Shown: one piece after another, positions 1-64,000 of the stretch
How positions within the stretch are numbered: position 1 is the stretch's first letter
Layout: each line of letters opens with the position of its first letter
Assembly: GCF_002802875.1 (NCBI RefSeq)
Contig: NZ_PEBI01000003.1
Span: forward strand, 1 to 64,000
Source: Bifidobacterium primatium
GTDB taxonomy: Bacteria; Actinomycetota; Actinomycetes; Actinomycetales; Bifidobacteriaceae
DNA length: 64,000 nucleotides
Direction: 5' to 3'
Notes under the pieces: model-generated
Seen by the model: the letters and a program-made list of their open reading frames with translations, nothing else
Databases searched by the model: none
Told to the model about the DNA's origin: nothing
Translations under genes and position numbers: made by a program

Positions 1-77
1 CGAACCTGGAAGCTAAGGCCCGGCACGGCGATGGTACTGCACCCGACAGGGTGTGGGAGAGTAGCACGCCGCCGCAA
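1..77 (+). rRNA. rrf: 5S rRNA, 3' part
   Basis: The first 77 bases read as the 3' portion of a bacterial 5S rRNA: the conserved GTGTGGGAGAGTAG segment is followed by a terminal GCCGCCGCAA that would pair with the missing 5' end. The 5' part lies outside the window. A strong terminator follows, so this is the end of an rRNA operon transcribed rightward. The exact 3' end (76 or 77) is estimated. Confidence 0.93.
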
Positions 78-88
78 CCAAACGTAGG

Positions 89-122
89 AAAGGCCCCGGA
101 CCCACACGGTCCGAGGCCTTTT
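89..122 (+). terminator. rRNA operon terminator
   Basis: The arms GGCC-C-CGGACC and GGTCCG-A-GGCC (one C·A mismatch) enclose a short loop, are preceded by AAA and followed by TTTT. It lies 12 bases after the 5S end, as expected for the terminator of the ribosomal operon. Confidence 0.9.
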
Positions 123-136
123 CCCATATCCAGACC

Positions 137-170
137 CCATCCCAATCACATGACTATGTGATTGGGATGG
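137..170. repeat. 15-bp perfect inverted repeat
   Basis: CCATCCCAATCACAT is repeated inverted after a GACT loop, a perfect 15-bp stem just downstream of the rRNA terminator. No T-run follows, so it may be a back-up terminator, an RNA-processing signal or a protein site. The function is not shown by the sequence. Confidence 0.75.
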
Positions 171-285
171 GCCTAACCACATATTCAAGAAAAAGTCACG
201 TTCGTCAACATTCTTCTTTCAGTTGGACGAAACGACGACACCTCCATTTGGATGGATATAACACAGTCCATTCGATGGGGGAGCC

Positions 286-885
286 ATGAATCATAAGGAT
301 CGCAGGAAGCGCCGTTTCGTTTTTCGACGCTGTCAGGAAGAACGGCGGCGTATGCGGCAAAACAACGCCGTTGCCGTCGTCATCGTATTGGCGTTGTCAC
401 TCGTCGTGGTTGTCTCACCGAGATCCGTGCCCTCGGCAAGCGGCTCTGCCGATGTGGGATGCGCCGCCGCATTCATCTGGCCGGTACGGACCTCAGGTTC
501 GGTGGATCCTCCCTTGGCACGTGTCTTCGACAACCCCGCGCAGCCGTGGCTTCCCGGCCATAGGGGAGTGGACATCGCGACCGGTACAGGTACCCAGCTT
601 GTCTCACCTGCGGACGGCCATATTGTCTTCTCCGGCAAAGTCGCCACGAAGGACGTCATCAGCATAAGACATGCCAACGGATACACAACCACATACGAGC
701 CGTCCGTATCCACACTGCCAAAGGGTGCAGCATTGCGGCAGGGACAGGAATTCGGAATCGTCAGGGGGAACTCCGACCATTGCGATACGACATGCCTGCA
801 TTGGGGGATGAAGACCGGAGACCGGTCATACCGTGATCCGGTGCACGAGGTGCATAAACGACGAATCGCGCTGAAACCACTGTGA
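286..885 (+). CDS. Exported M23-like peptidase, catalytically doubtful
   Basis: This is a 199-residue protein with a very basic N-terminus, one membrane segment or signal anchor at about residues 28–44, and a C-terminal M23 (lysostaphin/LytM) fold. The family cuts peptidoglycan cross-bridges using a Zn ion. The HxxxD motif is present (H92, D96), and the last zinc histidine is H172 in LHWG. The first His of the usual HxH pair is replaced by Cys170. In LytM that His is catalytic, so the protein may have weak activity or act as a cell-wall binding or activator protein, as in EnvC/NlpD-like degenerate members. The start follows a GGGGGAG Shine–Dalgarno with close spacing. It is a single gene between the rRNA operon and an acyl-CoA synthetase. 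Confidence 0.8.
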   Translation: MNHKDRRKRRFVFRRCQEERRRMRQNNAVAVVIVLALSLVVVVSPRSVPSASGSADVGCAAAFIWPVRTSGSVDPPLARVFDNPAQPWLPGHRGVDIATGTGTQLVSPADGHIVFSGKVATKDVISIRHANGYTTTYEPSVSTLPKGAALRQGQEFGIVRGNSDHCDTTCLHWGMKTGDRSYRDPVHEVHKRRIALKPL

Positions 886-962
886 TGGAGAGCCGGTCTA
901 TACCGGCGGGAACCGTGTTCTTGTGTAGAATCCAAAGTAGAAGTTTCAACGATGGGAGCATC

Positions 963-2780
963 ATGCTTAAGGAATACACTCGTCCCGAGGCAAACAGCAT
1001 CGATTCCAACAAGAACATCTTCTCCATCCTTGAGGAGCGCGCCAATCGCACGCCTGCGGACTCGCTGGTGGAGTACAAGGACGAGAACGGCGTCTGGCAA
1101 TCCTTCACAGCCGAGGAATTCCAGAATCTGGTCATCGCCCTGGCCAAGGGATTGATAGCCAAAGGTGTGACCAAGGGTGATGCCATCGCCGTCATCTCAC
1201 ATACCCGTTGGGAGTGGACGGCCTTGGATCTGGCGATCATGTCCATAGGTGCACTCACCGTTCCGGTCTATGAGACCAATTCCGCCTTGCAGGTCAAGAC
1301 CATCTTCAACGATTCCAAGGTGCGTATGGCCTTTGTGGAGGACGACGGCCAACGCGACAAGATCGACTCCATTCGCGATCAGGCCGCCTACCTCGAAGAG
1401 GTGTATGTCATCGAACTCGGCGCATTGGACATGCTCGCCGAGTTCGGCCGAACCATCGCCGACGACGAGTTCTGGAACAGGGAGAACATGGTCGGGGGAG
1501 AGGACCTGGCGACCATCGTGTATACATCCGGTTCCACCGGCACGCCCAAGGGCATTGAACTGACCCACGGCAGCTTCGTGTTCATCGCGTATTCCGGATG
1601 CAACACCATGCCGGACATCGCCATGAAGCCCGACCGTCGACTGCTGCTGTTCCTGCCGTTGGCACATGTCTTTGCACGATACATGCAGTTCTTCTGCTTC
1701 GCAGGCAACGTCACTCTTGGCTTGTCCAGCAATCTCAAGACCATCATCCAGGATTTCCAGTCGTTCAAACCGACATTTGTATTGGCCGTTCCGCGAATCT
1801 TCGAGAAGATCTACAATGCCGCGTCGCAGAAGGCCGGTGCCGGCATAAAGGGACATCTGTTCTTCGACGCGGCGGATACCGCAAGGGAATGGTCCCGATA
1901 CCAGCAATCGGCGCAGAAGATGCCTCTGCCTTTGAAGATGAAGCATGCGCTGTATTCCAAACTTGTATATTCGTCCATCATGGACGTCTTCGGCGGCCAT
2001 GTCGAATATGCGGTCTCCGGTGGAGCGCCGTTGGACAGTTCCATCGCGCATTTCTTCAACGGCATCGGTCTGCCGCTGCTGGAGGGATACGGCATGACGG
2101 AGACCTGTGCGCCGGCCTGCGTGAATCCGACAAGTGGATACCGCATCGGCACCATCGGCCTGCCCATGCAGGGAGTGACGTTCGGCGTGGCCGATGACGG
2201 CGAGTTGTGCATCAAGAGCCGTGCAGTGTGCAAGGGATACCATAATCATCCTGAAATCACCACACAGCAGATCGTTGACGGATGGCTTCATACCGGCGAT
2301 CTCGGCGACATTGATGACGATGGATTCATCACCATCACCGGTCGTAAGAAGGATCTCATCATCACCGCCGGCGGCAAGAACGTATCGCCCAGCGTATTGG
2401 AGACCTCGGTCATGACTTCTCCGGTCATCGACCAGTGCCTGGTGATAGGAGACAGACGTCCATTCATCGCGGCACTGATCACCATCGATTTGGATGATGC
2501 CAATGCATGGCTCAAGGCGCAAGGTGCCGAGCCGGTGGGATCGCTGATGGAGGCCAAGACGAACCCGATTATCGCGACCGAGGTGGAACGGGCGGTGGAT
2601 GCGGCCAACGCCTTGGTCTCGCGTGCCGAGTCGATCCGCAAGTTCGAGATTCTCGACGAAAGCTTCACTCAGGAGAACGGATTGCTGACACCGAGTCTGA
2701 AGACCCGCCGCGCCGCCATCGAGGAACGGTACGCCGGTCTCATCAACGCCGTCATCTATGTGCCGCGTAAGAACCGTTGA
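963..2780 (+). CDS. Long-chain fatty-acid–CoA ligase (AMP-forming)
   Basis: This 605-residue member of the ANL superfamily activates a fatty acid with ATP to an acyl-AMP and then to acyl-CoA. The P-loop motif YTSGSTGTPKG lies at about residues 184–194. The GYGMTE motif is near 375, and the FACS signature DGWLHTGDLGDI begins near 439, followed by GRKKD(L)IITAGGKNVSP, which contains conserved hinge-type residues. I chose ATG 963 because the next upstream in-frame ATG (882) overlaps the preceding gene, adds 27 non-conserved residues and lacks a ribosome site, while GGGAG precedes 963. A TAGAAT box at about 925 is a possible -10. It is paralogous to the gene at 7899. Bifidobacteria make fatty acids but are not known for beta-oxidation, so a role in fatty-acid uptake or recycling is an inference. 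Confidence 0.93.
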   Translation: MLKEYTRPEANSIDSNKNIFSILEERANRTPADSLVEYKDENGVWQSFTAEEFQNLVIALAKGLIAKGVTKGDAIAVISHTRWEWTALDLAIMSIGALTVPVYETNSALQVKTIFNDSKVRMAFVEDDGQRDKIDSIRDQAAYLEEVYVIELGALDMLAEFGRTIADDEFWNRENMVGGEDLATIVYTSGSTGTPKGIELTHGSFVFIAYSGCNTMPDIAMKPDRRLLLFLPLAHVFARYMQFFCFAGNVTLGLSSNLKTIIQDFQSFKPTFVLAVPRIFEKIYNAASQKAGAGIKGHLFFDAADTAREWSRYQQSAQKMPLPLKMKHALYSKLVYSSIMDVFGGHVEYAVSGGAPLDSSIAHFFNGIGLPLLEGYGMTETCAPACVNPTSGYRIGTIGLPMQGVTFGVADDGELCIKSRAVCKGYHNHPEITTQQIVDGWLHTGDLGDIDDDGFITITGRKKDLIITAGGKNVSPSVLETSVMTSPVIDQCLVIGDRRPFIAALITIDLDDANAWLKAQGAEPVGSLMEAKTNPIIATEVERAVDAANALVSRAESIRKFEILDESFTQENGLLTPSLKTRRAAIEERYAGLINAVIYVPRKNR

Positions 2781-2794
2781 TCCGACATCGGAAT

Positions 2795-2840
2795 AAATAT
2801 GGGGAGTGACTGAGCAAGCGTTCGGTCACTCCCCATATTT
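2795..2840. terminator. Bidirectional terminator
   Basis: AAATATGGGGAGTGAC and its perfect complement form a 16-bp stem around a 14-nt loop, with A and T runs on both outer sides. It sits between two convergent genes (ends 2780 and 2859) and can serve both. Confidence 0.9.
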
Positions 2841-2858
2841 GTCATCAGGGAACGTCTC

Positions 2859-4376
2859 TTACAATCCCGCGTCCGCGGGCCTGATGTACCCCGGATCGAT
2901 CAGCATTTTCTTCAGGTTGCTTGCGGAGACGCTGCGAATCGATTCATGCACGGTCGGCACCTTGACATCATCCATCAGCGTTGTGGACAGTTTCAGGGAC
3001 GACGTCGAGGCGAGCTTGTCTCCATTCGCCAGCATCCTGCATATCGTGGCGGCATCTGCCGCGTACTGGTTGCGGTCCTCCAGACCGGTGCTCCACTGTC
3101 GTCCGTTGACGACGTTCGTGATATTGGAAAGATACGCGCCATAGCCAGTGACAATGGGCCAGGCTGGATCGTCCTTGCCATTCTGGACTTCTGCGTCGGT
3201 CTCGGATTCGTCGCCGTCAGCGGAATCCGTCTTGCCTGGATCGGGGACCTTGCCCTTTTTCAGGTCCTTGTTGCCGGCGAGATTATCGACTATGCCGCCG
3301 ATGGTGATTTGTGGATTGATATCCGCGGCCGATCCCTCGTATTTCATGTCCGACAGCGCATCCGTGACCGCCGCCGCAACCATGTCGTTCATGGCCAGTA
3401 CACCATCCAGCGGGGGGTGCAGGTCGTTGTCGTCGTCGAAACCGATTCGTTTGGTGAACTCGGCGGAGATCGCAGAACGGTCGGTATTCTTGACGACCAG
3501 ACTCTTCCAGCTGTCTTCGGTACTCGTCGAATCAAGTGCGCCCGAGGGGCTTACCGCCGCTCCCGATTTGAAGTAGGGGCCGAGAACCTGCCAGATGCCG
3601 GCAAAGATCTCCTTGTCGGTGGCGTCGCCGCTGGAGGGGATAAGAATCTCTACATGCTTCGGATTGGCCTTGGTGGCATGGGAGAGATCGAGTTTGTTGG
3701 CCAGCAATGTGGCCTGCGTATGGGCGATTTCACGTAGGGACGACATCTGCACATACGCATCGGGAGCGTAGCCCTCGATGGTGTTGGCGACGAGCACAAC
3801 GGAGATTCCGGCTTTCTGGGCCTTGACCAGCGATGAGCGGAGCTCGAGGGCATCACTCGCCGATGCTGATGCGGAAGAGGAGACTTTCGCATCAGTCGGG
3901 GAATTCTCCGTGTTTTCGGTGCTCTTGTCGACGGAAAGACTCTGGTTGATATAGTCCCCATATTGACGCGTCGCATCATCGGGCTGTGCGACCGGAGCCA
4001 GGACCAACGTGGCCTTGGCATCCTTCGATGCTTCGTTCTCCTTGGTGAAATCCTCTACGGCACGGGTCTGGTCCTCAAGGGTCTTCGATTTGACGGAAGT
4101 GATGTCATCATCGTCGAAGCCCTGATCCGTAAGGGCCTTTTTCAGGCTGGAACCGAAGGATGTCCATTTGTTCAGAGGAGTGCTCTGCGAAAGGGTGATG
4201 CCGTCGTCGGGGAGCATCAGCGCCACTGGCCCCAATGATGATGTTGTGGCGGAGGGGCTGCTTGATGGAGTGTCCTGTGCCGGCCCGCCGCAGGATGCGG
4301 CGGCGAGCAGCAACGCCATTCCCATCACCGCACCGGTGGCCTTCCGCCCCCACCTGCTCAATCCACGCACTGGCAT
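2859..4376 (-). CDS. Sugar-type substrate-binding lipoprotein, orphan
   Basis: The 505-residue protein has a basic N-terminus, a hydrophobic stretch and a lipobox-like LAAASC (Cys about residue 28), so it is probably lipid-anchored outside the membrane. The remainder resembles a type-1 periplasmic-binding (LacI/ribose-binding) fold, with a GISVVLVANTI segment and a DGVLAMNDMVAAAV segment typical of the second lobe. A low-complexity acidic insert (rich in D, E, S) lies near residues 385–405. No permease or ATPase gene is adjacent, so the ligand and partner are unknown. ATG 4376 is preferred over the GTG at 4379, because an AAGG lies 7 nt upstream of it. It could also be a stand-alone sensor lipoprotein rather than a transporter part. 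Confidence 0.78.
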   Translation of the reverse strand: MPVRGLSRWGRKATGAVMGMALLLAAASCGGPAQDTPSSSPSATTSSLGPVALMLPDDGITLSQSTPLNKWTSFGSSLKKALTDQGFDDDDITSVKSKTLEDQTRAVEDFTKENEASKDAKATLVLAPVAQPDDATRQYGDYINQSLSVDKSTENTENSPTDAKVSSSASASASDALELRSSLVKAQKAGISVVLVANTIEGYAPDAYVQMSSLREIAHTQATLLANKLDLSHATKANPKHVEILIPSSGDATDKEIFAGIWQVLGPYFKSGAAVSPSGALDSTSTEDSWKSLVVKNTDRSAISAEFTKRIGFDDDNDLHPPLDGVLAMNDMVAAAVTDALSDMKYEGSAADINPQITIGGIVDNLAGNKDLKKGKVPDPGKTDSADGDESETDAEVQNGKDDPAWPIVTGYGAYLSNITNVVNGRQWSTGLEDRNQYAADAATICRMLANGDKLASTSSLKLSTTLMDDVKVPTVHESIRSVSASNLKKMLIDPGYIRPADAGL

Positions 4377-4471
4377 CACACATCCTTCGTAGTCGCCGGC
4401 ATCTCGAACTTCTTAGACGATTATGTTAACCGACTATGGGGATTGTAGGGCATTTCGCCGACGCATGACGA

Positions 4472-4530
4472 AGCGGGTGTCAGGACGTTTTGAGGGGAGC
4501 AATGCCTCTGTAATGGTCCCGGCACCCGCT
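4472..4530. terminator. Long imperfect hairpin downstream of icd
   Basis: A 15-bp stem (AGCGGGTG… against …CACCCGCT, one mismatch and one G·U) encloses a 29-nt loop that itself holds a GAGG/CCTC mini-stem. It begins 17 bases past the icd stop codon on the minus strand. There is no clear T-run, so termination is plausible but not certain. Confidence 0.5.
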
Positions 4531-4546
4531 GCATGCGAGAGGAACG

Positions 4547-5767
4547 TCAGGCGGCGAGCGCCTTGGCGAGGTTCTCGTCGAGGGCGTTCATGAAGCCCTC
4601 TGTATCGAGCCATGCCTGATCGGGGCCGATGAGCATGGCAAGGTCCTTGGTCATCTGGCCGCCTTCGACGGTGTCGACGATGACCTTCTCCAGGGTCTCG
4701 GCGAAGTGGCGGACCTCGGGCGTGCCGTCAAGGTCCGCGCGGTGCTTGAGTCCGCCGGTCCAGGCGAAGATCGATGCGATCGGGTTGGTGGACGTCTTCT
4801 CGCCCTTCTGCCAACGGCGGTAGTGGCGGGTCACGGTGCCGTGCGCGGCCTCGGCCTCCACGGTCTGTCCGTCCGGGGTCATCAGTACCGAGGTCATAAG
4901 GCCCAGCGAGCCGAAGCCCTGAGCCACGGAATCGGACTGCACGTCTCCGTCGTAGTTCTTGCACGCCCAGATGTAGCCGCCGTGCCATTTGAGCGAGCTG
5001 GCCACCATGTCGTCGATGAGACGGTGCTCGTAGGTCAGTCCCTCGGCCTCGAAACGGTCCTTGTACTCGGTCTCGAACACTTCGGCGAAGGTGTCCTTGA
5101 ACTGGCCGTCGTAGGCTTTGAGGATGGTGTTCTTGGTGGAAAGGTATACGGGGTAGTGGCGCATGAGGCCGTAGTTGAAGCAGGCGCGGGCGAATCCACG
5201 GATGGAGTCGTTGACGTTGTACTGCACCTGGGCCACGCCGCCGTCGTCGCCGTAGTCGTAGACCACGTGCTCGATGGGTTCGGAACCGTCCTCGGGAGTG
5301 AAGGTGACGGTGAGCCGTCCGGCTCCCGGAACCTTGAAGTCCGTGGCCTTGTACTGGTCGCCGAAGGCATGACGCGCCACGACGATCGGCTTGGTCCAGC
5401 CGGGGACCAGACGGGGGACGTTGCTCATCACGATGGGCTCGCGGAAGATGGTGCCGCCGAGGATGTTGCGGATGGTTCCGTTGGGGGACTTCCACATCTT
5501 CTTCAGACCGAATTCCTTGACACGGGCCTCGTCCGGGGTGATGGTGGCGCATTTGACGCCCACGTGTTCGCGCTTGATGGCTTCGGCGGCGTCGACCGTC
5601 ACCTGGTCGTCGGTCGCGTCGCGGTTCTCGATGCCGAGATCGTAGTAGTCGAGGTCGATGTCGAGGTACGGCAGGATGAGGCGATCCTTGATGTCCTTCC
5701 AGATGACGCGGGTCATCTCGTCGCCGTCGAGTTCGACGACTTTGCCTTCGACTTTGATTTTCGCCAT
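4547..5767 (-). CDS. icd: Isocitrate dehydrogenase, NADP-dependent
   Basis: This 406-residue enzyme of the eukaryotic-like (type II) NADP-IDH subfamily oxidises isocitrate to 2-oxoglutarate and CO2 with formation of NADPH. Recognisable blocks are the N-terminal [13 protein letters not shown], the substrate-binding stretch [13 protein letters not shown], and the C-terminal GTVTRHYR followed by [13 protein letters not shown]. Length and motifs fit the family. AGAAGGAG precedes the ATG. Bifidobacteria have an incomplete citric acid cycle, so the likely role is 2-oxoglutarate for glutamate synthesis plus NADPH. It is divergently oriented from guaB3 across about 144 bp. Confidence 0.97.
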
Positions 5768-5802
5768 GGGATTGCGCTCCTTCTAACGGCATAAACGTAT
5801 GC

Positions 5803-5816
5803 GTTGTCGATACAAC
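5803..5816. promoter_or_regulatory. Palindrome in the icd–guaB3 divergent region
   Basis: GTTGT-CGAT-ACAAC is a perfect inverted repeat (the central CGAT is not self-complementary) 36 bp upstream of icd, in the divergent promoter region. It could be an operator, but no regulator is identified from sequence. Confidence 0.35.
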
Positions 5817-5911
5817 ATCATTTACATACACGATTCATGTTTCGTCGTGCGGGGAATGTCCAGTTTTTCTGCGGCGACATGTCGTCTTCACGCCGCATTA
5901 GCCTAGGAGTC

Positions 5912-7036
5912 ATGACTCAAGAGACTGAAATCGGCCTGGGCAAGTCCGGCCGTCTGAGCTATTCGTTGGACGATGTGGCCATCGTTCCCTCCCGCCGTAC
6001 GCGCGACCCCGGCGATGTGTCCACCTCGTGGCAGGTCGATGCCTATGAGTTCGACATTCCGGTCATCGGCGCGCCGATGGATTCGGTGATGAGCCCGGCG
6101 ACCGTGATCGAGCTGGGACGTCTCGGTGGTCTCGGTGTGCTCGACCTCGAAGGCCTGTGGACTCGTTACGAGGATCCGGAACCGTTGCTGGAGGAGATTG
6201 CGCAGGCCCCGCAGGCAGAGGCCACCACGCGCATGCAGGAATTGTACAAGGCCCCGATTCGTTCCGACCTGATCACCCGCCGCCTGCATGAGATCCGTGA
6301 CGCCGGCGTGACGGTCGCCGGATCGTTGACCCCGCAGCGTACGCAGGAATTCTATTCCACGGTGCTGGAGGCCGGGGTCGACCTGTTCGTAATCCGCGGG
6401 ACCGCGGTCTCCGCGGAGCATGTCTCAAGGTCGCACGAGCCGTTGAACCTGAAGAAGTTCATCTACGAGCTTGATGTGCCGGTCATCGTCGGCGGTGCCG
6501 CGACCTATCAGGCCGCGCTTCATCTGATGCGCACGGGTGCCGCCGGCGTACTGGTGGGAATCGGCGGCGGCGCCGTCTCCACCATGCGCACCACCATCGG
6601 CATGCATGCCCCCATGGCCACGGCGATCGCCGATGTCGCCGCCGCGCGTCGCGACTACATGGACGAGTCCGGCGGCCGTTACGTGCATGTGATTGCCGAC
6701 GGCGGCACCGGTGTTTCGGGCAATTTCGTCAAGGCGTTCGCTCTGGGCGCCGACGCCGTGATGCTCAGCGCTCCGCTGGCAAGGGCCTCCGAGGCCCCCG
6801 GCCATGGCGAGCTGTGGGGCTCCGAGGCCCATCATGCCGAGCTGCCGCGCGGTCGTCGCTTCCACGTCGGAACGGTGGGCGACATGCGCGAGATTCTGTT
6901 CGGGCCGAGTCATCAGGCCGATGGCACGGTGAACTTCGTGGGGGCGCTGCGTCGTGCCATGGCATCGACGGGCTACCTCGACGTCAAGGAATTCCAGCGC
7001 TGCGGCGTCGTGGTGACGCCCTACGAGCGCTTGTAG
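5912..7036 (+). CDS. guaB3: GuaB3 family IMP dehydrogenase-related protein
   Basis: The 374-residue TIM-barrel protein belongs to the IMPDH/GMP reductase superfamily and lacks the CBS insert. It shows the family blocks LSYSLDDVAIVPSRRTRDP, GAPMDSVMSP near the N-terminus, GVLVGIGGGA near residue 215 and IADGGTGVSGNFVKA near 260. GuaB3 proteins are typical of actinobacteria, where they accompany the canonical GuaB. Their exact reaction in this genus is not established here. The start at 5912 is chosen because conserved sequence begins directly after it and GGAG precedes it. The 36 extra upstream codons would need a TTG start and show no similarity to the family. Confidence 0.93.
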   Translation: MTQETEIGLGKSGRLSYSLDDVAIVPSRRTRDPGDVSTSWQVDAYEFDIPVIGAPMDSVMSPATVIELGRLGGLGVLDLEGLWTRYEDPEPLLEEIAQAPQAEATTRMQELYKAPIRSDLITRRLHEIRDAGVTVAGSLTPQRTQEFYSTVLEAGVDLFVIRGTAVSAEHVSRSHEPLNLKKFIYELDVPVIVGGAATYQAALHLMRTGAAGVLVGIGGGAVSTMRTTIGMHAPMATAIADVAAARRDYMDESGGRYVHVIADGGTGVSGNFVKAFALGADAVMLSAPLARASEAPGHGELWGSEAHHAELPRGRRFHVGTVGDMREILFGPSHQADGTVNFVGALRRAMASTGYLDVKEFQRCGVVVTPYERL

Positions 7037-7084
7037 GATGTCGCCGCCGTACGTGCCGGTCTTGCGCGACGCGCGGCGGATTGC

Positions 7085-7115
7085 GGGGCCCTGCGAACAA
7101 TGTTCGCAGGGCCCC
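7085..7115 (+). terminator. guaB3 terminator
   Basis: GGGGCCCTGCGAAC pairs perfectly with GTTCGCAGGGCCCC across an AAT loop, followed by GTTTC. It lies 48 bases after the guaB3 stop. The rest of the 302-base gap up to 7338 holds no gene that I can support. Confidence 0.85.
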
Positions 7116-7338
7116 GTTTCGTCGGTGGGGCCATCGCATCTCGTATCCATGCGTGAACATCCTCCCATGGTCTCGAATCGTCGTCGTGAAGACGAGTTGT
7201 TCGAGTTATCCACAATTTCGATACCCGAGTTGACCTATGGGGGCATTCGTACCATGCTTGTGAATGGCCCCCTTTTCCAAGGATGGTCGGGGGAAGCATT
7301 CAGGGCGATGAACGTCCTGCGGATAGGAAGAAGAAGAT

Positions 7339-7827
7339 ATGGCAAAGAAGCACGACGACAATGACGATTCCGATGAGGACCGCTGCTTTTCGTTCCGCCT
7401 GCCCAGCGCATATGGGGCCGAGGGCGGCGTACGCATGCGGATCAGCCGTATTTCGAAAAAGGACCTGACCATCAGAGAGGGTGCCGATCTGGCATCGAAG
7501 GCATGCCAGCTCGCGTGCCTTGGTTCCGACGTCGTCCGAGGACGCGTCTCCAGCAAGGTACTGGTATCGTCGGTGGACGACAGGACCATCGGCAGGCTGA
7601 TGTTCATGGCGGGGCTGGTCAGGGAGAGCCGCGAACAGGGGAAGAGGGGATCCCTGCGCAACAAGCATCTGCCGCCCATCCCGATGTACCTGTATGGAAC
7701 CGTGCTCAGCCATAATCGATTCGACGCCTGCGTCGGCATGACGATCGGCTATGACGACTACAGCGCCACGGTGGTCCTCGAGCGACGGGGAAGCCGCTGG
7801 GTGTGCACCGCGCTCGACTTCGGGTGA
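7339..7827 (+). CDS. Hypothetical protein, Rv3235-like C-terminus
   Basis: This is a 162-residue soluble protein starting with a very acidic stretch (DDNDDSDED) after MAKKH. There is no signal peptide or membrane segment. The final block, in which basic residues precede WVCTALDFG, resembles the end of the Rv3235 family of small actinobacterial proteins usually found beside secA. That assignment is made by eye only and is tentative. AGGAAGAAG precedes the ATG. The gene stands alone after the guaB3 terminator and before an acyl-CoA synthetase with its own promoter. Function unknown. Confidence 0.75.
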   Translation: MAKKHDDNDDSDEDRCFSFRLPSAYGAEGGVRMRISRISKKDLTIREGADLASKACQLACLGSDVVRGRVSSKVLVSSVDDRTIGRLMFMAGLVRESREQGKRGSLRNKHLPPIPMYLYGTVLSHNRFDACVGMTIGYDDYSATVVLERRGSRWVCTALDFG

Positions 7828-7885
7828 CGGATTGCCCCTGACGGACGATCGGCGACGAGTGGCGTGCCTGTGGGGCGCGTCGTCC

Positions 7886-7891
7886 TATAGT
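7886..7891 (+). promoter_or_regulatory. -10 box for leaderless acyl-CoA synthetase mRNA
   Basis: TATAGT ends 7 nt before the ATG at 7899, placing the expected transcription start on the A of the start codon. No Shine–Dalgarno is visible. A leaderless transcript is the simplest reading. Confidence 0.55.
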
Positions 7892-7898
7892 AGTGCTT

Positions 7899-9968
7899 AT
7901 GCTTCGTGAATACTCGGTCGATGTTATTCGCCCTACTACGGAAAAAGACACCATATACTCGTTGCTCGCGCGCCGATTCTCCAGGGACGGCGATGACCTC
8001 ATCGCGCAATGGCAGGATGACGACACCCGTCAGTGGCATGACGTCACGGCGGCCGAGATGTACCACAGGGTGCGGCAGGTGGCCAAAGGCCTTATGGGGC
8101 TTGGCGTCAAGGCCGGAGACAACGTCGTCATCTATTCGGCGACCTGCTACCCGTGGGGTGTGGTGGACTTCGCATGCGCCGCCATCGGTGCCGTAAGCGT
8201 GCCGATATACGAAACCGATTCCTCGGAGCAGACCGCCAACATCGTCACGGACGTCGAACCGGTTATTGCATTTGCGGGGGACTATGAGCATGCGCAGACC
8301 CTGGAGCTGATTCGCAAGCACCGCGATTCCCTGAGGTATGTGTTCAACTTCAAGGCCGATGGCCTTGATGCGGTATCGGATTTCGGAGAGTCCGTATCGG
8401 ACGCCGATCTGGATGCGGCAATCGAAGCGGTGAAGGCCGACGATCCGGCGACCATCGTATACACATCCGGATCGACGGGGAAGCCGAAGGGCGCCGTGCT
8501 GTCGCATCGCAACTTCACCCATACCGTGCTCAATGGCTATGAGGTGCTCAATGACATGCTCTTCCAGCCCAGCCGACTTCTGCTGTTCCTTCCGCTGGCC
8601 CACTGCTTCGCCCGATACATCCAGTACGTCGCCATCGGATCGCATGGCGTGGTCGGATATATTCCCGGGGCCCGTCATCTGCTCGCCGACCTGCGAGGCT
8701 TCAAACCCACGTATCTGCTGGGTGTCCCCCGTGTATTCGAAAAAGTGTACAATGCTGCCTCCCAGAAGGCCGGCGCCGGCATGCGCGGCCGCGTCTTCGC
8801 CAACGCGTTCCATCATTTCGTGCAATGGTCGAAGGACGAGCAGGACAAGGGAACGCACGGATTCGCCGACCGTATTCGCCATGCCTTCTACATGAAGACC
8901 GTCGGTGCGTCCATTCGTTCCGCCCTTGGCCCGAACCTGAAGTATCTGGCCTGCGGCGGGGCCCCGCTGAACACCGATCTCGCCCATTTCTTCAACGGAT
9001 TCGACGGCATCACCTTCATCCAGGGTTATGGCATGACCGAGACGGCGGCACCCTGCATGGTGAACTTCCAGGATCGCAACGAGATCGGGTCCGTCGGGCT
9101 TCCCGGCTGCATGGAGGTGAAGCTGGCCGACGATGACGAGCTGATGATTCGCGGTGCCAGCGTGTTCCTCGGATACTACAAGCAGCCCGAACTGACCAGG
9201 GAGGTTCTGGAGCCCGACGGATGGCTGCACACCGGCGATCTCGCCCGTATCGACGACAACGGATTCACCTTCATCACCGGCCGCAAGAAGGACATCATCA
9301 TCACCGCCGGCGGCAAGAACGTATCGCCGGCCCCTCTCGAGGACACCGTCGGCACCTGTCCGATAGTCTCCCATGCCGTGGTCATCGGTGACGGGCGTCC
9401 GTTCATCTCCGCACTGATCGCGCTGGACCCCGACATGCTGTCGTCGTGGCTTGAATCCCAGGGGTTGGATGCGTCCATGGACGCATCCCAGGTCGCCGAC
9501 AACGATGCCGTCCGAGCACTGGTCCAGCAGTATGTCGACCGTGCTAACGCCACGGTGTCCCGTGCCGAATCCATCCGCAAGTTCGTCATCCTCGACCACG
9601 ATTTCAACCAGGAGGACGGTACACTGACACCGAGCATGAAGGTGGTCCGTCCGAAGGTGCTCAAGATCTACGCCGATATGATCGACAAGGTGCTTTATGC
9701 CCCCAAGGCCGGTGCCCCCCGTCCCGCGCCTGCGCTTTCATCGAAGCAGATCTTCGAGCGGGCCTCCGAGACCATTGCGTCCCTGCCGAGCACCAAGGAG
9801 GCGAGGGAGATGCTCGACCAGGCCAAGAGCAATGTCAGCGGTTCCCTGGCCAACGTGTCGAAGAAGCTGCATCAGTCGGACGGCCGTGAGGAACAGGACG
9901 AGGCCTCCGAACAATCCGATACGCTTGAGGACGACATCCCGAACAACGACAACGACGATAAGGAGTAG
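7899..9968 (+). CDS. Long-chain acyl-CoA synthetase, second paralogue
   Basis: This 689-residue ANL-superfamily ligase is a paralogue of the gene at 963. It has YTSGSTGKPKG near residue 190, QGYGMTET near 375 and DGWLHTGDLARI from about 439, then a GRKKDIIITAGGKNVSP block. Compared with its paralogue it carries about 75 additional C-terminal residues, rich in Ser, Lys and finally Asp/Glu/Asn (low complexity), which may be a flexible or interaction tail. ATG 7899 is preferred to GTG 7893. There is no ribosome site, but a TATAGT box lies exactly 7 nt upstream. def follows 6 bp after the stop, so the two are probably co-transcribed. Confidence 0.93.
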   Translation: MLREYSVDVIRPTTEKDTIYSLLARRFSRDGDDLIAQWQDDDTRQWHDVTAAEMYHRVRQVAKGLMGLGVKAGDNVVIYSATCYPWGVVDFACAAIGAVSVPIYETDSSEQTANIVTDVEPVIAFAGDYEHAQTLELIRKHRDSLRYVFNFKADGLDAVSDFGESVSDADLDAAIEAVKADDPATIVYTSGSTGKPKGAVLSHRNFTHTVLNGYEVLNDMLFQPSRLLLFLPLAHCFARYIQYVAIGSHGVVGYIPGARHLLADLRGFKPTYLLGVPRVFEKVYNAASQKAGAGMRGRVFANAFHHFVQWSKDEQDKGTHGFADRIRHAFYMKTVGASIRSALGPNLKYLACGGAPLNTDLAHFFNGFDGITFIQGYGMTETAAPCMVNFQDRNEIGSVGLPGCMEVKLADDDELMIRGASVFLGYYKQPELTREVLEPDGWLHTGDLARIDDNGFTFITGRKKDIIITAGGKNVSPAPLEDTVGTCPIVSHAVVIGDGRPFISALIALDPDMLSSWLESQGLDASMDASQVADNDAVRALVQQYVDRANATVSRAESIRKFVILDHDFNQEDGTLTPSMKVVRPKVLKIYADMIDKVLYAPKAGAPRPAPALSSKQIFERASETIASLPSTKEAREMLDQAKSNVSGSLANVSKKLHQSDGREEQDEASEQSDTLEDDIPNNDNDDKE

Positions 9969-9974
9969 AAGCCA

Positions 9975-10454
9975 GTGGCAATCCGTGAAATCCGCGTGGT
10001 ACCCGATCCCATCCTCCGTACGCCATGCGATCCCATCCGCACCATCACCCCCTCCATCGAGCGCCTTGTGCGGGATCTGCTGGATACGGTCGACGATCCG
10101 GGCCGCGCGGGACTTTCCGCCAACCAGATCGGTGTGGGCCTGCGCGCGTTCTCGTACAACATCGAAGGCAGGATCGGATACATTCTCAATCCGGTGATCG
10201 AAGAGACCAGAGGCGAGCAGTACGGCGACGAGGGATGCCTCTCCGTTCCCGGCCTGTGGTACAAGACGCGCCGAGCCGACTACGCACGCGTGTCCGGCAT
10301 CGACCTCGACGGCAAGCCGGTGACGTTGGAGGGAAGCGGCCTCATGGGCCGCATGCTGCAGCACGAGTGCGACCATCTGGACGGTCACGTTTATCTTGAC
10401 CGTTTGGAAAAGGAAGAGCGCCGCGAGGCCCTTCGCATGATGCGCTCGCGCTGA
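9975..10454 (+). CDS. def: Peptide deformylase
   Basis: The 159-residue metalloenzyme removes the N-formyl group from new proteins. All three PDF motifs are present: GLSANQIGV (variant of GxGLAAxQ), EGCLSVP with the metal-binding Cys, and QHECDHLDG with the HExxH metal site. The start codon is GTG, 9–10 nt after AAGGAG. It is co-linear with the preceding acyl-CoA synthetase and ends just before the rpsB promoter. Confidence 0.96.
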
Positions 10455-10464
10455 CCAAGGAATG

Positions 10465-10473
10465 TGGTAGACT
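10465..10473 (+). promoter_or_regulatory. rpsB promoter, extended -10
   Basis: TG-G-TAGACT is an extended -10 element 11 bp after the def stop. Transcription would start near 10480, giving an rpsB leader of about 180 nt. No good -35 hexamer is visible, as is common with extended -10 promoters. Confidence 0.5.
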
Positions 10474-10480
10474 GAAAAAT

Positions 10481-10556
10481 CGCGTGCCAATCGGCCTTGG
10501 TCGCAGTCGCAGGTGAACAGGGCCACCATCATCATTATTTCCCAACCCGGCACGCG
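10481..10556 (+). promoter_or_regulatory. Structured rpsB mRNA leader
   Basis: CGCGTGCC at the predicted 5' end pairs perfectly with GGCACGCG at 10549–10556, closing a 60-nt internal region. Further downstream CCTTCCC-C-GGGAAGG at about 10599–10613 is nearly self-complementary. Ribosomal protein S2 represses its own operon in E. coli through such a leader. Whether that applies here is inference. Confidence 0.45.
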
Positions 10557-10661
10557 GAAAACGCGTCATGTCGGCGACGGTCTGTGTCGGTCGGCCTTCC
10601 CCGGGAAGGTTGCACGCAGACGCGCATGACCAGGCAACAACCGACAAGAAAGGTATATGGC

Positions 10662-11483
10662 ATGGCACAGATCACCATGAGCCAGATGCTCAAGGCTGGC
10701 GTTCATTTCGGTCATCAGACCCGTCGTTGGAACCCCAAGATGAAGCAGTACATCTTGATGGAGCGCAACGGCATCCACATCATCAACCTGTTCAAGTCCC
10801 TCGATCTGATCGACAAGGCCTATGACTTCATCAAGGCCACCGTCGCCCACAACGGCACCGTTCTGTTCGTCGGCACCAAGAAGCAGGCCGCCGAAGCGAT
10901 CGCCGAGCAGGCCACCCGCGTCAACATGCCGTACGTCTCCGAGCGTTGGCTCGGCGGCATGCTCACCAACTTCCAGACCGTCTCCAAGCGCGTCGCCCGC
11001 ATGAAGGAGCTCGAGGAGATGGACTTCTCCGACGTGCACGCCTCCGGTCTGACGAAGAAGGAGCTGCTGCTGCTCGAGCGTGAAAAGGACAAGCTGGTCA
11101 AGCAGCTTGGCGGTATCCGCAACATGAACCGCACCCCCTCCGCTCTGTTCGTCGTCGACATCAACAAGGAATCCCTGGCCGTCGAGGAAGCCCACAAGCT
11201 TCACATCCCGGTCGTGGCCCTCGTCGACACCAACACCGACCCCGACCTCGTCGACTACCCGATTCCGGCCAACGATGACGCCATCCGCGCCGTCGAGCTG
11301 CTGACCACCCTGATGGCCGACGCCGTCGCCGATGGTCTGCTGGAGCGTTCCGGCAAGGCCGCCGACAAGGCCGCCGACAAGGGCGAGGCCCAGCCGCTGC
11401 CCGAGTGGGAGACCGAACTGCTGAAGCAGGGTGACACCGAGACCACCGCCGAGCCGAAGGCCGAAGAGCCCAAGGCCGAGTGA
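10662..11483 (+). CDS. rpsB: 30S ribosomal protein S2
   Basis: This is a 273-residue small-subunit protein. The N-terminus [20 protein letters not shown] is the S2 signature, and [27 protein letters not shown] is the conserved C-terminal core (cited here as separate parts HIPVVALVD and DYPIPANDD). A low-complexity tail of Ala, Glu, Lys and Asp follows, as is usual in actinobacteria. ATG 10662 fits the family start. The codons upstream are leader. It is followed by tsf in the universal rpsB–tsf arrangement with a hairpin between them. Confidence 0.98.
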
Positions 11484-11492
11484 CCCGACGTT

Positions 11493-11520
11493 CAGCCGTC
11501 CGCCAAAAAGGGGACGGCTG
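11493..11520 (+). terminator. rpsB–tsf intercistronic hairpin
   Basis: CAGCCGTCC and GGACGGCTG form a perfect 9-bp stem around a 10-nt loop containing AAAAAG. There is no T-run, so this is more likely an attenuating or mRNA-stabilising hairpin than a full terminator. Confidence 0.6.
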
Positions 11521-11582
11521 ATGTCTATGATGATAGCGGCCGTGACAACACGGTCGCACATGTATTGAGGAGACAACTAGCT

Positions 11583-12434
11583 ATGGCAAAGATCACCGCC
11601 GCTCTCATCAAGCAGGTTCGTGAAGACACCGGTGCCGGCATGATGGACGTCAAGAAGGCTCTTACCGAGGCTGAAGGTGACGTCGCCCGCGCCAAGGAAA
11701 TCATCCGCGCCAAGGGCATCCAGGCCGCCGGCAAGCGTGAAGGCCGCAAGGCCCAGGAAGGCACCATCGCCTCCACCGTGGTCGACTCCGCCAACGGGCA
11801 GGTCGGCTACGCAGCCGAGCTGAACTCCGAGACCGACTTCGTGGCCAAGACCCCGAAGTTCGTGGAGTTCGCCGACGGCATCCTCGCCGACGCCGTCAAG
11901 GCCGAGGCCGACGACGCCGACGCCGTGCTTGCGGCCGCTGCCGAAGACGGCACCGTCAAGGAGGCCATCGAAGAGGCCGCCGCCCTGTTCGGCGAGCACG
12001 TCAAGCTTGGCCAGTACGCCAAGATCGAGGGCCCGCGCGTCGAGGTCTACGCCCACAAGAAGTCCGCCGAGATGCCGCCGAGCATCGTGGCCATGATCGC
12101 CACCGACGAAGCCGGTGCCGCCGTGGCCCACGAGGCTGCCCTGCAGATCTCCGCCATGGACCCGAAGTGGCTGACCCGCGAGGATGTCCCCGCCGATATC
12201 GTCGAATCCGAGCGTCGCGTTGCCACCGAGAAGTCCCTGGCCGAAGGCAAGCCCGAGAAGATCGTTCCGAAGATCGTCGAAGGCCGTCTCAACGCCTTCT
12301 TCAAGGACAACGTCCTTCTCGAGCAGCAGTTCGTCAAGGATCCGTCCAAGACGGTCGGCGACCTGTTCAAGCAGGCCGGCGGCAAGGCTCTCGGCTTCGT
12401 CCGCATCGAGGTCGGCAAGGGCGAGGAAGACTGA
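11583..12434 (+). CDS. tsf: Translation elongation factor Ts
   Basis: The 283-residue nucleotide exchange factor regenerates EF-Tu–GTP. It begins with the UBA-like domain containing VREDTGAGMMDVKKAL. The characteristic ELNSETDFVA motif follows near residue 79, and the C-terminal dimerisation domain ends in GKALGFVRIEVGKGEE. GAGGAGA precedes the ATG. The length is normal for the family, and a clear terminator follows. Confidence 0.98.
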   Translation: MAKITAALIKQVREDTGAGMMDVKKALTEAEGDVARAKEIIRAKGIQAAGKREGRKAQEGTIASTVVDSANGQVGYAAELNSETDFVAKTPKFVEFADGILADAVKAEADDADAVLAAAAEDGTVKEAIEEAAALFGEHVKLGQYAKIEGPRVEVYAHKKSAEMPPSIVAMIATDEAGAAVAHEAALQISAMDPKWLTREDVPADIVESERRVATEKSLAEGKPEKIVPKIVEGRLNAFFKDNVLLEQQFVKDPSKTVGDLFKQAGGKALGFVRIEVGKGEED

Positions 12435-12459
12435 TTTCCACCCGCTGACACAACGGTAA

Positions 12460-12489
12460 GGCGAATCCGCTCCGGCGGATTCGCCTTTT
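12460..12489 (+). terminator. tsf terminator
   Basis: GGCGAATCCGC and GCGGATTCGCC form a perfect 11-bp stem with a TCCG loop, followed by TTTT. It ends the rpsB–tsf unit. Confidence 0.92.
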
Positions 12490-12584
12490 CCTTATATTGG
12501 GAGCGGCAGTAGCCGCATACCCTCGTATTGTCAGTAATCGCCGTTACCATGGATACGGTTTTTTTAAGAGACGAAAGGTGTCAC

Positions 12585-13349
12585 ATGGCTGACAACTGTT
12601 CCAAGGACCTGAACGACCAGCAGCGCAGCTCGCGAAGGGTATTGCTGAAACTTTCCGGAGAGGCGTTCGGCGGCGGCCACGTCGGCATCGACCCCGTCGT
12701 GGTGCGTCGAATCGCCGGGGAGATCGCCGTTGCCGTGAAGCACGGCGTGCAGGTCGCCATCGTCGTCGGAGGCGGCAATTTCTTCCGAGGCGCCGAACTG
12801 CAGCAGGCGGGCATCGATCGCTCGCGCGGCGACTACATGGGCATGCTCGGCACGGTGATGAACTGCCTCGCGCTGCAGGACTTCCTGGAACAGGAGGGAC
12901 AGGCGACCCGTGTCCAGTCGGCCATTCAGATGACCCAGGTCACCGAACCCTACATCCCGCTCAAGGCGATTCGCCACCTGGAGAAAGGACGTGTCGTGGT
13001 GTTCGGCGCGGGAGCGGGCATGCCGTATTTCTCCACCGATACCGTGTCCATCCAGCGTGCCCTGGAAATTCACTGCTCCGAGGTGCTGATGGGCAAGAAC
13101 GGCGTGGATGGCGTATACACCTCGGATCCCCGCAAGGACGCCGAGGCCAAGATGTTCACCCGTCTGAGCTACAATCGCGCACTCGTCGACAATCTTGCGG
13201 TGATGGACGCCTCGGCGCTTTCCATGGCCCGGGACAACACGCTGCCGATTCGCGTGTTCGGCCTCGAGGAGCCCGGCAATGTCACCAAGGCGCTGGAAGG
13301 CGAGACCATCGGCACGCTGGTGAGCGCGGTCGATTCGGTAACGAAGTAA
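12585..13349 (+). CDS. pyrH: UMP kinase
   Basis: The 254-residue amino-acid-kinase-fold enzyme phosphorylates UMP to UDP. Diagnostic blocks are [13 protein letters not shown] near residue 15, [10 protein letters not shown] near 67, [22 protein letters not shown]-type [13 protein letters not shown] near 145 and [10 protein letters not shown] near 178. ATG 12585 is chosen because AAAGGTG precedes it and the alternative upstream start only adds leader-like residues. A TTGTCA hexamer at about 12527 may be a -35, but its -10 is unclear. frr follows 80 bp later, the usual bacterial order. Confidence 0.97.
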
Positions 13350-13429
13350 TATAAGGCAGGACATCTTCCCCGGAACAAGGAAGTTCGGTCGTGCGGCGTC
13401 CGCCGCGCGGCACCGTCAAAAGGAGAATT

Positions 13430-13984
13430 ATGGCAGCAATCATTGATCAGGCCACGGCCCAGATGAACAAGACCGTCGAGTCCACGAAGGAGAACTTCGC
13501 CGGAATCCGCACCGGTCGCGCGAACCCCGCGTTGCTGAACGGCATCGTCGTCGACTACTACGGCGCCCCGACCCCGCTGAAGCAGATGGCCACCATCGGC
13601 GTCCCCGAGCCGCGCACCCTTGCCATCACCCCGTTTGACGTCACCCAGGCCTCGGCGGTCGAGAAGGCGCTGCGTGATTCCGATCTGGGCGTCAATCCGA
13701 ACCGTGACGGCAACGTCATCCGCATCACCCTGCCCGAGCTGACCGAGGACCGACGCAAGGAGTACGTCAAGCTTGCCAAGGGCAAGGCGGAGGACGGCAA
13801 GGTCGCCATCCGCAACATCCGACGCAAGACCAAGGAATCCATCGAAGCGTCCGTCAAGGACGGCGACATGGGCGAGGACGAGGGCAATCGTCTGCAGAAG
13901 GAACTCGACAAGGTGACCAAGAAGATCTCCGACGAGATCGATGCCCTCTTCGCCGGTAAGGAAAAGGAAATCCTCGAGGTCTGA
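13430..13984 (+). CDS. frr: Ribosome recycling factor
   Basis: This 184-residue tRNA-mimicking protein, together with EF-G, splits post-termination ribosomes. The block GIRTGRANPALLNGIVVDYYG near residue 27 (RTGRANP, VDYYG) and the central LPELTEDRRKE are family hallmarks, as is the C-terminal LQKELDKVTKKISDEID helix (LQKELDK…). An excellent AAAAGGAG lies 5 nt before the ATG. cdsA follows 24 bp after the stop, so the two are probably co-transcribed. Confidence 0.98.
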   Translation: MAAIIDQATAQMNKTVESTKENFAGIRTGRANPALLNGIVVDYYGAPTPLKQMATIGVPEPRTLAITPFDVTQASAVEKALRDSDLGVNPNRDGNVIRITLPELTEDRRKEYVKLAKGKAEDGKVAIRNIRRKTKESIEASVKDGDMGEDEGNRLQKELDKVTKKISDEIDALFAGKEKEILEV

Positions 13985-14008
13985 GACGGTTCAGACGGAA
14001 CAAACGCA

Positions 14009-14992
14009 ATGAGTAGGTCAAATCGCAAGGAAGAGGCCGAGGAGGCCATCGATTCGATCAACAAGCGGACGGGACGAAACATGCCCCAGGCCATCGGCAC
14101 CGGCGTGGTGCTGGTGGCCATCATCCTGGCCGCGCTCATGATCAACGTCGATGTGTTCGTCGGCCTCATCGTTGTCTTCATGGTGCTGGCCCTATGGGAG
14201 CTGCGCGTCGATTTCGCCACGGTGGGCATTCGAATCCCCGTATTGGCGTTGTGGGTGTCATCGATCATCATTCTGATCGCCACATATGTCATCGAGGATC
14301 ATGTTCTGGCGATGTGCATCGGCACGGCGCTGGCGCTGCCATATGTGGCGCTTGCTGCGTCCACCCGGCTGAGCATGGTGGGACGCCGCGTTTCGATGGC
14401 GGTCGCCAACAAGCTTTCGCACGCGGATGCGGACATGCGTGAGAAGTCGTCCTTCAACATGCAGGACGATGGCAGACATGTCCCTCGGTTCACCAATGTG
14501 GCGGTCTCCCTGTTCGTGGTGCTGTATGTGCCGTTCCTTGCGGGATTCATCGTGCTTCCGCTCACATGGGAGCATCCGGTCGCACACGCCTTCCTCATGG
14601 TGTTCGTTCCCGCTCTCGGCGATATCGGCGGTCTCGTCTTCGGTGCGTGGATGGGCAGGCACAAGCTGTCGCCGCGCATATCGCCGAAGAAGTCCGTGGA
14701 AGGACTGCTGGGTTCCATTCTCTTCTGTTTCGTAGGCGCGTTGGTGATCTTCCTGGTCACCTATGACCATTCGATGTGGCTTTCGCATTGGTGGGTTCCC
14801 GTGCTGTTCGGCATCATGATCGGCATCGTGGGTACGTTCGGCGACCTATGCGCGTCCATGCTCAAGCGCGACCTCGGCATCAAGGACATGGGGCATCTTC
14901 TCAAAGGCCATGGCGGCGTACTGGACCGCGTCGACTCCATCCTTATGGCGGCGCCGTTCATCTGCGCCGTTCTGGCAATGGCCGGCTTATAG
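14009..14992 (+). CDS. cdsA: Phosphatidate cytidylyltransferase
   Basis: The 327-residue membrane enzyme makes CDP-diacylglycerol from phosphatidate and CTP, the branch point of phospholipid synthesis. A charged cytoplasmic N-terminus of about 30 residues is followed by several hydrophobic segments (about 30–65, 75–110, 165–190, 195–215, 235–285). The CDP-DAG synthase signature runs from SMLKRDLGIKDMG through HGGVLDRVDS near residues 287–312. It lies between frr and rlmN, and pairs functionally with the CDP-alcohol phosphotransferase at 25302. Confidence 0.96.
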   Translation: MSRSNRKEEAEEAIDSINKRTGRNMPQAIGTGVVLVAIILAALMINVDVFVGLIVVFMVLALWELRVDFATVGIRIPVLALWVSSIIILIATYVIEDHVLAMCIGTALALPYVALAASTRLSMVGRRVSMAVANKLSHADADMREKSSFNMQDDGRHVPRFTNVAVSLFVVLYVPFLAGFIVLPLTWEHPVAHAFLMVFVPALGDIGGLVFGAWMGRHKLSPRISPKKSVEGLLGSILFCFVGALVIFLVTYDHSMWLSHWWVPVLFGIMIGIVGTFGDLCASMLKRDLGIKDMGHLLKGHGGVLDRVDSILMAAPFICAVLAMAGL

Positions 14993-15036
14993 CGACAACG
15001 GGTATTTGACGATGACAACGACGCGGGAGACGAACG

Positions 15037-16209
15037 ATGAGTGAACAGATCGAAACAGGCATCACCGAAGGCGGGCGCTCAGGTGCGTTCCGCGACATCC
15101 TGGCCAAGGACCACGCCCGACGGGGCAAGCCGCCGGTCCACTTTGCGGATATGTCTCCCGAAGAGCGCATAGAGCGAGTGCAGGCTCTGGGTCTTCCCAA
15201 GTTCCGTGCCAAGCAGCTTGCCAACCACTATTTCTCCCGTCTGAGCGTGAACCCGGACGATTTCACGGATTTCCCGGCATCGCGAAGGCAGGATGCGGTC
15301 GATGCGTTCTTTCCCGTGCTGATTGAACCGCTTCTGAGGCAGGTCGCCGACCAGGGCACGACCGTGAAGACCCTGTGGAAGCTGTTCGACGGTTCGCGCA
15401 TCGAGTCCGTTCTGATGCGCTATCCGACCCGTACCACGCTGTGCATCTCCAGCCAGGTCGGCTGTGGCATGGGATGCCCGTTCTGCGCCACCGGCAAGCT
15501 CGGCCTCACCCGCAACATGTCGACGGGGGAGATCCTCGAGCAGGTGCGGGTCGCCGCCAAGGCGATGCGCGACGGCGATGTCGCCGGAGGCCCCGGACGA
15601 CTGAGCAACGTTGTGTTCATGGGGATGGGTGAGCCCATGGGCAACTACCGTTCGGTGCTCTCCGCCATACGACAGATCAGCTCCCAGCCGCCGGAGGGGT
15701 TCGGCATCTCGGCGAGGAACATCACGGTCTCCACGGTCGGTGTGGTCCCCGGCATCAGGAAGCTCGCCGCAGAGGGCATCCCCGTTCGTCTGGCGGTGTC
15801 GCTCCACGCCCCCAACGACAAGCTCCGTGACGAACTCGTGCCGATGAACCGCCGTTTCGACACCACACAGGTCCTTGACGCCGCCCACGACTACTATCTT
15901 GCATCCAAGCGCCGCGTCAGCATCGAATACGCCCTGATGAGAGGCATCAACGACCAGGCGGTGCACGCCCGGCAGCTGGCGAACCGGCTGAACCATTACG
16001 GCGACAACTGGGCGCATGTCAACCCCATTCCGCTCAACCCCATCGAGGGGTCGCGCTGGACGGCCTCCGATCCGGAGGATGAACGCATATTCCTGGACAT
16101 CCTGCACAAGGCCGGCATCACCGCCACTCTGCGTGATACGCGCGGCTCGGACATCGACGGCGCCTGCGGGCAGCTCGCGGCGAAAGAACAGCTCTCCAGC
16201 GCGTCGTAA
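15037..16209 (+). CDS. rlmN: Dual-specificity 23S rRNA/tRNA m2A methyltransferase RlmN
   Basis: The 390-residue radical-SAM enzyme methylates C2 of A2503 in 23S rRNA and A37 in some tRNAs. The radical-SAM cluster motif CGMGCPFC lies near residue 147, preceded by SQVGCG. The block VFMGMGEPMGNY follows near 194. The N-terminal helical domain includes GLPKFRAKQLANHYF. The C-terminal cysteine expected in this family is visible in GSDIDGACGQL near residue 379. The 45-bp gap to cdsA suggests co-transcription. Confidence 0.96.
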   Translation: MSEQIETGITEGGRSGAFRDILAKDHARRGKPPVHFADMSPEERIERVQALGLPKFRAKQLANHYFSRLSVNPDDFTDFPASRRQDAVDAFFPVLIEPLLRQVADQGTTVKTLWKLFDGSRIESVLMRYPTRTTLCISSQVGCGMGCPFCATGKLGLTRNMSTGEILEQVRVAAKAMRDGDVAGGPGRLSNVVFMGMGEPMGNYRSVLSAIRQISSQPPEGFGISARNITVSTVGVVPGIRKLAAEGIPVRLAVSLHAPNDKLRDELVPMNRRFDTTQVLDAAHDYYLASKRRVSIEYALMRGINDQAVHARQLANRLNHYGDNWAHVNPIPLNPIEGSRWTASDPEDERIFLDILHKAGITATLRDTRGSDIDGACGQLAAKEQLSSAS

Positions 16210-16238
16210 TCAAAGCGTCGTCAAGTGACGTTACCCTG

Positions 16239-16267
16239 TTGCTAGTGCGCAGACGCTGCACTATACA
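16239..16267 (+). promoter_or_regulatory. hisF promoter
   Basis: TTGCTA, a 17-nt spacer and TATACA form a well-spaced sigma-70-type promoter. Transcription would start near 16274, only about 17 nt before the hisF ATG. This argues against the upstream ATG at 16267 as start, because it lies inside the -10 box. Confidence 0.65.
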
Positions 16268-16290
16268 TGACTCATGCAAAAGGGGTGAAC

Positions 16291-17061
16291 ATGTCGCTGG
16301 CGGTAAGGGTGATACCGTGTTTGGATGTTGATGCGGGACGTGTGGTGAAGGGCGTCCATTTCGAGAATCTCAGGGATGCCGGCGACCCCGTGGAACTGGC
16401 CGCCGAATACTATCGGCAGGGAGCCGACGAACTGACCTTCCTCGATGTGACGGCCTCGAGCTCCCATCGCCAGACCATGTACGACGTGGTGCGCCGCACC
16501 GCCGAGGAGCTTTTCATCCCGCTGACGGTGGGAGGCGGCGTCCGTACCGTCGACGACGTCGATATGCTGCTGCGCTGCGGCGCGGACAAGGTGGGCGTCA
16601 ATACCGCGGCCATCAACAACCCCCAGATGATCAGCGACGTCTCGACCAGATTCGGACGCCAGGTGCTGGTGCTTTCCGTCGATGCACGACGCGAGCAGGG
16701 CGAGCAGCACACCAGGTCCGGCTTCGAGGTCACCACCATGGGCGGCCGCAAGTCCACCGGCATCGATGCCCTGTGGTGGGTGAAGCGGGCCGAACAGCTC
16801 GGCGCCGGCGAGATCCTCCTCAATTCCATGGACGCCGACGGAACGAAGAACGGCTTCGACCTCGAGATGATTGAAAAAGTGCGCAACGAGGTATCCATCC
16901 CCATCATCGCCAGCGGCGGGGCGGGCAAGGCCGAGGACTTCCCTCCGGCCATCGCGGCCGGCGCCGATGCGGTGCTGGCCGCATCCGTATTCCACTTCGG
17001 CCAGGTCACCATCCCCGAAGTCAAGGCGGAACTTGCCAAGCACGGGTATGCCGTCCGTTAG
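16291..17061 (+). CDS. hisF: Imidazole glycerol phosphate synthase, cyclase subunit
   Basis: This 256-residue TIM barrel uses ammonia supplied by HisH to convert PRFAR to imidazole glycerol phosphate and AICAR. Motifs include [15 protein letters not shown] at the start (catalytic Asp near residue 11), [12 protein letters not shown] near 83, [11 protein letters not shown] and the second catalytic region [14 protein letters not shown] near 178. ATG 16291 follows AAAAGGGG. hisH and hisA are not in this window. It is the first gene of the mixed his/trp cluster. Confidence 0.97.
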
Positions 17062-17175
17062 CGTCCGATAGACGGTCCATACGACGCAAACACGTCCCGA
17101 TTGTGCGACCGTAGGACGGGGAAACGGACTTTCCATGCACGTTCACGCGTATCGTGCACAAGGTGATAACGAGAA

Positions 17176-17592
17176 ATGACGACAACAATGCAGGAAACAT
17201 ATGATAACGCCACGAAACTCGATCCGGGCATCGCTCGGCGTCTGAAGAAGGACGCCAAGGGCCTCGTCGCCGCTGTCATCCAGCAGTATGACACGAAGCA
17301 GGTGCTGATGGTCGGCTACATGAACGAGGAGGCGCTGCGTCGGACCCTGACCAGCGGCCGCGTCACGTTCTGGTCCCGATCCCGTCAGGAATACTGGCGT
17401 AAGGGGGACACCTCCGGCCACGTGCAGTACGTGAAAGCGGTGTCCCTGGACTGCGACGGCGATGCGCTTCTGGTCGAGGTCGACCAGGTGGGGGCCGCAT
17501 GTCACACCGGCAAGCGCTCCTGTTTCGATGAGGGCGGTCCGCTGCCTGTCGTCGTTGGACATCGAACGGCACATCAGAAGGAGGACGAGTGA
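17176..17592 (+). CDS. hisI: Phosphoribosyl-AMP cyclohydrolase
   Basis: The 138-residue stand-alone HisI opens the purine ring of phosphoribosyl-AMP. [16 protein letters not shown] and [12 protein letters not shown] are family signatures. Metal-ligand residues are visible in [10 protein letters not shown] and in the CHTGKRSC pair of cysteines. ATG 17176 follows AAGGTG; ATG 17188 is an alternative. The stop codon overlaps the trpE start by one base (TGATG), indicating translational coupling of a histidine to a tryptophan gene. The HisE activity is on a separate gene at 24089. Confidence 0.95.
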
Positions 17593-19172
17593 TGGGAACG
17601 CAGACCACCACAGACATCGAATGCAGCGTGGAACATCTGAACTGGGGAGGTACGTGGCCCGACCGCGAGCAGTTCCATCGTCTGGCCGATGCCGGATACC
17701 GCGTGATTCCCATCGTCCGGCGCCTGCTGGCCGATTCGCTGACTCCCGTCGGCTTCTATGAGCGCCTGGCTGGGGGACGGTCGGGCACCTTCATCCTTGA
17801 ATCCGCGGAATACGGAGGCTCATGGAGCAGGTACAGCTTCATCGGCGTCAACTCGATCGCCCAGCTGCGTTCCGATCATGGCAAGGCCAACTGGTTGGGG
17901 CGGGTCCCTGTCGGTGTGCCCGAGCACGGTGACGTGGTCGAGGTCGCCCATGAGGCGCTTCGGGTGCTCAAGGCGCCGAAGGTCAAGGGACTGCCCAACC
18001 TGACCAGCGGACTCGTGGGATCGGTCGGCTGGGACGCGATTCGTCACTGGGAGCCCACGCTCCGCGCGCAGGCCCCGGACGAGACCGGCCAGCCTGAGCT
18101 GGCCCTTGCCCTTGCCACCGACATCGCCGTCGTCGACCACGTCAGCGGATCGGTATGGCTCATCGCCAACGCGGTCAACGTGGACGACAAGCCCACGCGT
18201 GCGGACGCCGCATATGACGAGGCCGTCGAGCGCCTGGAATCCATGCAGCGCCGGGCCGCCACCCCGGTCGAGGGCGAGGCGAGGGTCAGTGCTCTCGACC
18301 CAACGGCGAAGCAGCCCGAACTGCGGTTCCGGACGGCGAAAAGCGACTACGAGCACGCCGTCGAGGAGACGAAGCGGCACATCGTGGACGGCGATGTGTT
18401 CCAGACGGTGATTTCGCAGCGCCTGGACCTCGATTCCCCGGCCGACCCGTTTGACGTATACCGTGTACTGCGCACGCTCAACCCCAGCCCCTACATGTAT
18501 TTCATGACTCTGACCGATGTGGAGGGCAGGGATTTCAATGTCATCGGATCCAGTCCGGAGACTCTTATCAAGGTCGATGACGGCCATGCCATGACGTTCC
18601 CGATCGCCGGCTCCCGCCCCCGAGGCGCTACGCCGGAAGAGGACGAGCGACTTGCCAAGGAGCTGCTCGCCGACCCCAAGGAATGCAGCGAGCACATTAT
18701 GCTGGTCGACCTTTCGCGCAACGACCTGAGCAAGGTGTGCATTCCCAGCAGTGTTGAAGTGGTCAAGCTCATGGATATCAAGAGGTTCAGCCACATCATG
18801 CACATCTGCTCGACGGTGACAGGAACCGTCGATCCCGAGCTGACGATATTCGACGTCTTCAAGTCCGCGTTTCCGGCCGGTACGCTTTCCGGCGCCCCCA
18901 AGCCCCGTGCCATCGAGATCATCGACGAGCTTGAGGTCGCCGACCGAGGCATCTACGGCGGCACCGTCGGCTACTTCGACTTCTCGGGCAACATGGACAT
19001 GGCCATCGCCATCCGCACCGCGTTCCTGCGCGACCACGAGGCCAGCGTGCAGGCGGGAGCGGGCATCGTGCTTGACTCCGTGCCGGCCAACGAGTGGCAG
19101 GAGACCCGCAACAAGGCCGAGGCCTCGGTCGAGGCCGTGCAGATTGCGGCCCAGCTGAAAACCGTCAGGTAA
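17592..19172 (+). CDS. trpE: Anthranilate synthase component I
   Basis: The 526-residue chorismate-utilising enzyme makes anthranilate, the first step of tryptophan synthesis, with ammonia from a glutamine amidotransferase subunit (not in this window). The N-terminal [17 protein letters not shown] contains the LLES-like element involved in tryptophan feedback binding. The catalytic chorismate-binding domain contains MYFMTLTDV…[37 protein letters not shown] and [18 protein letters not shown] precedes ATG 17592, which overlaps the hisI stop by one base. No leader-peptide attenuator with Trp codons is visible upstream. Confidence 0.97.
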
Positions 19173-19200
19173 GACAATCAAGCGAAGCTCGGAAAAACTG

Positions 19201-19209
19201 TGCTATAAG
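19201..19209 (+). promoter_or_regulatory. Possible trpCB promoter, extended -10
   Basis: TG-C-TATAAG lies 29 bp after the trpE stop and 41 bp before the trpCB ATG. The -35 region is poor. It may provide internal transcription of trpCB and trpA. Confidence 0.4.
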
Positions 19210-19249
19210 GTGTGACTGTCGACTCCGCACCTCATGCAAAAGGAGAATC

Positions 19250-21340
19250 ATGTCGGTATTGGACGATTTGGTGGCAGGCGCCATCGAAGACCAGCAGGCA
19301 CGGGAACGCACCGTTCCGCTGGCGGCGTTGCAGGAACGGGTGGCGTCATCCACCCGTAAACCCATCGACGCTCGTCGATGGCTGAAGCGTCGGGATTCCA
19401 TACCGGTGATCGCGGAGATCAAGAGGGCCTCTCCCTCCAAGGGCCATCTGTCCGACATCCCCGACCCGGCGGCATTGGCCCGTGAATACGAAGCCGGCGG
19501 CGCCAGCGCGATTTCCGTGCTGACCGAGGGTCGACGCTTCCTGGGCAGCCTCGACGATCTGGATGCCGTCCGCGACGCCGTGCACATCCCCGTGCTGCGC
19601 AAGGATTTCATCGTCACCGACTATCAGATCTGGGAGGCGCGCGCACACGGCGCCGATATGGTGCTGCTGATTGTCGCCGCATTGGACGACGACAGGCTGC
19701 GTCATCTTCTCGGGCTCGCCCATGAACTTGGCCTGACCGTCCTTGTCGAAACGCATACGCGCGAGGAGATCGAACGCGCGATCGCCGCCGGTGCAAGGGT
19801 TATCGGCATCAACGCCCGCAATCTCAAGGACCTCAGGGTGGACGTGAACAAATACAGCGAGCTTGCGACGAACCTGCCGGAGGACGTCATCAGGGTGGCG
19901 GAGTCCGGGGTCTTCGGTGCCGTCGAGGTCGAGGATTACGGCCGGGCCGGCGCGGACGCCGTGCTGGTCGGCGAAGGCGTGGCCACCGCCGACGACCATG
20001 AGCTTGCAGTGGAACGACTAGTGAAGGCAGGAGCAAGAGTGAAAGCATCCGAAACCACTCCGTTGAGCGAACACCACGGTCCGTACTGGGGACAGTTCGG
20101 CGGCCGTTACGTGCCCGAGGCGTTGATCACGGCATTGGACGAGCTTGAACGCGTCTACGACGAGGCCAAGGCGGATCCCGAATTCCACAAGGAGTTCATG
20201 ACCCTGCAGCAGCGGTACGTGGGCCGTCCCTCGCCACTGACCGAGGCGCCGCGCTTCTCGAAGCTCGTCAGCGAGAAGACCGGCCTCGATGCGCGCATCT
20301 TCCTCAAGCGCGAGGACCTCAACCATACCGGCGCTCATAAGATCAACAACGCGCTCGGACAGGCGCTGCTCGTCAAGCGCATGGGCAAGACCCGCGTGAT
20401 CGCCGAGACCGGCGCCGGACAGCACGGCGTGGCCACCGCCACCGTATGCGCCATGCTCGGACTCAAGTGCCGCATCTACATGGGCCAGATCGACGCACGT
20501 CGCCAGGCCCTCAACGTGGCGCGCATGCGTATGCTCGGCGCCGAGGTCGTGGAAGTCACCCTCGGTGACAAGATCCTCAAGGACGCCATCAACGAGGCGC
20601 TGCGCGACTGGGTCACCAACGTCAAGGACACCCATTACCTGCTCGGCACCGTCGCAGGTCCCCATCCGTTCCCCGAGATGGTGCGCGACTTCCAGAAGAT
20701 CATCGGCGAAGAGGCCAAGCAGCAGCTCAAGGACTGGTATGGCATCGACCATCCGGATGCGGTGTGCGCATGCGTGGGCGGCGGATCCAACGCCATCGGC
20801 GTGATGAACGCGTTCCTCGATGACGAACGTGTGAACCTGTACGGCTACGAGGCCGGCGGAGATGGCCCTGAATCGGGCAGGCACGCCGTCCGCTTCGCCC
20901 CTGGAACAGGCCAGCTCGGCATGTTCCAGGGAGCCAAGAGCTACCTGCTGGAGACCGACGAGGGGCAGACCCTTGATACTTACTCCATCTCCGCAGGCCT
21001 CGACTACGCCTCCGTCGGTCCGGAGCACGCATGGCTCAAGGACATCGGCCGCGTCAACTACAGCTGGGCCACCGACGAGGAGGCCATGAACGCGTTCCGC
21101 GACCTGAGCCAGACCGAGGGCATCATTCCCGCCATCGAAAGCTCGCATGCGGTCGCCGGCGCGTACAAGGCCGCCGCCGACCTCAAGGCCAAGGGATACG
21201 ACAAGGCGGTGATGATCGTCAATATCTCCGGCCGCGGCGATAAGGACATGGCCACCGCTGGCAAATGGTTCGGATACCTCACCGACGACCAGGCAGCCGC
21301 GCTTGAAGTCACCGGCGCGCACGGCGACACCGTCGCCTGA
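19250..21340 (+). CDS. trpCB: Fused indole-3-glycerol phosphate synthase–tryptophan synthase beta
   Basis: This single 696-residue reading frame has two complete enzymes. Residues 1 to about 262 are Trp[15 protein letters not shown] near 60, [16 protein letters not shown] near 122, [16 protein letters not shown] and [11 protein letters not shown]. Residues from about 272 are Trp[18 protein letters not shown], the PLP-lysine motif [13 protein letters not shown] near 361, [10 protein letters not shown], and GGGSNAIG near 507. TrpC makes indole-3-glycerol phosphate and TrpB condenses indole with serine. ATG 19250 follows AAAAGGAG. An in-frame GTG at 20039 with AGGAG 5 nt upstream could also start a free TrpB of 433 residues. 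No separate trpF is seen here; in actinobacteria PriA usually covers that step. Confidence 0.96.
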
Positions 21341-21363
21341 AAGCAAGAGGAGCGAAGACAACA

Positions 21364-22236
21364 ATGACGAACACAGCAACCACGCCCTCCGGACAGCCGC
21401 TGGGCATCAGCCACAAGGCAAGCCCCACCGAGACGATGTTCGATCGACTCCGGAAGCAGAACCGTCCCGCGTTCATAGGATACCTGCCCTATGGCTTCCC
21501 GGACCCTGACGTTTCCCTCGACGCATTGCGAATCATGGTCGAGCATGGCGTCGACGCCGTCGAAATCGGTCTGCCGTACTCCGACCCCGTCATGGACGGT
21601 CCGGTCATCCAGGCGGCAAGCCAGATCGCTCTCGACAACGGCGAGAGCATCAACAACGTGTTCAAGGCGGTGGAAACCGTGGCCAACGCCGGCGGCGTTC
21701 CTCTCATCATGAGCTACTGGAACCTCATCTATCATTACGGAGTGGAGCGTTTCGCCCGCGACTTCGAGAACGCCGGCGGCGCCGGCCTCATCACGCCGGA
21801 TCTCATTCCGGATGAGGCGGGGGAGTGGATCGAGGCCTCCGACCGTCACGGTCTGGACCGCATCTTCCTGGTGTCTCCGGATTCGGCCGACGAGCGACTG
21901 GAGACCGTCGCGAGGAACGCCCGTGGCTTCGTCTACGCGGCCTCGCGCATGGGCGTGACCGGCGAACGCGACACCATCTCGTCCTCGCCTGAGCATCTTG
22001 TGGAACGTACCCGCAACGCAGGCGCGAAGAACGTGTGTGTCGGCATCGGCGTCTCCACGGCGCAGCAGGCGGCCAAGGTCGGTTCCTATGCCGACGGTGT
22101 GATCGTCGGCTCCGCATTGGTGCACACGCTTCTGAACGACGACAACAGGACCGCTCGTGACACGGATGAAGGCCTGAGGCTGCTCGCCGCCAAGACCGAC
22201 GAGCTCGCCGAGGGCGTGCGCACCGCACGTTCCTGA
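21364..22236 (+). CDS. trpA: Tryptophan synthase alpha subunit
   Basis: The 290-residue TIM barrel cleaves indole-3-glycerol phosphate and passes indole to TrpB. VEIGLPYSDPVMDGPVIQ near residue 60 contains the catalytic Glu and Asp region. Other blocks are IMSYWNLIYHYG, GLITPDLIPDEA and CVGIGVSTAQQAAKV. AAGAGGAG precedes the ATG by 12 nt. The gene follows the fused trpCB by 23 bp, keeping alpha and beta subunits co-expressed. Confidence 0.97.
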   Translation: MTNTATTPSGQPLGISHKASPTETMFDRLRKQNRPAFIGYLPYGFPDPDVSLDALRIMVEHGVDAVEIGLPYSDPVMDGPVIQAASQIALDNGESINNVFKAVETVANAGGVPLIMSYWNLIYHYGVERFARDFENAGGAGLITPDLIPDEAGEWIEASDRHGLDRIFLVSPDSADERLETVARNARGFVYAASRMGVTGERDTISSSPEHLVERTRNAGAKNVCVGIGVSTAQQAAKVGSYADGVIVGSALVHTLLNDDNRTARDTDEGLRLLAAKTDELAEGVRTARS

Positions 22237-22302
22237 ACATGATTCGACGACGGTCGTGTCGGCCCTGCCCGTCCGACGCGGCCGTCCTGATGTGAACGAG
22301 GC

Positions 22303-23262
22303 ATGATGACCGTAGCATCGATTCCCTCCCCGACTTTTTCGGAATTCCACATAGGTCCGCTGACCATTCATATGTATGCGATATGCATCCTGATCGGGGT
22401 ATGTTTCGCCGTATGGATTCTCAGCATTCGATGGAGGAAGGTCGGCGGCATCTTCGACCAGGTGCTCGACACCACACTGGTCGCGGTGCCCAGCGGTCTT
22501 GTCGGCGCACGGCTCTATCACTGCATCACCACTCCCGAAGCGTACTTCCCCCCAAGTGGCGAGCTCATCAACATCGTCAAGGTATGGGAAGGCGGCATGG
22601 CCATCTTCGGTGGCATCAGCGTCGGAGCGCTTGGAGCCTTCCTGTGGTGCCGGCACAGGCGATATCCGTTCGCCCTGCTCGCCGACGCCTTGGCTCCGGG
22701 CCTCATGGTGGCCCAGGCCATCGGGCGTCTCGGCAACTGGTTCAACCAGGAGCTGTACGGCAAGCCCACCACACTGCCATGGGGACTGGCGCTCAACGAC
22801 GCCGACGCCATCGGCAAGACGCAGGTCTGCTATAACGGGCAGTTATGCCCCGTGGGCACGCTGTTCCATCCCACCTTCCTCTACGAGATGCTGTGGAACC
22901 TCGTAGGCGCCGCGCTCCTCGTGGTCATTGGCCGCAGGCTCGCCGGACGGTTGAAGGCGGGCCAGCAGTTCGCGATGTACCTCATGTGGTACGGAATCGG
23001 CCGTACATGGATCGAGATGCTGCGCATCAATTTCTCCACGGAGATCCTCGGCCTGCGCATCAACGTCTGGACCGCCCTGATCGTATTCGTGCTCGGCGTG
23101 GTCCTGTTCCTCGCACTGGGCCGGCGCGGACACAGTATCGAAGAGTTGTCGAAACGACTCACCGCAGTCACCGCGGACGAGCTCGAACGCATCAACGCGC
23201 AGGAGCAGGCCGCCAAGGAAGCGCGACGGCGCAAGGGCGGTCGGACCCCGTCGGAACGTTGA
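22303..23262 (+). CDS. lgt: Prolipoprotein diacylglyceryl transferase
   Basis: The 319-residue polytopic membrane enzyme transfers diacylglycerol from phosphatidylglycerol to the lipobox cysteine of prolipoproteins. Seven hydrophobic segments are apparent. The Lgt signature GRLGNWFNQELYGKPT lies near residue 144. The loop that carries an essential His in E. coli reads WEGGMAIFGGISVGA, as is usual in actinobacterial Lgt. The C-terminal 45 residues are charged (Ala, Arg, Lys, Glu). ATG 22303 or ATG 22306 are equally possible starts. Likely clients in this window are the lipoproteins at 2859 and 51133. Confidence 0.95.
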   Translation: MMTVASIPSPTFSEFHIGPLTIHMYAICILIGVCFAVWILSIRWRKVGGIFDQVLDTTLVAVPSGLVGARLYHCITTPEAYFPPSGELINIVKVWEGGMAIFGGISVGALGAFLWCRHRRYPFALLADALAPGLMVAQAIGRLGNWFNQELYGKPTTLPWGLALNDADAIGKTQVCYNGQLCPVGTLFHPTFLYEMLWNLVGAALLVVIGRRLAGRLKAGQQFAMYLMWYGIGRTWIEMLRINFSTEILGLRINVWTALIVFVLGVVLFLALGRRGHSIEELSKRLTAVTADELERINAQEQAAKEARRRKGGRTPSER

Positions 23263-23326
23263 CCACCGCAACATGAACACCGCATGAATGATGCGACCCT
23301 TCACGTGTCTCGTCGTTCAGTTTCCC

Positions 23327-23332
23327 TAGAAT
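23327..23332 (+). promoter_or_regulatory. -10 box for leaderless rpe mRNA
   Basis: TAGAAT ends exactly 7 nt before ATG 23340 and overlaps the alternative ATG 23331. No Shine–Dalgarno is present, so a leaderless transcript starting at the A of ATG is likely. Confidence 0.55.
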
Positions 23333-23339
23333 GGATATC

Positions 23340-24005
23340 ATGACGATTCAAATTGCACCAAGTATTCTTTCCGCCGATTTCTGCAATCTCGAGCGCGACC
23401 TGCATGCCATCGCCAATGCCGACCTTGTTCACGTCGATGTGATGGATCATCATTTCGTTCCCAACCTTACGCTGGGAGAGCCCATCGTCAAGCGCATCTG
23501 CGAAGTCAGCCCGCTTCCCGTGGATGTGCACCTCATGATCGAGGATCCCGATCGCTGGGCCCCGGAATTCGCCAAGTGCGGAGCACAGTCCGTGACCTTC
23601 CACATGGGTGCCACCCATGCCCCGGTGCGTCTTGCCCGCCAGCTGCGCGACATGGGCTGCAAGGCCTGCTTCGCCGTTCGTCCCGCCGAGCCGGTCGAGC
23701 CGCTCTTCGACATCCTCGACGAGTTCGACATGGTGCTCATCATGACGGTCGAGCCCGGTTTCGGTGGTCAGAAGTTCCTCGCCAACCAGATGGCCAAGAC
23801 CCGCAGGCTTCGCGATGAGATCACCCGCCGGGGCCTCGATACCCACATCCAGGTCGACGGCGGCGTCAGTCCCTCCACCGCACATATCGTGGCCGAGGCC
23901 GGCGCCGACGTGCTGGTGGCGGGTTCCGCGGTCTACTGTGCGGACGACCCTGCCAAGGCCATCAACGAAATTCGAGACAACGCCCAGGCAGCCTATCGGG
24001 ACTGA
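23340..24005 (+). CDS. rpe: Ribulose-phosphate 3-epimerase
   Basis: The 221-residue TIM barrel interconverts ribulose-5-phosphate and xylulose-5-phosphate. In bifidobacteria xylulose-5-phosphate is a substrate of the phosphoketolase (bifid) shunt. Motifs: IAPSILSADF at the N-terminus, VDVMDHHFVPNLT (catalytic Asp and His), DVHLMIEDP with the metal His near residue 66, VEPGFGGQKF near 140 and IQVDGGVSP. ATG 23340 is preferred to 23331 because the upstream ATG overlaps the -10 box. Confidence 0.97.
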   Translation: MTIQIAPSILSADFCNLERDLHAIANADLVHVDVMDHHFVPNLTLGEPIVKRICEVSPLPVDVHLMIEDPDRWAPEFAKCGAQSVTFHMGATHAPVRLARQLRDMGCKACFAVRPAEPVEPLFDILDEFDMVLIMTVEPGFGGQKFLANQMAKTRRLRDEITRRGLDTHIQVDGGVSPSTAHIVAEAGADVLVAGSAVYCADDPAKAINEIRDNAQAAYRD

Positions 24006-24017
24006 AGACGTTGTCGT

Positions 24018-24066
24018 GGATTCATCCCCCGATGAATCCATAATCAGCCGGGGCCCTGCCCCGGCT
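24018..24066 (+). terminator. Two tandem hairpins before hisE
   Basis: GGATTCATC-CCCC-GATGAATCC and AGCCGGGGC-CCT-GCCCCGGCT are two perfect 9-bp hairpins placed back to back between rpe and hisE. No T-run follows the second one. They may end rpe transcription partially or stabilise the hisE message. Confidence 0.6.
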
Positions 24067-24088
24067 TCATCAAAGGAGAATCCCAAGT

Positions 24089-24352
24089 ATGAAGACCTTC
24101 GATTCCTTGTTCGAGGAACTGAGCGCCAAGGCCGAAGCCAAGTCCGCCGGCTCGCTGACCGTCGAGGAGCTGGAAAAGGGCACGCATTTCATCGGCAAGA
24201 AACTCGTCGAGGAGGCGGGGGAGAGCTGGATCGCCGCCGAATACGAAGGCGCCGACCGCACCGCCGAGGAACTCAGCCAGCTGCTGTACCACGTTCAGGT
24301 GATGATGATCGACCGTGGCATCAGCCTCGAGGACGTCTACAAGCACCTGTGA
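24089..24352 (+). CDS. hisE: Phosphoribosyl-ATP pyrophosphatase
   Basis: The 87-residue all-alpha MazG-like enzyme removes pyrophosphate from phosphoribosyl-ATP, step two of histidine synthesis. The metal-binding pattern is visible in the [13 protein letters not shown] helix, and [15 protein letters not shown] is the family C-terminal block. AAAGGAG lies 9 nt before the ATG. It is separated from hisG by a terminator-like hairpin, although the two are usually co-transcribed. Confidence 0.95.
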
Positions 24353-24370
24353 GCCGATTCCACGGCTCCG

Positions 24371-24415
24371 CGGCCGCGTGACCGGTTATTTCCACAGGAC
24401 ACGCGGCCGTTTTTT
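24371..24415 (+). terminator. Terminator or attenuator between hisE and hisG
   Basis: CGGCCGCGTG and CACGCGGCCG form a perfect 10-bp stem with a 19-nt loop, followed directly by six T. It looks like a genuine intrinsic terminator within what is normally a hisE–hisG operon, so it could reduce or condition hisG read-through. Confidence 0.8.
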
Positions 24416-24439
24416 CAAATTCACGATCAAGGGGAAACC

Positions 24440-25291
24440 ATGCTGAGAATTGCCGTGCCCAACAAGGGCATGCTGTCCGAACCCGCTTGGAACATGTTGT
24501 CCGAAGCCGGATACCGTCTGCGTACCAATTCGCGTCAGCTCGTCGTCGAGGATCCCGACAACGGCATCGAGCTGTTCTATCTGCGTCCGCTGGACATCGC
24601 CGTATATGTCGGCCGTGGAACCATCGACTGCGGCATCACCGGCGAGGATCTGCTGAAGAACTCGGGCACCGAGGCCATCGAGCATATGCCGCTCGGCTTC
24701 GGCGCATCCACATTCCGCTTCGCCGCGCCCAACGACTCCGCGTTCTCCAAGCTCGAGGACATCGACGGCAAGCGTGTCGGCACGTCGTTCGACAAGCTGG
24801 TCCACGACTATCTCGTGGAGCATGGCATCAATGCCGAGACCATCCATCTGGACGGGGCCGTCGAATCCTCCGTGCAGCTGGGCGTGGCCGATCTCATCGC
24901 GGACGTCGTGTCCACGGGGACCACGCTGCGGAACGCGGGACTGCGTATCTTCGCCGACCCGATCATGCACTCCGAGGCCTGCCTGATCCGTTCCCCAAGG
25001 CTCGATCCGGAGGATGAGCGCCTCGCCGTGCTGAGCCGTCGTCTCGAAGGTGTGCTCACCGCCCAGCGCTACGTGCTCATGGACTATGACATCCCCGTCT
25101 CCAAGGTCGCAGCCGCCGTCGACGCGGCACCCGGCTTCGAAAGCCCGACCATCTCCCCCCTGCACGACAAGCAGTGGAACGCGGTCCGCGTCATGGTGCC
25201 GAAGGCACAGGTCAACCAGATCATGGACAAGCTGTACGAGGTGGGCGCCCGCGGCATCATCGTCACCGCGCTGCAGGCCTCCCGCATGTGA
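24440..25291 (+). CDS. hisG: ATP phosphoribosyltransferase, long form
   Basis: The 283-residue enzyme commits to histidine synthesis by joining ATP and PRPP. The catalytic domain includes [24 protein letters not shown] near residue 70 and a PRPP-binding block with [18 protein letters not shown] near 151. The last 70 residues form the regulatory ACT-like domain of the long form, including [12 protein letters not shown], so no HisZ partner is needed and feedback by histidine is expected. AAGGGGAAACC precedes the ATG. Confidence 0.96.
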
Positions 25292-25301
25292 TTCACACCG
25301 T

Positions 25302-25925
25302 ATGAGCAAACACACACACAACGGCGAGGACGAGGCGTTCAGCCCGGAGCCGAAGAACATCATCTGGACGGTGCCGAATGCGATCAGCTTCCTTCGCATC
25401 CTCTCCATCCCGGTCATAGCGGTGCTGATTTCAAAGCGGTATCTGGTCTGGTCGTTGATTGTTCTCGCCATCTCCTCGGCGTCCGATGGCGTCGACGGAT
25501 ACATCGCCAGGAAATTCGACCAGGTGAGCAGAATCGGGCAGATACTCGATCCCATCGCCGACAGGCTGCTCATCATCTTCTCGATGCTGGCGCTCGGATG
25601 GGCGCAGATTCTTCCATGGTGGCTTCTCATCGCCGTCGGATCGAGGGATGTGGTCATGCTCGGCGAGGTCCTGCTGCTGTCCGACAGGGACTATGGTCCG
25701 CTGCCGGTGCATTTCGTCGGCAAGGCGGGTACAGCCCTGCTGCTCATGTCGGTGCCGGTCCTCATCGTCGCCGATCTGAGCGGTTCGACGTTCTTCCAGG
25801 TGCTTCACCTCATCGGCGTGGCGGGCGCCATCTGGGGCGCCGTGCTGTACTGGTGCGCCGGACTCATCTACATCATGCAGGGCCATGCGCTGCTCAGCAA
25901 GGACAAGAGACGCGCCAATGCCTGA
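25302..25925 (+). CDS. pgsA: CDP-alcohol phosphatidyltransferase (PgsA-like)
   Basis: This 207-residue integral membrane protein has the complete CDP-alcohol phosphotransferase signature: DGVDGYIAR near residue 62, then G after 8 residues, and DPIAD near 80. The family condenses CDP-diacylglycerol with an alcohol such as glycerol-3-phosphate, making phosphatidylglycerolphosphate. The neighbourhood (DUF881–Sbp–DUF881) is where actinobacteria encode a PgsA-type enzyme. The specific alcohol cannot be read from the sequence, and cardiolipin synthase is possible. ATG 25302 was chosen by conservation; there is no evident ribosome site. It overlaps the next gene by 8 bp. Confidence 0.87.
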   Translation: MSKHTHNGEDEAFSPEPKNIIWTVPNAISFLRILSIPVIAVLISKRYLVWSLIVLAISSASDGVDGYIARKFDQVSRIGQILDPIADRLLIIFSMLALGWAQILPWWLLIAVGSRDVVMLGEVLLLSDRDYGPLPVHFVGKAGTALLLMSVPVLIVADLSGSTFFQVLHLIGVAGAIWGAVLYWCAGLIYIMQGHALLSKDKRRANA

Positions 25926-26880
25926 CCATGAACCACCGGCGTCTTTCCCCGTGGCGCCCGACAACACCCCGATCCGGCGGCGCTCGGCATTCTCCCGATC
26001 GGTTTTCGGGCTCATCAACCGACACGCCGTCAGGGACGAGGTCCACGGAGTCGGCAGGTCGCGTCGCCGCAAGGTCAGCGACGAGGCCCTTCATCTCATC
26101 GACGATCTGACGAACCGTCCCATCGACCCGATGTTCGGCGATTCCACCCTGGTCCCGCAACGCCAGTCCCGCACCATGACATTGGTCACCAAGGTGCTGA
26201 CGTTCGTGTTCTGCGTCATCGTGGGAATCTCCGGATGCGTCATCGTGCAGGAGCTGCACATGAACACCAGGCAGAAGGTGCGCGAGGAACTCGCCAACCA
26301 GGTCGTCACCATGAACGACAAGCAGCATGGACTGGAGTCCGATGTGGCGTCATTGCGATCGCAGATCGATGCCATGACCAAGGACCTGCACTCCAATGAC
26401 GACTCCACTGCGCAAAAGGACTCCATACTCAACGGCACGGCTGCGGTCAGCGGCCCCGGGGTGACCGTCACCCTTACCGATCCCATTGCGGCGGAGAACC
26501 AGAAGGGCGACCTGCCCCGCGACGACCATGGCCATGCCATTCGCGTCGTTTCGGACACCGACCTGCAGACGTTCGTCTCTCGGCTGTGGGGCTCCGGAGC
26601 CGAAGCCATAGCCATCAACGGCGTGAGGATAGGCGTCCAGTCGTCGATTCGAGTGGCCGGGCAGACCGTCCTCGTCGGAGTCACCTCCGTGGAAAGCCCC
26701 TACAGGATCCAGGCGATAGGCGACAGATACGCTCTCAGCCAGTCGGTACGCAAACAGAACAACGCCACGTTGTATGATTCGCTTGCACAGGTGGGCATCT
26801 ATCCGGAAGTCGCGCAGTCGGCGACGATTACACTGGAGGCATCGAGCGCACCCGACCTGAAGTATGCGAGAAAGGAATGA
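25918..26880 (+). CDS. DUF881 family membrane-anchored protein
   Basis: The 320-residue protein has a basic cytoplasmic N-terminus of about 85 residues, one transmembrane helix near 86–107, a coiled-coil-like segment near 110–150 and an extracytoplasmic DUF881 domain. That domain shows GPGVTVTLTDP near 170 and the repeat GAEAIAINGVRI typical of the family. Function in the family is unknown, though the genes sit near cell-division or envelope genes in Gram-positives. It starts inside the pgsA-like gene (8-bp overlap), implying translational coupling. The second paralogue follows at 27224. Confidence 0.9.
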   Translation: MPDHEPPASFPVAPDNTPIRRRSAFSRSVFGLINRHAVRDEVHGVGRSRRRKVSDEALHLIDDLTNRPIDPMFGDSTLVPQRQSRTMTLVTKVLTFVFCVIVGISGCVIVQELHMNTRQKVREELANQVVTMNDKQHGLESDVASLRSQIDAMTKDLHSNDDSTAQKDSILNGTAAVSGPGVTVTLTDPIAAENQKGDLPRDDHGHAIRVVSDTDLQTFVSRLWGSGAEAIAINGVRIGVQSSIRVAGQTVLVGVTSVESPYRIQAIGDRYALSQSVRKQNNATLYDSLAQVGIYPEVAQSATITLEASSAPDLKYARKE

Positions 26881-26886
26881 TGAAAC

Positions 26887-27219
26887 ATGCCGGCAATCAT
26901 CGGTCTGATCGTAGGCGTCGTCGTGGGCATCTTCATCAAGCCCGACGTGCCGGTGGCGTTGCAGCCCTATCTGCCGATCATGGTGGTCGCGGCCATCGAC
27001 GCTCTTCTCGGGTCCGCGCGCGCGTACTTCGAACGCAGCTTCTCCGACCGCGTGTTCGTCATATCGTTCCTCTCCAATGTGGTGACCGCGGCCCTGCTGG
27101 TGTTCCTCGGCGACCAGTTGGGTGTCGGTTCCCAGCTGACCACGGCCGTCATCGTGGTGCTCGGCATCCGCATCTTCTCGAACGTATCGGCGATTCGCCG
27201 ATTCATCTTCAGGGGCTGA
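26887..27219 (+). CDS. sbp: Small basic protein (Sbp, DUF1290)
   Basis: This 110-residue membrane protein has four hydrophobic segments. The opening IGLIVGVVVGIFIKPDVP and the middle IDALLGSARAYFERSF are typical of the DUF1290 (small basic protein) family, which is conserved in Gram-positive bacteria between DUF881 genes. It lies 6 bp after the first DUF881 gene and 4 bp before the second, so all three should be one operon. The molecular role is unknown. Confidence 0.92.
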   Translation: MPAIIGLIVGVVVGIFIKPDVPVALQPYLPIMVVAAIDALLGSARAYFERSFSDRVFVISFLSNVVTAALLVFLGDQLGVGSQLTTAVIVVLGIRIFSNVSAIRRFIFRG

Positions 27220-27223
27220 TGGC

Positions 27224-28054
27224 ATGCGACGCGGACACGGGCACGAGCACCGCCAGCCAAGGGCATTCAACCGGCTATGGCACCAGGAGATGGCCGACGA
27301 AATCAACGATGATCTTTCCACTGGAATGTTTCCCCAGGTCAAGAAGAAACCGGCCAAGACCGTACGCCATGAGTCACGTCGCGGCCGAATACTCTCCACG
27401 ATACTGGTCATAGTATTGTGCGCGCTGCTGGGATTCGGCTACGCCACCCAGCTGCGCAACTCCCAGTCCTCCTATGCCACGTTGAGCGAGGATGAGCTGG
27501 TGCGTCTGCTGGATGAGACCAGCACGCAGATCGACTCCCTGGAACAACAGAAAACGCAGCTTTCCGAACAGCTCAAGTCCATCAAATCGGCTGCGGACAA
27601 ACAGAAGGAAGTCGAACGCATCGCCAAGGAGAACGAGGAGAGCAGTGGCATCCTCTCCGGCAGGCTCGCGGCCCAGGGGAAGGGCGTCGTCATCACCGTT
27701 GGGCAGCGGGAGAGCCACATCCCCGCATCGATGATGTTCACGCTGATCGAGGAGCTGCGCAATGCCGGCGCCGAAGCGATGGAGTTCAACGGCGTGCGCG
27801 TGGTGACATCCACGGCGTTCGTCGATACCCAGTCGGGTGTGTCCTGCGATGGCAGGAGCCTGACGCCTCCGTATACGATCAAAGTCATCGGCGACCCGTC
27901 GGCGTTGCAGAACGCCGTGCAGATCGCCGGCGGCGTCGGCTCGCAGCTCCGCGTGAAGCACGGGGCCGCGGTAAGCGTGGTGCAGTCCGACAGCGTCCAG
28001 ATCGATGCGGTGCGCCAGCCCTCCGACTACAAATACGCGAAGACGGTGGAATAG
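27224..28054 (+). CDS. DUF881 family protein, second copy
   Basis: A 276-residue paralogue of the gene at 25918. It has a cytoplasmic N-terminus, a transmembrane segment near residues 57–74, a long coiled coil near 85–130 (repeated leucines with E, Q, K) and a DUF881 domain with GKGVVITVGQRE and GAEAMEFNGVRV. In other actinobacteria an FHA-domain gene and MerR-type genes follow; here the operon stops and a convergent gene with a hairpin follows. Confidence 0.9.
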   Translation: MRRGHGHEHRQPRAFNRLWHQEMADEINDDLSTGMFPQVKKKPAKTVRHESRRGRILSTILVIVLCALLGFGYATQLRNSQSSYATLSEDELVRLLDETSTQIDSLEQQKTQLSEQLKSIKSAADKQKEVERIAKENEESSGILSGRLAAQGKGVVITVGQRESHIPASMMFTLIEELRNAGAEAMEFNGVRVVTSTAFVDTQSGVSCDGRSLTPPYTIKVIGDPSALQNAVQIAGGVGSQLRVKHGAAVSVVQSDSVQIDAVRQPSDYKYAKTVE

Positions 28055-28105
28055 CCGCAACGTAATACGGAACGACGGCTCCTTCTCCTTCTCCGTCGTC
28101 CGGTC

Positions 28106-28155
28106 GGAGACGTCGTGCTCGGAACGGGAAACGATTGTCCGGGCACGACGTCTCC
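28106..28155. terminator. Hairpin between convergent genes
   Basis: GGAGACGTCGTGC and its exact complement form a 13-bp stem with a 24-nt loop, placed between the DUF881 operon and the convergent kinase gene. There is no long T-run on either side. Confidence 0.65.
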
Positions 28156-28182
28156 ACGGAATGATGTCGCGAAGGCGCCGTA

Positions 28183-28974
28183 TCAGCGCAGCAGCGAGCG
28201 GCACATGGAACGGAACTCGTCCACATATCCTCCGCCGAAGAACACGCAGTGCCCGGCGATGGGGTAGAGCTGCCAGAGTGTGACACGCCTCTCATACCCC
28301 TTTTTCAACGGGTGGACGGACTGGTATCCGTCCATGATCTGCCCAAGATAGGGAGCGCCGAACAGCTTCAGCATCGCAAGATCCTCCTCGCGATGCCCCC
28401 CGTGCGCGGCGGGATCGATGAGCACGGCCTCGGCATGGCCCGCATCCTCCGTCCACATGACGTTGCCGCTCCACAGGTCGCCGTGGATTCGTGCGGGCCG
28501 GTCCGCGGCCGCCGACCCCAGCAATTCGGGCAATGCGTCGACGACTTCCTGTGCCATCGTCATGTCGCCGTTCGTGAGCTCGCCGCGCTGGACGCCGAGA
28601 CGAACCATCGGCATGAGCCGTCCCTCGCCGAAATACGTCGCCGGATCGGTCCAGGATCCGGTATCCATGGGCACCGGATCCTGCAATGGTCCGAAATAGC
28701 AGGTGCCGTGGTAACCCGCCGGGGCCGAGCCGAAGAACTCCGCTCCGGCATCGTGCATCCGTGCAAGCGCCGCACCGAAATCCTGCGCGGCCTTCGGGGT
28801 GGGGGAGGCCGGATCCACGCGCTCGATGTCCAGGAAGTCGTTCCCCCATTCATACACCTTCACCACGCGGGGGCCGCCCTGTTCCTCGGCCTCGCCAAGC
28901 CATTGCAGGCCCCTGCCCTCGCATTCGAAGAATCCTTCTGGGGGCCGGCGTCGACTTTTACGGTATGTGGCCAT
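28183..28974 (-). CDS. Fructosamine kinase-like protein
   Basis: The 263-residue member of the fructosamine/ketosamine-3-kinase family has a phosphotransferase (APH-like) fold. The catalytic loop reads HGDLWSGN near residue 164, followed by the metal-binding VLIDPAAHGG near 186. Family members phosphorylate sugars attached to protein amines or free ketosamines, allowing deglycation or use of Amadori products. The specific substrate here is unknown. AAAGGAG precedes the ATG. It is a lone minus-strand gene among plus-strand neighbours. Confidence 0.88.
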   Translation of the reverse strand: MATYRKSRRRPPEGFFECEGRGLQWLGEAEEQGGPRVVKVYEWGNDFLDIERVDPASPTPKAAQDFGAALARMHDAGAEFFGSAPAGYHGTCYFGPLQDPVPMDTGSWTDPATYFGEGRLMPMVRLGVQRGELTNGDMTMAQEVVDALPELLGSAAADRPARIHGDLWSGNVMWTEDAGHAEAVLIDPAAHGGHREEDLAMLKLFGAPYLGQIMDGYQSVHPLKKGYERRVTLWQLYPIAGHCVFFGGGYVDEFRSMCRSLLR

Positions 28975-29106
28975 ATCTGCTCCTTTCCGCAGTCGTCGTC
29001 CATATTAAGGGCGATGGGTCATCGCAGCCATCGTAATGTGACCATTGAACGAAAAAATGGGGAGCCCTTGCTGAATTCTTAGAGGGAAGGGTCTAAGGTG
29101 TTGCAT

Positions 29107-29119
29107 CGTAATCGTTACG
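29107..29119. promoter_or_regulatory. Palindromic site upstream of uppP
   Basis: CGTAA-TCG-TTACG is an inverted repeat 60 bp upstream of the uppP ATG and could be an operator. A TTACGG…17…TACCGT pair overlapping it might be the promoter, but neither is strong. Confidence 0.3.
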
Positions 29120-29178
29120 GAACGACGGACATTCGAATACCGTATATCATCAACGCGTAAAGGGATAAACGAAGGGTT

Positions 29179-30105
29179 ATGAATTTCTTCCAGGCGATCT
29201 TCCTTGGTCTGGTGCAGGCTCTGACCGAATACCTGCCCGTGTCTTCAAGCGCACACATCCGTATCATCGGCGATCTGACGATCGGTTCCGACCCCGGCGC
29301 CGCGTTCACGGCCATCATCCAGATCGGCACCGAGCTTGCCGTGCTGTTGTACTTCCGACGTGACATCATCCGCATCCTCGGCGCATGGTTCGGCTCGCTG
29401 TTCGGCAAGGAGGGCACGGATGTGAGAAGCCGGCTGGGCGAGCACAATCGCGATACCCGGATGGGCTGGTACATCATCATCGGCACCATGCCCATCCTCA
29501 TCGCCGGCCTGCTGTTCAAGAACGTCATCGAGACGACGCTGCGCAACCTGTGGATCACCGTCACCGTGCTGGCGGTGTTCGGCATTCTGCTGTGGTACTT
29601 CGACGCCCGCGCCAAGCAGGTCAAGACCATGGAGCGCATGACGGCGAAGGACGCCATCATCTTCGGCATCGGCCAGATGCTCGCGCTGATTCCCGGTGTC
29701 TCCCGCTCCGGCGGCACCATCACCTTCGGTCGTGCCATGGGCTATACCAGGGAAGCCGCCGTGCGCGTCGCCTTCCTTATGGCGATTCCCGCGGTGTTCG
29801 GCGCCGGAATCCTGGAGGCCGTGTCCGCCGTCAAGGATGTCAGCGCATGCAAGGCCGGCGGCGCCGCGGCCGCAGAGGCGTGCAAGGCCATCGGCATGTT
29901 CCCCGGCTGGGGGCCGACCATCGCCGCCACCGTGGTCTCGTTCCTCGTCGGATACATCGTCATCATCGGATTCCTGAAGTTCGTGTCGACGTTCTCCTAC
30001 AAGGCGTTCGCCATCTACCGCATCGGACTGGCCGTCGTCGTGGCCGTCCTGCTCATCACCGGCGTCCTGCCCGCGATTGACCCCTCTGTGGCGGCGGCCG
30101 CCTAG
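29179..30105 (+). CDS. uppP: Undecaprenyl-diphosphatase
   Basis: The 308-residue polytopic membrane enzyme recycles undecaprenyl diphosphate to the monophosphate carrier needed for peptidoglycan (BacA family, linked to bacitracin tolerance). The two catalytic motifs are present: ALTEYLPVSSSAH near residues 14–26, and PGVSRSGGTITFGRAMG near 173. Multiple hydrophobic helices fit the family. An AAGG precedes the ATG. A perfect 58-bp palindrome ends the unit. Confidence 0.96.
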   Translation: MNFFQAIFLGLVQALTEYLPVSSSAHIRIIGDLTIGSDPGAAFTAIIQIGTELAVLLYFRRDIIRILGAWFGSLFGKEGTDVRSRLGEHNRDTRMGWYIIIGTMPILIAGLLFKNVIETTLRNLWITVTVLAVFGILLWYFDARAKQVKTMERMTAKDAIIFGIGQMLALIPGVSRSGGTITFGRAMGYTREAAVRVAFLMAIPAVFGAGILEAVSAVKDVSACKAGGAAAAEACKAIGMFPGWGPTIAATVVSFLVGYIVIIGFLKFVSTFSYKAFAIYRIGLAVVVAVLLITGVLPAIDPSVAAAA

Positions 30106-30153
30106 GGCGTTTCTTCTTGTACGCATATGATGCGCCATCGTCTGCCGGCAATG

Positions 30154-30211
30154 GCGATATACGAGTGGCTCCCTTCCGGGATATCCCGGAAGGGAGCCAC
30201 TCGTATATCGC
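30154..30211. terminator. 58-bp perfect palindrome between convergent genes
   Basis: A 27-base arm and its exact complement flank ATAT, which is itself self-complementary, so all 58 bases are palindromic. It starts 48 bp after the uppP stop and ends 37 bp before the end of the convergent PAC2 gene. It can fold into a 27-bp hairpin in either transcript and probably serves as a bidirectional terminator, although no T-run follows. Confidence 0.8.
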
Positions 30212-30248
30212 GCCGTCATCTTTCCGCGGCGCTCGGATCAATGTGCCG

Positions 30249-31082
30249 TCATTCCGCAGCGGGATGGTCGAACGACCTGAGGAACTCCTCGGTCTCCTCC
30301 ACCAGTCTTCTCGAATGGGGGGTGGACACGTCGTGCTCGGCCGGATCGTCGTCCATCAGGCGTTCAAGATGGTGCACGTAGTCGGAAAGGTCGTCGTTGC
30401 AGCGCACGAGCATGTCCGCCTTGGCCCTCCAGCGCTCGGCCTGCGACGCCAGATCGCCCTCCTCGAGCTCCGTCTCCATGACGGTGCCGAGTTCCTCGAG
30501 GAGACGCAGCGTGCCGGCCGCGCAGTCATCGCCGCCGAGATACTGGGGGATGGACACCCATAGGGAGCGGGCCTCGAAACCGTCCTCGGCCGCGGCGTAG
30601 TTGAGGACGGTGGGAATGCCGATGGGGCCGCAGTACGCATCCTCGCCGGCATCATCGTCATCGCCTTCGGAATGGCTCACCGGCAGCGCGCGGGTATGGG
30701 CGCAGTCGGCGAACATGGAGCCTATGGTGATGACGTCGGTGACCTCGCATTCGTCGGCGAACCGCAGCGAACGCTGGCAGAAGTCGGACCAGTGGAAGTT
30801 CGGTTCCGGACCCATCTCCACGTAGAGCGCGGTGTCGTCGTTCACGGTGATCTCGTAGAACGTGGTCTCCGGCCATACGATTCGTCTACGTCCCTGCACG
30901 GTGCACATCATCGGCCTCGACGACTGGTAGTCGTAATAGGAATCGCAGCAGATGTGACCGATCTCCCTTGATTCGTAGACGTCCAGAAGGTGACGGATGA
31001 CGTTGGTCGCCGCCTGGCAGGCATCGTTCCATCCTCCGAACGCGGCGATCATGAATCGCCGCTTGCTCATACTCTCGCTCAT
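30249..31082 (-). CDS. PAC2 family protein
   Basis: This 277-residue soluble protein has the PAC2 (proteasome assembly chaperone 2-like) fold. The N-terminal MIAAFGGWNDACQAATNV and the central IGSMFADCAHTRALPV are the blocks usually seen in actinobacterial PAC2 proteins. The last 60 residues are helical and acidic. The bacterial function is not well defined, though a role linked to protein quality control has been suggested for the family. ATG 31082 lies 7 nt after a TAGGGT box and 2 nt after GGGAG; ATG 31070 is an alternative. Confidence 0.85.
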   Translation of the reverse strand: MSESMSKRRFMIAAFGGWNDACQAATNVIRHLLDVYESREIGHICCDSYYDYQSSRPMMCTVQGRRRIVWPETTFYEITVNDDTALYVEMGPEPNFHWSDFCQRSLRFADECEVTDVITIGSMFADCAHTRALPVSHSEGDDDDAGEDAYCGPIGIPTVLNYAAAEDGFEARSLWVSIPQYLGGDDCAAGTLRLLEELGTVMETELEEGDLASQAERWRAKADMLVRCNDDLSDYVHHLERLMDDDPAEHDVSTPHSRRLVEETEEFLRSFDHPAAE

Positions 31083-31089
31083 GTCTCCC

Positions 31090-31095
31090 ACCCTA
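31090..31095 (-). promoter_or_regulatory. -10-like box 7 nt before the PAC2 gene start
   Basis: On the minus strand TAGGGT ends 7 nt before ATG 31082, the same geometry as at 7886 and 23327. A GGGAG in the spacer could alternatively be a ribosome site, so the call is weak. Confidence 0.3.
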
Positions 31096-31179
31096 CAGCA
31101 GCCCTGTGTTTCCAATGGCTGAGTATGCCCAGCGAGAACTCGTGAGCGACGGTGGGGCAGAAGGGACGACACGCCGTAT

Positions 31180-31208
31180 TTGCGTAATCGCAACCGTATG
31201 GCTATATT
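31180..31208 (+). promoter_or_regulatory. tRNA operon promoter
   Basis: TTGCGT, a 17-nt spacer and TATATT lie 48 bp upstream of the first tRNA, closely matching the promoter of the tRNA-Pro gene at 48294. The -35 forms part of a TTGCG-TAAT-CGCAA inverted repeat. Confidence 0.8.
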
Positions 31209-31256
31209 GATTACTCGTGCTTGCGGCTCCGTCGTTTATGACGGTGTCGAAGACAT

Positions 31257-31329
31257 GCGGACATAGCTTAGTTGGTAAAGCGCGACCTTGCCAAGGTCGA
31301 GACCGCGGGTTCGAGTCCCGTTGTCCGCT
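31257..31329 (+). tRNA. tRNA-Gly (GCC)
   Basis: The 73-nt cloverleaf has acceptor stem GCGGACA/TGTCCGC, T-loop GGTTCGAGTCC and an anticodon loop with GCC. CCA is not encoded. It is the first of five tRNA genes and is identical to the copy at 31661. Confidence 0.97.
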
Positions 31330-31352
31330 CGAGTCCCAGATAAGGACCGTAT

Positions 31353-31423
31353 GGTGGGTTAGCCAAGCGGTTAGGCAGCGGCCTGCAAAGCCGTATAGAC
31401 GAGTTCGACTCTCGTACCCACCT
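31353..31423 (+). tRNA. tRNA-Cys (GCA)
   Basis: The 71-nt cloverleaf has acceptor stem GGTGGGT/ACCCACC, discriminator T and anticodon GCA in the loop CTGCAAA. The discriminator U73 is the known cysteine identity element. Confidence 0.96.
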
Positions 31424-31446
31424 CTTGTCGTCTCTAGGGGCGCTTC

Positions 31447-31521
31447 GGGCGGTTGGCGCAGAGGTAGCGCACTTCCCTGACACGGAAGGGGTCACAAGTT
31501 CGAATCTTGTATCGCCCACCA
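31447..31521 (+). tRNA. tRNA-Val (GAC)
   Basis: Acceptor stem GGGCGGT/ATCGCCC (ends in a G·T-type pair) and anticodon GAC in the stem CTTCC/GGAAG. The 3' ACCA is encoded in the genome, unlike the Gly and Cys genes. Confidence 0.95.
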
Positions 31522-31559
31522 AGCCGGTTTCACCGGTGCGATATAACAACATAGACTTC

Positions 31560-31635
31560 GGGTGATTGGCGCAGCGGCTAGCGCACTTCCTTCACACGGA
31601 AGGGGTCGCAGGTTCGATTCCTGCATCACCCACCA
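31560..31635 (+). tRNA. tRNA-Val (CAC)
   Basis: Acceptor stem GGGTGAT/ATCACCC and anticodon CAC on the same CTTCC/GGAAG stem as the preceding valine tRNA. CCA is encoded. It probably arose by duplication from a valine tRNA and reads GUG codons. Confidence 0.95.
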
Positions 31636-31660
31636 TGCCGGTTCTCACGCCGGCAGTTGC

Positions 31661-31733
31661 GCGGACATAGCTTAGTTGGTAAAGCGCGACCTTGCCAAGG
31701 TCGAGACCGCGGGTTCGAGTCCCGTTGTCCGCT
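31661..31733 (+). tRNA. tRNA-Gly (GCC), second copy
   Basis: This gene is identical over its full 73 nt to the tRNA-Gly at 31257. It ends the tRNA cluster and is followed 8 bp later by a terminator. Confidence 0.97.
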
Positions 31734-31740
31734 CTCATGA

Positions 31741-31764
31741 ACCGCTCCTCGGAGCGGTTTTTTT
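31741..31764 (+). terminator. tRNA cluster terminator
   Basis: ACCGCTCC-TC-GGAGCGGT is a perfect hairpin followed by seven T, ending the tRNA operon before the thrS promoter. Confidence 0.92.
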
Positions 31765-31877
31765 GTTATTCGCGTCACGTTTTCCATGAAGGCGCCGTGA
31801 TCCGTCGGAGCTTCACGCGGCCCCTGACCTCTTGGGAGGCAGTGATTCCAAGGCTTTCGACGCGCCGTCTTCTCCGC

Positions 31878-31906
31878 TTGACCTTGTCGCCGCCGGCGCT
31901 TACTCT
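31878..31906 (+). promoter_or_regulatory. thrS promoter
   Basis: TTGACC, 17 nt, TACTCT is a good sigma-70-type promoter with an expected start near 31913 and a 60-nt leader. The leader is too short for a T-box, and none is visible. Confidence 0.6.
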
Positions 31907-31973
31907 TGCATCGTCAAGTTCAGTCCAGGCCTGCACATTAGTAACGCGGACCCCCGATAGCAAAGGACATACC

Positions 31974-34007
31974 ATGGCGCAAGCTACCATCTCCATCACG
32001 GTCGACGATGAGGCGAAGGAGGTGGAAGCAACCACCACCGGCGTCGAACTGTTCGCCGACGACAAGAACATCATCGCCGTCCGCCTCAACGGCGAGCCTC
32101 GCGATCTGTACACGCCGCTGCACGACGGCGACAAGGTCGAGCCCATCGCCCTGGACAGCGAGGACGGTCTGGCGATCATGCGCCACTCCGCCACGCATGT
32201 CATGGCCCAGGCCGTACAGCAGATTCGTCCCGAGGCCAAGCTCGGCATCGGTCCGGTGATCAAGAACGGCTTCTACTATGATTTCGACGTGGACGAGCCG
32301 TTCACCCCCGCCGACCTCAAGGACATCGAGAAGCGCATGCAGCGCATCATCAAGTCCGGACAGACCTTCCGTCGTCGTGCGGTCACGGAGGACGAGGCGC
32401 TTGCCGAGGAAAAGGACCAGCCGTACAAGATCGAGCTGATCAAGGACAAGGAGGCCCACCTCGATCCCGAGGCGGCCACCGAGATCAGCGAATCCGAGCT
32501 GAGCTTCTACGACAACGTCGACCGCGACGGCAACGTGGTGTGGAAGGATCTGTGCCGCGGACCCCACCTGCCCAACACCCGCTTCATCAAGGCGTTCAAG
32601 CTGGAGCGCAGCGCCGCCGCATACTGGCGCGGCAGCGAGAAGAATCCGATGCTGCAGCGCATCTACGGCGTGGCGTTCTTCACCAAGGAGGACCTCAAGG
32701 ACTACCAGGCCAAGCTGGAGGAGGCCGCCAAGCGCGACCACCGCAAGCTCGGCCAGGAGATGGACCTGTTCTCCTTCCCCGACGAGATCGGGCCGGGCCT
32801 GGCGGTGTTCCATCCCAAGGGCGCGGCGATTATCAACGCCATGGAGGACTACTCCCGCGAACAGCACCGCAAGCACCACTACAGCTTCGTGCAGACCCCG
32901 CACATCACCAAGGGCGGCCTGTACGAGACCTCCGGCCACCTGCAGTGGTACAAGGACGGCATGTACCCGCCGATGCGCCTCGACGAGGAACGCGACGAGA
33001 ACGGCAACGTCACCAAGCAGGGCTTCGACTACTACCTCAAGCCGATGAACTGCCCGATGCACAACCTGATCTTCAAGTCCCGCCAGCGCAGCTACAAGGA
33101 GCTGCCGCTGCGCCTCTTCGAGTTCGGCACCGTCTACCGCTACGAGAAGTCCGGCGAGGTCCACGGCCTCACCCGCGTACGTGGCCTGACCCAGGACGAC
33201 TCCCACATCTACTGCACCCGCGAGCAGATGAAGGACGAGCTCAAGAGCCTGCTGAACTTCGTGCTCGGCCTGCTCAAGGACTTCGGCCTCAACGACTTCT
33301 ACCTCGAGCTGTCCACCAAGGACGAGCACAAGTTCGTCGGTTCGGACGAAATCTGGGAGGAAGCCACCAACACGCTGGCCGAGGTCGCTAAGGAATCCGG
33401 TCTCGAACTCGTGGCCGATCCGGGCGGCGCCGCCTTCTACGGCCCGAAGATCTCCGTGCAGGCCCGCGACGCCATCGGCCGCACCTGGCAGGTCTCCACG
33501 ATCCAGCTGGACTTCAACCTGCCCGAGCGCTTCAAGCTCGAGTACATCGCGAAGGACGGCACCCACCAGCGTCCGGTGATGATCCACCGCGCGCTGTTCG
33601 GCTCCATCGAGCGTTTCTTCGCCATCCTGCTCGAGCACTACGCCGGTGCGTTCCCGGCATGGCTCGCCCCCGTGCAGGTGACCGGCATCCCGGTGGCCGA
33701 CGAGTTCGCCCCGCATCTGGAGAAGTTCATCCACGGGCTGGAGGACAACATGGTACGATGCGAGATCGACTCCTCCGACGACCGCTTCGGCAAGAAGATT
33801 CGCAATGCCTCCAAGTCCAAGGTGCCGTTCACGCTCATCGTGGGCGAGGATGACATGAACAAGAACGCGGTCAGCTTCCGCTTCCGTGACGGCAGCCAGC
33901 TCAACGGCGTTTCGGTGGACGAGGCCAAGGCCAAGATCCTCGAGATCATCGCCAAGAGGGTTCAGGTCAACAGCGTCGACGACTTCACCGCCGCCACCGA
34001 GGACTGA
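31974..34007 (+). CDS. thrS: Threonyl-tRNA synthetase
   Basis: The 677-residue class II synthetase has the usual domain order: an N-terminal TGS domain (residues 1–65), an editing/SAD domain with [11 protein letters not shown] near 72 and CRGPHLPNT near 198, a catalytic core with [13 protein letters not shown] near 360 and [18 protein letters not shown] (motif 2) near 383, and an anticodon-binding C-terminus. ATG 31974 follows AAAGGA and starts the TGS domain. The longer upstream frame would run through the tRNA genes and is rejected. Confidence 0.98.
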
Positions 34008-34057
34008 TGTCCTGTTCCGACGCCCATCGCCCATGATGCGGAGAAGGGGCATTCCGG

Positions 34058-34085
34058 GGTCACGCCGAGCAATGTCGGCGTGACC
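34058..34085 (+). terminator. Hairpin after thrS
   Basis: GGTCACGCCGA and TCGGCGTGACC form a perfect 11-bp stem with a 6-nt loop, 50 bp after the thrS stop. The following sequence is A/T-rich (TCATAAAAT) without a true T-run. Confidence 0.65.
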
Positions 34086-34130
34086 TCATAAAATCGCACT
34101 GTTTAACGTAAACGAATACTTAGGAGAGTC

Positions 34131-34889
34131 ATGTCAGGACATTCCAAGTGGGCCACCACCAAGCACAAGAAGGCGGCCATCGACGCCAAGCGCGGCAAGC
34201 TCTTCGCCAAGCTCGGCAAGAACATCGAAATCGCGGCCCGTCTCGGCGGTGGCGACCCCGACGGCAACCCGGCCCTGTACGATGCCATCACCAAGGCCCG
34301 TAAGAACTCCATGCCGGCCGACAACATCAAGCGCGCCATCAACCGTGGCTCCGGCGCCGAAGCCGGTGGCGCCAACTACGAGGACATCGTGTACGAAGGC
34401 TACGCCCCCGGCGGCGTCGGCCTCATCATCGAATGCCTGACCGACAACCGCAACCGTGCCGCCGCCGACGTGCGCTCCACCCTGACCAAGGGTGGCGGCT
34501 CCCTCGCCGAGAACGGCTCCGTGAGCTTCAACTTCGAGCGCAAGGGCGTCATCGAGGTCCCCGCCGAAGGCGTTGACTACGACAAGGTCTTCGAAGTGGC
34601 CGCCGAGGCCGGCGCCGAGGATGTGACCGAGGACGGCGACACCTACACCGTCACCACGAGCCCGAGCGACCTGGTCGCCGTGCGCACCGCGCTGCAGGAC
34701 GCCGGCATCGACTACGATTCCGCTGAAAACGCCATGGTCGCCATGAATGAGGTCGAGCTCGACCTCGACGGCGCCCGCAAGGTGTCGAAGCTCATCGACA
34801 ACCTCGATGACCTTGACGACGTGCAGAACATCTACAGCACGTGGAAGGCCACCGATGAGATCATGGCCCAGCTGGAAGCCGAGGACTGA
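34131..34889 (+). CDS. yebC: YebC/PmpR family protein
   Basis: This 252-residue protein has the family opening [21 protein letters not shown] and the later block [19 protein letters not shown] (GYAPGGVG near residue 87). Members are described as transcriptional regulators and, more recently, as factors helping ribosomes through difficult peptide stretches. AGGAGAG precedes the ATG. It sits directly upstream of ruvC (9-bp gap), the common bacterial yebC–ruvC–ruvA–ruvB arrangement. Confidence 0.96.
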
Positions 34890-34898
34890 CAGCCCTTC

Positions 34899-35477
34899 AT
34901 GATCATTCTTGGAGTCGACCCCGGACTGACGAGGTGCGGAGTCGGCGTAGTGGAAGCCGGCGCATACCGCCGGCTTTCCTTTATTCACGTCGATGTCGTA
35001 CGCTCCGACCCGCATGAATCGCAGGATATCCGTCTGCTGAAGATATACAACGGCCTATGCGCCAAACTCGACGAGTTTTCACCGGACGCCGTCTCCATCG
35101 AACGTGTGTTCGCGCAGGCCAACCGCAATACGGTGCTGGGAACGGCGCAGGCTGCGGGCGTCGCCATGCTCGCCGCCGCGCAGCGCACCATCCCCGTGGC
35201 GTTACACACACCCACCGAGGCGAAGCTGGCCATCACCGGCAACGGCCAGGCGCAGAAGATACAGGTGGAGCGCATGGTCACCAGAATCCTCAACCTCAAT
35301 CGGATGCCCACGCCGGCCGATGCCGCCGACGCGTTGGCGCTGGCGATATGCCATGCCCTCAGACCGTCCGGCGCATTGCAGGGCGGCGAGCGCGAGCAGC
35401 ATCTCACCCCGGCGCAGCGGCAATGGGCCGAAGCCACCAGAAAGGCGCATGGGCGGGGACTGCGGCGCGGTATGTAG
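34899..35477 (+). CDS. ruvC: Holliday junction resolvase RuvC
   Basis: The 192-residue RNase-H-fold endonuclease cuts Holliday junctions. The first catalytic Asp lies in [12 protein letters not shown], Glu in [11 protein letters not shown] near residue 69, and the terminal acidic pair in [15 protein letters not shown] near 143. The start has no obvious ribosome site, so it is probably coupled to yebC translation. It is separated from ruvA by an SOS promoter, so ruvAB can be induced independently. Confidence 0.96.
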
Positions 35478-35488
35478 CGCACATCCGA

Positions 35489-35494
35489 TATACT
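35489..35494 (+). promoter_or_regulatory. ruvAB -10 box
   Basis: TATACT lies immediately before the LexA box; transcription would begin inside that box near 35501. No good -35 is visible. Confidence 0.5.
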
Positions 35495-35495
35495 A

Positions 35496-35511
35496 TCGAA
35501 CACATGTTCGA
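35496..35511. promoter_or_regulatory. LexA (SOS) box upstream of ruvAB
   Basis: TCGAAC-ACAT-GTTCGA is a perfect 16-bp palindrome matching the actinobacterial LexA consensus (GAAC-N4-GTTC with extended T/A ends). It overlaps the expected ruvA transcription start, 31 bp before the ATG, so LexA bound here should block ruvAB. Confidence 0.85.
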
Positions 35512-35541
35512 TTATTTGTCATATGAAGAACGGGGTGACTG

Positions 35542-36156
35542 ATGATAGCGAGTCTGACCGGCACCATCGCCGCCATCATGAAGGATGCCGCCGTCATCGA
35601 GGTCCACGGCGTGGGCTACGAGACCCGCATGCCGGCGTCCGATCTCGCCTCCATGCACATCGGACAGCAGGTCACGGTGCATACGAGGCTCAATGTGTCG
35701 CAGGACGCCATATCGTTGTACGGCTTTCTCTCCAAGGCCTCGAAGGATCTGTTCCTGAGTCTGCAGAAGGTCAGCGGAATAGGACCGAAGGTGGCGCTGT
35801 CCATCGTGTCGACGCTTGGTCCGAAGCGGCTGCTCAACGCCGTTGCCGACGGGGACGCCACGGCTCTTGCCAAGGCTCCGGGTCTGGGAAAGAAAGGCGC
35901 ACAGAAGATCATTCTGGAGCTGAAGGGCTCCATCGACCTTGATGATCTGGATGCGGGGGAGACGGCACCCGTGCCCGCGGATTCCGGAACCGACCAGGTG
36001 GTGGAGGCCCTGGTGTCGCTCGGCTGGCAGCAGCGTGACGCACTGCAGGCCGTGAGACGGGAGCTGAAGAATGAAGGCCATGAAGGACCTGTCGAGTCCG
36101 CCGACGTGCCGCGTCTGCTCAAGGCGACCCTGGCTTCCATGGATAGGGGGAGATGA
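35542..36156 (+). CDS. ruvA: Holliday junction DNA helicase subunit RuvA
   Basis: The 204-residue tetrameric junction-binding protein directs RuvB. The N-terminal OB fold starts [12 protein letters not shown] and includes [11 protein letters not shown]. Two helix-hairpin-helix motifs read [14 protein letters not shown] near residue 77 and [16 protein letters not shown] near 112. The C-terminal RuvB-contacting domain follows. Its stop overlaps the ruvB start (ATGA), so the two are translationally coupled. Confidence 0.97.
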
Positions 36157-37229
36157 TCGTGAACGATGCCATGAACGCGGCGTTGCCACAGGACAATGCA
36201 GGCGCCCGGGAGGAGTCGCTGCGCATGGTCTCGGCCAACACCATCGGCTCCGAATCGGTGAGTGATGAGGAGCTTCGTCCCTCCGGTCTTGACGAATTCA
36301 TTGGTCAGCCAAGGCTGAAGGCACAGATGAAGCTGTTCCTCAACGCGGCGCGCAAGCGGGGGGTCCCTCCGGATCATATTCTGCTTGCGGGCCCTCCGGG
36401 ACTCGGCAAGACGACATTGGCCATGATCGTCGCCAACGAACTGGAATCCCCGATTCGAATCACCTCCGGACCTGCGATCCAGCATGCCGGCGATCTTGCC
36501 TCCATCCTCAGCTCGCTGGAGGAGGGTGAGGTGCTGTTCATCGACGAGATCCATCGACTGCCTCGTGCGGCGGAGGAGCTGCTGTACATCGCCATGGAGG
36601 ATTTCCGTGTGGACGTGGTCGTGGGCAAGGGGCCCGGCGCGTCGTCGATTCCTCTGACCCTTCCCAGGTTCACCGTCGTGGGCGCCACGACCCGTGAAGG
36701 CATGTTGCCCTCGCCGTTGCGTGCACGCTTCGGCTTCACCGCCCACCTCGACTTCTATCCGCGTGACGAGATGTGCCGTCTGATCCTCCGTTCGGCGACG
36801 GTGCTCAATGTGCATATCGACGAGGACGCGGCGGATCAGCTTGCGCGGCGTTCGCGCGGAACCCCGCGTATCGCGAACCGTCTGCTGCGAAGGGTGCGCG
36901 ACTGGGCCATCGTGCATGACCTGCGGAATGTCGACGTCGACGCCGTCGAGCAGGCGCTCGACCTGTACCAGATCGACGTCGAAGGACTCGACCGGCTTGA
37001 CATCGCCGTGCTCACGGCGATATGCGGCAGCTTCAACGGCGGCCCGGTGGGACTCAACAACCTGGCGGCCATGGTCGGCGAGGAATCGGAGACGGTGGAG
37101 ACGGTGTGCGAGCCGTATCTGGTGCGGGAGGGCTTCATGGTGCGCACGCCGAAGGGTCGCGTCGCCACGGCCCGGGCGTGGCGGCACCTGGGGCTTACCC
37201 CGCCGGATGATGTCAATGTGCTGTTTTAG
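36153..37229 (+). CDS. ruvB: Holliday junction helicase RuvB
   Basis: The 358-residue AAA+ motor drives branch migration. [15 protein letters not shown] begins the ATPase domain, Walker A is AGPPGLGKT near residue 77, Walker [11 protein letters not shown] near 126, and the arginine-finger region is near LRARFGF. The C-terminal winged helix ends with HLGLTPP. The start overlaps the ruvA stop by 4 bp, and the operon is under the SOS box at 35496. Confidence 0.97.
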
Positions 37230-37308
37230 CCTGAATGGGTTGGTTCCCGCCTGAGCCGCGGCTTGGATGGAACATCGCAAGTAACCTGCAAAGGAGATCA
37301 GAAACGTT

Positions 37309-37830
37309 ATGGGTGGTAACAGCAGCAACTCCATGATGCTCATCGCCATCATCGTCGTCATCGCCGGCATGATGTGGTACCAGTCCCGCCAGTCCAAGAA
37401 GCAGAAGGGCAAGGTCGAGGACTTCCGTTCCAATCTGAAGAAGGGCGACCAGGTGGCCACCTATTCGGGTCTGGTCGGCACGATCGAGGAGGTCGACTTG
37501 GACATCGACCAGGTGGTCATCAACTCGGAAGGATCCCTGAGCCGTTGGCGCGTTCAGGCCATCACCGAGCCTCCCGTGGTGCCGAACTACGTCTCCGACG
37601 AGGAGTTCGCCAAGGAGCAGGCCGACAAGGACTCCGCCTCCGCCTCGGACACGGAAGGCAAGGACGAGTCGCCGGCCGATCAGACCGTGGCCGAGGAAAC
37701 CGCTACGCCCGAGGAGCCGGCTCAGGACGGCGCTTCCGCCGTCGAATCCGAGGACGAGGCGAACGCCTCAGCTGAGGACGCAGGCAAGTCTGAGGACGCG
37801 GACAAGAAGGACGACGAGACCTCGAAGTAA
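37309..37830 (+). CDS. yajC: Preprotein translocase subunit YajC
   Basis: This 173-residue protein has a single N-terminal membrane helix (residues 8–23) and the YajC core with KKGDQVATYSGLVGTIEEVD. The following 75 residues form a very acidic low-complexity tail (Glu, Asp, Ala, Ser), longer than in E. coli YajC (110 residues) but common in bifidobacterial proteins. YajC associates with SecDF and the SecYEG translocon. AAAGGAG lies 12 nt before the ATG. secD/secF are not adjacent. Confidence 0.93.
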   Translation: MGGNSSNSMMLIAIIVVIAGMMWYQSRQSKKQKGKVEDFRSNLKKGDQVATYSGLVGTIEEVDLDIDQVVINSEGSLSRWRVQAITEPPVVPNYVSDEEFAKEQADKDSASASDTEGKDESPADQTVAEETATPEEPAQDGASAVESEDEANASAEDAGKSEDADKKDDETSK

Positions 37831-37877
37831 GAGGATATCCGTCTTGTCGCGGCATCATAAAGCAATGTGACATATCG

Positions 37878-37904
37878 GCGCCCGGCATCACGTATGCCGG
37901 GCGC
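37878..37904 (+). terminator. yajC–apt hairpin
   Basis: GCGCCCGGCAT-CACGT-ATGCCGGGCGC is a perfect 11-bp hairpin followed by ATTAAT, without a clean T-run. It lies 47 bp after yajC and 23 bp before apt. Confidence 0.7.
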
Positions 37905-37926
37905 ATTAATCGTCAGGGGGATATTT

Positions 37927-38505
37927 ATGGAATCGGACATCACCATGAACAAACTGTCCGCCGTGGGTACGCAGGACGCGCAGTACCTGCTGTCGCTTAT
38001 CCGCACCATTCCCGGATTCCCGAAGGAGGGAATCAACTTCAGGGACTTCATGCCCGTACTGGCCGACGCGAAGGGCCTGTCCATCCTCATCGATGCCCTG
38101 GCGAAGGCGCTGCCGGTCTCCGTCGACGACTTCGACGCCGTGGCAGGCCTGGAATCCAGAGGTTTTCTTATCGGTGCTCCGCTGGCCATGCGTCTCAACA
38201 AGGGGTTCATCGCCATCCGAAAGGCGGGAAAGCTTCCCCCGCCCACCAAGAGCATGAGCTATTCTCTGGAATACGGCACCGCCGCCATCGAGGTGGAGGA
38301 TCAGGCCTTCAAGCCGGGTGAGCGCATACTGGTGGTCGACGATCTCATCGCCACCGGAGGCACTGCGGCTGCGGCCGAGCGCCTTATCCAGATGAATGGT
38401 GCCACCGTTGCGGGATTCAGCTTCGTCATGGAGCTCACCGGCATCCCCACCCCAGCCGCGATCAGCGCCTACAAGCGTTCGTCGCTGCTGACCATGCCGG
38501 CGTGA
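37927..38505 (+). CDS. apt: Adenine phosphoribosyltransferase
   Basis: The 192-residue type I PRTase salvages adenine to AMP with PRPP. FPKEGINFRDF is the family block near residue 37, and the PRPP-binding motif RILVVDDLIATGGTAAAA lies near 136. ATG 37927 is chosen by its GGGGG upstream; the internal ATG at 37945 is possible but would remove six residues. Length and motifs are normal. Confidence 0.96.
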   Translation: MESDITMNKLSAVGTQDAQYLLSLIRTIPGFPKEGINFRDFMPVLADAKGLSILIDALAKALPVSVDDFDAVAGLESRGFLIGAPLAMRLNKGFIAIRKAGKLPPPTKSMSYSLEYGTAAIEVEDQAFKPGERILVVDDLIATGGTAAAAERLIQMNGATVAGFSFVMELTGIPTPAAISAYKRSSLLTMPA

Positions 38506-38556
38506 ACCGTGTGAAGCACACGTCCATACAAGAAAGGAAATAGGGGAGCCACACCG

Positions 38557-39756
38557 ATGGATCTTTACGAGCATCAGGCGCGAGAGCTGCTTGAAGAAGC
38601 GGGCATTCCCACGCCTCGAGCGATTTACGCGCAGAATTCCCATGACGTCGCGGAGGCGACCAAGAAGATCGGTTTTCCCTGCGTGATCAAGGCGCAGGTT
38701 AAGATCGGCCATCGAGGCCAGGCCGGAGGCGTCAAGCTGGCCCATAACCTCGACGAGGCCATCCTCGCGTCCGAGCAGCTGTTCCCGATGACCATCCACG
38801 GTCACAAGGTGAACGGCGTCCTCGTGGCGGAGGCCAAGAACATCATCCACGAGTACTACGTGTCCATTTCCGTGGATCGCACCTCGCGCGATTACGACGT
38901 CCTGGCCACCGCCAACGGCGGCACCGAGGTGGAGGAGATCGCCAAGGCGCATCCGGAATCGGTCAAGCGCCTGCACATCGATCCCCTCGAGGACTTCGAC
39001 CTTGCCGCAGCGAAGCATATGGCCGAGCAGATCGGCTTCTATCACGCCGACGGCGATCAGGCCGCCGAGATCCTGCTGAAGATGTGGCAGACATTCCACA
39101 GCACCGATGCGACGCTGGTGGAGATCAACCCGCTGGCCAAGGTGGGCGATCCGGATGACGAGTCGTCGAAGTCGCTCTCCGCACTGGACGCCAAGATCTC
39201 GTTGGACGACAATGCCGCATACCGTCACGACGGATGGCAGCGGTTCGTCGACCCGAACGAGGGCGATCCGCTCGAGAACAAGGCGCATGCCCTGGGACTG
39301 CATTACGTGCATCTCGACGGACAGGTCGGCGTCATCGGAAACGGCGCCGGACTCGTCATGAGCTCCCTTGACGCCGTGGCCGGTGCCGGCGAGGCGCAGG
39401 GAACCGGCATCGAGCCGGCCAACTTCCTCGACATCGGCGGTGGAGCCTCCGCGGCAGTCATGGCGGAAAGCCTGGAGATCGTTCTTTCGGACGACAAGGT
39501 CCGTTCGGTGTTCATCAACGTCTACGGCGGAATCACATCCTGCGAGGAAGTGGCCAACGGCATCCTTGAGGCGATTGCCTCGATGAACAACATTCGGCCC
39601 ATCGTCGTCCGTTTCGACGGCAACAAGGCCGCCGAGGGACTGGAGATTCTCGCGAATGCGGCGAATCCGCACGTCCTCGTGGCCAAGACCATGGAAGAAG
39701 CTGCGGCCAAGGCCGCCGAACTGGCGGCGAACGCCGATAACGGAGGCGAACGATGA
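38557..39756 (+). CDS. sucC: Succinyl-CoA ligase, beta subunit
   Basis: The 399-residue ATP-grasp subunit binds nucleotide and ADP-forms succinate from succinyl-CoA, or the reverse. MDLYEHQARELLEEAGIPTP is the canonical start. CVIKAQVKIGHRGQAGGVK, VEINPLAKVGD and FINVYGGITSCEEVANGI (shortened here) are family blocks. sucD follows with a 4-bp overlap. In an organism with an incomplete citric acid cycle the enzyme probably supplies succinyl-CoA. Confidence 0.97.
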   Translation: MDLYEHQARELLEEAGIPTPRAIYAQNSHDVAEATKKIGFPCVIKAQVKIGHRGQAGGVKLAHNLDEAILASEQLFPMTIHGHKVNGVLVAEAKNIIHEYYVSISVDRTSRDYDVLATANGGTEVEEIAKAHPESVKRLHIDPLEDFDLAAAKHMAEQIGFYHADGDQAAEILLKMWQTFHSTDATLVEINPLAKVGDPDDESSKSLSALDAKISLDDNAAYRHDGWQRFVDPNEGDPLENKAHALGLHYVHLDGQVGVIGNGAGLVMSSLDAVAGAGEAQGTGIEPANFLDIGGGASAAVMAESLEIVLSDDKVRSVFINVYGGITSCEEVANGILEAIASMNNIRPIVVRFDGNKAAEGLEILANAANPHVLVAKTMEEAAAKAAELAANADNGGER

Positions 39757-40676
39757 CATTGTTTATCGAAGACGGCGCGCCGGTCATCGTGCAGGGTATG
39801 ACCGGCCATCAGGGTATGACCCACACGGCCCGTATGCTCGCGGCCGGGACCCGCATCGTCGGAGGCGTCAATCCGCGCAAGGCCGGCACCACGGTGCCGT
39901 TCACCCTTGCGGACGGTACCTCGGCCGACATCCCCGTGTACGGCACCTGCTCCGAGGCCAGGGAGGCGACCGGCGCGAAGGCGAGCGTGGTCTTCGTTCC
40001 CCCGCGTTTCGCGAAATCCGCCGTTGTCGAGGCCGTCGAGGCCGGCATCGAACTGATCGTGGTCATCACCGAAGGCATCCCCGTCGCTGACACCGCATAC
40101 TTCGTCGCCCTGGCACGACGCAGCGGTGTGCGCATCATCGGACCGAACTGCCCCGGTCTGGCCACCTTCGGCAGCACGGCTGACGCCGACGGCGTCAACC
40201 TCGGCATCATTCCGGACGGCATCGTCCCCCGTGGTCCGCTGGGACTGGTTTCCAAGTCCGGCACGCTCACCTACCAGCTGATGGGCGAGCTGTCCGATAT
40301 CGGCTTTACCGCAGCCCTCGGCGCCGGCGGAGACCCCATTGTCGGCACGACACTGCTGGAGGCGGTGCAAGCCTTCAACGACGATCCCAACACCAAGGCC
40401 GTGGTCATGATCGGCGAGATCGGCGGCAGCGCCGAACAGGAAGTGGCCGAATGGGCCAAAGATCATATGACCAAGCCCCTGGTCGCCTACATCGCCGGTT
40501 TCACCGCGCCTGAAGGCAAGCAGATGGGTCATGCGGGAGCCATCGTCTCCGGAGGCAAGGGAACGGCCAAGGAGAAGAAGGCCGCCTTGGAAGCCGTAGG
40601 CATTCGCGTGGGCCGCACACCCGGACAGACCGCGCAGATTATGCGCGAGGTCATGGCGGCACGCGGTATCCTATGA
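39753..40676 (+). CDS. sucD: Succinyl-CoA ligase, alpha subunit
   Basis: The 307-residue CoA-binding subunit contains the phospho-histidine site. QGMTGHQGMTHTARML near residue 11 is the CoA-binding region, IGPNCPGLATFG lies near 129 and the active His is in KQMGHAGAIVSGGKGTA near 255. ATGA overlap with sucC and another ATGA overlap with the following DUF6350 gene indicate a coupled operon. Confidence 0.97.
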   Translation: MTLFIEDGAPVIVQGMTGHQGMTHTARMLAAGTRIVGGVNPRKAGTTVPFTLADGTSADIPVYGTCSEAREATGAKASVVFVPPRFAKSAVVEAVEAGIELIVVITEGIPVADTAYFVALARRSGVRIIGPNCPGLATFGSTADADGVNLGIIPDGIVPRGPLGLVSKSGTLTYQLMGELSDIGFTAALGAGGDPIVGTTLLEAVQAFNDDPNTKAVVMIGEIGGSAEQEVAEWAKDHMTKPLVAYIAGFTAPEGKQMGHAGAIVSGGKGTAKEKKAALEAVGIRVGRTPGQTAQIMREVMAARGIL

Positions 40677-42046
40677 GTCCTCGGCTCAGGGAACTCAGCC
40701 GGGGAATGGGCTCAGCCGCCCTTTCCCTGGCTGTATACGTCATCGCCCTGGCATGCTTCAACGCCCTCATGCTGCTCATCATCTCGATGGAGGAGGGCGG
40801 TCAGGGACTCACCGGCTACACGATGGACTTCACCAAATCGGTGGTGCTGCTTTCCCAGGGTGTCGGACTGCAATTCCAGAGCATCCATCTCACCATCATC
40901 CCCCTTGGGCTCACCATGCTGCTCATCGCGCTTGTCCGGTCCGTGACGGCACGTTTCGGCTGCTCCCTGCCCGGATATCTCGGCGGAACGACATGCTGGC
41001 TGGCGCTGAACGCATGGCTTGCGGGCACCGTCAACATCACGCTCGTCGATTCGTTGGGCGTCATCATGGCCAAGGGCCTTCTGATATATTCGCTCGCATA
41101 CTTTCTGGCATGGTTTGCCCATAGCAAGGCGAAATCGGCTTTGGTGCACAGGTTCCATGCGATGGTCGGCGAAGACCTTCGCATGGCATTGCGGTCCGGC
41201 ATGCTGCTCACCCTCATATCGCTGGCGTCCCTCACGCTCATCGGCGCAGTGACCGTAATATCGTGGTCCGTCATGAACGCCGATGCCGTATCCAGGATGT
41301 TCTCGTTGACCGGCATGGCTACGGGATCTGCCGTGATGACCACCATCGCCTGCCTCATATGGCTGCCCAACTGCATGGTATGGGCGATGTCGTGGCTGTG
41401 CGGAGCCGGGTTCTCCGTAGGCTCGCTGGCCACTTTCTCCATGTGGAGCGGGCAGGCGCATGACCTTCCCTCCGTGCCGGTGTTCGGCATCTTCCCCGAG
41501 CCCGTCGACAACGCCGGAATCCGGATGCTGCTCATGTCGCTTCCCGGACTCATCGCCCTTGTCTGCGCGTTTTGGCAGCTGCTGTCAAAACGCCGTTTCC
41601 ACGTGCTGCATCAGGAAGAGGACGAGACGTCGCTGGTCTCCATGCGGACCATCCGTCGCTTCGGCCTGCCCGCCTTGTCGTTCTGCATGGTGTGCAGCAT
41701 CATCTGCATCGTCGTGTCCGTCGTATCCGCTGTTTCCGGCGGCTCGCTCGGTGTCGATCGGCTCTCCCACGTCGGTGCCGACCCAGCGGCCACGACACAG
41801 GCCGTGGCCCGGCCGATAGCGGTCGGTCTCCTCGCCGCATGGCTCATGGCGCTCATCATCGTAAGTCTGCGTTTCGCATTCCTCCAGATACGTTCGGGAG
41901 CCGCGAAACGAGAACAGACGAGGCAGGAAGAGACGGATGCGACGGCAGGGGAGAAGGATTCCGACACCAGCGCCGCCTCGGAGACGAGGACTTCCCGTAC
42001 TATTTCATCAGAAGCCATCCAACCGACAACCAAGGAGGACAAGTAA
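40673..42046 (+). CDS. DUF6350 family membrane protein
   Basis: This is a 457-residue polytopic membrane protein with about ten hydrophobic segments and a charged, hydrophilic tail from about 420. Proteins of this family are regularly found between sucD and purine genes in actinobacteria, and their function is unknown. It overlaps sucD by 4 bp and its stop overlaps the purH ATG by one base. This suggests tight co-expression with succinyl-CoA ligase and purine synthesis, without proving a shared pathway. Confidence 0.85.
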
Positions 42047-43677
42047 TGTCAAGCACCACGCGGCCCATCAAGCGTGCATTGGTGTCCGTATTCCACAAGG
42101 AGGGCATCGAGGTTCTTGCGCAGGCGTTCGTCTCGGCGGGAACCGAAGTGGTCTCCACTGGCTCCACCGCCAAGAAGCTTGCCGAACTGGGCGTGAACGT
42201 AACGCCGGTGGAGCAGGTCACCGGCTTCCCCGAGTGCCTCGACGGTCGCGTCAAGACGCTTGACCCGCATATCCATGCCGGAATCCTCGCCGATATGACC
42301 AATCCCGATCATGCCGAACAGCTGGAGAAGTTCGGCATCAAGCCGTTCGACCTTGTCGTGGTGAACCTCTACCCGTTCGCCGACACGGTGCGTTCCGGCG
42401 CCAACGAGGCCGACACCATCGAGAAGATCGACATCGGCGGCCCCTCCATGGTGCGCGGCGCGGCGAAGAACAGCGCCACCGTGGCGATCGTCACCGATCC
42501 CGCAGACTACGCACTGGTGGCCGAGCGCGTGGAGAACGGCAACGGCTTCACCCTTGAGGAGCGCCGCTACCTCGCGGCCAAGGCGTTCGCCCACACCGCG
42601 GCGTATGACGCCACCATCATCGAATGGGCTCGCAAGCAGTGGCCGAAGCCGGAGAGCTTCGTCCCCGCCTCCGAAACGCAGGACGAGACGCCCATCGACG
42701 AGCAGCTGTTCCCGTCCACCTTCACCGAAACGTGGGACCGCACCCATGTGCTGCGTTACGGCGAGAACCCGCATCAGCAGGCCGCGCTCTACCTCGATCC
42801 GCTGAACCAGCACGGATTCGCCCATGCCGAGCAGCTGGGCGGCAAGCCGATGAGCTACAACAACTATGTGGATGCCGACGCCGCATGGCGTGCCGTATGG
42901 GATTTCGCCCCCAGCATCGCCGTCGCCGTCGTCAAGCACAACAATCCGTGCGGTCTGGCGCTTGGGGCCACCGTCGCCGAAGCGCATAAGAAGGCCCATG
43001 CCTGCGATCCGATGAGCGCCTACGGCGGTGTCATCGCCGCGAATTCCACGGTCACCCTTGAAATGGCCGAAGGCGTCCGTCCCATCTTCACCGAGGTCAT
43101 CGTGGCCCCGGACTACGAGCCCGCCGCCCTGGAGCTTCTGCAGACGAAGAAGAAGAACCTGCGCATCCTCAAGGTGAGCGAGCCGCCGCGAGCCAAGCGC
43201 CAGATCCGTCAGATCGACGGCGGTCTGCTGGTGCAGTCCACCGACCTGATCAACGCCGTCGGCGACGATCCGAACGCCTGGAAGCTCGTCTCCGGCGAGC
43301 CGGCCGACGATAAGACGATTCAGGATCTGGTGTTCGCATGGCGTGCCATCCGCTGCGTGAAGTCCAACGCCATCCTTGTGGCCCACGACCAGGCGACTGT
43401 CGGCATCGGCATGGGACAGGTCAACCGCGTGGACTCCTGCAACCTCGCCGTCGAACGCGCCAACACGCTGGCCGACGGTGCCAACCGCACCAAGGGCTCC
43501 GTGGCTGCCTCCGACGCGTTCTTCCCGTTTGCCGACGGCGCCGAGATCCTCATCAACGCCGGCGTCCGCGCCATCGTCCAGCCCGGCGGCTCCATCCGTG
43601 ACGAGGAAGTGTTCGAGGCGGCGCGTAAGGCCAACGTCACGATGTACGTCACCGGCACCCGCCACTTCTTCCACTGA
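42046..43677 (+). CDS. purH: Bifunctional AICAR formyltransferase/IMP cyclohydrolase
   Basis: The 543-residue enzyme makes the last two steps to IMP. The N-terminal MGS-like IMP cyclohydrolase includes [25 protein letters not shown] and [15 protein letters not shown]. The C-terminal transformylase has [13 protein letters not shown] near residue 236, [11 protein letters not shown] near 298 (catalytic Lys and His) and [11 protein letters not shown] near 487. AAGGAGG lies 8 nt before ATG 42046, which overlaps the preceding TAA. The order with the DUF3017-like gene matches other actinobacteria. Confidence 0.97.
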
Positions 43678-43688
43678 TCGGACGCATC

Positions 43689-44000
43689 GTGGCAAAGAAC
43701 AGACAGCGGAAGCATACGGGCGAAACACATCCGTACGTCTCCGAGGCGCATGAGGGCAGACCGGCCTATGAATGGGTGGTCGCCGCATTCGTGGCGCTGT
43801 CCGCCGTGCTCGCCCTATGCGACCAGCTGTTCTGGGCGACATTGACGATCGCCGTGATCTCGATGGTCTCGGCGATCGTCCGACTGGTACTGCGGACGCG
43901 CAGTCCATGGAAGATACGCTCGGTGGGATTCGACTGCTTCTTCGGGTTCGCCCTCGGCATCGGGCTGTTGGCGACGTATGCGGCAATCATGCTGCTGTAA
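43689..44000 (+). CDS. DUF3017-like small membrane protein
   Basis: The 103-residue protein has three hydrophobic segments (about 30–45, 50–66 and 85–102) separated by short basic loops such as RTRSPWKIRS. Small DUF3017 proteins commonly follow purH in actinobacteria, and both size and topology agree. The family name is inferred from this synteny. The start is GTG, 11 bp after purH. Function unknown. Confidence 0.75.
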   Translation: MAKNRQRKHTGETHPYVSEAHEGRPAYEWVVAAFVALSAVLALCDQLFWATLTIAVISMVSAIVRLVLRTRSPWKIRSVGFDCFFGFALGIGLLATYAAIMLL

Positions 44001-44015
44001 ACGACTGCATGGAAC

Positions 44016-44059
44016 AAAAAAGCTGGGGCACGGTTCGCAGGCCGTGCCCCAGCTTTTTT
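44016..44059. terminator. Strong bidirectional terminator
   Basis: An 18-bp perfect stem (AAAAAAGCTGGGGCACGG and complement) surrounds an 8-nt loop, with A and T runs built into both ends. It serves the convergent DUF3017-like and aquaporin genes. Confidence 0.95.
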
Positions 44060-44079
44060 TGTTATCGACGAATCTCGAC

Positions 44080-45063
44080 TTAGTCCTTCTTCACGTCGAC
44101 GGTTTCATCATTCGATTCCACCGTCTCGTCGTTGTCGTTGTCTCCGGGCTCCCCGCCGTTTTCGGTTTCGGCGTTCTCATCGGCTTCGGTGCCTTCGACG
44201 GCATCGTCCGATGCGGGATCCTGTGAGGAATCGACCGGCACATCAGCGACGGCCTTCTGCTTGCGGGACTGGCCGATGGCGGCCGTCAACAGCACGGCCA
44301 GCGCCACCAAGGCGCCGCCCAGCAGCGGGCACACCCAGAACAGCCACAGCTGGCTCAACGGCTCGACGGTAAGGCCCTTGCCCTGGGCCACGATCGCGAT
44401 GCCGGTGGAACGTGCGGGATTCAGGCCGGCACCGGTGACGGCATATGCCACGGCGACGGCGGCGCCATATGCAAGGCCCGTCGCCAACGTATGGGTATGG
44501 GCGGGGGAACCGTTCTCACGCAGCGTGACGGTCGCCGCGGCGACGACAAGAATCGCCATGACGACCTCTACGGCCAGCGCCATGATGTAGTTGAAGCTGA
44601 TGCCGGCCTGGCTCAGCATGCTGTTGGACGGCGAACCGTCACCATAGCCGTTGACTGCGGAGGTGAACCACATCGTCGACGTGACCGTGCTGGACGTCGG
44701 CAGAATGCCCATGATCAGGAATCCCGCGGCGATGCCGCCGGCCACCTGGGCCAGAACGTACAGAATGCCGTCGATCCATGACGTACGGGAGGTAAGGACC
44801 GCGGCGAGCGTGACCGCGGGATTGAAATGACCGCCGGAGAAACGGCCGAACACCGCGGTGGACGCGGCATATGCCAACGCCGTCGCCAACGCGACGAACA
44901 ATACGTTGGCTCCGTACAGCACCGTACCGTAGGTGCCCGCGGTGTAGATCACGAAGCAGGCGAAGAACGTGCCCGCGAATTCGGAGAGCACGCGCACGAC
45001 GGGGGAGGAGCTCAGTTCTTTCGGATGGCAGGTATGTGTAGAAAGCGTAGATGTTTCTTGCAT
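44080..45063 (-). CDS. MIP family aquaporin/glycerol channel
   Basis: The 327-residue channel protein has six membrane helices and the two NPA half-helices: GGHFNPAVTLA near residue 77 and GAGLNPARST near 211. The Arg after the second NPA is the selectivity-filter arginine. The extra C-terminal 55 residues are acidic and low complexity (Asp, Glu, Asn). Whether it conducts water, glycerol or both cannot be decided by eye. An AAGGAT ribosome site follows a TATAAT box only 11 nt before the ATG. It is divergent from the pseudouridine synthase. Confidence 0.92.
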   Translation of the reverse strand: MQETSTLSTHTCHPKELSSSPVVRVLSEFAGTFFACFVIYTAGTYGTVLYGANVLFVALATALAYAASTAVFGRFSGGHFNPAVTLAAVLTSRTSWIDGILYVLAQVAGGIAAGFLIMGILPTSSTVTSTMWFTSAVNGYGDGSPSNSMLSQAGISFNYIMALAVEVVMAILVVAAATVTLRENGSPAHTHTLATGLAYGAAVAVAYAVTGAGLNPARSTGIAIVAQGKGLTVEPLSQLWLFWVCPLLGGALVALAVLLTAAIGQSRKQKAVADVPVDSSQDPASDDAVEGTEADENAETENGGEPGDNDNDETVESNDETVDVKKD

Positions 45064-45074
45064 TGATTATCCTT

Positions 45075-45080
45075 ATTATA
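45075..45080 (-). promoter_or_regulatory. Aquaporin -10 box
   Basis: On the minus strand a consensus TATAAT ends 11 nt before the ATG, so the 5' leader would be only about 4–5 nt. No convincing -35 is seen. Confidence 0.5.
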
Positions 45081-45127
45081 GTCCGTACGAACGTCTCACA
45101 TAGTACCAGCGGTTCAGACCTCCAGAT

Positions 45128-45143
45128 ACAATGAAAACATTGT
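45128..45143. promoter_or_regulatory. Inverted repeat in aquaporin–rluB divergent region
   Basis: ACAATG-AAAA-CATTGT is a perfect palindrome located 65 bp upstream of the aquaporin start and 86 bp upstream of the pseudouridine synthase start. It may be an operator for either gene. Confidence 0.4.
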
Positions 45144-45228
45144 GATTTCTGAGAATCATCTGTGAAAAACACAATCATCAATGAATCATCCAATTCATCG
45201 AATCATGAAAGGCCACGTTGGGAGAACG

Positions 45229-46008
45229 ATGCCAGAGCAGCATTCATCAAACAGGAAATCATTCGAAGCCGGTAACCAGAACGAGGGCGTCCGCCTGCAG
45301 AAGGTTCTGGCCCAGGCAGGGTTCGGATCCCGCCGCAAGTGCGAGGAGATCATCACCGACGGCCGCGTGGAGGTCGACGGCGAGCTGATCACCGAACTGG
45401 GAACCCGCGTCGACCCGAAGCGCCAGAAGATCCTGGTGGACGGGTCGCGCATCCACATCGACTACCGTCACGTGACGCTCGCGCTGAACAAGCCCCGCAA
45501 GGTGCTGTCCACTATGAGCGACCCGAAGGGTCGCTGGACGCTGCGCGACATCATCGGCGACAAGTACGAGCGCGTGTTCCACATGGGCCGCCTCGACTAC
45601 GATTCCGAGGGTCTCATCCTCATGACGGATGACGGCGAGCTTTCGCAGCACGTCATGCATCCCAAATACGAGGTGGCGAAGACCTACATCGCCACGGTGG
45701 AGGGCAAGCTCAGCGGCAACGTATGCCGGCGACTGGTCCGTACCGGCGTCAAGCTCGACGACGGCTGGGTCAAGCTCGACAAGTGCTCCATCCTCGACCA
45801 GAACCGTGAATACACGCTCGTGCGCGTGGTGCTGCATTCCGGCCGCAACCGCATCGTGCGCCGTATCTTCGGTTCCATCGGGTTCCCCGTGCGACGCCTC
45901 ATCCGCACGCAGATCGGTCCCATCAAGCTGGGAGAGCTCAAGTCCGGCTCGTACCGCGTGCTTTCCCCCACCGAGGTGAAGTCGCTGGAGAAGGAGGTCG
46001 GCCTGTGA
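45229..46008 (+). CDS. rluB: 23S rRNA pseudouridine synthase, RluB/RsuA type
   Basis: The 259-residue protein starts with an S4 RNA-binding domain ([21 protein letters not shown] near residue 20, in parts). The RsuA/RluB catalytic domain follows, with the catalytic Asp in [18 protein letters not shown] near 118 and the block [14 protein letters not shown] near 205. RluB-type enzymes modify 23S rRNA near position 2605, and the exact target here is inferred. ATG 45229 is chosen because GGGAGA precedes it; an earlier ATG (45181) has no ribosome site. The stop overlaps the following GTG start (GTGA). Confidence 0.93.
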
Positions 46009-48137
46009 TCCGCGTAGCAATCGACGGTCCCGCCGGCGTCGGCAAGTCCTCCACTTCGAAGGCCCTGGCCACCTATTTCGGATTCGCCTATCTCGACACC
46101 GGTGCCATGTACCGCGCCGCCGCCTGGTGGTGCCTGAACCAGGGCATCGACCTTGACGCGGAACAGCCCGACGAGAACCTCATCGTCGCCACGGTGGGCA
46201 GACTCTTCACGGAGGATCATTTCGACATCTCCGTGGATCCCGCCAATCCCGATGTTACCTGCGACGGCGAAAGCATCGCCGAGGCCATCCGGTCCCGCGA
46301 GGTCTCGTCCCACGTCTCCGTGGTGTCCTCCATCCTTCCGGTCCGTCACCTGCTGATCGCCGCGCAGCGTGCGTTCATCGCCCGCGAGGAGAACGGGGAC
46401 TCGTTCTCGCACGGTGCCGGAATCGTCGCCGAGGGCCGGGACATCACCACGGTCGTCGCCCCGGATGCCGAGGTGCGTGTGCTGCTCACCGCGCGTGAGG
46501 AGGTCCGCGCCGCCCGTCGAGCCGACCAGAGCGCCGGCGTGGCCGCGGTCGGAGCCGACGACGTGGCCGCCCGCGACAAGGCCGATTCCAAGGTCACCAG
46601 CTTCATGACCGCCGCCGACGGCGTCACCACCGTCGACAATTCGGACATGGACTTCTCCCAGACCCTCGACGTGCTCATCCGCATGGTGGAGGACGCCATG
46701 GAGGAGAAGGCGTACGAGGACTATGCCGCAAACCTTTCCGAATACGAGCTGAGCGACGAGGACGAGAGTCTGGTGCAGGGCGCGTTCACGACGCCGGAGG
46801 AGCGCTCCCGTTCCAAGGCCGTGGGCGTGCTCGCCGTGGTCGGCCGTCCGAACGTCGGCAAGTCCACGCTGGTGAACCGCATCCTCGGCCGCCGCGCCGC
46901 GGTCGTCGAGGACACCCCCGGCGTCACCCGCGACCGTGTGAGCTATGACGCCGAATGGGCCGGCACCGACTTCAAACTCGTCGACACCGGCGGTTGGGAG
47001 GCCGACGTCGAAGGCATCGAATCCTCCATCGCATCCCAGGCGGAGATCGCCGTGCAGCTCGCCGATGCGGTGCTGTTGGTCGTCGACGGCACCGTCGGTC
47101 TTACCGCCAGCGACGAGCGTATCGTGAAGATGATTCGCCAGTCCGGCAAGCCGGTCACTCTGGCGGTCAATAAGGTCGATTCGCAGGCCGACGAGTACCT
47201 GTCCGCGGAATTCTGGAAGCTGGGACTGGGCGAGCCGTTTGGCATCTCCGCCATGCACGGCCGCGGCATCGGCGACCTGCTCGACGAGGCCTTGGAGAAG
47301 CTGCGCTCCGCAGAGAAGACCTCGGGTCTGCTCACTCCCACGGACCTGCGTCGAGTGGCCCTGATCGGCCGTCCGAATGTCGGCAAGTCGTCGCTGCTCA
47401 ACCGTCTCGCTGGCGAGGACCGCGCCGTAGTCAACGATCTGGCCGGCACCACCCGCGACCCCGTCGACGAAGTGGTGACCGTGGACGACGAGGACTGGCT
47501 GTTCATCGACACGGCCGGCATCAAACGTCGTCTGCACAAGTTGTCCGGCGCCGAATACTATTCGACCCTGCGCACGCAGGCGGCGTTGGAGCGTTCCGAA
47601 CTCGCGCTCGTGCTGTTCGACGTGTCCCAGCCGATCTCCGATCAGGACCTCAAGGTGATGAGCCAGGCCGTCGATGCCGGCCGTGCCATCGTGCTGGTGT
47701 TCAACAAGTGGGATCTGCTCGACGACTTCGGCCGCCAGCGCATCGAACGACTGTGGAAGACCGAATTCAACCGCGTCACCTGGGCGCAGCGCGTCAATCT
47801 TTCGGCGAAGACCGGCTGGCACACCAACCGTCTGACCGGAGCGATGCACACCGCCTTGGAATCCTGGGATAAGCGCATACCCACCGGCAAGCTCAACTCC
47901 TTCCTCGGACAGTTGCAGGCCGCGCACCCGCATCCGCTGCGTGGCGGCAAGCAGCCGCGCATCCTGTTCGCGACTCAGGCCTCGAACCGTCCGCCGCGGT
48001 TCGTCATCTTCGCGACGGGCTTCCTCGAGCACGGCTATCGCCGATACATCGAGCGCAGCCTGCGTGAGGAGTTCGGCTTCGAGGGCTCGCCGATCCAGAT
48101 CTCGGTGAACATCCGAGAGAAGAAGCGCCGCAAGTAG
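46005..48137 (+). CDS. cmk-der: Fused cytidylate kinase–GTPase Der
   Basis: One 710-residue frame joins two essential enzymes. Residues 1 to about 225 are cytidylate kinase: [15 protein letters not shown] (P-loop), LDTGAMYRA and [14 protein letters not shown] near 143. From about 275 it is the double GTPase Der: P-loop [16 protein letters not shown] near 281, [14 protein letters not shown], second P-loop [15 protein letters not shown] near 454, NKWDLLDD near 567 and a KH-like C-terminus ending in KKRRK. Der acts in 50S assembly; Cmk makes CDP. The start codon is GTG. An in-frame ATG at 46698 with GGAGG 5 nt upstream could also start Der alone (479 residues). Confidence 0.96.
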
Positions 48138-48293
48138 CGTCTCGTCACCGTTGTTCGGTGGCGGATGCGCAGGCGTTGTCCTGCAGGTGAAAATTGAAAT
48201 GATGGCCGGTGTCATATCGATGCCGGCCATCATGCATTTACGCATGCCTCCACACCATGATTTCCAATAAGACACGCCGTGCCGTCGATGATT

Positions 48294-48322
48294 TTGACAG
48301 CGGCATAATCGTCGGGTATATT
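48294..48322 (+). promoter_or_regulatory. tRNA-Pro promoter
   Basis: A perfect consensus TTGACA, a 17-nt spacer and TATATT lie 24 bp upstream of the tRNA, with start expected near 48329. Confidence 0.88.
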
Positions 48323-48346
48323 ATCTACTCGTTGCGCAAGCGACAT

Positions 48347-48420
<74 letters not shown>

Positions 48421-48427
48421 CGATTTA

Positions 48428-48458
48428 GCTCGGAATTTCAACGATTCCGGGCTTTTTT
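48428..48458 (+). terminator. tRNA-Pro terminator
   Basis: GCTCGGAAT and ATTCCGGGC (one G·T pair) form a 9-bp stem with a 7-nt loop, followed by six T. Confidence 0.85.
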
Positions 48459-49363
48459 GTATCTTGCGATAACCCGTGTTTTTACCCGTTCGGACACGAC
48501 GGGAAACGCCACTGCCCCGTGACCGCGTGACCGGCGTTTAGCCGACGTCACAGCCGAAACGCATGTACGCCGACATGGAGCCACTGGCCAACGCCGAAAC
48601 ATACCAAAGTGAAGACACTGAGTCTGGGTTTGACGAGTCGCAGGAGACCAAGCCTCATATCGATGCGCTGGGCTACGGCTGTGATTCCGATGGGGAGCCC
48701 GGACCGGCGCCCCGAATCTCCGTTCCGCGGGGGAGCCAAGGATGACCGGTGCCCATCATCTGCGACGCGTGTCTAGCAAAACGGAGGAGCCGAACCGCGC
48801 GACGCACCAAAAGCAAGGAAAACTCACAGAACCATGATTACCATGGGTACCCATCCGACGAAATCGGCGTGACTGCAGGCGTTATGGAGAAGAACACCAA
48901 CAGTGCACTGGGCGACCTCTCGCTCCCGTTGATTCATCCCGGCAAGAATAGAAGGCGTTTCTTCAAACATAGTCGAAGGTGATTCCGAGGAGCTGAGGAA
49001 CGAAAAGTCCTCGGATACTGGAGGAACGGATCGTCGGTCTTGCCCAGTGCAGTACAGTAGTCGGGCAACGAGTTGAGCAGTCTCGCAAAGAGCAAATCGT
49101 TCTCGGCCCGCCAGCGGTTTGTGACTCTCAGGCCGGTGCGTCGTCTCTCGTCGAGACTCCTCCCGCCTCCTCACGCATTGCCTTTAGCCTTTTGCAGACA
49201 GCCCCATCGACTGGAAAGACTTTCTACGGATAAGAACTCGAACAGGTGAAGTCGCCGCTGCGGATGAACTCACGATTATGTCCAACGTCGAGGTACCCTC
49301 TCGCGAAAGCTGTGACCAAAACACAAAATCAACCGCATAGACCCACGGCTGCGGACTGTCTTA
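48459..49363. other. About 0.9 kb without a convincing gene
   Basis: Downstream of tRNA-Pro I see no gene with normal codon use and a good start. On the minus strand, about 48944–49174, a stop-bounded stretch of about 75 codons reads like protein (TNRWRAENDLLFARLLNSLP…) but has no start or family match and may be a gene remnant. On the plus strand a GTG at 48749, with AGGA upstream, opens a 77-codon frame of doubtful reality. A tandem GTGACCGC/GTGACCGG lies near 48513. No copy of the tRNA 3' end was found to mark an attachment site. Confidence 0.55.
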
Positions 49364-49573
49364 TCAGATGTCGTCCTCGTCGCCGTCATTATGTGGCTTG
49401 TTCCGGGAGTCGTAGACAATACCCAAAAAGACACCAAGCGTCGTGCCGGCCGAAAGCCACAGGACGATGTTATGGGTGAGCATGCCGACGGCGATACCGA
49501 AAAGCATGCCAAGGCAGACGCCGAACGGCAGTCTCGTATGTGGAATGTTGTTTCGCCCATTGCGGTTCGTCAT
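49364..49573 (-). CDS. Small membrane protein
   Basis: This 69-residue protein begins with a basic segment (MTNRNGRNNIPHTRLP). Two hydrophobic helices follow (about 17–34 and 37–54), with glycine-rich patterns such as GVCLGMLFGIAVG. It ends in a very acidic tail (DGDEDDI). The gradient from positive N-terminus to negative C-terminus and the GGGGA 5 nt before the ATG make it look real. I do not recognise the family and no function can be inferred. The 245 bp between it and the next gene hold nothing I can support. Confidence 0.6.
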   Translation of the reverse strand: MTNRNGRNNIPHTRLPFGVCLGMLFGIAVGMLTHNIVLWLSAGTTLGVFLGIVYDSRNKPHNDGDEDDI

Positions 49574-49818
49574 CCGAGTCCCCGTTCTTTTTTGATAGCT
49601 CCCTTTCAGTCTACCTAGACTTTCATCTCTGTTCCCAGTTCAGTGACGGCGCCGATGCCACGCCTTCTGTCATGGGATCCGCCTTAGCCTGAGAGTCGGC
49701 GGTCTCAAGACCATCGCAGACAGCGGCACTGAATAACGGCACCCCCAAACGATGCGGCCTGGAATCAGTTGGTATGAATAAGACCGAGTTGCATTTCTGA
49801 TCGGAGCATTCTCACGTG

Positions 49819-50694
49819 TCATTGTCGAGATAACCGGGCCGCGCGCCGCACATCCGAAAGGAAGGCCTTCAATCGCTTCTCCCGCCTGCGGTTGTCGCAG
49901 AACCGGCATTCCCAATACGACAACACGGTCCATCCCTCATCCACCAGCCGCTGACGGTCCTCCAGCGTCTCCTCCCATTGGGTGGCATGCGCATCCTGCC
50001 ATATGCGCAGCATCTCCGGAGGAAACGCCTTCCTTTTGCATTCCGAACGGTCGTGCCACAGGCACGGGTCCACGAATATCATGATTCGATACTTCGGCAG
50101 CGCGATGTCCGGCGGGCCCGGATACCGATCGTCGTATTTGCGGAACCGGAACCCGTCGCGGAACAGACGCGACCTCAGCCGAGACAGCAACGGCTCCATG
50201 TACGAGGATTTCTCGGCGGTCGTCTTGTTTTGGGATCCGGCGACCTGCAAGGCATAGAGCATGCCCATATCCTGCTCATCCGAACCGTATTTGAAGGATG
50301 CCGTGACGTTCGGGGCCACAATTCCCACAATCGTGCGCACGGTCTCCTTCGCTTCCTCTCGCGACTGCGCTATGCCACGGGCCTCCAATTCGGGGATCGT
50401 ATACACCCATTCGCCGCGGATGTTTTCGATGAACGCCGTGACGCCATTGAGCCTGGCCGGTTCGGGCGCAACCGCCGCCACATGCCGTCTTCTTTGACTC
50501 TTCCAACCGTTACGACGGCCTTGTGACGTCAGATGGTATCCGTGGCATTGAGGACACAGATAATAACGACGTTCATCCTTGGCGGAGGCGGCGCCGCGGC
50601 GTGCGCGGCGCGTTGACGCCAACGCGATCTTGGCGTCCAGCTCGGTGGGGTATCGAATCTTGCCGCACGATCTGGTCGTCTCCTGACGTCCCAT
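49819..50694 (-). CDS. Zinc-ribbon plus Vsr-like endonuclease fold protein
   Basis: The 291-residue protein has two parts. The N-terminal 60 residues carry C10 and a CPQCHGYHLTS ribbon (C47, C50) like those of many actinobacterial and phage proteins. Residues about 165–285 resemble the very-short-patch-repair (Vsr) nuclease: GFRFRKYDDRYPGPPDIALP with the putative metal Asp at 196, then KYRIMIFVDPCLWHD. The Cys zinc ligands C211, C219 and C263 (WEC) fit Vsr. The Vsr histidine corresponding to D209 is changed, while H214 remains. Vsr enzymes nick T·G mismatches left by Dcm-type cytosine methylation, but no methyltransferase gene is nearby. Activity is therefore uncertain. GGGGAG precedes the ATG. 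Confidence 0.72.
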   Translation of the reverse strand: MGRQETTRSCGKIRYPTELDAKIALASTRRARRGAASAKDERRYYLCPQCHGYHLTSQGRRNGWKSQRRRHVAAVAPEPARLNGVTAFIENIRGEWVYTIPELEARGIAQSREEAKETVRTIVGIVAPNVTASFKYGSDEQDMGMLYALQVAGSQNKTTAEKSSYMEPLLSRLRSRLFRDGFRFRKYDDRYPGPPDIALPKYRIMIFVDPCLWHDRSECKRKAFPPEMLRIWQDAHATQWEETLEDRQRLVDEGWTVLSYWECRFCDNRRREKRLKAFLSDVRRAARLSRQ

Positions 50695-50825
50695 ATGCTC
50701 CCCACATCTGCTGTCGTATCTGAAATCTGCGAGCCTTCTTCTTCGGTGTCTTCAGACCCATGGCACCTCCGACAGCAGCAAATACAGGTTGTTATTATTC
50801 CACGTATTCCACGACCGGCTCAAGA

Positions 50826-51038
50826 TCAATCACCGGTTTTCGGCTTCTTGCGTGGCCGTCCTCCACCGACGCCGCGTCCGGGACGGGCCGCATTCCAAGC
50901 GTCTATGGTCTCAGGCAGCCATCCTCGCGTTCTGCCTATCATCACATCCGGTTCGGGCAGCTTGTAACCGGTGGAACTCGGGTTCTTGATACCGAGGCGC
51001 TCGCCGATCTCCTTGATGCCGAGATAATGTGCGGTCAT
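50826..51038 (-). CDS. AlpA/excisionase-like HTH DNA-binding protein
   Basis: This is a 70-residue protein with a MerR/AlpA-type helix-turn-helix: YLGIKEIGERLGI near residues 5–17, then a wing TGYKLPEPDVMIG and GWLPETIDAWNAARPGRG. The C-terminus is basic (RPRKKPKTG). Such small proteins serve as phage regulators or excisionases. ATG 51038 follows GAAGGAG by 5 nt, so an earlier possible start is not needed. It lies upstream of the nuclease-like gene on the same strand, with a 131-bp gap containing a basic mini-frame. Confidence 0.72.
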   Translation of the reverse strand: MTAHYLGIKEIGERLGIKNPSSTGYKLPEPDVMIGRTRGWLPETIDAWNAARPGRGVGGGRPRKKPKTGD

Positions 51039-51132
51039 TGTTTCTCCTTCGTCATTGTTCACTTGTGATACCGTCGCAGTCATGGTCAGGCCTTGAAGAG
51101 CGGGGACTGTCCTCAAGTGAGACGGATACCGC

Positions 51133-51585
51133 TTACTGCTTCTGCGTCTTCACGGTGATGGTCGTTCCCATCATGGTCGTCTGCCAGCTCACGCCATCGG
51201 ATTTCGTATAGGTGAACTCCTTCGTGGCGTCCTGTGAGCCAAGCAGTGACGATTCCATGGCGGCGGTGTCGCCCTTGCTGGTCCATTTCCAGTCGCCGGC
51301 CTTGGTGGGGGCCTCGTAGGTTCCTTTCCAGTACAGGCTCCTGGTATCGGTGCCGACGAAGTTGATTTCGATGGTGTCGGCGGTGATGGTCGCTTCCATA
51401 TAGGAATCCGTGCTGTTCGAATTCGTCTGCTTCCACGTTCCCGTCAGATCAGCTGGTTTCGGTGTTTCCTTTTGCTGTGACGTGCCTGACTGTGCATCGG
51501 TGACCGATGATTCGTTGGAATTGCCGCAGGCGGCCAATACCGTCAGCATCGTTATGACGGCGACTGTTGCGATGATCTTCTTCAT
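51133..51585 (-). CDS. Small lipoprotein, hypothetical
   Basis: The 150-residue protein has a classic lipoprotein signal peptide: KK, a hydrophobic core, and lipobox LAAC with Cys at about residue 20. It is followed by a Ser/Gln/Glu-rich linker. The mature part (about 45–150) is rich in Thr and Trp with alternating beta pattern (TGTWKQT, LYWKGTYEAP, GDWKWTSK) and could be a lipocalin-like barrel of the extracytoplasmic DUF type. Lgt (22303) would process it. Function unknown. GGGAG precedes the ATG and a good promoter lies upstream. Confidence 0.82.
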   Translation of the reverse strand: MKKIIATVAVITMLTVLAACGNSNESSVTDAQSGTSQQKETPKPADLTGTWKQTNSNSTDSYMEATITADTIEINFVGTDTRSLYWKGTYEAPTKAGDWKWTSKGDTAAMESSLLGSQDATKEFTYTKSDGVSWQTTMMGTTITVKTQKQ

Positions 51586-51623
51586 GGCATGCTCCCTTGC
51601 ATTGCTTACGACGGCTCCGGACC

Positions 51624-51652
51624 GTTATATGGTCTGCCGCAATTGCATACAA
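51624..51652 (-). promoter_or_regulatory. Lipoprotein gene promoter
   Basis: On the minus strand TTGTAT, a 17-nt spacer and TATAAC give a well-spaced promoter with start near 51617, about 32 nt before the ATG. Confidence 0.7.
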
Positions 51653-51918
51653 CACTACAGGTCAATGGCGATTGAGATACGTCGAGTGTGTCTCCGTTGG
51701 CCGGCTTCCATGGACCTGATTCTCGTAAGCCAAATCAGCTGCCGAGAATTGTTCCGCACTTTGCCTGTTGGCCGGCGCAACACCACAATAACCATCTCGG
51801 AATCGAATCACCACCCATCAACCACCACGATTCCATGGCGACTTTCCTTATGCCTGTGGGCCAGAAGAAAAAGAAGAGCCGATGTCCAGCAAAAACACGA
51901 CGGTATGCCATCCCGACG

Positions 51919-51924
51919 TACAGT
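51919..51924 (+). promoter_or_regulatory. -10-like box before GNAT gene
   Basis: TACAGT ends 7 nt before ATG 51932, the leaderless geometry seen elsewhere in this window. AGGAAT in the spacer could alternatively be a weak ribosome site. The rest of the 346-bp divergent region (51586–51931) holds no gene; a GTTGGCCGGC motif occurs twice, near 51698 and 51767. Confidence 0.4.
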
Positions 51925-51931
51925 AGGAATC

Positions 51932-52405
51932 ATGCGATTCCTCATCCGCAGATACCGTTCCGGTGACGCCGCAGCGACTCTCGCGGTATTCCGCAAGTCA
52001 ATCGCCGGCCTAGCGTCACACGACTACGATACGAAGCAGATTCGCGTCTGGGCCGGCCATACGGGAACCATATGGCAATGGGACCGGCAACGATCATCCA
52101 CACCCACATGGGTCGCCACGCCACCGGATGACGATGAAGCGGTTACAGGCTTCATCGACGTCGACGAAAACGGATACATCGGCAGGCTGTTCGTGGACCC
52201 GACACACGCGAGACTCGGCATGGCATCGATGCTCCTCACCGAAATGGAACACCACACCCGCGCTCGCGGTCTGACACAGCTGAGCGTGCACACGAGCAGC
52301 ACCGCAAGACCGTTCTTCGAACATCACGGATTCCATGTCGAGCAGGTCCGACACCCGGCAATCGGGACCATATCGTTCACCAACTACCTGATGGTCAGAC
52401 CATAA
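51932..52405 (+). CDS. GNAT family N-acetyltransferase
   Basis: The 157-residue protein has the GNAT fold: beta-1 MRFLIRRYRSGDAAATLAVF, central strand with GFIDVDENGYIGRLFVDP near 78, and the acetyl-CoA pyrophosphate loop THARLGMASMLL near 96 (a variant of RxxGxG/A). The C-terminal strand reads FFEHHGFHVEQ. Substrate unknown; small GNATs acetylate amino groups of metabolites or proteins. It is divergent from the lipoprotein gene and lies in the region with C/A-rich top strand. Confidence 0.88.
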   Translation: MRFLIRRYRSGDAAATLAVFRKSIAGLASHDYDTKQIRVWAGHTGTIWQWDRQRSSTPTWVATPPDDDEAVTGFIDVDENGYIGRLFVDPTHARLGMASMLLTEMEHHTRARGLTQLSVHTSSTARPFFEHHGFHVEQVRHPAIGTISFTNYLMVRP

Positions 52406-52479
52406 CCACCAGACCGGCACCCTTTTGATTCTCGCCGAACACCGGGCAGACGCATCTCGCGCCGAAACACAGGTCCAAA

Positions 52480-52869
52480 TCAGAGAACGGCGGAAACCAA
52501 CAGGAGGGCCAGCGAAACAACCGGGAACAACGCCTGCTTGACGGCAGCGCCACGCTTATCGGGACTGCCGGTGAACAACACCAGGGCGGCGAGTGCCATG
52601 GACACGGTGCCCGCAACCATCAACGTCACGCCGACGACATACTGCCCGGCGAAAACAAGCACCGCACCCACCAAGGCCATGACGCCGAGAAACAGATTAT
52701 AGAAGCCCTGGTTATAGGCCATCTCTCTCGTCGCCTCCGCCTCCTGCGACGACACGATGGAAAACGTCCTCATCGTCCTCGGATCGGTCCAGCGAAACGA
52801 CTCCAAAACAAAAATCAGCCCATGAAGCAACCCGGCAAGAACCGCGAACACACACGACGCCACGAGCAT
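52480..52869 (-). CDS. DUF1304 family membrane protein
   Basis: The 129-residue protein has four predicted membrane helices (about 1–18, 58–76, 78–96 and 105–126). The DUF1304 block with HGLIFVLESFRWTDPRT near residue 15 and the motif NQGFYNLFLG near 50 are family signatures. Function unknown. ATG 52869 was chosen because GGGAGGG precedes it; an upstream start adds a non-conserved segment. It is divergent from nhaA with 276 bp between starts. Confidence 0.88.
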   Translation of the reverse strand: MLVASCVFAVLAGLLHGLIFVLESFRWTDPRTMRTFSIVSSQEAEATREMAYNQGFYNLFLGVMALVGAVLVFAGQYVVGVTLMVAGTVSMALAALVLFTGSPDKRGAAVKQALFPVVSLALLLVSAVL

Positions 52870-52925
52870 ACGAATTCCCTCCCACACACAACAAAACGTC
52901 AAACACAATAACAGTCCCCATATAA

Positions 52926-52949
52926 AAGACCACTAGTAGAAGACCACTA
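52926..52949. repeat. Tandem AAGACCACTA repeats
   Basis: AAGACCACTA occurs twice with a 14-bp period, in the divergent region between the DUF1304 gene and nhaA. This could be an operator pair. A GATGGG/CCCATC hairpin also lies at about 53033–53051 in the nhaA leader. Confidence 0.45.
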
Positions 52950-53145
52950 AACCAGCCGCCATACAACACGTTCAATAGCGACGCCGGCAGCAACCGCATA
53001 CGCCGCGCGCCACGTCATGTTTCGCGCACGGCGATGGGGGAGAAGCCCATCATGTACTCTGGAAAGGTTGAATCCTCGCGGCCGCAAACCAGCCAACAAC
53101 CAACGGCCGACTCCATTCACAAAAGCAGTTGTTAGGAGCAAACAC

Positions 53146-54516
53146 ATGACATCAGGTCCCCAAATCCACGAGGGCATACTCGAACCCGGCGCCATCAACA
53201 TCCACAAAGGCAAACGACGCCTCATCGAACTCACCCACTCGTCCACCAAAGCCACCATACTCATGGTGTCCGCCGCGCTCGCCGCCTTCGCCATCGAAAA
53301 CACGCCGGCACTGCCATACTTCAACGAATTCTGGCAATCCGTGCACCTGACATTCTCCGTCGGCGCATTCCATGCGAACATCAGCCTCGAACACTTCATC
53401 AACGACTTCCTCATGGCCCTGTTCTTCCTCATGGTCGGCCTCGAGATCAAACACGAAATACGCGCCGGAGAACTCACCGAACCACGCAAGGCCATACTGC
53501 CCATCGTCGCCGCCGCAGGAGGTGCCATACTCCCTGCCATCATCTACCTGATCGTGAACGTCGGCGGCCAATACGCGGGCGGATGGGGAGTGCCCATGGC
53601 CAACGACATCGCCTTCTGCCTCGGCCTGCTCGCCCTACTCGGACGACGCATACCATCGGGGCTGCGCGCCTACCTATCCACGCTCACCATCGCCGACGAC
53701 ATGATCGCCATCGCCGTCATCGCACTCTTCTACACCACCAACCTCAGCCTGCCCTGGCTCATCGCCGCACTCGCCGCATACGCCCTGCTCATCGCATTCA
53801 ACCGCTGCCACATCTACGACCTGCCGCCATACCTCATCGTCGGATTCATCCTATGGGTGTGCATGCTCTTCTCCGGAATCCACGCCACCCTGGCCGGCGT
53901 CATGCTGGCGCTTGCCATTCCGGCCCGTTCCGAAATCAGGCTGGACCGGGTGGGCGGCTGGTTCGCGCATCGTGTGCGCAAGGCCGAGGACCGCTACTCT
54001 CCTGACGAGCCGGATGTGGCGCAGCGGGAATACCTGCGTGAGGTGTATTCGATCCGCCGCGTATCGCACGCCACGATTCCGCCGACGATCCGTCTGGAAA
54101 AGCGCCTGCATACGTTCGTGTACTTCTTCGTGCTGCCGTTGTTCGCGTTCTCGAACGCCGGCGTGATACTCGCCGGCATGTCGTTCACTCAGGTCGTGAC
54201 CAGTCCGGTGGCGATAGGCGTGTTTCTGGGGCTGCTTGTCGGCAAGCCTCTCGGAATCTTCATCGCCACATGGGCTACGGTGAGGCTGGGTGTTTCGCAA
54301 CTTCCCAAGGGCGTGCAATGGGGTCACATCGTTGGTGTGTCGGCGCTTGGTGGCGTGGGATTCACCATGGCGATCTTCGTGACGAACCTGTCGTTCACGG
54401 ACCCGCAGGTCACGGCGGTCGCCAAGACAGCCATCCTTGCCGCGTCCATCCTTGCCGGTGCCATCGGCTTCCTGATTCTGCGGCGCGAGGCGTTGAACGC
54501 CGAACACGGATCCTGA
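53146..54516 (+). CDS. nhaA: Na+/H+ antiporter NhaA
   Basis: The 456-residue antiporter exports Na+ in exchange for H+, aiding salt and pH tolerance. FFLMVGLEIKHEIRAGEL near residue 90 is the family block, and TIADDMIAIAVIALFY near 182 has the two transport aspartates; NDIAFCLG lies between. The C-terminal third includes VGKPLGIF. A cytoplasmic insert of about 65 residues (270–325) between membrane helices is rich in Arg and Glu. ATG 53146 follows AGGAGC. Base composition of codon third positions flips from C/A to G/T at about 53930. Confidence 0.95.
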   Translation: MTSGPQIHEGILEPGAINIHKGKRRLIELTHSSTKATILMVSAALAAFAIENTPALPYFNEFWQSVHLTFSVGAFHANISLEHFINDFLMALFFLMVGLEIKHEIRAGELTEPRKAILPIVAAAGGAILPAIIYLIVNVGGQYAGGWGVPMANDIAFCLGLLALLGRRIPSGLRAYLSTLTIADDMIAIAVIALFYTTNLSLPWLIAALAAYALLIAFNRCHIYDLPPYLIVGFILWVCMLFSGIHATLAGVMLALAIPARSEIRLDRVGGWFAHRVRKAEDRYSPDEPDVAQREYLREVYSIRRVSHATIPPTIRLEKRLHTFVYFFVLPLFAFSNAGVILAGMSFTQVVTSPVAIGVFLGLLVGKPLGIFIATWATVRLGVSQLPKGVQWGHIVGVSALGGVGFTMAIFVTNLSFTDPQVTAVAKTAILAASILAGAIGFLILRREALNAEHGS

Positions 54517-54522
54517 CGCGGC

Positions 54523-54569
54523 GATGCCGAAGTGGATTCTCCCGCTTCGGCATCGAAGGGTCTGTTTTT
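54523..54569 (+). terminator. nhaA terminator
   Basis: GATGCCGAAG and CTTCGGCATC form a perfect 10-bp stem with a 12-nt loop, and a TTTTT run follows 10 nt downstream. The distance of the T-run weakens it. Confidence 0.65.
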
Positions 54570-54637
54570 ATCGGTATCGGCAATCAATCTTACGAAACTT
54601 GCCCAAAAGCATTAGGAAGAGGCAAGCCGTCATCCTA

Positions 54638-54643
54638 TACAAT
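54638..54643 (+). promoter_or_regulatory. -10 box before UDP-glucose pyrophosphorylase
   Basis: TACAAT within TATACAAT lies 6 nt before an in-frame ATG at 54650 and 30 nt before the GTG at 54674. The first arrangement would be leaderless, the second has a short leader with GAAAGG. No -35 is visible. Confidence 0.45.
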
Positions 54644-54673
54644 GTGGTGATGTGTCCAAAGAAAGGGAAACCT

Positions 54674-56104
54674 GTGTCCAACGATCCGTTTGAACTGTCC
54701 GCGGCGAAGATGCGCGAACACGGCATGAGTGAAATCGCGATTTCGCAATTCGAACGCCTGTACCGCACCTGGCAGCAGGACAACCATTCCGAATGGATTC
54801 GCGAATCCGACGTCGAGCCGCTCACCGACATCCCCGCCGTCCGCGACATCCACCACACCATCGACCATGAGAAAGCGCTCGAGGCGTTCAAGAAGACGGC
54901 CTTCCTCAAGCTCAACGGCGGTCTCGGCACGTCGATGGGACTGGCCGGCCCCAAGTCGCTGCTGCCCGTACGCCGTCACAAGGCCAAGCGCATGCGCTTC
55001 CTCGACATCATCCTCGGTCAGGTCGTCACCGCCAGAACGCGCGAGGACGCACAGCTGCCGTTGACGCTGATGAACTCCTTCCGCACGTCGAAGGAGTCGA
55101 TGTCGGTGCTCCGCCACAACCGCCGGTTCCATCAGGAGGGTATCCCAACGGAGATCATCCAGCATGTGGAGCCGAAGATCGACCTTGCCACCGGCGCGCC
55201 GGTCAGCTTCCCCGAAAACCCCGAGCTCGAATGGTGCCCGCCCGGTCATGGCGACGTCTTCGCCACGCTGTGGGAGTCGGGTCTGCTCGACCAGCTGCTC
55301 GACAACGGCATCGAATACCTGTTCATCTCCAACTCCGACAACCTCGGCGCACGTCCCTCGACCACGCTTGCCGGCGCATTCGCGCAGTCCGATGCGCCGT
55401 TCATGGTAGAGGTGGCGCACAAGACCGCAGCCGACCGCAAGGGCGGCCACATCGTCCGCGACCGCAAGACCGGACGTCTCTCGCTTCGCGAGATGAGCCA
55501 GGTACATCCCGACGACAAGGCCGACGCCACCGACATCGCCAAGCACCCGTATTTCAACACGAACAACATCTGGGTGCGCGTGCGCGACCTGCGCGACAAG
55601 CTGGCACAGACCGGGGGAGTGCTGGATCTCCCCGTGATCCGCAACCGCAAGACCGTCGATCCCACGGACTCGTCCACCACCAAGGTCCTGCAACTTGAGA
55701 CCGCGATGGGAGCCGCCATCTCGCTGTTCGACGGCGCCGCCTGCATCGAGGTCGACCGTCCGCGGTTCCTGCCGGTGAAGACCACGAACGACCTGTTCAT
55801 CATGCGTTCCGACCGGTTCCACCTGACGGACACCTACGAGATGGAGGACGGCAACTACATCTTCCCCGTGGTGGATCTCGACCCCCGCTATTACAAGAAC
55901 ATCGCCGACTTCGACGAACGCTTCCCCTACGGCGTTCCGTCACTGGCCGCTGCGAACTCCTTCACCGTCAAAGGCGACTGGACGTTCGGCCAGAATGTGA
56001 AATGCTTCGCCGACGCCAGACTCGAGGACAACGGTGACCCCTCATACGTGCCGAACGGGGAATTCGTTGGCCCTCAGGGCATCGAACCTGATGATTGGCT
56101 GTGA
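54674..56104 (+). CDS. ugpA: UTP–glucose-1-phosphate uridylyltransferase
   Basis: This 476-residue enzyme of the eukaryotic-type UGPase family makes UDP-glucose, needed for the Leloir and lacto-N-biose pathways and for cell-wall sugars. The nucleotide-binding block LKLNGGLGTSMGLAGPKSLLPV near residue 78 contains the GG-GTS-G-GPK signature. HGDVF and ISNSDNLGA near 220 bind the sugar-nucleotide. GTG 54674 is preferred because GAAAGG lies 7 nt upstream; ATG 54650 (484 residues) is a real alternative. The gene is monocistronic, between terminators. Confidence 0.93.
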   Translation: MSNDPFELSAAKMREHGMSEIAISQFERLYRTWQQDNHSEWIRESDVEPLTDIPAVRDIHHTIDHEKALEAFKKTAFLKLNGGLGTSMGLAGPKSLLPVRRHKAKRMRFLDIILGQVVTARTREDAQLPLTLMNSFRTSKESMSVLRHNRRFHQEGIPTEIIQHVEPKIDLATGAPVSFPENPELEWCPPGHGDVFATLWESGLLDQLLDNGIEYLFISNSDNLGARPSTTLAGAFAQSDAPFMVEVAHKTAADRKGGHIVRDRKTGRLSLREMSQVHPDDKADATDIAKHPYFNTNNIWVRVRDLRDKLAQTGGVLDLPVIRNRKTVDPTDSSTTKVLQLETAMGAAISLFDGAACIEVDRPRFLPVKTTNDLFIMRSDRFHLTDTYEMEDGNYIFPVVDLDPRYYKNIADFDERFPYGVPSLAAANSFTVKGDWTFGQNVKCFADARLEDNGDPSYVPNGEFVGPQGIEPDDWL

Positions 56105-56112
56105 TCGATTGC

Positions 56113-56150
56113 TATCCTTATGGGCAAAAATCGTCCATAAGGATAATTTT
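56113..56150 (+). terminator. ugpA terminator
   Basis: TATCCTTATGG and CCATAAGGATA form a perfect 11-bp stem with an 11-nt loop, followed by ATTTTT, directly after the stop. Confidence 0.88.
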
Positions 56151-56165
56151 TGATGAAAAAGCGGG

Positions 56166-56211
56166 TTTTACGGAAAATTACCCGTAAAATGTCTAAAGGC
56201 GTGAAAACGCC
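56166..56211 (+). repeat. Two more small hairpins before pafBC
   Basis: TTTTACGG-(8 nt)-CCGTAAAA and GGCGT-GAAA-ACGCC follow the terminator in an AT-rich stretch. They lie in the upstream region of the WYL gene and could be regulatory or part of its leader. Confidence 0.5.
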
Positions 56212-56249
56212 AACAATCAAATAACAACGTTAACGAGACGTGAGGACAG

Positions 56250-58160
56250 ATGGCTGAGGGAGCTTCGAACGGAAGGCGCCGTTTTTCCGATAAATGGGGC
56301 AAGCACGAACTGGATGTGTTGGCGGTGCTTTCATCAGCGTTCCCCCAATGGCTTACGTCCCGCCAGATCGCACAGCGTGTGAAGGCATACGCCGATTCCT
56401 ATGGTGAACTTGCCGATCAGGCCGCCAAGGCGGCCTTCGCCAAGCAGTTCCAACGTGATCGTGCCAAGCTGGCGGCCATGGGCATCGCCATCGAGTCGCG
56501 GCAGCCCGAATACTCGTCGAAATCCGAGGGGCAGGACTTCGCGTCCTATCGTCTGCAGCTGGGCGACGAGCCGCGCATTCGCATGCGCTTCGAACAGGAG
56601 GACCTTCCGGTCCTGGCTGCGGCGAACTATCTCGCCCAGTCGATCTCCCTTTCCTCGGCCTCGCAGCGTATGGAATCGCGGGAGAACGCCAAGCTGTCGC
56701 GCACTGCACCGCGTGTTCCGCAGATGCCCGTCCCCGGTCTGGGGCTGGATTCGATCGCCCCGGGCCTTGGCACGCAGACCATTCCCGATGTGCTGGTCAA
56801 GGTCGTCGATTCGCGTCGCTTCGCGGCGACGGTGGATGTGGACGGCGAGCACATCAACGTCGCCTACACCGATTCCGACGACCTGGCCATGTTCGTGCTT
56901 GAACACCCCGGCTCCTCGATCATCAGCCCGCAGGAGGCCGTGGATGCGTTCAACCGCCGTCTTAACGCCGCCACGCAGTTCGGTTCCGCAGACCGTCCCG
57001 AAGAGGCGTTCGCGGCGCGTCGCGATGTCTCCACCCCGGCGGACCATGCCTCCGATGTGGAGGATGGCAAGGGTAAGTCGAAGGGACGCAAGTCGCTGAG
57101 TGCATCCTTCCAGACGGGCTCCGAAGTGGATCGTCGTCTGCGCCTCATGCTGTTCCTCTCCGCGCATATCGGCGAGGAGTTCCCGATGACCGACTTGGCG
57201 GAGCGCTTCATCGGACACGCCCGAAGCGAGGACGAACTGAAAAAGTCGGTGGCGGTCATCCGCAAGGACATCGGCACGCTCACCACCGTCTCTGACGATG
57301 GTGAGATGGCCGGCAGCCAGTTCTTCGACATCGACTGGTCCCTGCTGGAGGCGGAGGGCATCATCAGCGCCACCAACTCCTTGGGGCTTGAACGGCTGGC
57401 CGGCATCTCGCCGCAGTATCTCAGCATGCTGTCCGCCTCGGTGAGCTATCTGGCGCATTCGCCATTGCTGCCCGCCGAATCGCGCAGGCAGGCCGCATCG
57501 CTGTATACGCGACTGCGCGAGCACACCGAGCCGGGTGAGACCCCGTGGCTGAGCCTTACCGGATACGAGCTCGAACCTCCGTGTTTCCAGGCTGTGGACA
57601 GTGCCATCCATTCGCGTTCGCTGTTGCGCATCGAATACACCGACGGTGCGGGCCGTACGCGCGAGAAGCTGGTGGCGCCCGCCAAGATCTTCGTGGACGA
57701 GGGCGTGTATTACGCCGCATTCTGGAATGGCATCGACAAGTCCTCCAGTGACTCGAAGCACAGGCACAGTGATTGGCAGGTGCTGCGCCTCGCCCGTATC
57801 GGACGGGCTGAAATCGTGGCCCCGCAGGATTCGATAACGATTCCGGACGTACCCGTTTCGGAACTTCGTCAGTGGAGCCTTGATAACGGTACGCCGTCCT
57901 CCTTCGTCACCGACAAGCCGGGATTGCCGTTCATCGATTCGCTTCAGGACGCCAAGGTGGAGCCGTGCGGCACCGGCGAGCTGGTGCATCTGACCGTCTC
58001 TTCGGATTCCTGGTTCGTCGCCTTTTGCATCGCCCATGCGCGTCATATCGTCGCGGTTTCGCCCGGTACCCTGCGTACCATGATCGTGGCCCGTGCGAAG
58101 CGGGAGCTCAGCGTCGGGGACGAATCGCACAAGACGTCCGCCGCATCCACCGAAAGGTGA
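56250..58160 (+). CDS. pafBC: Double WYL-domain regulator, PafBC-like fusion
   Basis: The 636-residue protein has two helix-turn-helix/WYL-type halves. The first HTH spans about residues 15–75 (WLTSRQIAQRVKAY). The second begins near 290 (DRRLRLMLFLSAHIG…MTDLAERFIGH). The second WYL-type domain near 450–520 reads RSLLRIEYTDGAGRTREKLV (in parts) then VYYAAFWNG. PafB and PafC are separate paralogous activators in mycobacteria, where they drive the LexA-independent DNA-damage response. Here they appear fused. The neighbours (membrane protein, helY) fit the paf–helY locus of actinobacteria. GAGG precedes the ATG. The effector is not evident. Confidence 0.82.
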   Translation: MAEGASNGRRRFSDKWGKHELDVLAVLSSAFPQWLTSRQIAQRVKAYADSYGELADQAAKAAFAKQFQRDRAKLAAMGIAIESRQPEYSSKSEGQDFASYRLQLGDEPRIRMRFEQEDLPVLAAANYLAQSISLSSASQRMESRENAKLSRTAPRVPQMPVPGLGLDSIAPGLGTQTIPDVLVKVVDSRRFAATVDVDGEHINVAYTDSDDLAMFVLEHPGSSIISPQEAVDAFNRRLNAATQFGSADRPEEAFAARRDVSTPADHASDVEDGKGKSKGRKSLSASFQTGSEVDRRLRLMLFLSAHIGEEFPMTDLAERFIGHARSEDELKKSVAVIRKDIGTLTTVSDDGEMAGSQFFDIDWSLLEAEGIISATNSLGLERLAGISPQYLSMLSASVSYLAHSPLLPAESRRQAASLYTRLREHTEPGETPWLSLTGYELEPPCFQAVDSAIHSRSLLRIEYTDGAGRTREKLVAPAKIFVDEGVYYAAFWNGIDKSSSDSKHRHSDWQVLRLARIGRAEIVAPQDSITIPDVPVSELRQWSLDNGTPSSFVTDKPGLPFIDSLQDAKVEPCGTGELVHLTVSSDSWFVAFCIAHARHIVAVSPGTLRTMIVARAKRELSVGDESHKTSAASTER

Positions 58161-58193
58161 GATTCGGGCATATCGTTTACCTGAGGAGGTTCC

Positions 58194-58508
58194 ATGCCGG
58201 CCTGGATATGGATCGTGTTGGTGTTGTTCTTCATCGTCATGGTGGTTGCCGGACTGGTGTATGCGGGCAAACGAGCCATCGCCGCAATGCACGTCATAGG
58301 GGAGACCTCGGCTAAGACTTTCGGGGTATTGGACCAGTTGGAACAGGAGACAGCTCCCCGTCGCCCTGAGCCCCCGCTATACACACAACCGTTGCGAGTG
58401 GCCGCAGACCGGTATGCCGAAGCCCATGCCGAGGTCGTCCGGCATCAGGACGTCGTAAGAGACCGACACGTCGCCGTATGGCGCCGTTGGAAAGAGTTCA
58501 ATGCCTAA
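58194..58508 (+). CDS. Small single-pass membrane protein
   Basis: This 104-residue protein has one N-terminal transmembrane helix (about residues 3–23) and a cytoplasmic tail with a short helical segment rich in Arg, His, Val near the end. It sits where tatA is found in the mycobacterial paf locus, but it lacks an obvious TatA FG amphipathic motif, so I do not name it so. AGGAGG lies 6 nt before the ATG. It overlaps the lipid kinase gene by 8 bp (ATGCCTAA). Confidence 0.75.
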   Translation: MPAWIWIVLVLFFIVMVVAGLVYAGKRAIAAMHVIGETSAKTFGVLDQLEQETAPRRPEPPLYTQPLRVAADRYAEAHAEVVRHQDVVRDRHVAVWRRWKEFNA

Positions 58509-59538
58509 ACGCACCGACCCGACGCCGACAAGGCGTCCCATCATCGCCGTACTGACGAATCCCGCATCGGATAAGGGGCGCGGCCGATTCGCCGGACGCA
58601 CCGCATTCGACCTTCTGCGGCGGCGTGGTGGCGAACTGGGATACGACGTCATTGACATTACCGGTGGAACACGATTCGAGTCATTGCGTAATGCAAGCCG
58701 TCCCATTCCCGGTTTGGAGGCTTTGGTTGTGGTCGGTGGGGATGGCATGGTGTCTCTCGGCATCAATGCAGTGGCCGACAGAGACATACCGTTGGGCATC
58801 ATCCCGTGTGGGTCGGGCAACGACTTCGCGCGAGGGCTCGGCATGCCCATCGGCCATATCGACGCCGCCGTGGAAGTCATCATGGCGGCCCTATGCCAGC
58901 ATTCGGCGATCAACATCGATCTCGGCCATGTTCGTTCGGCCGAAGACGGGGGCCGCCGCGTCAACACGTTCTTCGCCGGCATGCTGAACTGCTCGATCGA
59001 TGCCGCGATCAACAGCCGGGCCAACCATTCCAGGTTGCCATTCGGCGGCCTGAGATATATGGAGGCCGGAATATGGGAGGCGTCGCATGTCACCGACTAT
59101 GGATTCCACGTGGCGGTGACGTTCGAGGAGGGATTCCGTAGCGAATACGAGCTGTCCACCCCGCTGATCACCATCGCCAACGGCCGGTACATCGGCAGCG
59201 GCATCGAGGCCTCACCGGACTCCGATCTTGCCGACGGCATATTGGAGATGCTCTGGATCAAATGGATGCCGTCCGTGCCACAGGCCCTGCGTATTCTCGC
59301 CAAGGCCTATCAAGGAGTCCATACCGGGGACCCGCTTATCGGATATCGGCGCATCCGTGAGATAACGCTCGACTATGGCTTGCAGGGAGGAAAACCTCCC
59401 ACGCTTATGGCCGACGGCGAGATTGTCGGTACGCTTCCGGTACGAGTGGAGGCCCATCGCAAGGCATTGAAGCTGCTGGTTCCCGACGCGGTGCGTCGCC
59501 AGTGGCGGTCATCATCGGACGATAAATTGGGGGAGTAG
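58501..59538 (+). CDS. Diacylglycerol kinase-like lipid kinase
   Basis: The 345-residue cytosolic kinase of the DAGK_cat/YegS family phosphorylates diacylglycerol or related lipids. The nucleotide-binding motif reads VVGGDGMVSLGINAV near residue 77, followed by the glycine-rich IPCGSGNDFARGLG near 100. The C-terminal beta-sandwich contains LMADGEIVGTLPVRV. In actinobacteria similar enzymes feed phosphatidic acid into phospholipid or phosphatidylinositol-mannoside pathways; the specific lipid is unknown. The 8-bp overlap with the previous gene indicates coupling, and helY starts 2 bp after its stop. Confidence 0.9.
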   Translation: MPKRTDPTPTRRPIIAVLTNPASDKGRGRFAGRTAFDLLRRRGGELGYDVIDITGGTRFESLRNASRPIPGLEALVVVGGDGMVSLGINAVADRDIPLGIIPCGSGNDFARGLGMPIGHIDAAVEVIMAALCQHSAINIDLGHVRSAEDGGRRVNTFFAGMLNCSIDAAINSRANHSRLPFGGLRYMEAGIWEASHVTDYGFHVAVTFEEGFRSEYELSTPLITIANGRYIGSGIEASPDSDLADGILEMLWIKWMPSVPQALRILAKAYQGVHTGDPLIGYRRIREITLDYGLQGGKPPTLMADGEIVGTLPVRVEAHRKALKLLVPDAVRRQWRSSSDDKLGE

Positions 59539-59540
59539 AT

Positions 59541-62186
59541 ATGGCTCGTCGACACCATCATCGTGGCAAACGAAACAACGTACAACAGGATGTTGAGCAA
59601 TCGATGCAGGAGGATTCGTCAAGCCCTGCAGCCCGCTACCGTGCGTTCCAGGAACGTCGGCAGCGAAGGGCGAGCGTGGCGCAACGATTTGCGGATACGC
59701 TCGAATTTCCGCTTGATGACTTTCAGCGTCAGGCCATCGATGCGTTGGAGGACGGGGAGAACGTTATCGTCGCCGCACCTACGGGAGCGGGCAAGACCGT
59801 GATCGCGGACTTCGCGGTGTTCCTTGCCCAGGACCGTAATGTCAAGGCGTTCTATACAACACCCATCAAGGCGTTGAGTAATCAGAAGTACCATGATCTC
59901 GTCGCCATATACGGTTCGGACAGGGTCGGTCTGCTGACGGGGGACACCTCCATCAATTCCGAGGCGGACATCGTCGTCATGACCACCGAAGTATTGCGCA
60001 ACATGTTGTATGAACACTCGACGACGCTCACGGCATTGCGCTACGTCGTCCTCGACGAGGTGCATTATCTGGCCGACCGTTTTCGCGGGCCGGTGTGGGA
60101 GGAGGTCATCATTCATCTTCCCGAGCAGGTGCGCGTCGTCGGCCTTTCGGCGACGGTGTCGAACGTGGAGGATTTTTCCGCGTGGATTGAGTCGGCGCGA
60201 GGGGATACCGCGTTGGTGGTCTCCGAACGTCGTCCGGTCCCGCTGAGGCAGCATGTCATGGTGCAGCCCGACGAGCGTCACGAGCCGGAGATCTATGACC
60301 TGTATCGTTCCGAAACCAGTACCCAGCTGAATCCCAGTCTGGTGAACCGCATCGCAGAACTCGACCGTAAGGCCGAACGCAGGGGCGGGCGTCCCGAGGA
60401 CCGCAGACGCCGTCATCGCGGCCGAGGGAGCTCGGGATCCTCCGTGCAGCGTTATACGCCGAAACGATGGGCAGTGGTCGACGAACTGAACTATCTCGAC
60501 CTGCTGCCGGGCATTTACTTCATCTTCTCCCGTACGGGATGCGACATGGCGGTGCAGCAATGCATCAACGCAGGGCTTGAGCTCACCACGGTCGACGAGG
60601 CGCGCCGCATCCGCCGTATCGTCGATGAGATGGTCGACGGCCGGCTGACCCGCGATGAGATGAAGACGCTGCGGTTCTCGCGCTTCCGGTTCGCGTTGGA
60701 GGAGGGATTCGCGCCCCATCATGCCGGAATGATCGCCCTGTTCCGCGAAATCGTGGAGAAGCTGTTCGAGGAAAGCCTGGTCAAGATGGTCTTCGCCACG
60801 GAGACCCTGGCATTGGGCGTCAACATGCCCGCGCGCTGTGTGGTGGTGGAGAAGCTCGAGAAGTTCAACGGCATCGGGCACGTTCCGCTCACTCCGGGAG
60901 AGTTCACGCAGCTCACTGGGCGAGCGGGGCGACGAGGCATCGATTCCATCGGGCACGCCGTTGTCGTCGATCATCGTGGCTTTCAGCCCCAGACGGCGGC
61001 TGCCCTGTCGTCGAAGCGTGTGTATCCGCTGCATTCAAGTTTCCGCCCGACGTTCAACATGGCGGTGAATCTGCTTAATTCCAGTGACTATCACACTGCC
61101 CGCGCAACGCTCGACCATTCGTTCGCCCAATGGGAGGCCAACGAATCCGCAGAGGCCCTGGAAGAGCGGATTACAACACTGAACAACGCGTTGAACGGTT
61201 ATGAACGGGCCTTCGAATGCAGTCAGGGCGACTTCAGGGAATTCCTCACCATCCGTATGCGCCTGACCGATTTGGAACGCAACGAAAGGCGCGAGCTCAA
61301 GCATCGTGATTTTCATTCGGACGCCGCACGCAAACAGGCATTTCATGATCTCGACGAGCGTATAGCGCAACTACGCAGACTCGACAAGGAGCATCCCTGC
61401 CGCCAATGCGGCGACCTGGCTCAGCACATGCGTTGGGGTCACCGATGGATGAGGGAGACGCGCGAACTCGAACGTGTCAAGGGCCGTTACGATTCCCGTA
61501 CCGGATCGGTCGCCCGCAGGTTCGATACGATATGCGCCATCCTGCAGAACATGGGATACCTCGATGCCCAGTACGCCGACGGTCGTGGGGATGAACGACG
61601 ACCCGAGGACTATACGCTCACCCAGAGGGGGCAGTTGCTTCGTCGGCTCTACAGCGAACAGGACCTGGTACTTGCCCAATGCCTTGCCGAAGGTGTGTTC
61701 GACGGCATCAAGCCGGCCGATTTCGCGGCGTTGATGAGCGCCTTCGTCTATGAGCCGCGTCGTGGAGAATCGGGGGAGCCCCGACAGTACCCGCACGGTC
61801 CTTCGGGCCCCGTTGCCAAGGCGGCGGACCAGATACGACGGATATGCTATTCCATTAGCGTCCTGTGTGAGGACATGGGCCTCGAACCATTGAACCAGCT
61901 CAATTTCGGCATGGTCGACATCACTTACGTATGGGCCAGGGGAGGGGAACTCTCCGAAGTGCTGGATGGTACCGATATGACGGGTGGAGACTTCGTTCGC
62001 ACCTGCAAGCGGCTGACGGACATCCTTGGCCAGATCGGCTCTACGGGACCGTATATGCCGATCGACGGCGAGGATACCGCCGCCACGGCGAGAACGGCGG
62101 CCGACCTCATCAACCGCGGTCTCGTATCGTATTCCGGAATCGACGAACAGGTCCGGGACGCTCGGGAATCCGAGGACGACGAGTGA
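59541..62186 (+). CDS. helY: HelY-type DExH helicase (Ski2-like)
   Basis: The 881-residue helicase contains all canonical motifs: Q-region LDDFQRQAIDALEDGE, motif I VAAPTGAGKTVIADF near residue 77, motif II VVLDEVHYL (DEVH), motif III GLSATVSN, and motif VI QLTGRAGRRGIDS near 456. A basic insert near 275–295 and the C-terminal DSHCT-like region with HPCRQCGDLAQHMRWGHRW (cysteines) follow. HelY-like proteins are thought to act in RNA or DNA metabolism. The role is not defined, but co-location with the PafBC and RbpA genes points to transcription or repair. Start at 59541 follows GGGGGAG. Confidence 0.93.
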   Translation: MARRHHHRGKRNNVQQDVEQSMQEDSSSPAARYRAFQERRQRRASVAQRFADTLEFPLDDFQRQAIDALEDGENVIVAAPTGAGKTVIADFAVFLAQDRNVKAFYTTPIKALSNQKYHDLVAIYGSDRVGLLTGDTSINSEADIVVMTTEVLRNMLYEHSTTLTALRYVVLDEVHYLADRFRGPVWEEVIIHLPEQVRVVGLSATVSNVEDFSAWIESARGDTALVVSERRPVPLRQHVMVQPDERHEPEIYDLYRSETSTQLNPSLVNRIAELDRKAERRGGRPEDRRRRHRGRGSSGSSVQRYTPKRWAVVDELNYLDLLPGIYFIFSRTGCDMAVQQCINAGLELTTVDEARRIRRIVDEMVDGRLTRDEMKTLRFSRFRFALEEGFAPHHAGMIALFREIVEKLFEESLVKMVFATETLALGVNMPARCVVVEKLEKFNGIGHVPLTPGEFTQLTGRAGRRGIDSIGHAVVVDHRGFQPQTAAALSSKRVYPLHSSFRPTFNMAVNLLNSSDYHTARATLDHSFAQWEANESAEALEERITTLNNALNGYERAFECSQGDFREFLTIRMRLTDLERNERRELKHRDFHSDAARKQAFHDLDERIAQLRRLDKEHPCRQCGDLAQHMRWGHRWMRETRELERVKGRYDSRTGSVARRFDTICAILQNMGYLDAQYADGRGDERRPEDYTLTQRGQLLRRLYSEQDLVLAQCLAEGVFDGIKPADFAALMSAFVYEPRRGESGEPRQYPHGPSGPVAKAADQIRRICYSISVLCEDMGLEPLNQLNFGMVDITYVWARGGELSEVLDGTDMTGGDFVRTCKRLTDILGQIGSTGPYMPIDGEDTAATARTAADLINRGLVSYSGIDEQVRDARESEDDE

Positions 62187-62275
62187 GGGAAACGTACGAA
62201 GCCGTTGGAATAAAACGAAGGTCTTTGCTGTTTTGTAGCGTGGATACGGTTATTCGATAATGAGGAGGGCAACTA

Positions 62276-62623
62276 ATGGCTGAACGCTCGCTCCGTGGTA
62301 TGAGCATCGGCGCAAAATCACTGGAATCGGACGACAACGTCGATTTCGCCGCTCGTAACGATGTGGCCTACGTGTGCCCCAAGGGCCACCGCACCATTCT
62401 TCCGCTTGCCGAAGGCGCGGAGATTCCGGAGGAATGGGAATGCCGTTGCGGACAGACCGCCCATAGGGAGGGTGCCAAGGACGACGAGGCCAACGAGATC
62501 GCCAAGCCGACCCGAACCCACTGGGACATGCTGCTTGAGCGACGCACCGAGGAAGAGCTCAGCGAACTGCTCGACAAGCGATTGAAGATGCATCGCGAAG
62601 GCTGGATTCCGGACTACGAATAA
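62276..62623 (+). CDS. rbpA: RNA polymerase-binding protein RbpA
   Basis: The 115-residue protein binds RNA polymerase and the principal sigma factor and stabilises the open promoter complex in actinobacteria. It has the RbpA start AERSLRGMSIGAKSLESDDN (in parts), a zinc-binding core with CPKGH near residue 38 and CRCGQ near 60, and the C-terminal sigma-interaction block HWDMLLERRTEEELSELLDKRL (in parts). GAGGAG precedes the ATG by 9 nt. It is transcribed downstream of helY and has its own hairpin terminator. Confidence 0.97.
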   Translation: MAERSLRGMSIGAKSLESDDNVDFAARNDVAYVCPKGHRTILPLAEGAEIPEEWECRCGQTAHREGAKDDEANEIAKPTRTHWDMLLERRTEEELSELLDKRLKMHREGWIPDYE

Positions 62624-62628
62624 ACGTT

Positions 62629-62671
62629 GATGATGCCCGGCTTACGCCAGATACGTAGGCCGGGCATCATC
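62629..62671 (+). terminator. rbpA terminator
   Basis: GATGATGCCCGGC and GCCGGGCATCATC form a perfect 13-bp stem with a 17-nt loop, 5 bp after the stop. It is followed by CGTTCG, so there is no T-run. Confidence 0.75.
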
Positions 62672-62711
62672 GTTCGTTCGGAATATGAAACACGACACAG
62701 GGGAGAGGAAC

Positions 62712-63428
62712 ATGATCGATCATCCGAAGAACGTCGTCCTGCTGGATCTCGACGGCACGTTGACCCAGTCTCATCCCGGCATCTTCGCCGCCGTGGCCAA
62801 GGCCTTCGAGGCGGTGGGCCGTCCCGTGCCGGACGATGAGGAACTGCACCGTTTCATCGGTCCCGCCATCGTGGAGTCGCTTGAACGAAACGGAATCCAT
62901 GGCGAGGATCTTGACAAGGCCGTTGAGGTATATCGTTACTACTATTCGACCGCCGAGGTCTTCGACGATCCCAACGAACCCGGCAAAAAGGTTCCCGGAC
63001 GTCTGTACAACTCCGTGTATCCGGGAATTCCCGAACAGATGGAGCGTCTGCGCGAGAAGGGATATTATCTGGCCGTCGCCACCTGCAAGCCCGAGCCTCA
63101 GGCGATTGCCGTCTGCGACCATTTCCACATCACCGGCATGGTTGACGGCGTATACGGAGCCAGCATGGATTCCTCGCGTCTGGACAAGGACCAGGTCATC
63201 CGATATTGCTTCGAGTGCATCGGATACGACGAATCCGTCGGCGACAAGGCCGTAATGGTCGGCGATCGCTGGACCGACATGGACGGTGCCGCGGCGACGG
63301 GCATCGGCAGCATCGGATGCCGATGGGGCTATGCCGAACCGAACGAACTGGAAGACCATGGTGCGTCGATGATCATCGACACCGTGGACCAGCTGGCCGG
63401 CGCCGTCGACACGTTCTTCGCCGAATAA
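62712..63428 (+). CDS. HAD family hydrolase, phosphoglycolate phosphatase-like
   Basis: The 238-residue HAD enzyme has motif I VVLLDLDGTLTQS (catalytic Asp near residue 12), a helical cap typical of the phosphoglycolate phosphatase/pyrophosphatase group (residues 18–85), motif II/III AVATCKPEPQ and motif IV VMVGDRWTDMDGA near 190. The substrate could be phosphoglycolate, a sugar phosphate or pyrophosphate. ATG 62712 is preferred because GGGGAGAGG precedes it; ATG 62685 adds a non-conserved MKHDTGERN. A long terminator follows. Confidence 0.9.
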   Translation: MIDHPKNVVLLDLDGTLTQSHPGIFAAVAKAFEAVGRPVPDDEELHRFIGPAIVESLERNGIHGEDLDKAVEVYRYYYSTAEVFDDPNEPGKKVPGRLYNSVYPGIPEQMERLREKGYYLAVATCKPEPQAIAVCDHFHITGMVDGVYGASMDSSRLDKDQVIRYCFECIGYDESVGDKAVMVGDRWTDMDGAAATGIGSIGCRWGYAEPNELEDHGASMIIDTVDQLAGAVDTFFAE

Positions 63429-63466
63429 TTCGAACGGGAATCCTTTCATGGGATTCGACCTTTGGC

Positions 63467-63528
63467 CAGACGCGATGTGCGAATTGGAAGAATACCGTCC
63501 ATGAAACACGTTGCGTCTGTTTTTTTTT
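63467..63528 (+). terminator. Terminator after HAD gene
   Basis: CAGACGCGATGTG pairs with CACGTTGCGTCTG (13 bp, two G·T pairs) around a 27-nt loop and is followed by nine T in a row. Confidence 0.8.
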
Positions 63529-63612
63529 ATTGTCCGATACGTTCTGTGCGATGAACAACGTATGTGAATGATGCTGGTATGCAAATGATTATGATTGTCC
63601 GATAACGTATGT
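63529..63612. repeat. Paired direct repeats ATTGTCCGATA and AACGTATGT
   Basis: ATTGTCCGATA occurs at 63529 and 63594, and AACGTATGT at 63557 and 63604, in an AT-rich gap between convergent genes. The second copy is part of the inverted repeat ATAAC-GTAT-GTTAT. The 298-bp gap (63429–63726) contains no gene. Confidence 0.55.
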
Positions 63613-63726
63613 TATGTCAGATTTGCAGTAGATATAAATACCGAACCGGATTATTCGTATTCGGCCTCTGGCTCCCAATCGGCATTTCCCGGCCATTTAG
63701 CCAATATCCTGTGATGACTGTGATGA

Positions 63727-64000
63727 CTACTGCTCAGCGATTCGAGCCCTGCCTTCGCTTCGGCTTGCATGTTTGGTCTTCCGCATCTTCTGTATGCGCC
63801 GACGGGTGATATCATCAAGCTTCTGACTGCGTCGGGCATCATGTTGCCGGGCACTCAGGTCCACGAATTCCTCGATGTCCAAGGCGTCTTTGGTGTGATG
63901 CCACAGTGCGCCGACGGATACGCCGAATACGGCGGCTCCCCCACGCACCAATGCGATGACCTCCTCGTCGGTCGTGCATTCGTGCACGGTCTGTCCGTCG
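63727..64000 (-). CDS. Hypothetical protein, C-terminal part (runs off the window)
   Basis: The minus-strand frame is open from the right edge to a stop at 63727. At least 90 codons are visible, with no ATG needed inside the window, so the gene start lies beyond 64000 (a GTG at 63987 is a less likely start). The sequence is soluble and becomes strongly basic after about residue 45 (QHDARRSQKLDD, then RRRIQKMRKTKH). I do not recognise the family. Confidence 0.55.
   Translation of the reverse strand, partial: DGQTVHECTTDEEVIALVRGGAAVFGVSVGALWHHTKDALDIEEFVDLSARQHDARRSQKLDDITRRRIQKMRKTKHASRSEGRARIAEQ

Follow-up and report, generated by a model that had tools for sequence, protein, structure and literature searches.

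A Vsr-like three-domain protein of bifidobacteria, possibly a mobile, re-targeted DNA nickase

Introduction

What does a Vsr-type nuclease do in a Bifidobacterium genome when it carries two extra domains and has no methyltransferase gene at its side? The window analysed here, a stretch of 64,000 nucleotides of Bifidobacterium primatium DNA, encodes such a protein. The first-pass annotation saw in it a repurposed or inactive enzyme on two grounds, an Asp at the usual catalytic His position and the lack of a neighbouring Dcm-like methyltransferase gene. I followed up both grounds. My tentative reading, which I would put a little short of an even chance, is that this Vsr-like three-domain protein (VSRL) is a mobile, re-targeted Vsr-type DNA nickase specific to the Bifidobacteriaceae, whose activity may be weakened.

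Domain architecture of VSRL

The following features were assigned to the gene.

49819..50694, minus strand: ORF of VSRL, 291 amino acids (ORF call, Pfam, phmmer, and structure model)
50524..50676, minus strand: zinc-ribbon module, residues 7–57, with C10, C47, C50, H51, and H54 (PHROG matches)
50236..50457, minus strand: middle domain, residues 80–153, strand-strand-strand-helix-strand-helix (structure models and profile search)
49831..50217, minus strand: Vsr domain, residues 160–288 (Pfam, phmmer, and model compared with 1cw0)

Thus, an N-terminal zinc ribbon is followed by a middle beta-alpha domain and a C-terminal Vsr domain. The Pfam family Vsr (PF03852) matched residues 172–217 with an E-value of 1.4e-14 and 54.1 bits (cut-off 27), phmmer aligned residues 169–273 with E. 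coli Vsr structures (E 6e-13), and the PPD, WH, and WEC motifs were found in the domain. The score against TIGR00632 was 64.2, which lies under the curated cut-off of 97.85. A structure model was made from a 25-row alignment; its mean pLDDT was 79, and most of the Vsr domain was above 90. The best solved match was E. coli Vsr 1cw0 (Z 12.2, rmsd 3.4, 138 residues), and the other matches were 1vsr (Z 11.8), NGO0050 (Z 9.6), and I-Bth0305I (Z 9.4). The structure prediction that the first-pass annotation had proposed therefore gave a Vsr fold, and its description, a protein of the Vsr fold extended by an N-terminal and a middle domain, is borne out by Pfam, phmmer, and the model. VSRL is not a chance ORF; the Bifidobacterium orthologues are 61–79% identical, and dN/dS is about 0.18 against the closest intact one. 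VSRL shares with E. coli Vsr (PDB 1vsr/1cw0; PF03852, TIGR00632) not only the fold but also the equivalents of Glu25, Asp51, His69, and the zinc ligands Cys66, Cys73, and Cys117, as well as the G-W and WEC motifs. It differs in its 160 extra N-terminal residues, its score under the TIGR00632 cut-off, its unlinked state, the absence of Asp97, Arg96, and the His71 zinc ligand, and the Asp at position 64.

The zinc ribbon matches two phage families, phrog_3424 (1.6e-7) and phrog_15216 (6.4e-6). These small phage proteins share the module CGK...CPxCxxxHLTS with VSRL; in phages it stands alone, while in VSRL it is fused to a Vsr domain. C47, C50, and H54 are identical in all of the seven VSRL proteins. 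Judged by its sequence, the zinc ribbon is a putative mix-and-match module of the phage type. The same module was also seen at the head of other Bifidobacterium proteins (L075–L081, about 200–250 aa) whose C-termini are unrelated.

A profile search of 189 Bifidobacteriaceae genomes found the middle domain only in VSRL proteins, and a Pfam search with it gave no match. Foldseek paired it with the HicB-like structure 2yzt with a probability of 0.99 over 41 columns, yet with an E-value of 0.06, and with the antitoxin 3k6q with a probability of 0.95. The VIA Z-scores did not exceed 5.5, and unrelated rows scored equally high. These matches are suggestive of a fold that may resemble HicB-like/UPF0150 proteins.

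Methyltransferase linkage and the canonical Vsr

Is the missing methyltransferase a sign of a new function? No C5 methyltransferase was detected within the window, as the annotation had stated. The genome-context survey that it had called for gave the same picture: no C5 methyltransferase turned up around the searched VSRL loci, nor around any of 46 canonical ones, in a search of moderate sensitivity with a few queries from this genome and about 1.5 kb on each side of the canonical loci. This genome's own canonical Vsr (G000:C2:304100) is surrounded by housekeeping genes and also has no methyltransferase nearby, so the missing linkage is uninformative for VSRL. The unlinked state is normal in the family, and the orphan status was dropped as an argument for repurposing. 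The absence of linkage is thus a trap, not a sign of repurposing.

The canonical Vsr proteins of the genome and the family are about 32–35% identical to VSRL over the Vsr domain and likewise unlinked to a methyltransferase. They have a single domain, the full EDxHD set, and an Asn at position 64, and are present in most Bifidobacteriaceae, whereas VSRL is rare and mobile. The genome's own copy (G000:C2:304100; locus L039, about 7.97–8.45 kb), with an Asn at the His64 position, lies near 4-alpha-glucanotransferase-like and ribosomal protein genes.

It is rather improbable that VSRL is an ordinary very-short-patch (VSP) repair enzyme with accessory domains, nicking T:G mismatches left by deaminated 5mC of unlinked methyltransferases. 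Its Vsr family membership by Pfam fits, and C5 methyltransferases are encoded on other contigs of the same genome, unlinked to VSRL. Moreover, orphan Vsr-like proteins can be linked in function with a methyltransferase at a distance, as with Caulobacter VsrA, itself unlinked, which is functionally tied to ScmA (PMC12907096). This DUF559/Vsr-like protein resembles VSRL in the missing linkage and in the Asp at the His64 position, but has neither a zinc ribbon nor a middle domain. Against the repair role, a canonical Vsr with all catalytic residues is encoded in this genome too, so VSP repair could proceed without VSRL. The TIGR00632 score given above and the sporadic, horizontally transferred distribution described below are also unlike a core repair gene.

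Active-site and zinc-ligand residues

The active-site set of Vsr consists of E25, D51, H64, H69, and D97 (PMC12907096). The corresponding positions of VSRL were read from alignments.

50194..50196, minus strand: Glu167, equivalent to E. coli Glu25 given a 3-residue insertion after it; invariant
50107..50109, minus strand: Asp196, equivalent to Asp51; kept in the window copy, Ser in the g3 relatives
50068..50070, minus strand: Asp209, at the His64 position, naturally variable N/D/H (alignment and motif census)
50053..50055, minus strand: His214, equivalent to His69; kept
49966..49968, minus strand: Thr243, at the Asp97 position; Asp97 is lost in every VSRL protein read

Asp209 indeed aligns with E. 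coli His64, but it is not abnormal. Among 66 actinobacterial Vsr-domain motifs, the position is Asn in 53, Asp in 7, and His in 6, a count in which Bifidobacteriaceae weigh heavily toward Asn and a few loci occur twice. An Asp is also reported at this position in V.NgoAXIII and V.Nme18VIP, functional enzymes of Neisseria, and in Caulobacter VsrA (PMC12907096). Since the position is N, D, or H across actinobacterial Vsr proteins, the altered His was ruled out as a sign of repurposing, and a His at position 64 is no hallmark of active Vsr enzymes. The zinc cysteines reported as kept are present (C211, C219, and C263 for Cys66, Cys73, and Cys117). Nevertheless, only these three of the four zinc ligands stay, with Arg216 at the His71 position (Asp in the g3 relatives).

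The Glu25, Asp51, and His69 equivalents are retained in the five Bifidobacterium VSRL proteins checked (5/5). In contrast to the Asp of 18/18 canonical proteins, the Asp97 position is Thr, Ala, or Met in VSRL proteins, and the Asp97 and Arg96 equivalents are both missing from all of the seven read. Hence, the set of Glu25, Asp51, His69, and Asp97 (with position 64 variable) is incomplete, and E-D-x-H-D lacks its last D. The true departures from Vsr are the missing Asp97 and Arg96 equivalents and one lost zinc ligand, not Asp209.

The two distant relatives of genus g3 have gone further, with Ser for Asp51 and Lys at position 64. Their constrained role can hardly be Vsr-type catalysis, because Asp51 is lost and yet the dN/dS of the pair is 0.17. 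This state, together with the loss of Asp97 and Arg96 from 7/7 VSRL proteins, speaks for the main rival explanation, which I regard as real but doubtful: VSRL may be a catalytically dead Vsr-fold protein whose Vsr domain, along with the zinc ribbon and middle domain, just binds DNA or another partner, for example as a regulator or a packaging or structural factor. A precedent is FASTKD4, which has a Vsr-like fold and for which the authors conclude RNA binding without cutting (PMC11879112). On the other hand, binding alone needs no Glu25, Asp51, or His69 equivalents, which all five Bifidobacterium proteins checked keep, and between the window and B. biavatii no part of VSRL is more constrained than the Vsr domain (see the last but one section).

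Distribution and horizontal transfer

The full-length architecture was found in 9 of the 189 Bifidobacteriaceae genomes, and the named carriers are B. biavatii, B. pluvialisilvae, B. moraviense, and B. colobi. Outside the family, a profile search of 395 class-sampled genomes gave only single-domain matches.

VSRL was compared with the product of a housekeeping gene of the window, the UTP-glucose-1-phosphate uridylyltransferase-like (UGP) gene. Between the window and B. biavatii, VSRL is 79% identical and UGP 73%, and the dN values are 0.118 for VSRL and 0.216 for UGP. Between the window and B. pluvialisilvae, VSRL is 76% identical and UGP 95%, with dN values of 0.157 and 0.030, respectively. 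The VSRL tree unites the window with B. biavatii, B. pluvialisilvae, and B. moraviense in a single clade (100/97), whereas the UGP tree pairs B. biavatii with another carrier genome, G131 (99/98). The pairing of B. biavatii with G131 is rejected by VSRL (p-AU 0.002), and the grouping of the window with B. biavatii and B. moraviense is rejected by UGP (p-AU 1.4e-5). The natural reading of this supported conflict, in a test that relies on UGP as the one housekeeping gene, is that VSRL has passed horizontally between species.

Is VSRL then a phage or plasmid gene? Neither assignment was kept. The single viral-contig match is a contig of B. biavatii, where the gene lies beside an integrase, and no phage record with more than one VSRL domain was found. 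The plasmid matches are limited to the Vsr domain.

The annotation's notion of a repurposed or inactive function describes a realistic state, while both arguments offered for it, Asp209 and the missing methyltransferase, fail. Better arguments are the loss of Asp97 and Arg96, the loss of Asp51 under selection in the g3 relatives, the lineage-specific architecture, and the horizontal transfer.

The VSRL locus and its island

Three features of the window bear on the mobility of the gene.

48347..48421, plus strand: tRNA-Pro(GGG), integration hotspot beside VSRL
48464..54632, no strand assigned: genomic island, approximate extent, from tRNA-Pro to the UGP gene (absent in the close relative G002)
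50826..51116, minus strand: small phage-type DNA-binding protein upstream of VSRL (phrog_597, E 2.8e-25)

In G002 (L139), tRNA-Pro at 3914–3768 is followed by the UGP gene region from 3632, a gap of about 140 bp, so the roughly 6.2 kb between the two genes in the window is an island. A direct repeat bounding the island was searched for in the window and none was found. The tRNA-Pro(GGG) gene is regarded as a hotspot because displaced copies of the tRNA 3′ part exist in several relatives. In G001, G003, G005, G006, and G008, copies of the 3′ half (window 48387–48460) are separated from the intact tRNA by distances of several to tens of kb. The gene at 50826–51116 is a probable remnant of a mobile or integrative element.

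The gene neighbours of VSRL vary between genomes: tRNA-Pro and der in G131, an integrase and DUF1304 in B. biavatii, lhr in B. colobi, and tRNA-Leu and a SpoU methylase in g3. No conserved partner gene was found among the VSRL loci compared. The PADLOC defence models returned only the generic Vsr model for VSRL, and no defence system was called. In G131, VSRL is separated from the complete tRNA-Pro by a partial copy of this tRNA with its upstream flank (L070 8823–8900 and 9061–9172), the trace of an integration or a recombination.

Does the gene spread by itself? The DNA similarity of the window to B. biavatii, B. pluvialisilvae, and B. moraviense covers about 49813–50784, i.e., the gene and its ribosome-binding site, and stops at the gene ends. 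Such confinement to the gene, the horizontal transfer, and the copies at different loci, some of them decaying, would suit a free-standing EDxHD homing endonuclease that cuts alleles devoid of its gene, spreads the gene in this way, and reads a long target through the zinc ribbon and the middle domain. The Vsr domain model also resembles the catalytic domain of I-Bth0305I (PDB 3r3p, Z 9.4), and EDxHD homing enzymes likewise join the nuclease to extra DNA-binding regions (PMC3943268), as VSRL has additional putative DNA-binding parts. This explanation is nevertheless quite improbable. There is no common insertion target, the gene being found next to tRNA-Pro, tRNA-Leu, lhr, DUF1304, or GNAT genes, and a site that lacks exactly this gene was seen neither among the neighbours nor in G002, where the site is empty only at the island level. 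Unlike these homing enzymes, VSRL is not borne by an intron or intein, lacks the final D, and has other accessory domains. The island and the integrase neighbours account for the mobility without homing.

Decay of the window copy and selection

50695..50761, minus strand: 5′ end of the ancestral frame, with ATG at 50759–50761, MGLKTPKKKARRFQIRQQMWG, preceded by GGAGGTGCC (alignment with three orthologues)

The orthologues reveal a native start upstream of the annotated ATG, with MGLKTPK or a similar sequence; except for G137, all full-length relatives begin with MG-I/L-K/R-TPK. Relative to the orthologues, the window copy has a 1-bp insertion, possibly a sequencing error, in the G run right before the annotated ATG. 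This one extra base puts the native start out of frame, so that only an internal ATG, with GGGGAG close by, remains. The window copy is thus probably impaired. A programmed frameshift was excluded, since the frame is continuous in B. biavatii, B. colobi, and G131. B. pluvialisilvae and B. moraviense have frameshifts of their own, and the latter also has a stop, so that three of the seven Bifidobacterium copies are frameshifted. Prior to the frameshifts, VSRL evolved under purifying selection; the dN/dS between the window and B. biavatii is 0.18 for the whole gene and 0.11 for the Vsr domain.

A possible role of VSRL

If VSRL is a re-targeted nickase, its zinc ribbon and middle domain would serve to bind DNA or hold it in position, and the Vsr domain would make a metal-dependent single-strand cut at something other than methylation-linked T:G mismatches. 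Its activity would be lowered or altered because Asp97 is gone. Most plausibly, VSRL would be an accessory cargo of integrative elements and not a part of host 5mC repair.

In favour of such an enzyme are the Vsr fold, the kept equivalents of Glu25, Asp51, and His69, an Asp at position 64 that is compatible with activity, the purifying selection, the transfer between species, and the island beside tRNA-Pro. Several observations argue against this nickase. Every member lacks Arg96 and Asp97, the final D of EDxHD, and catalysis could be abolished as a result. The match of Glu167 to Glu25 needs the 3-residue insertion, and an ungapped phmmer alignment places Leu170 at that position instead. The g3 relatives, constrained without Asp51, point to a non-catalytic role there, and the frameshifts in three of the seven Bifidobacterium copies suggest a dispensable gene. 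A bolder version of the nickase reading, which I consider unlikely, is that bifidobacteria have in VSRL a mobile and self-contained nuclease gene, whose phage-derived zinc ribbon and lineage-specific middle domain re-target the nuclease against competing mobile elements or empty integration sites, with one branch having become a non-catalytic DNA binder.

From complete Vsr active sites through the loss of Asp97 to the loss of Asp51, these proteins form a natural series under selection. With this series, one can test which residues are required for cutting by the Vsr fold, and at which point a binding module arises. The g3 relatives at its end (L003 688–2124 and L004 607–2118) are also longer, about 480–505 aa, with a longer linker and a C-terminal extension.
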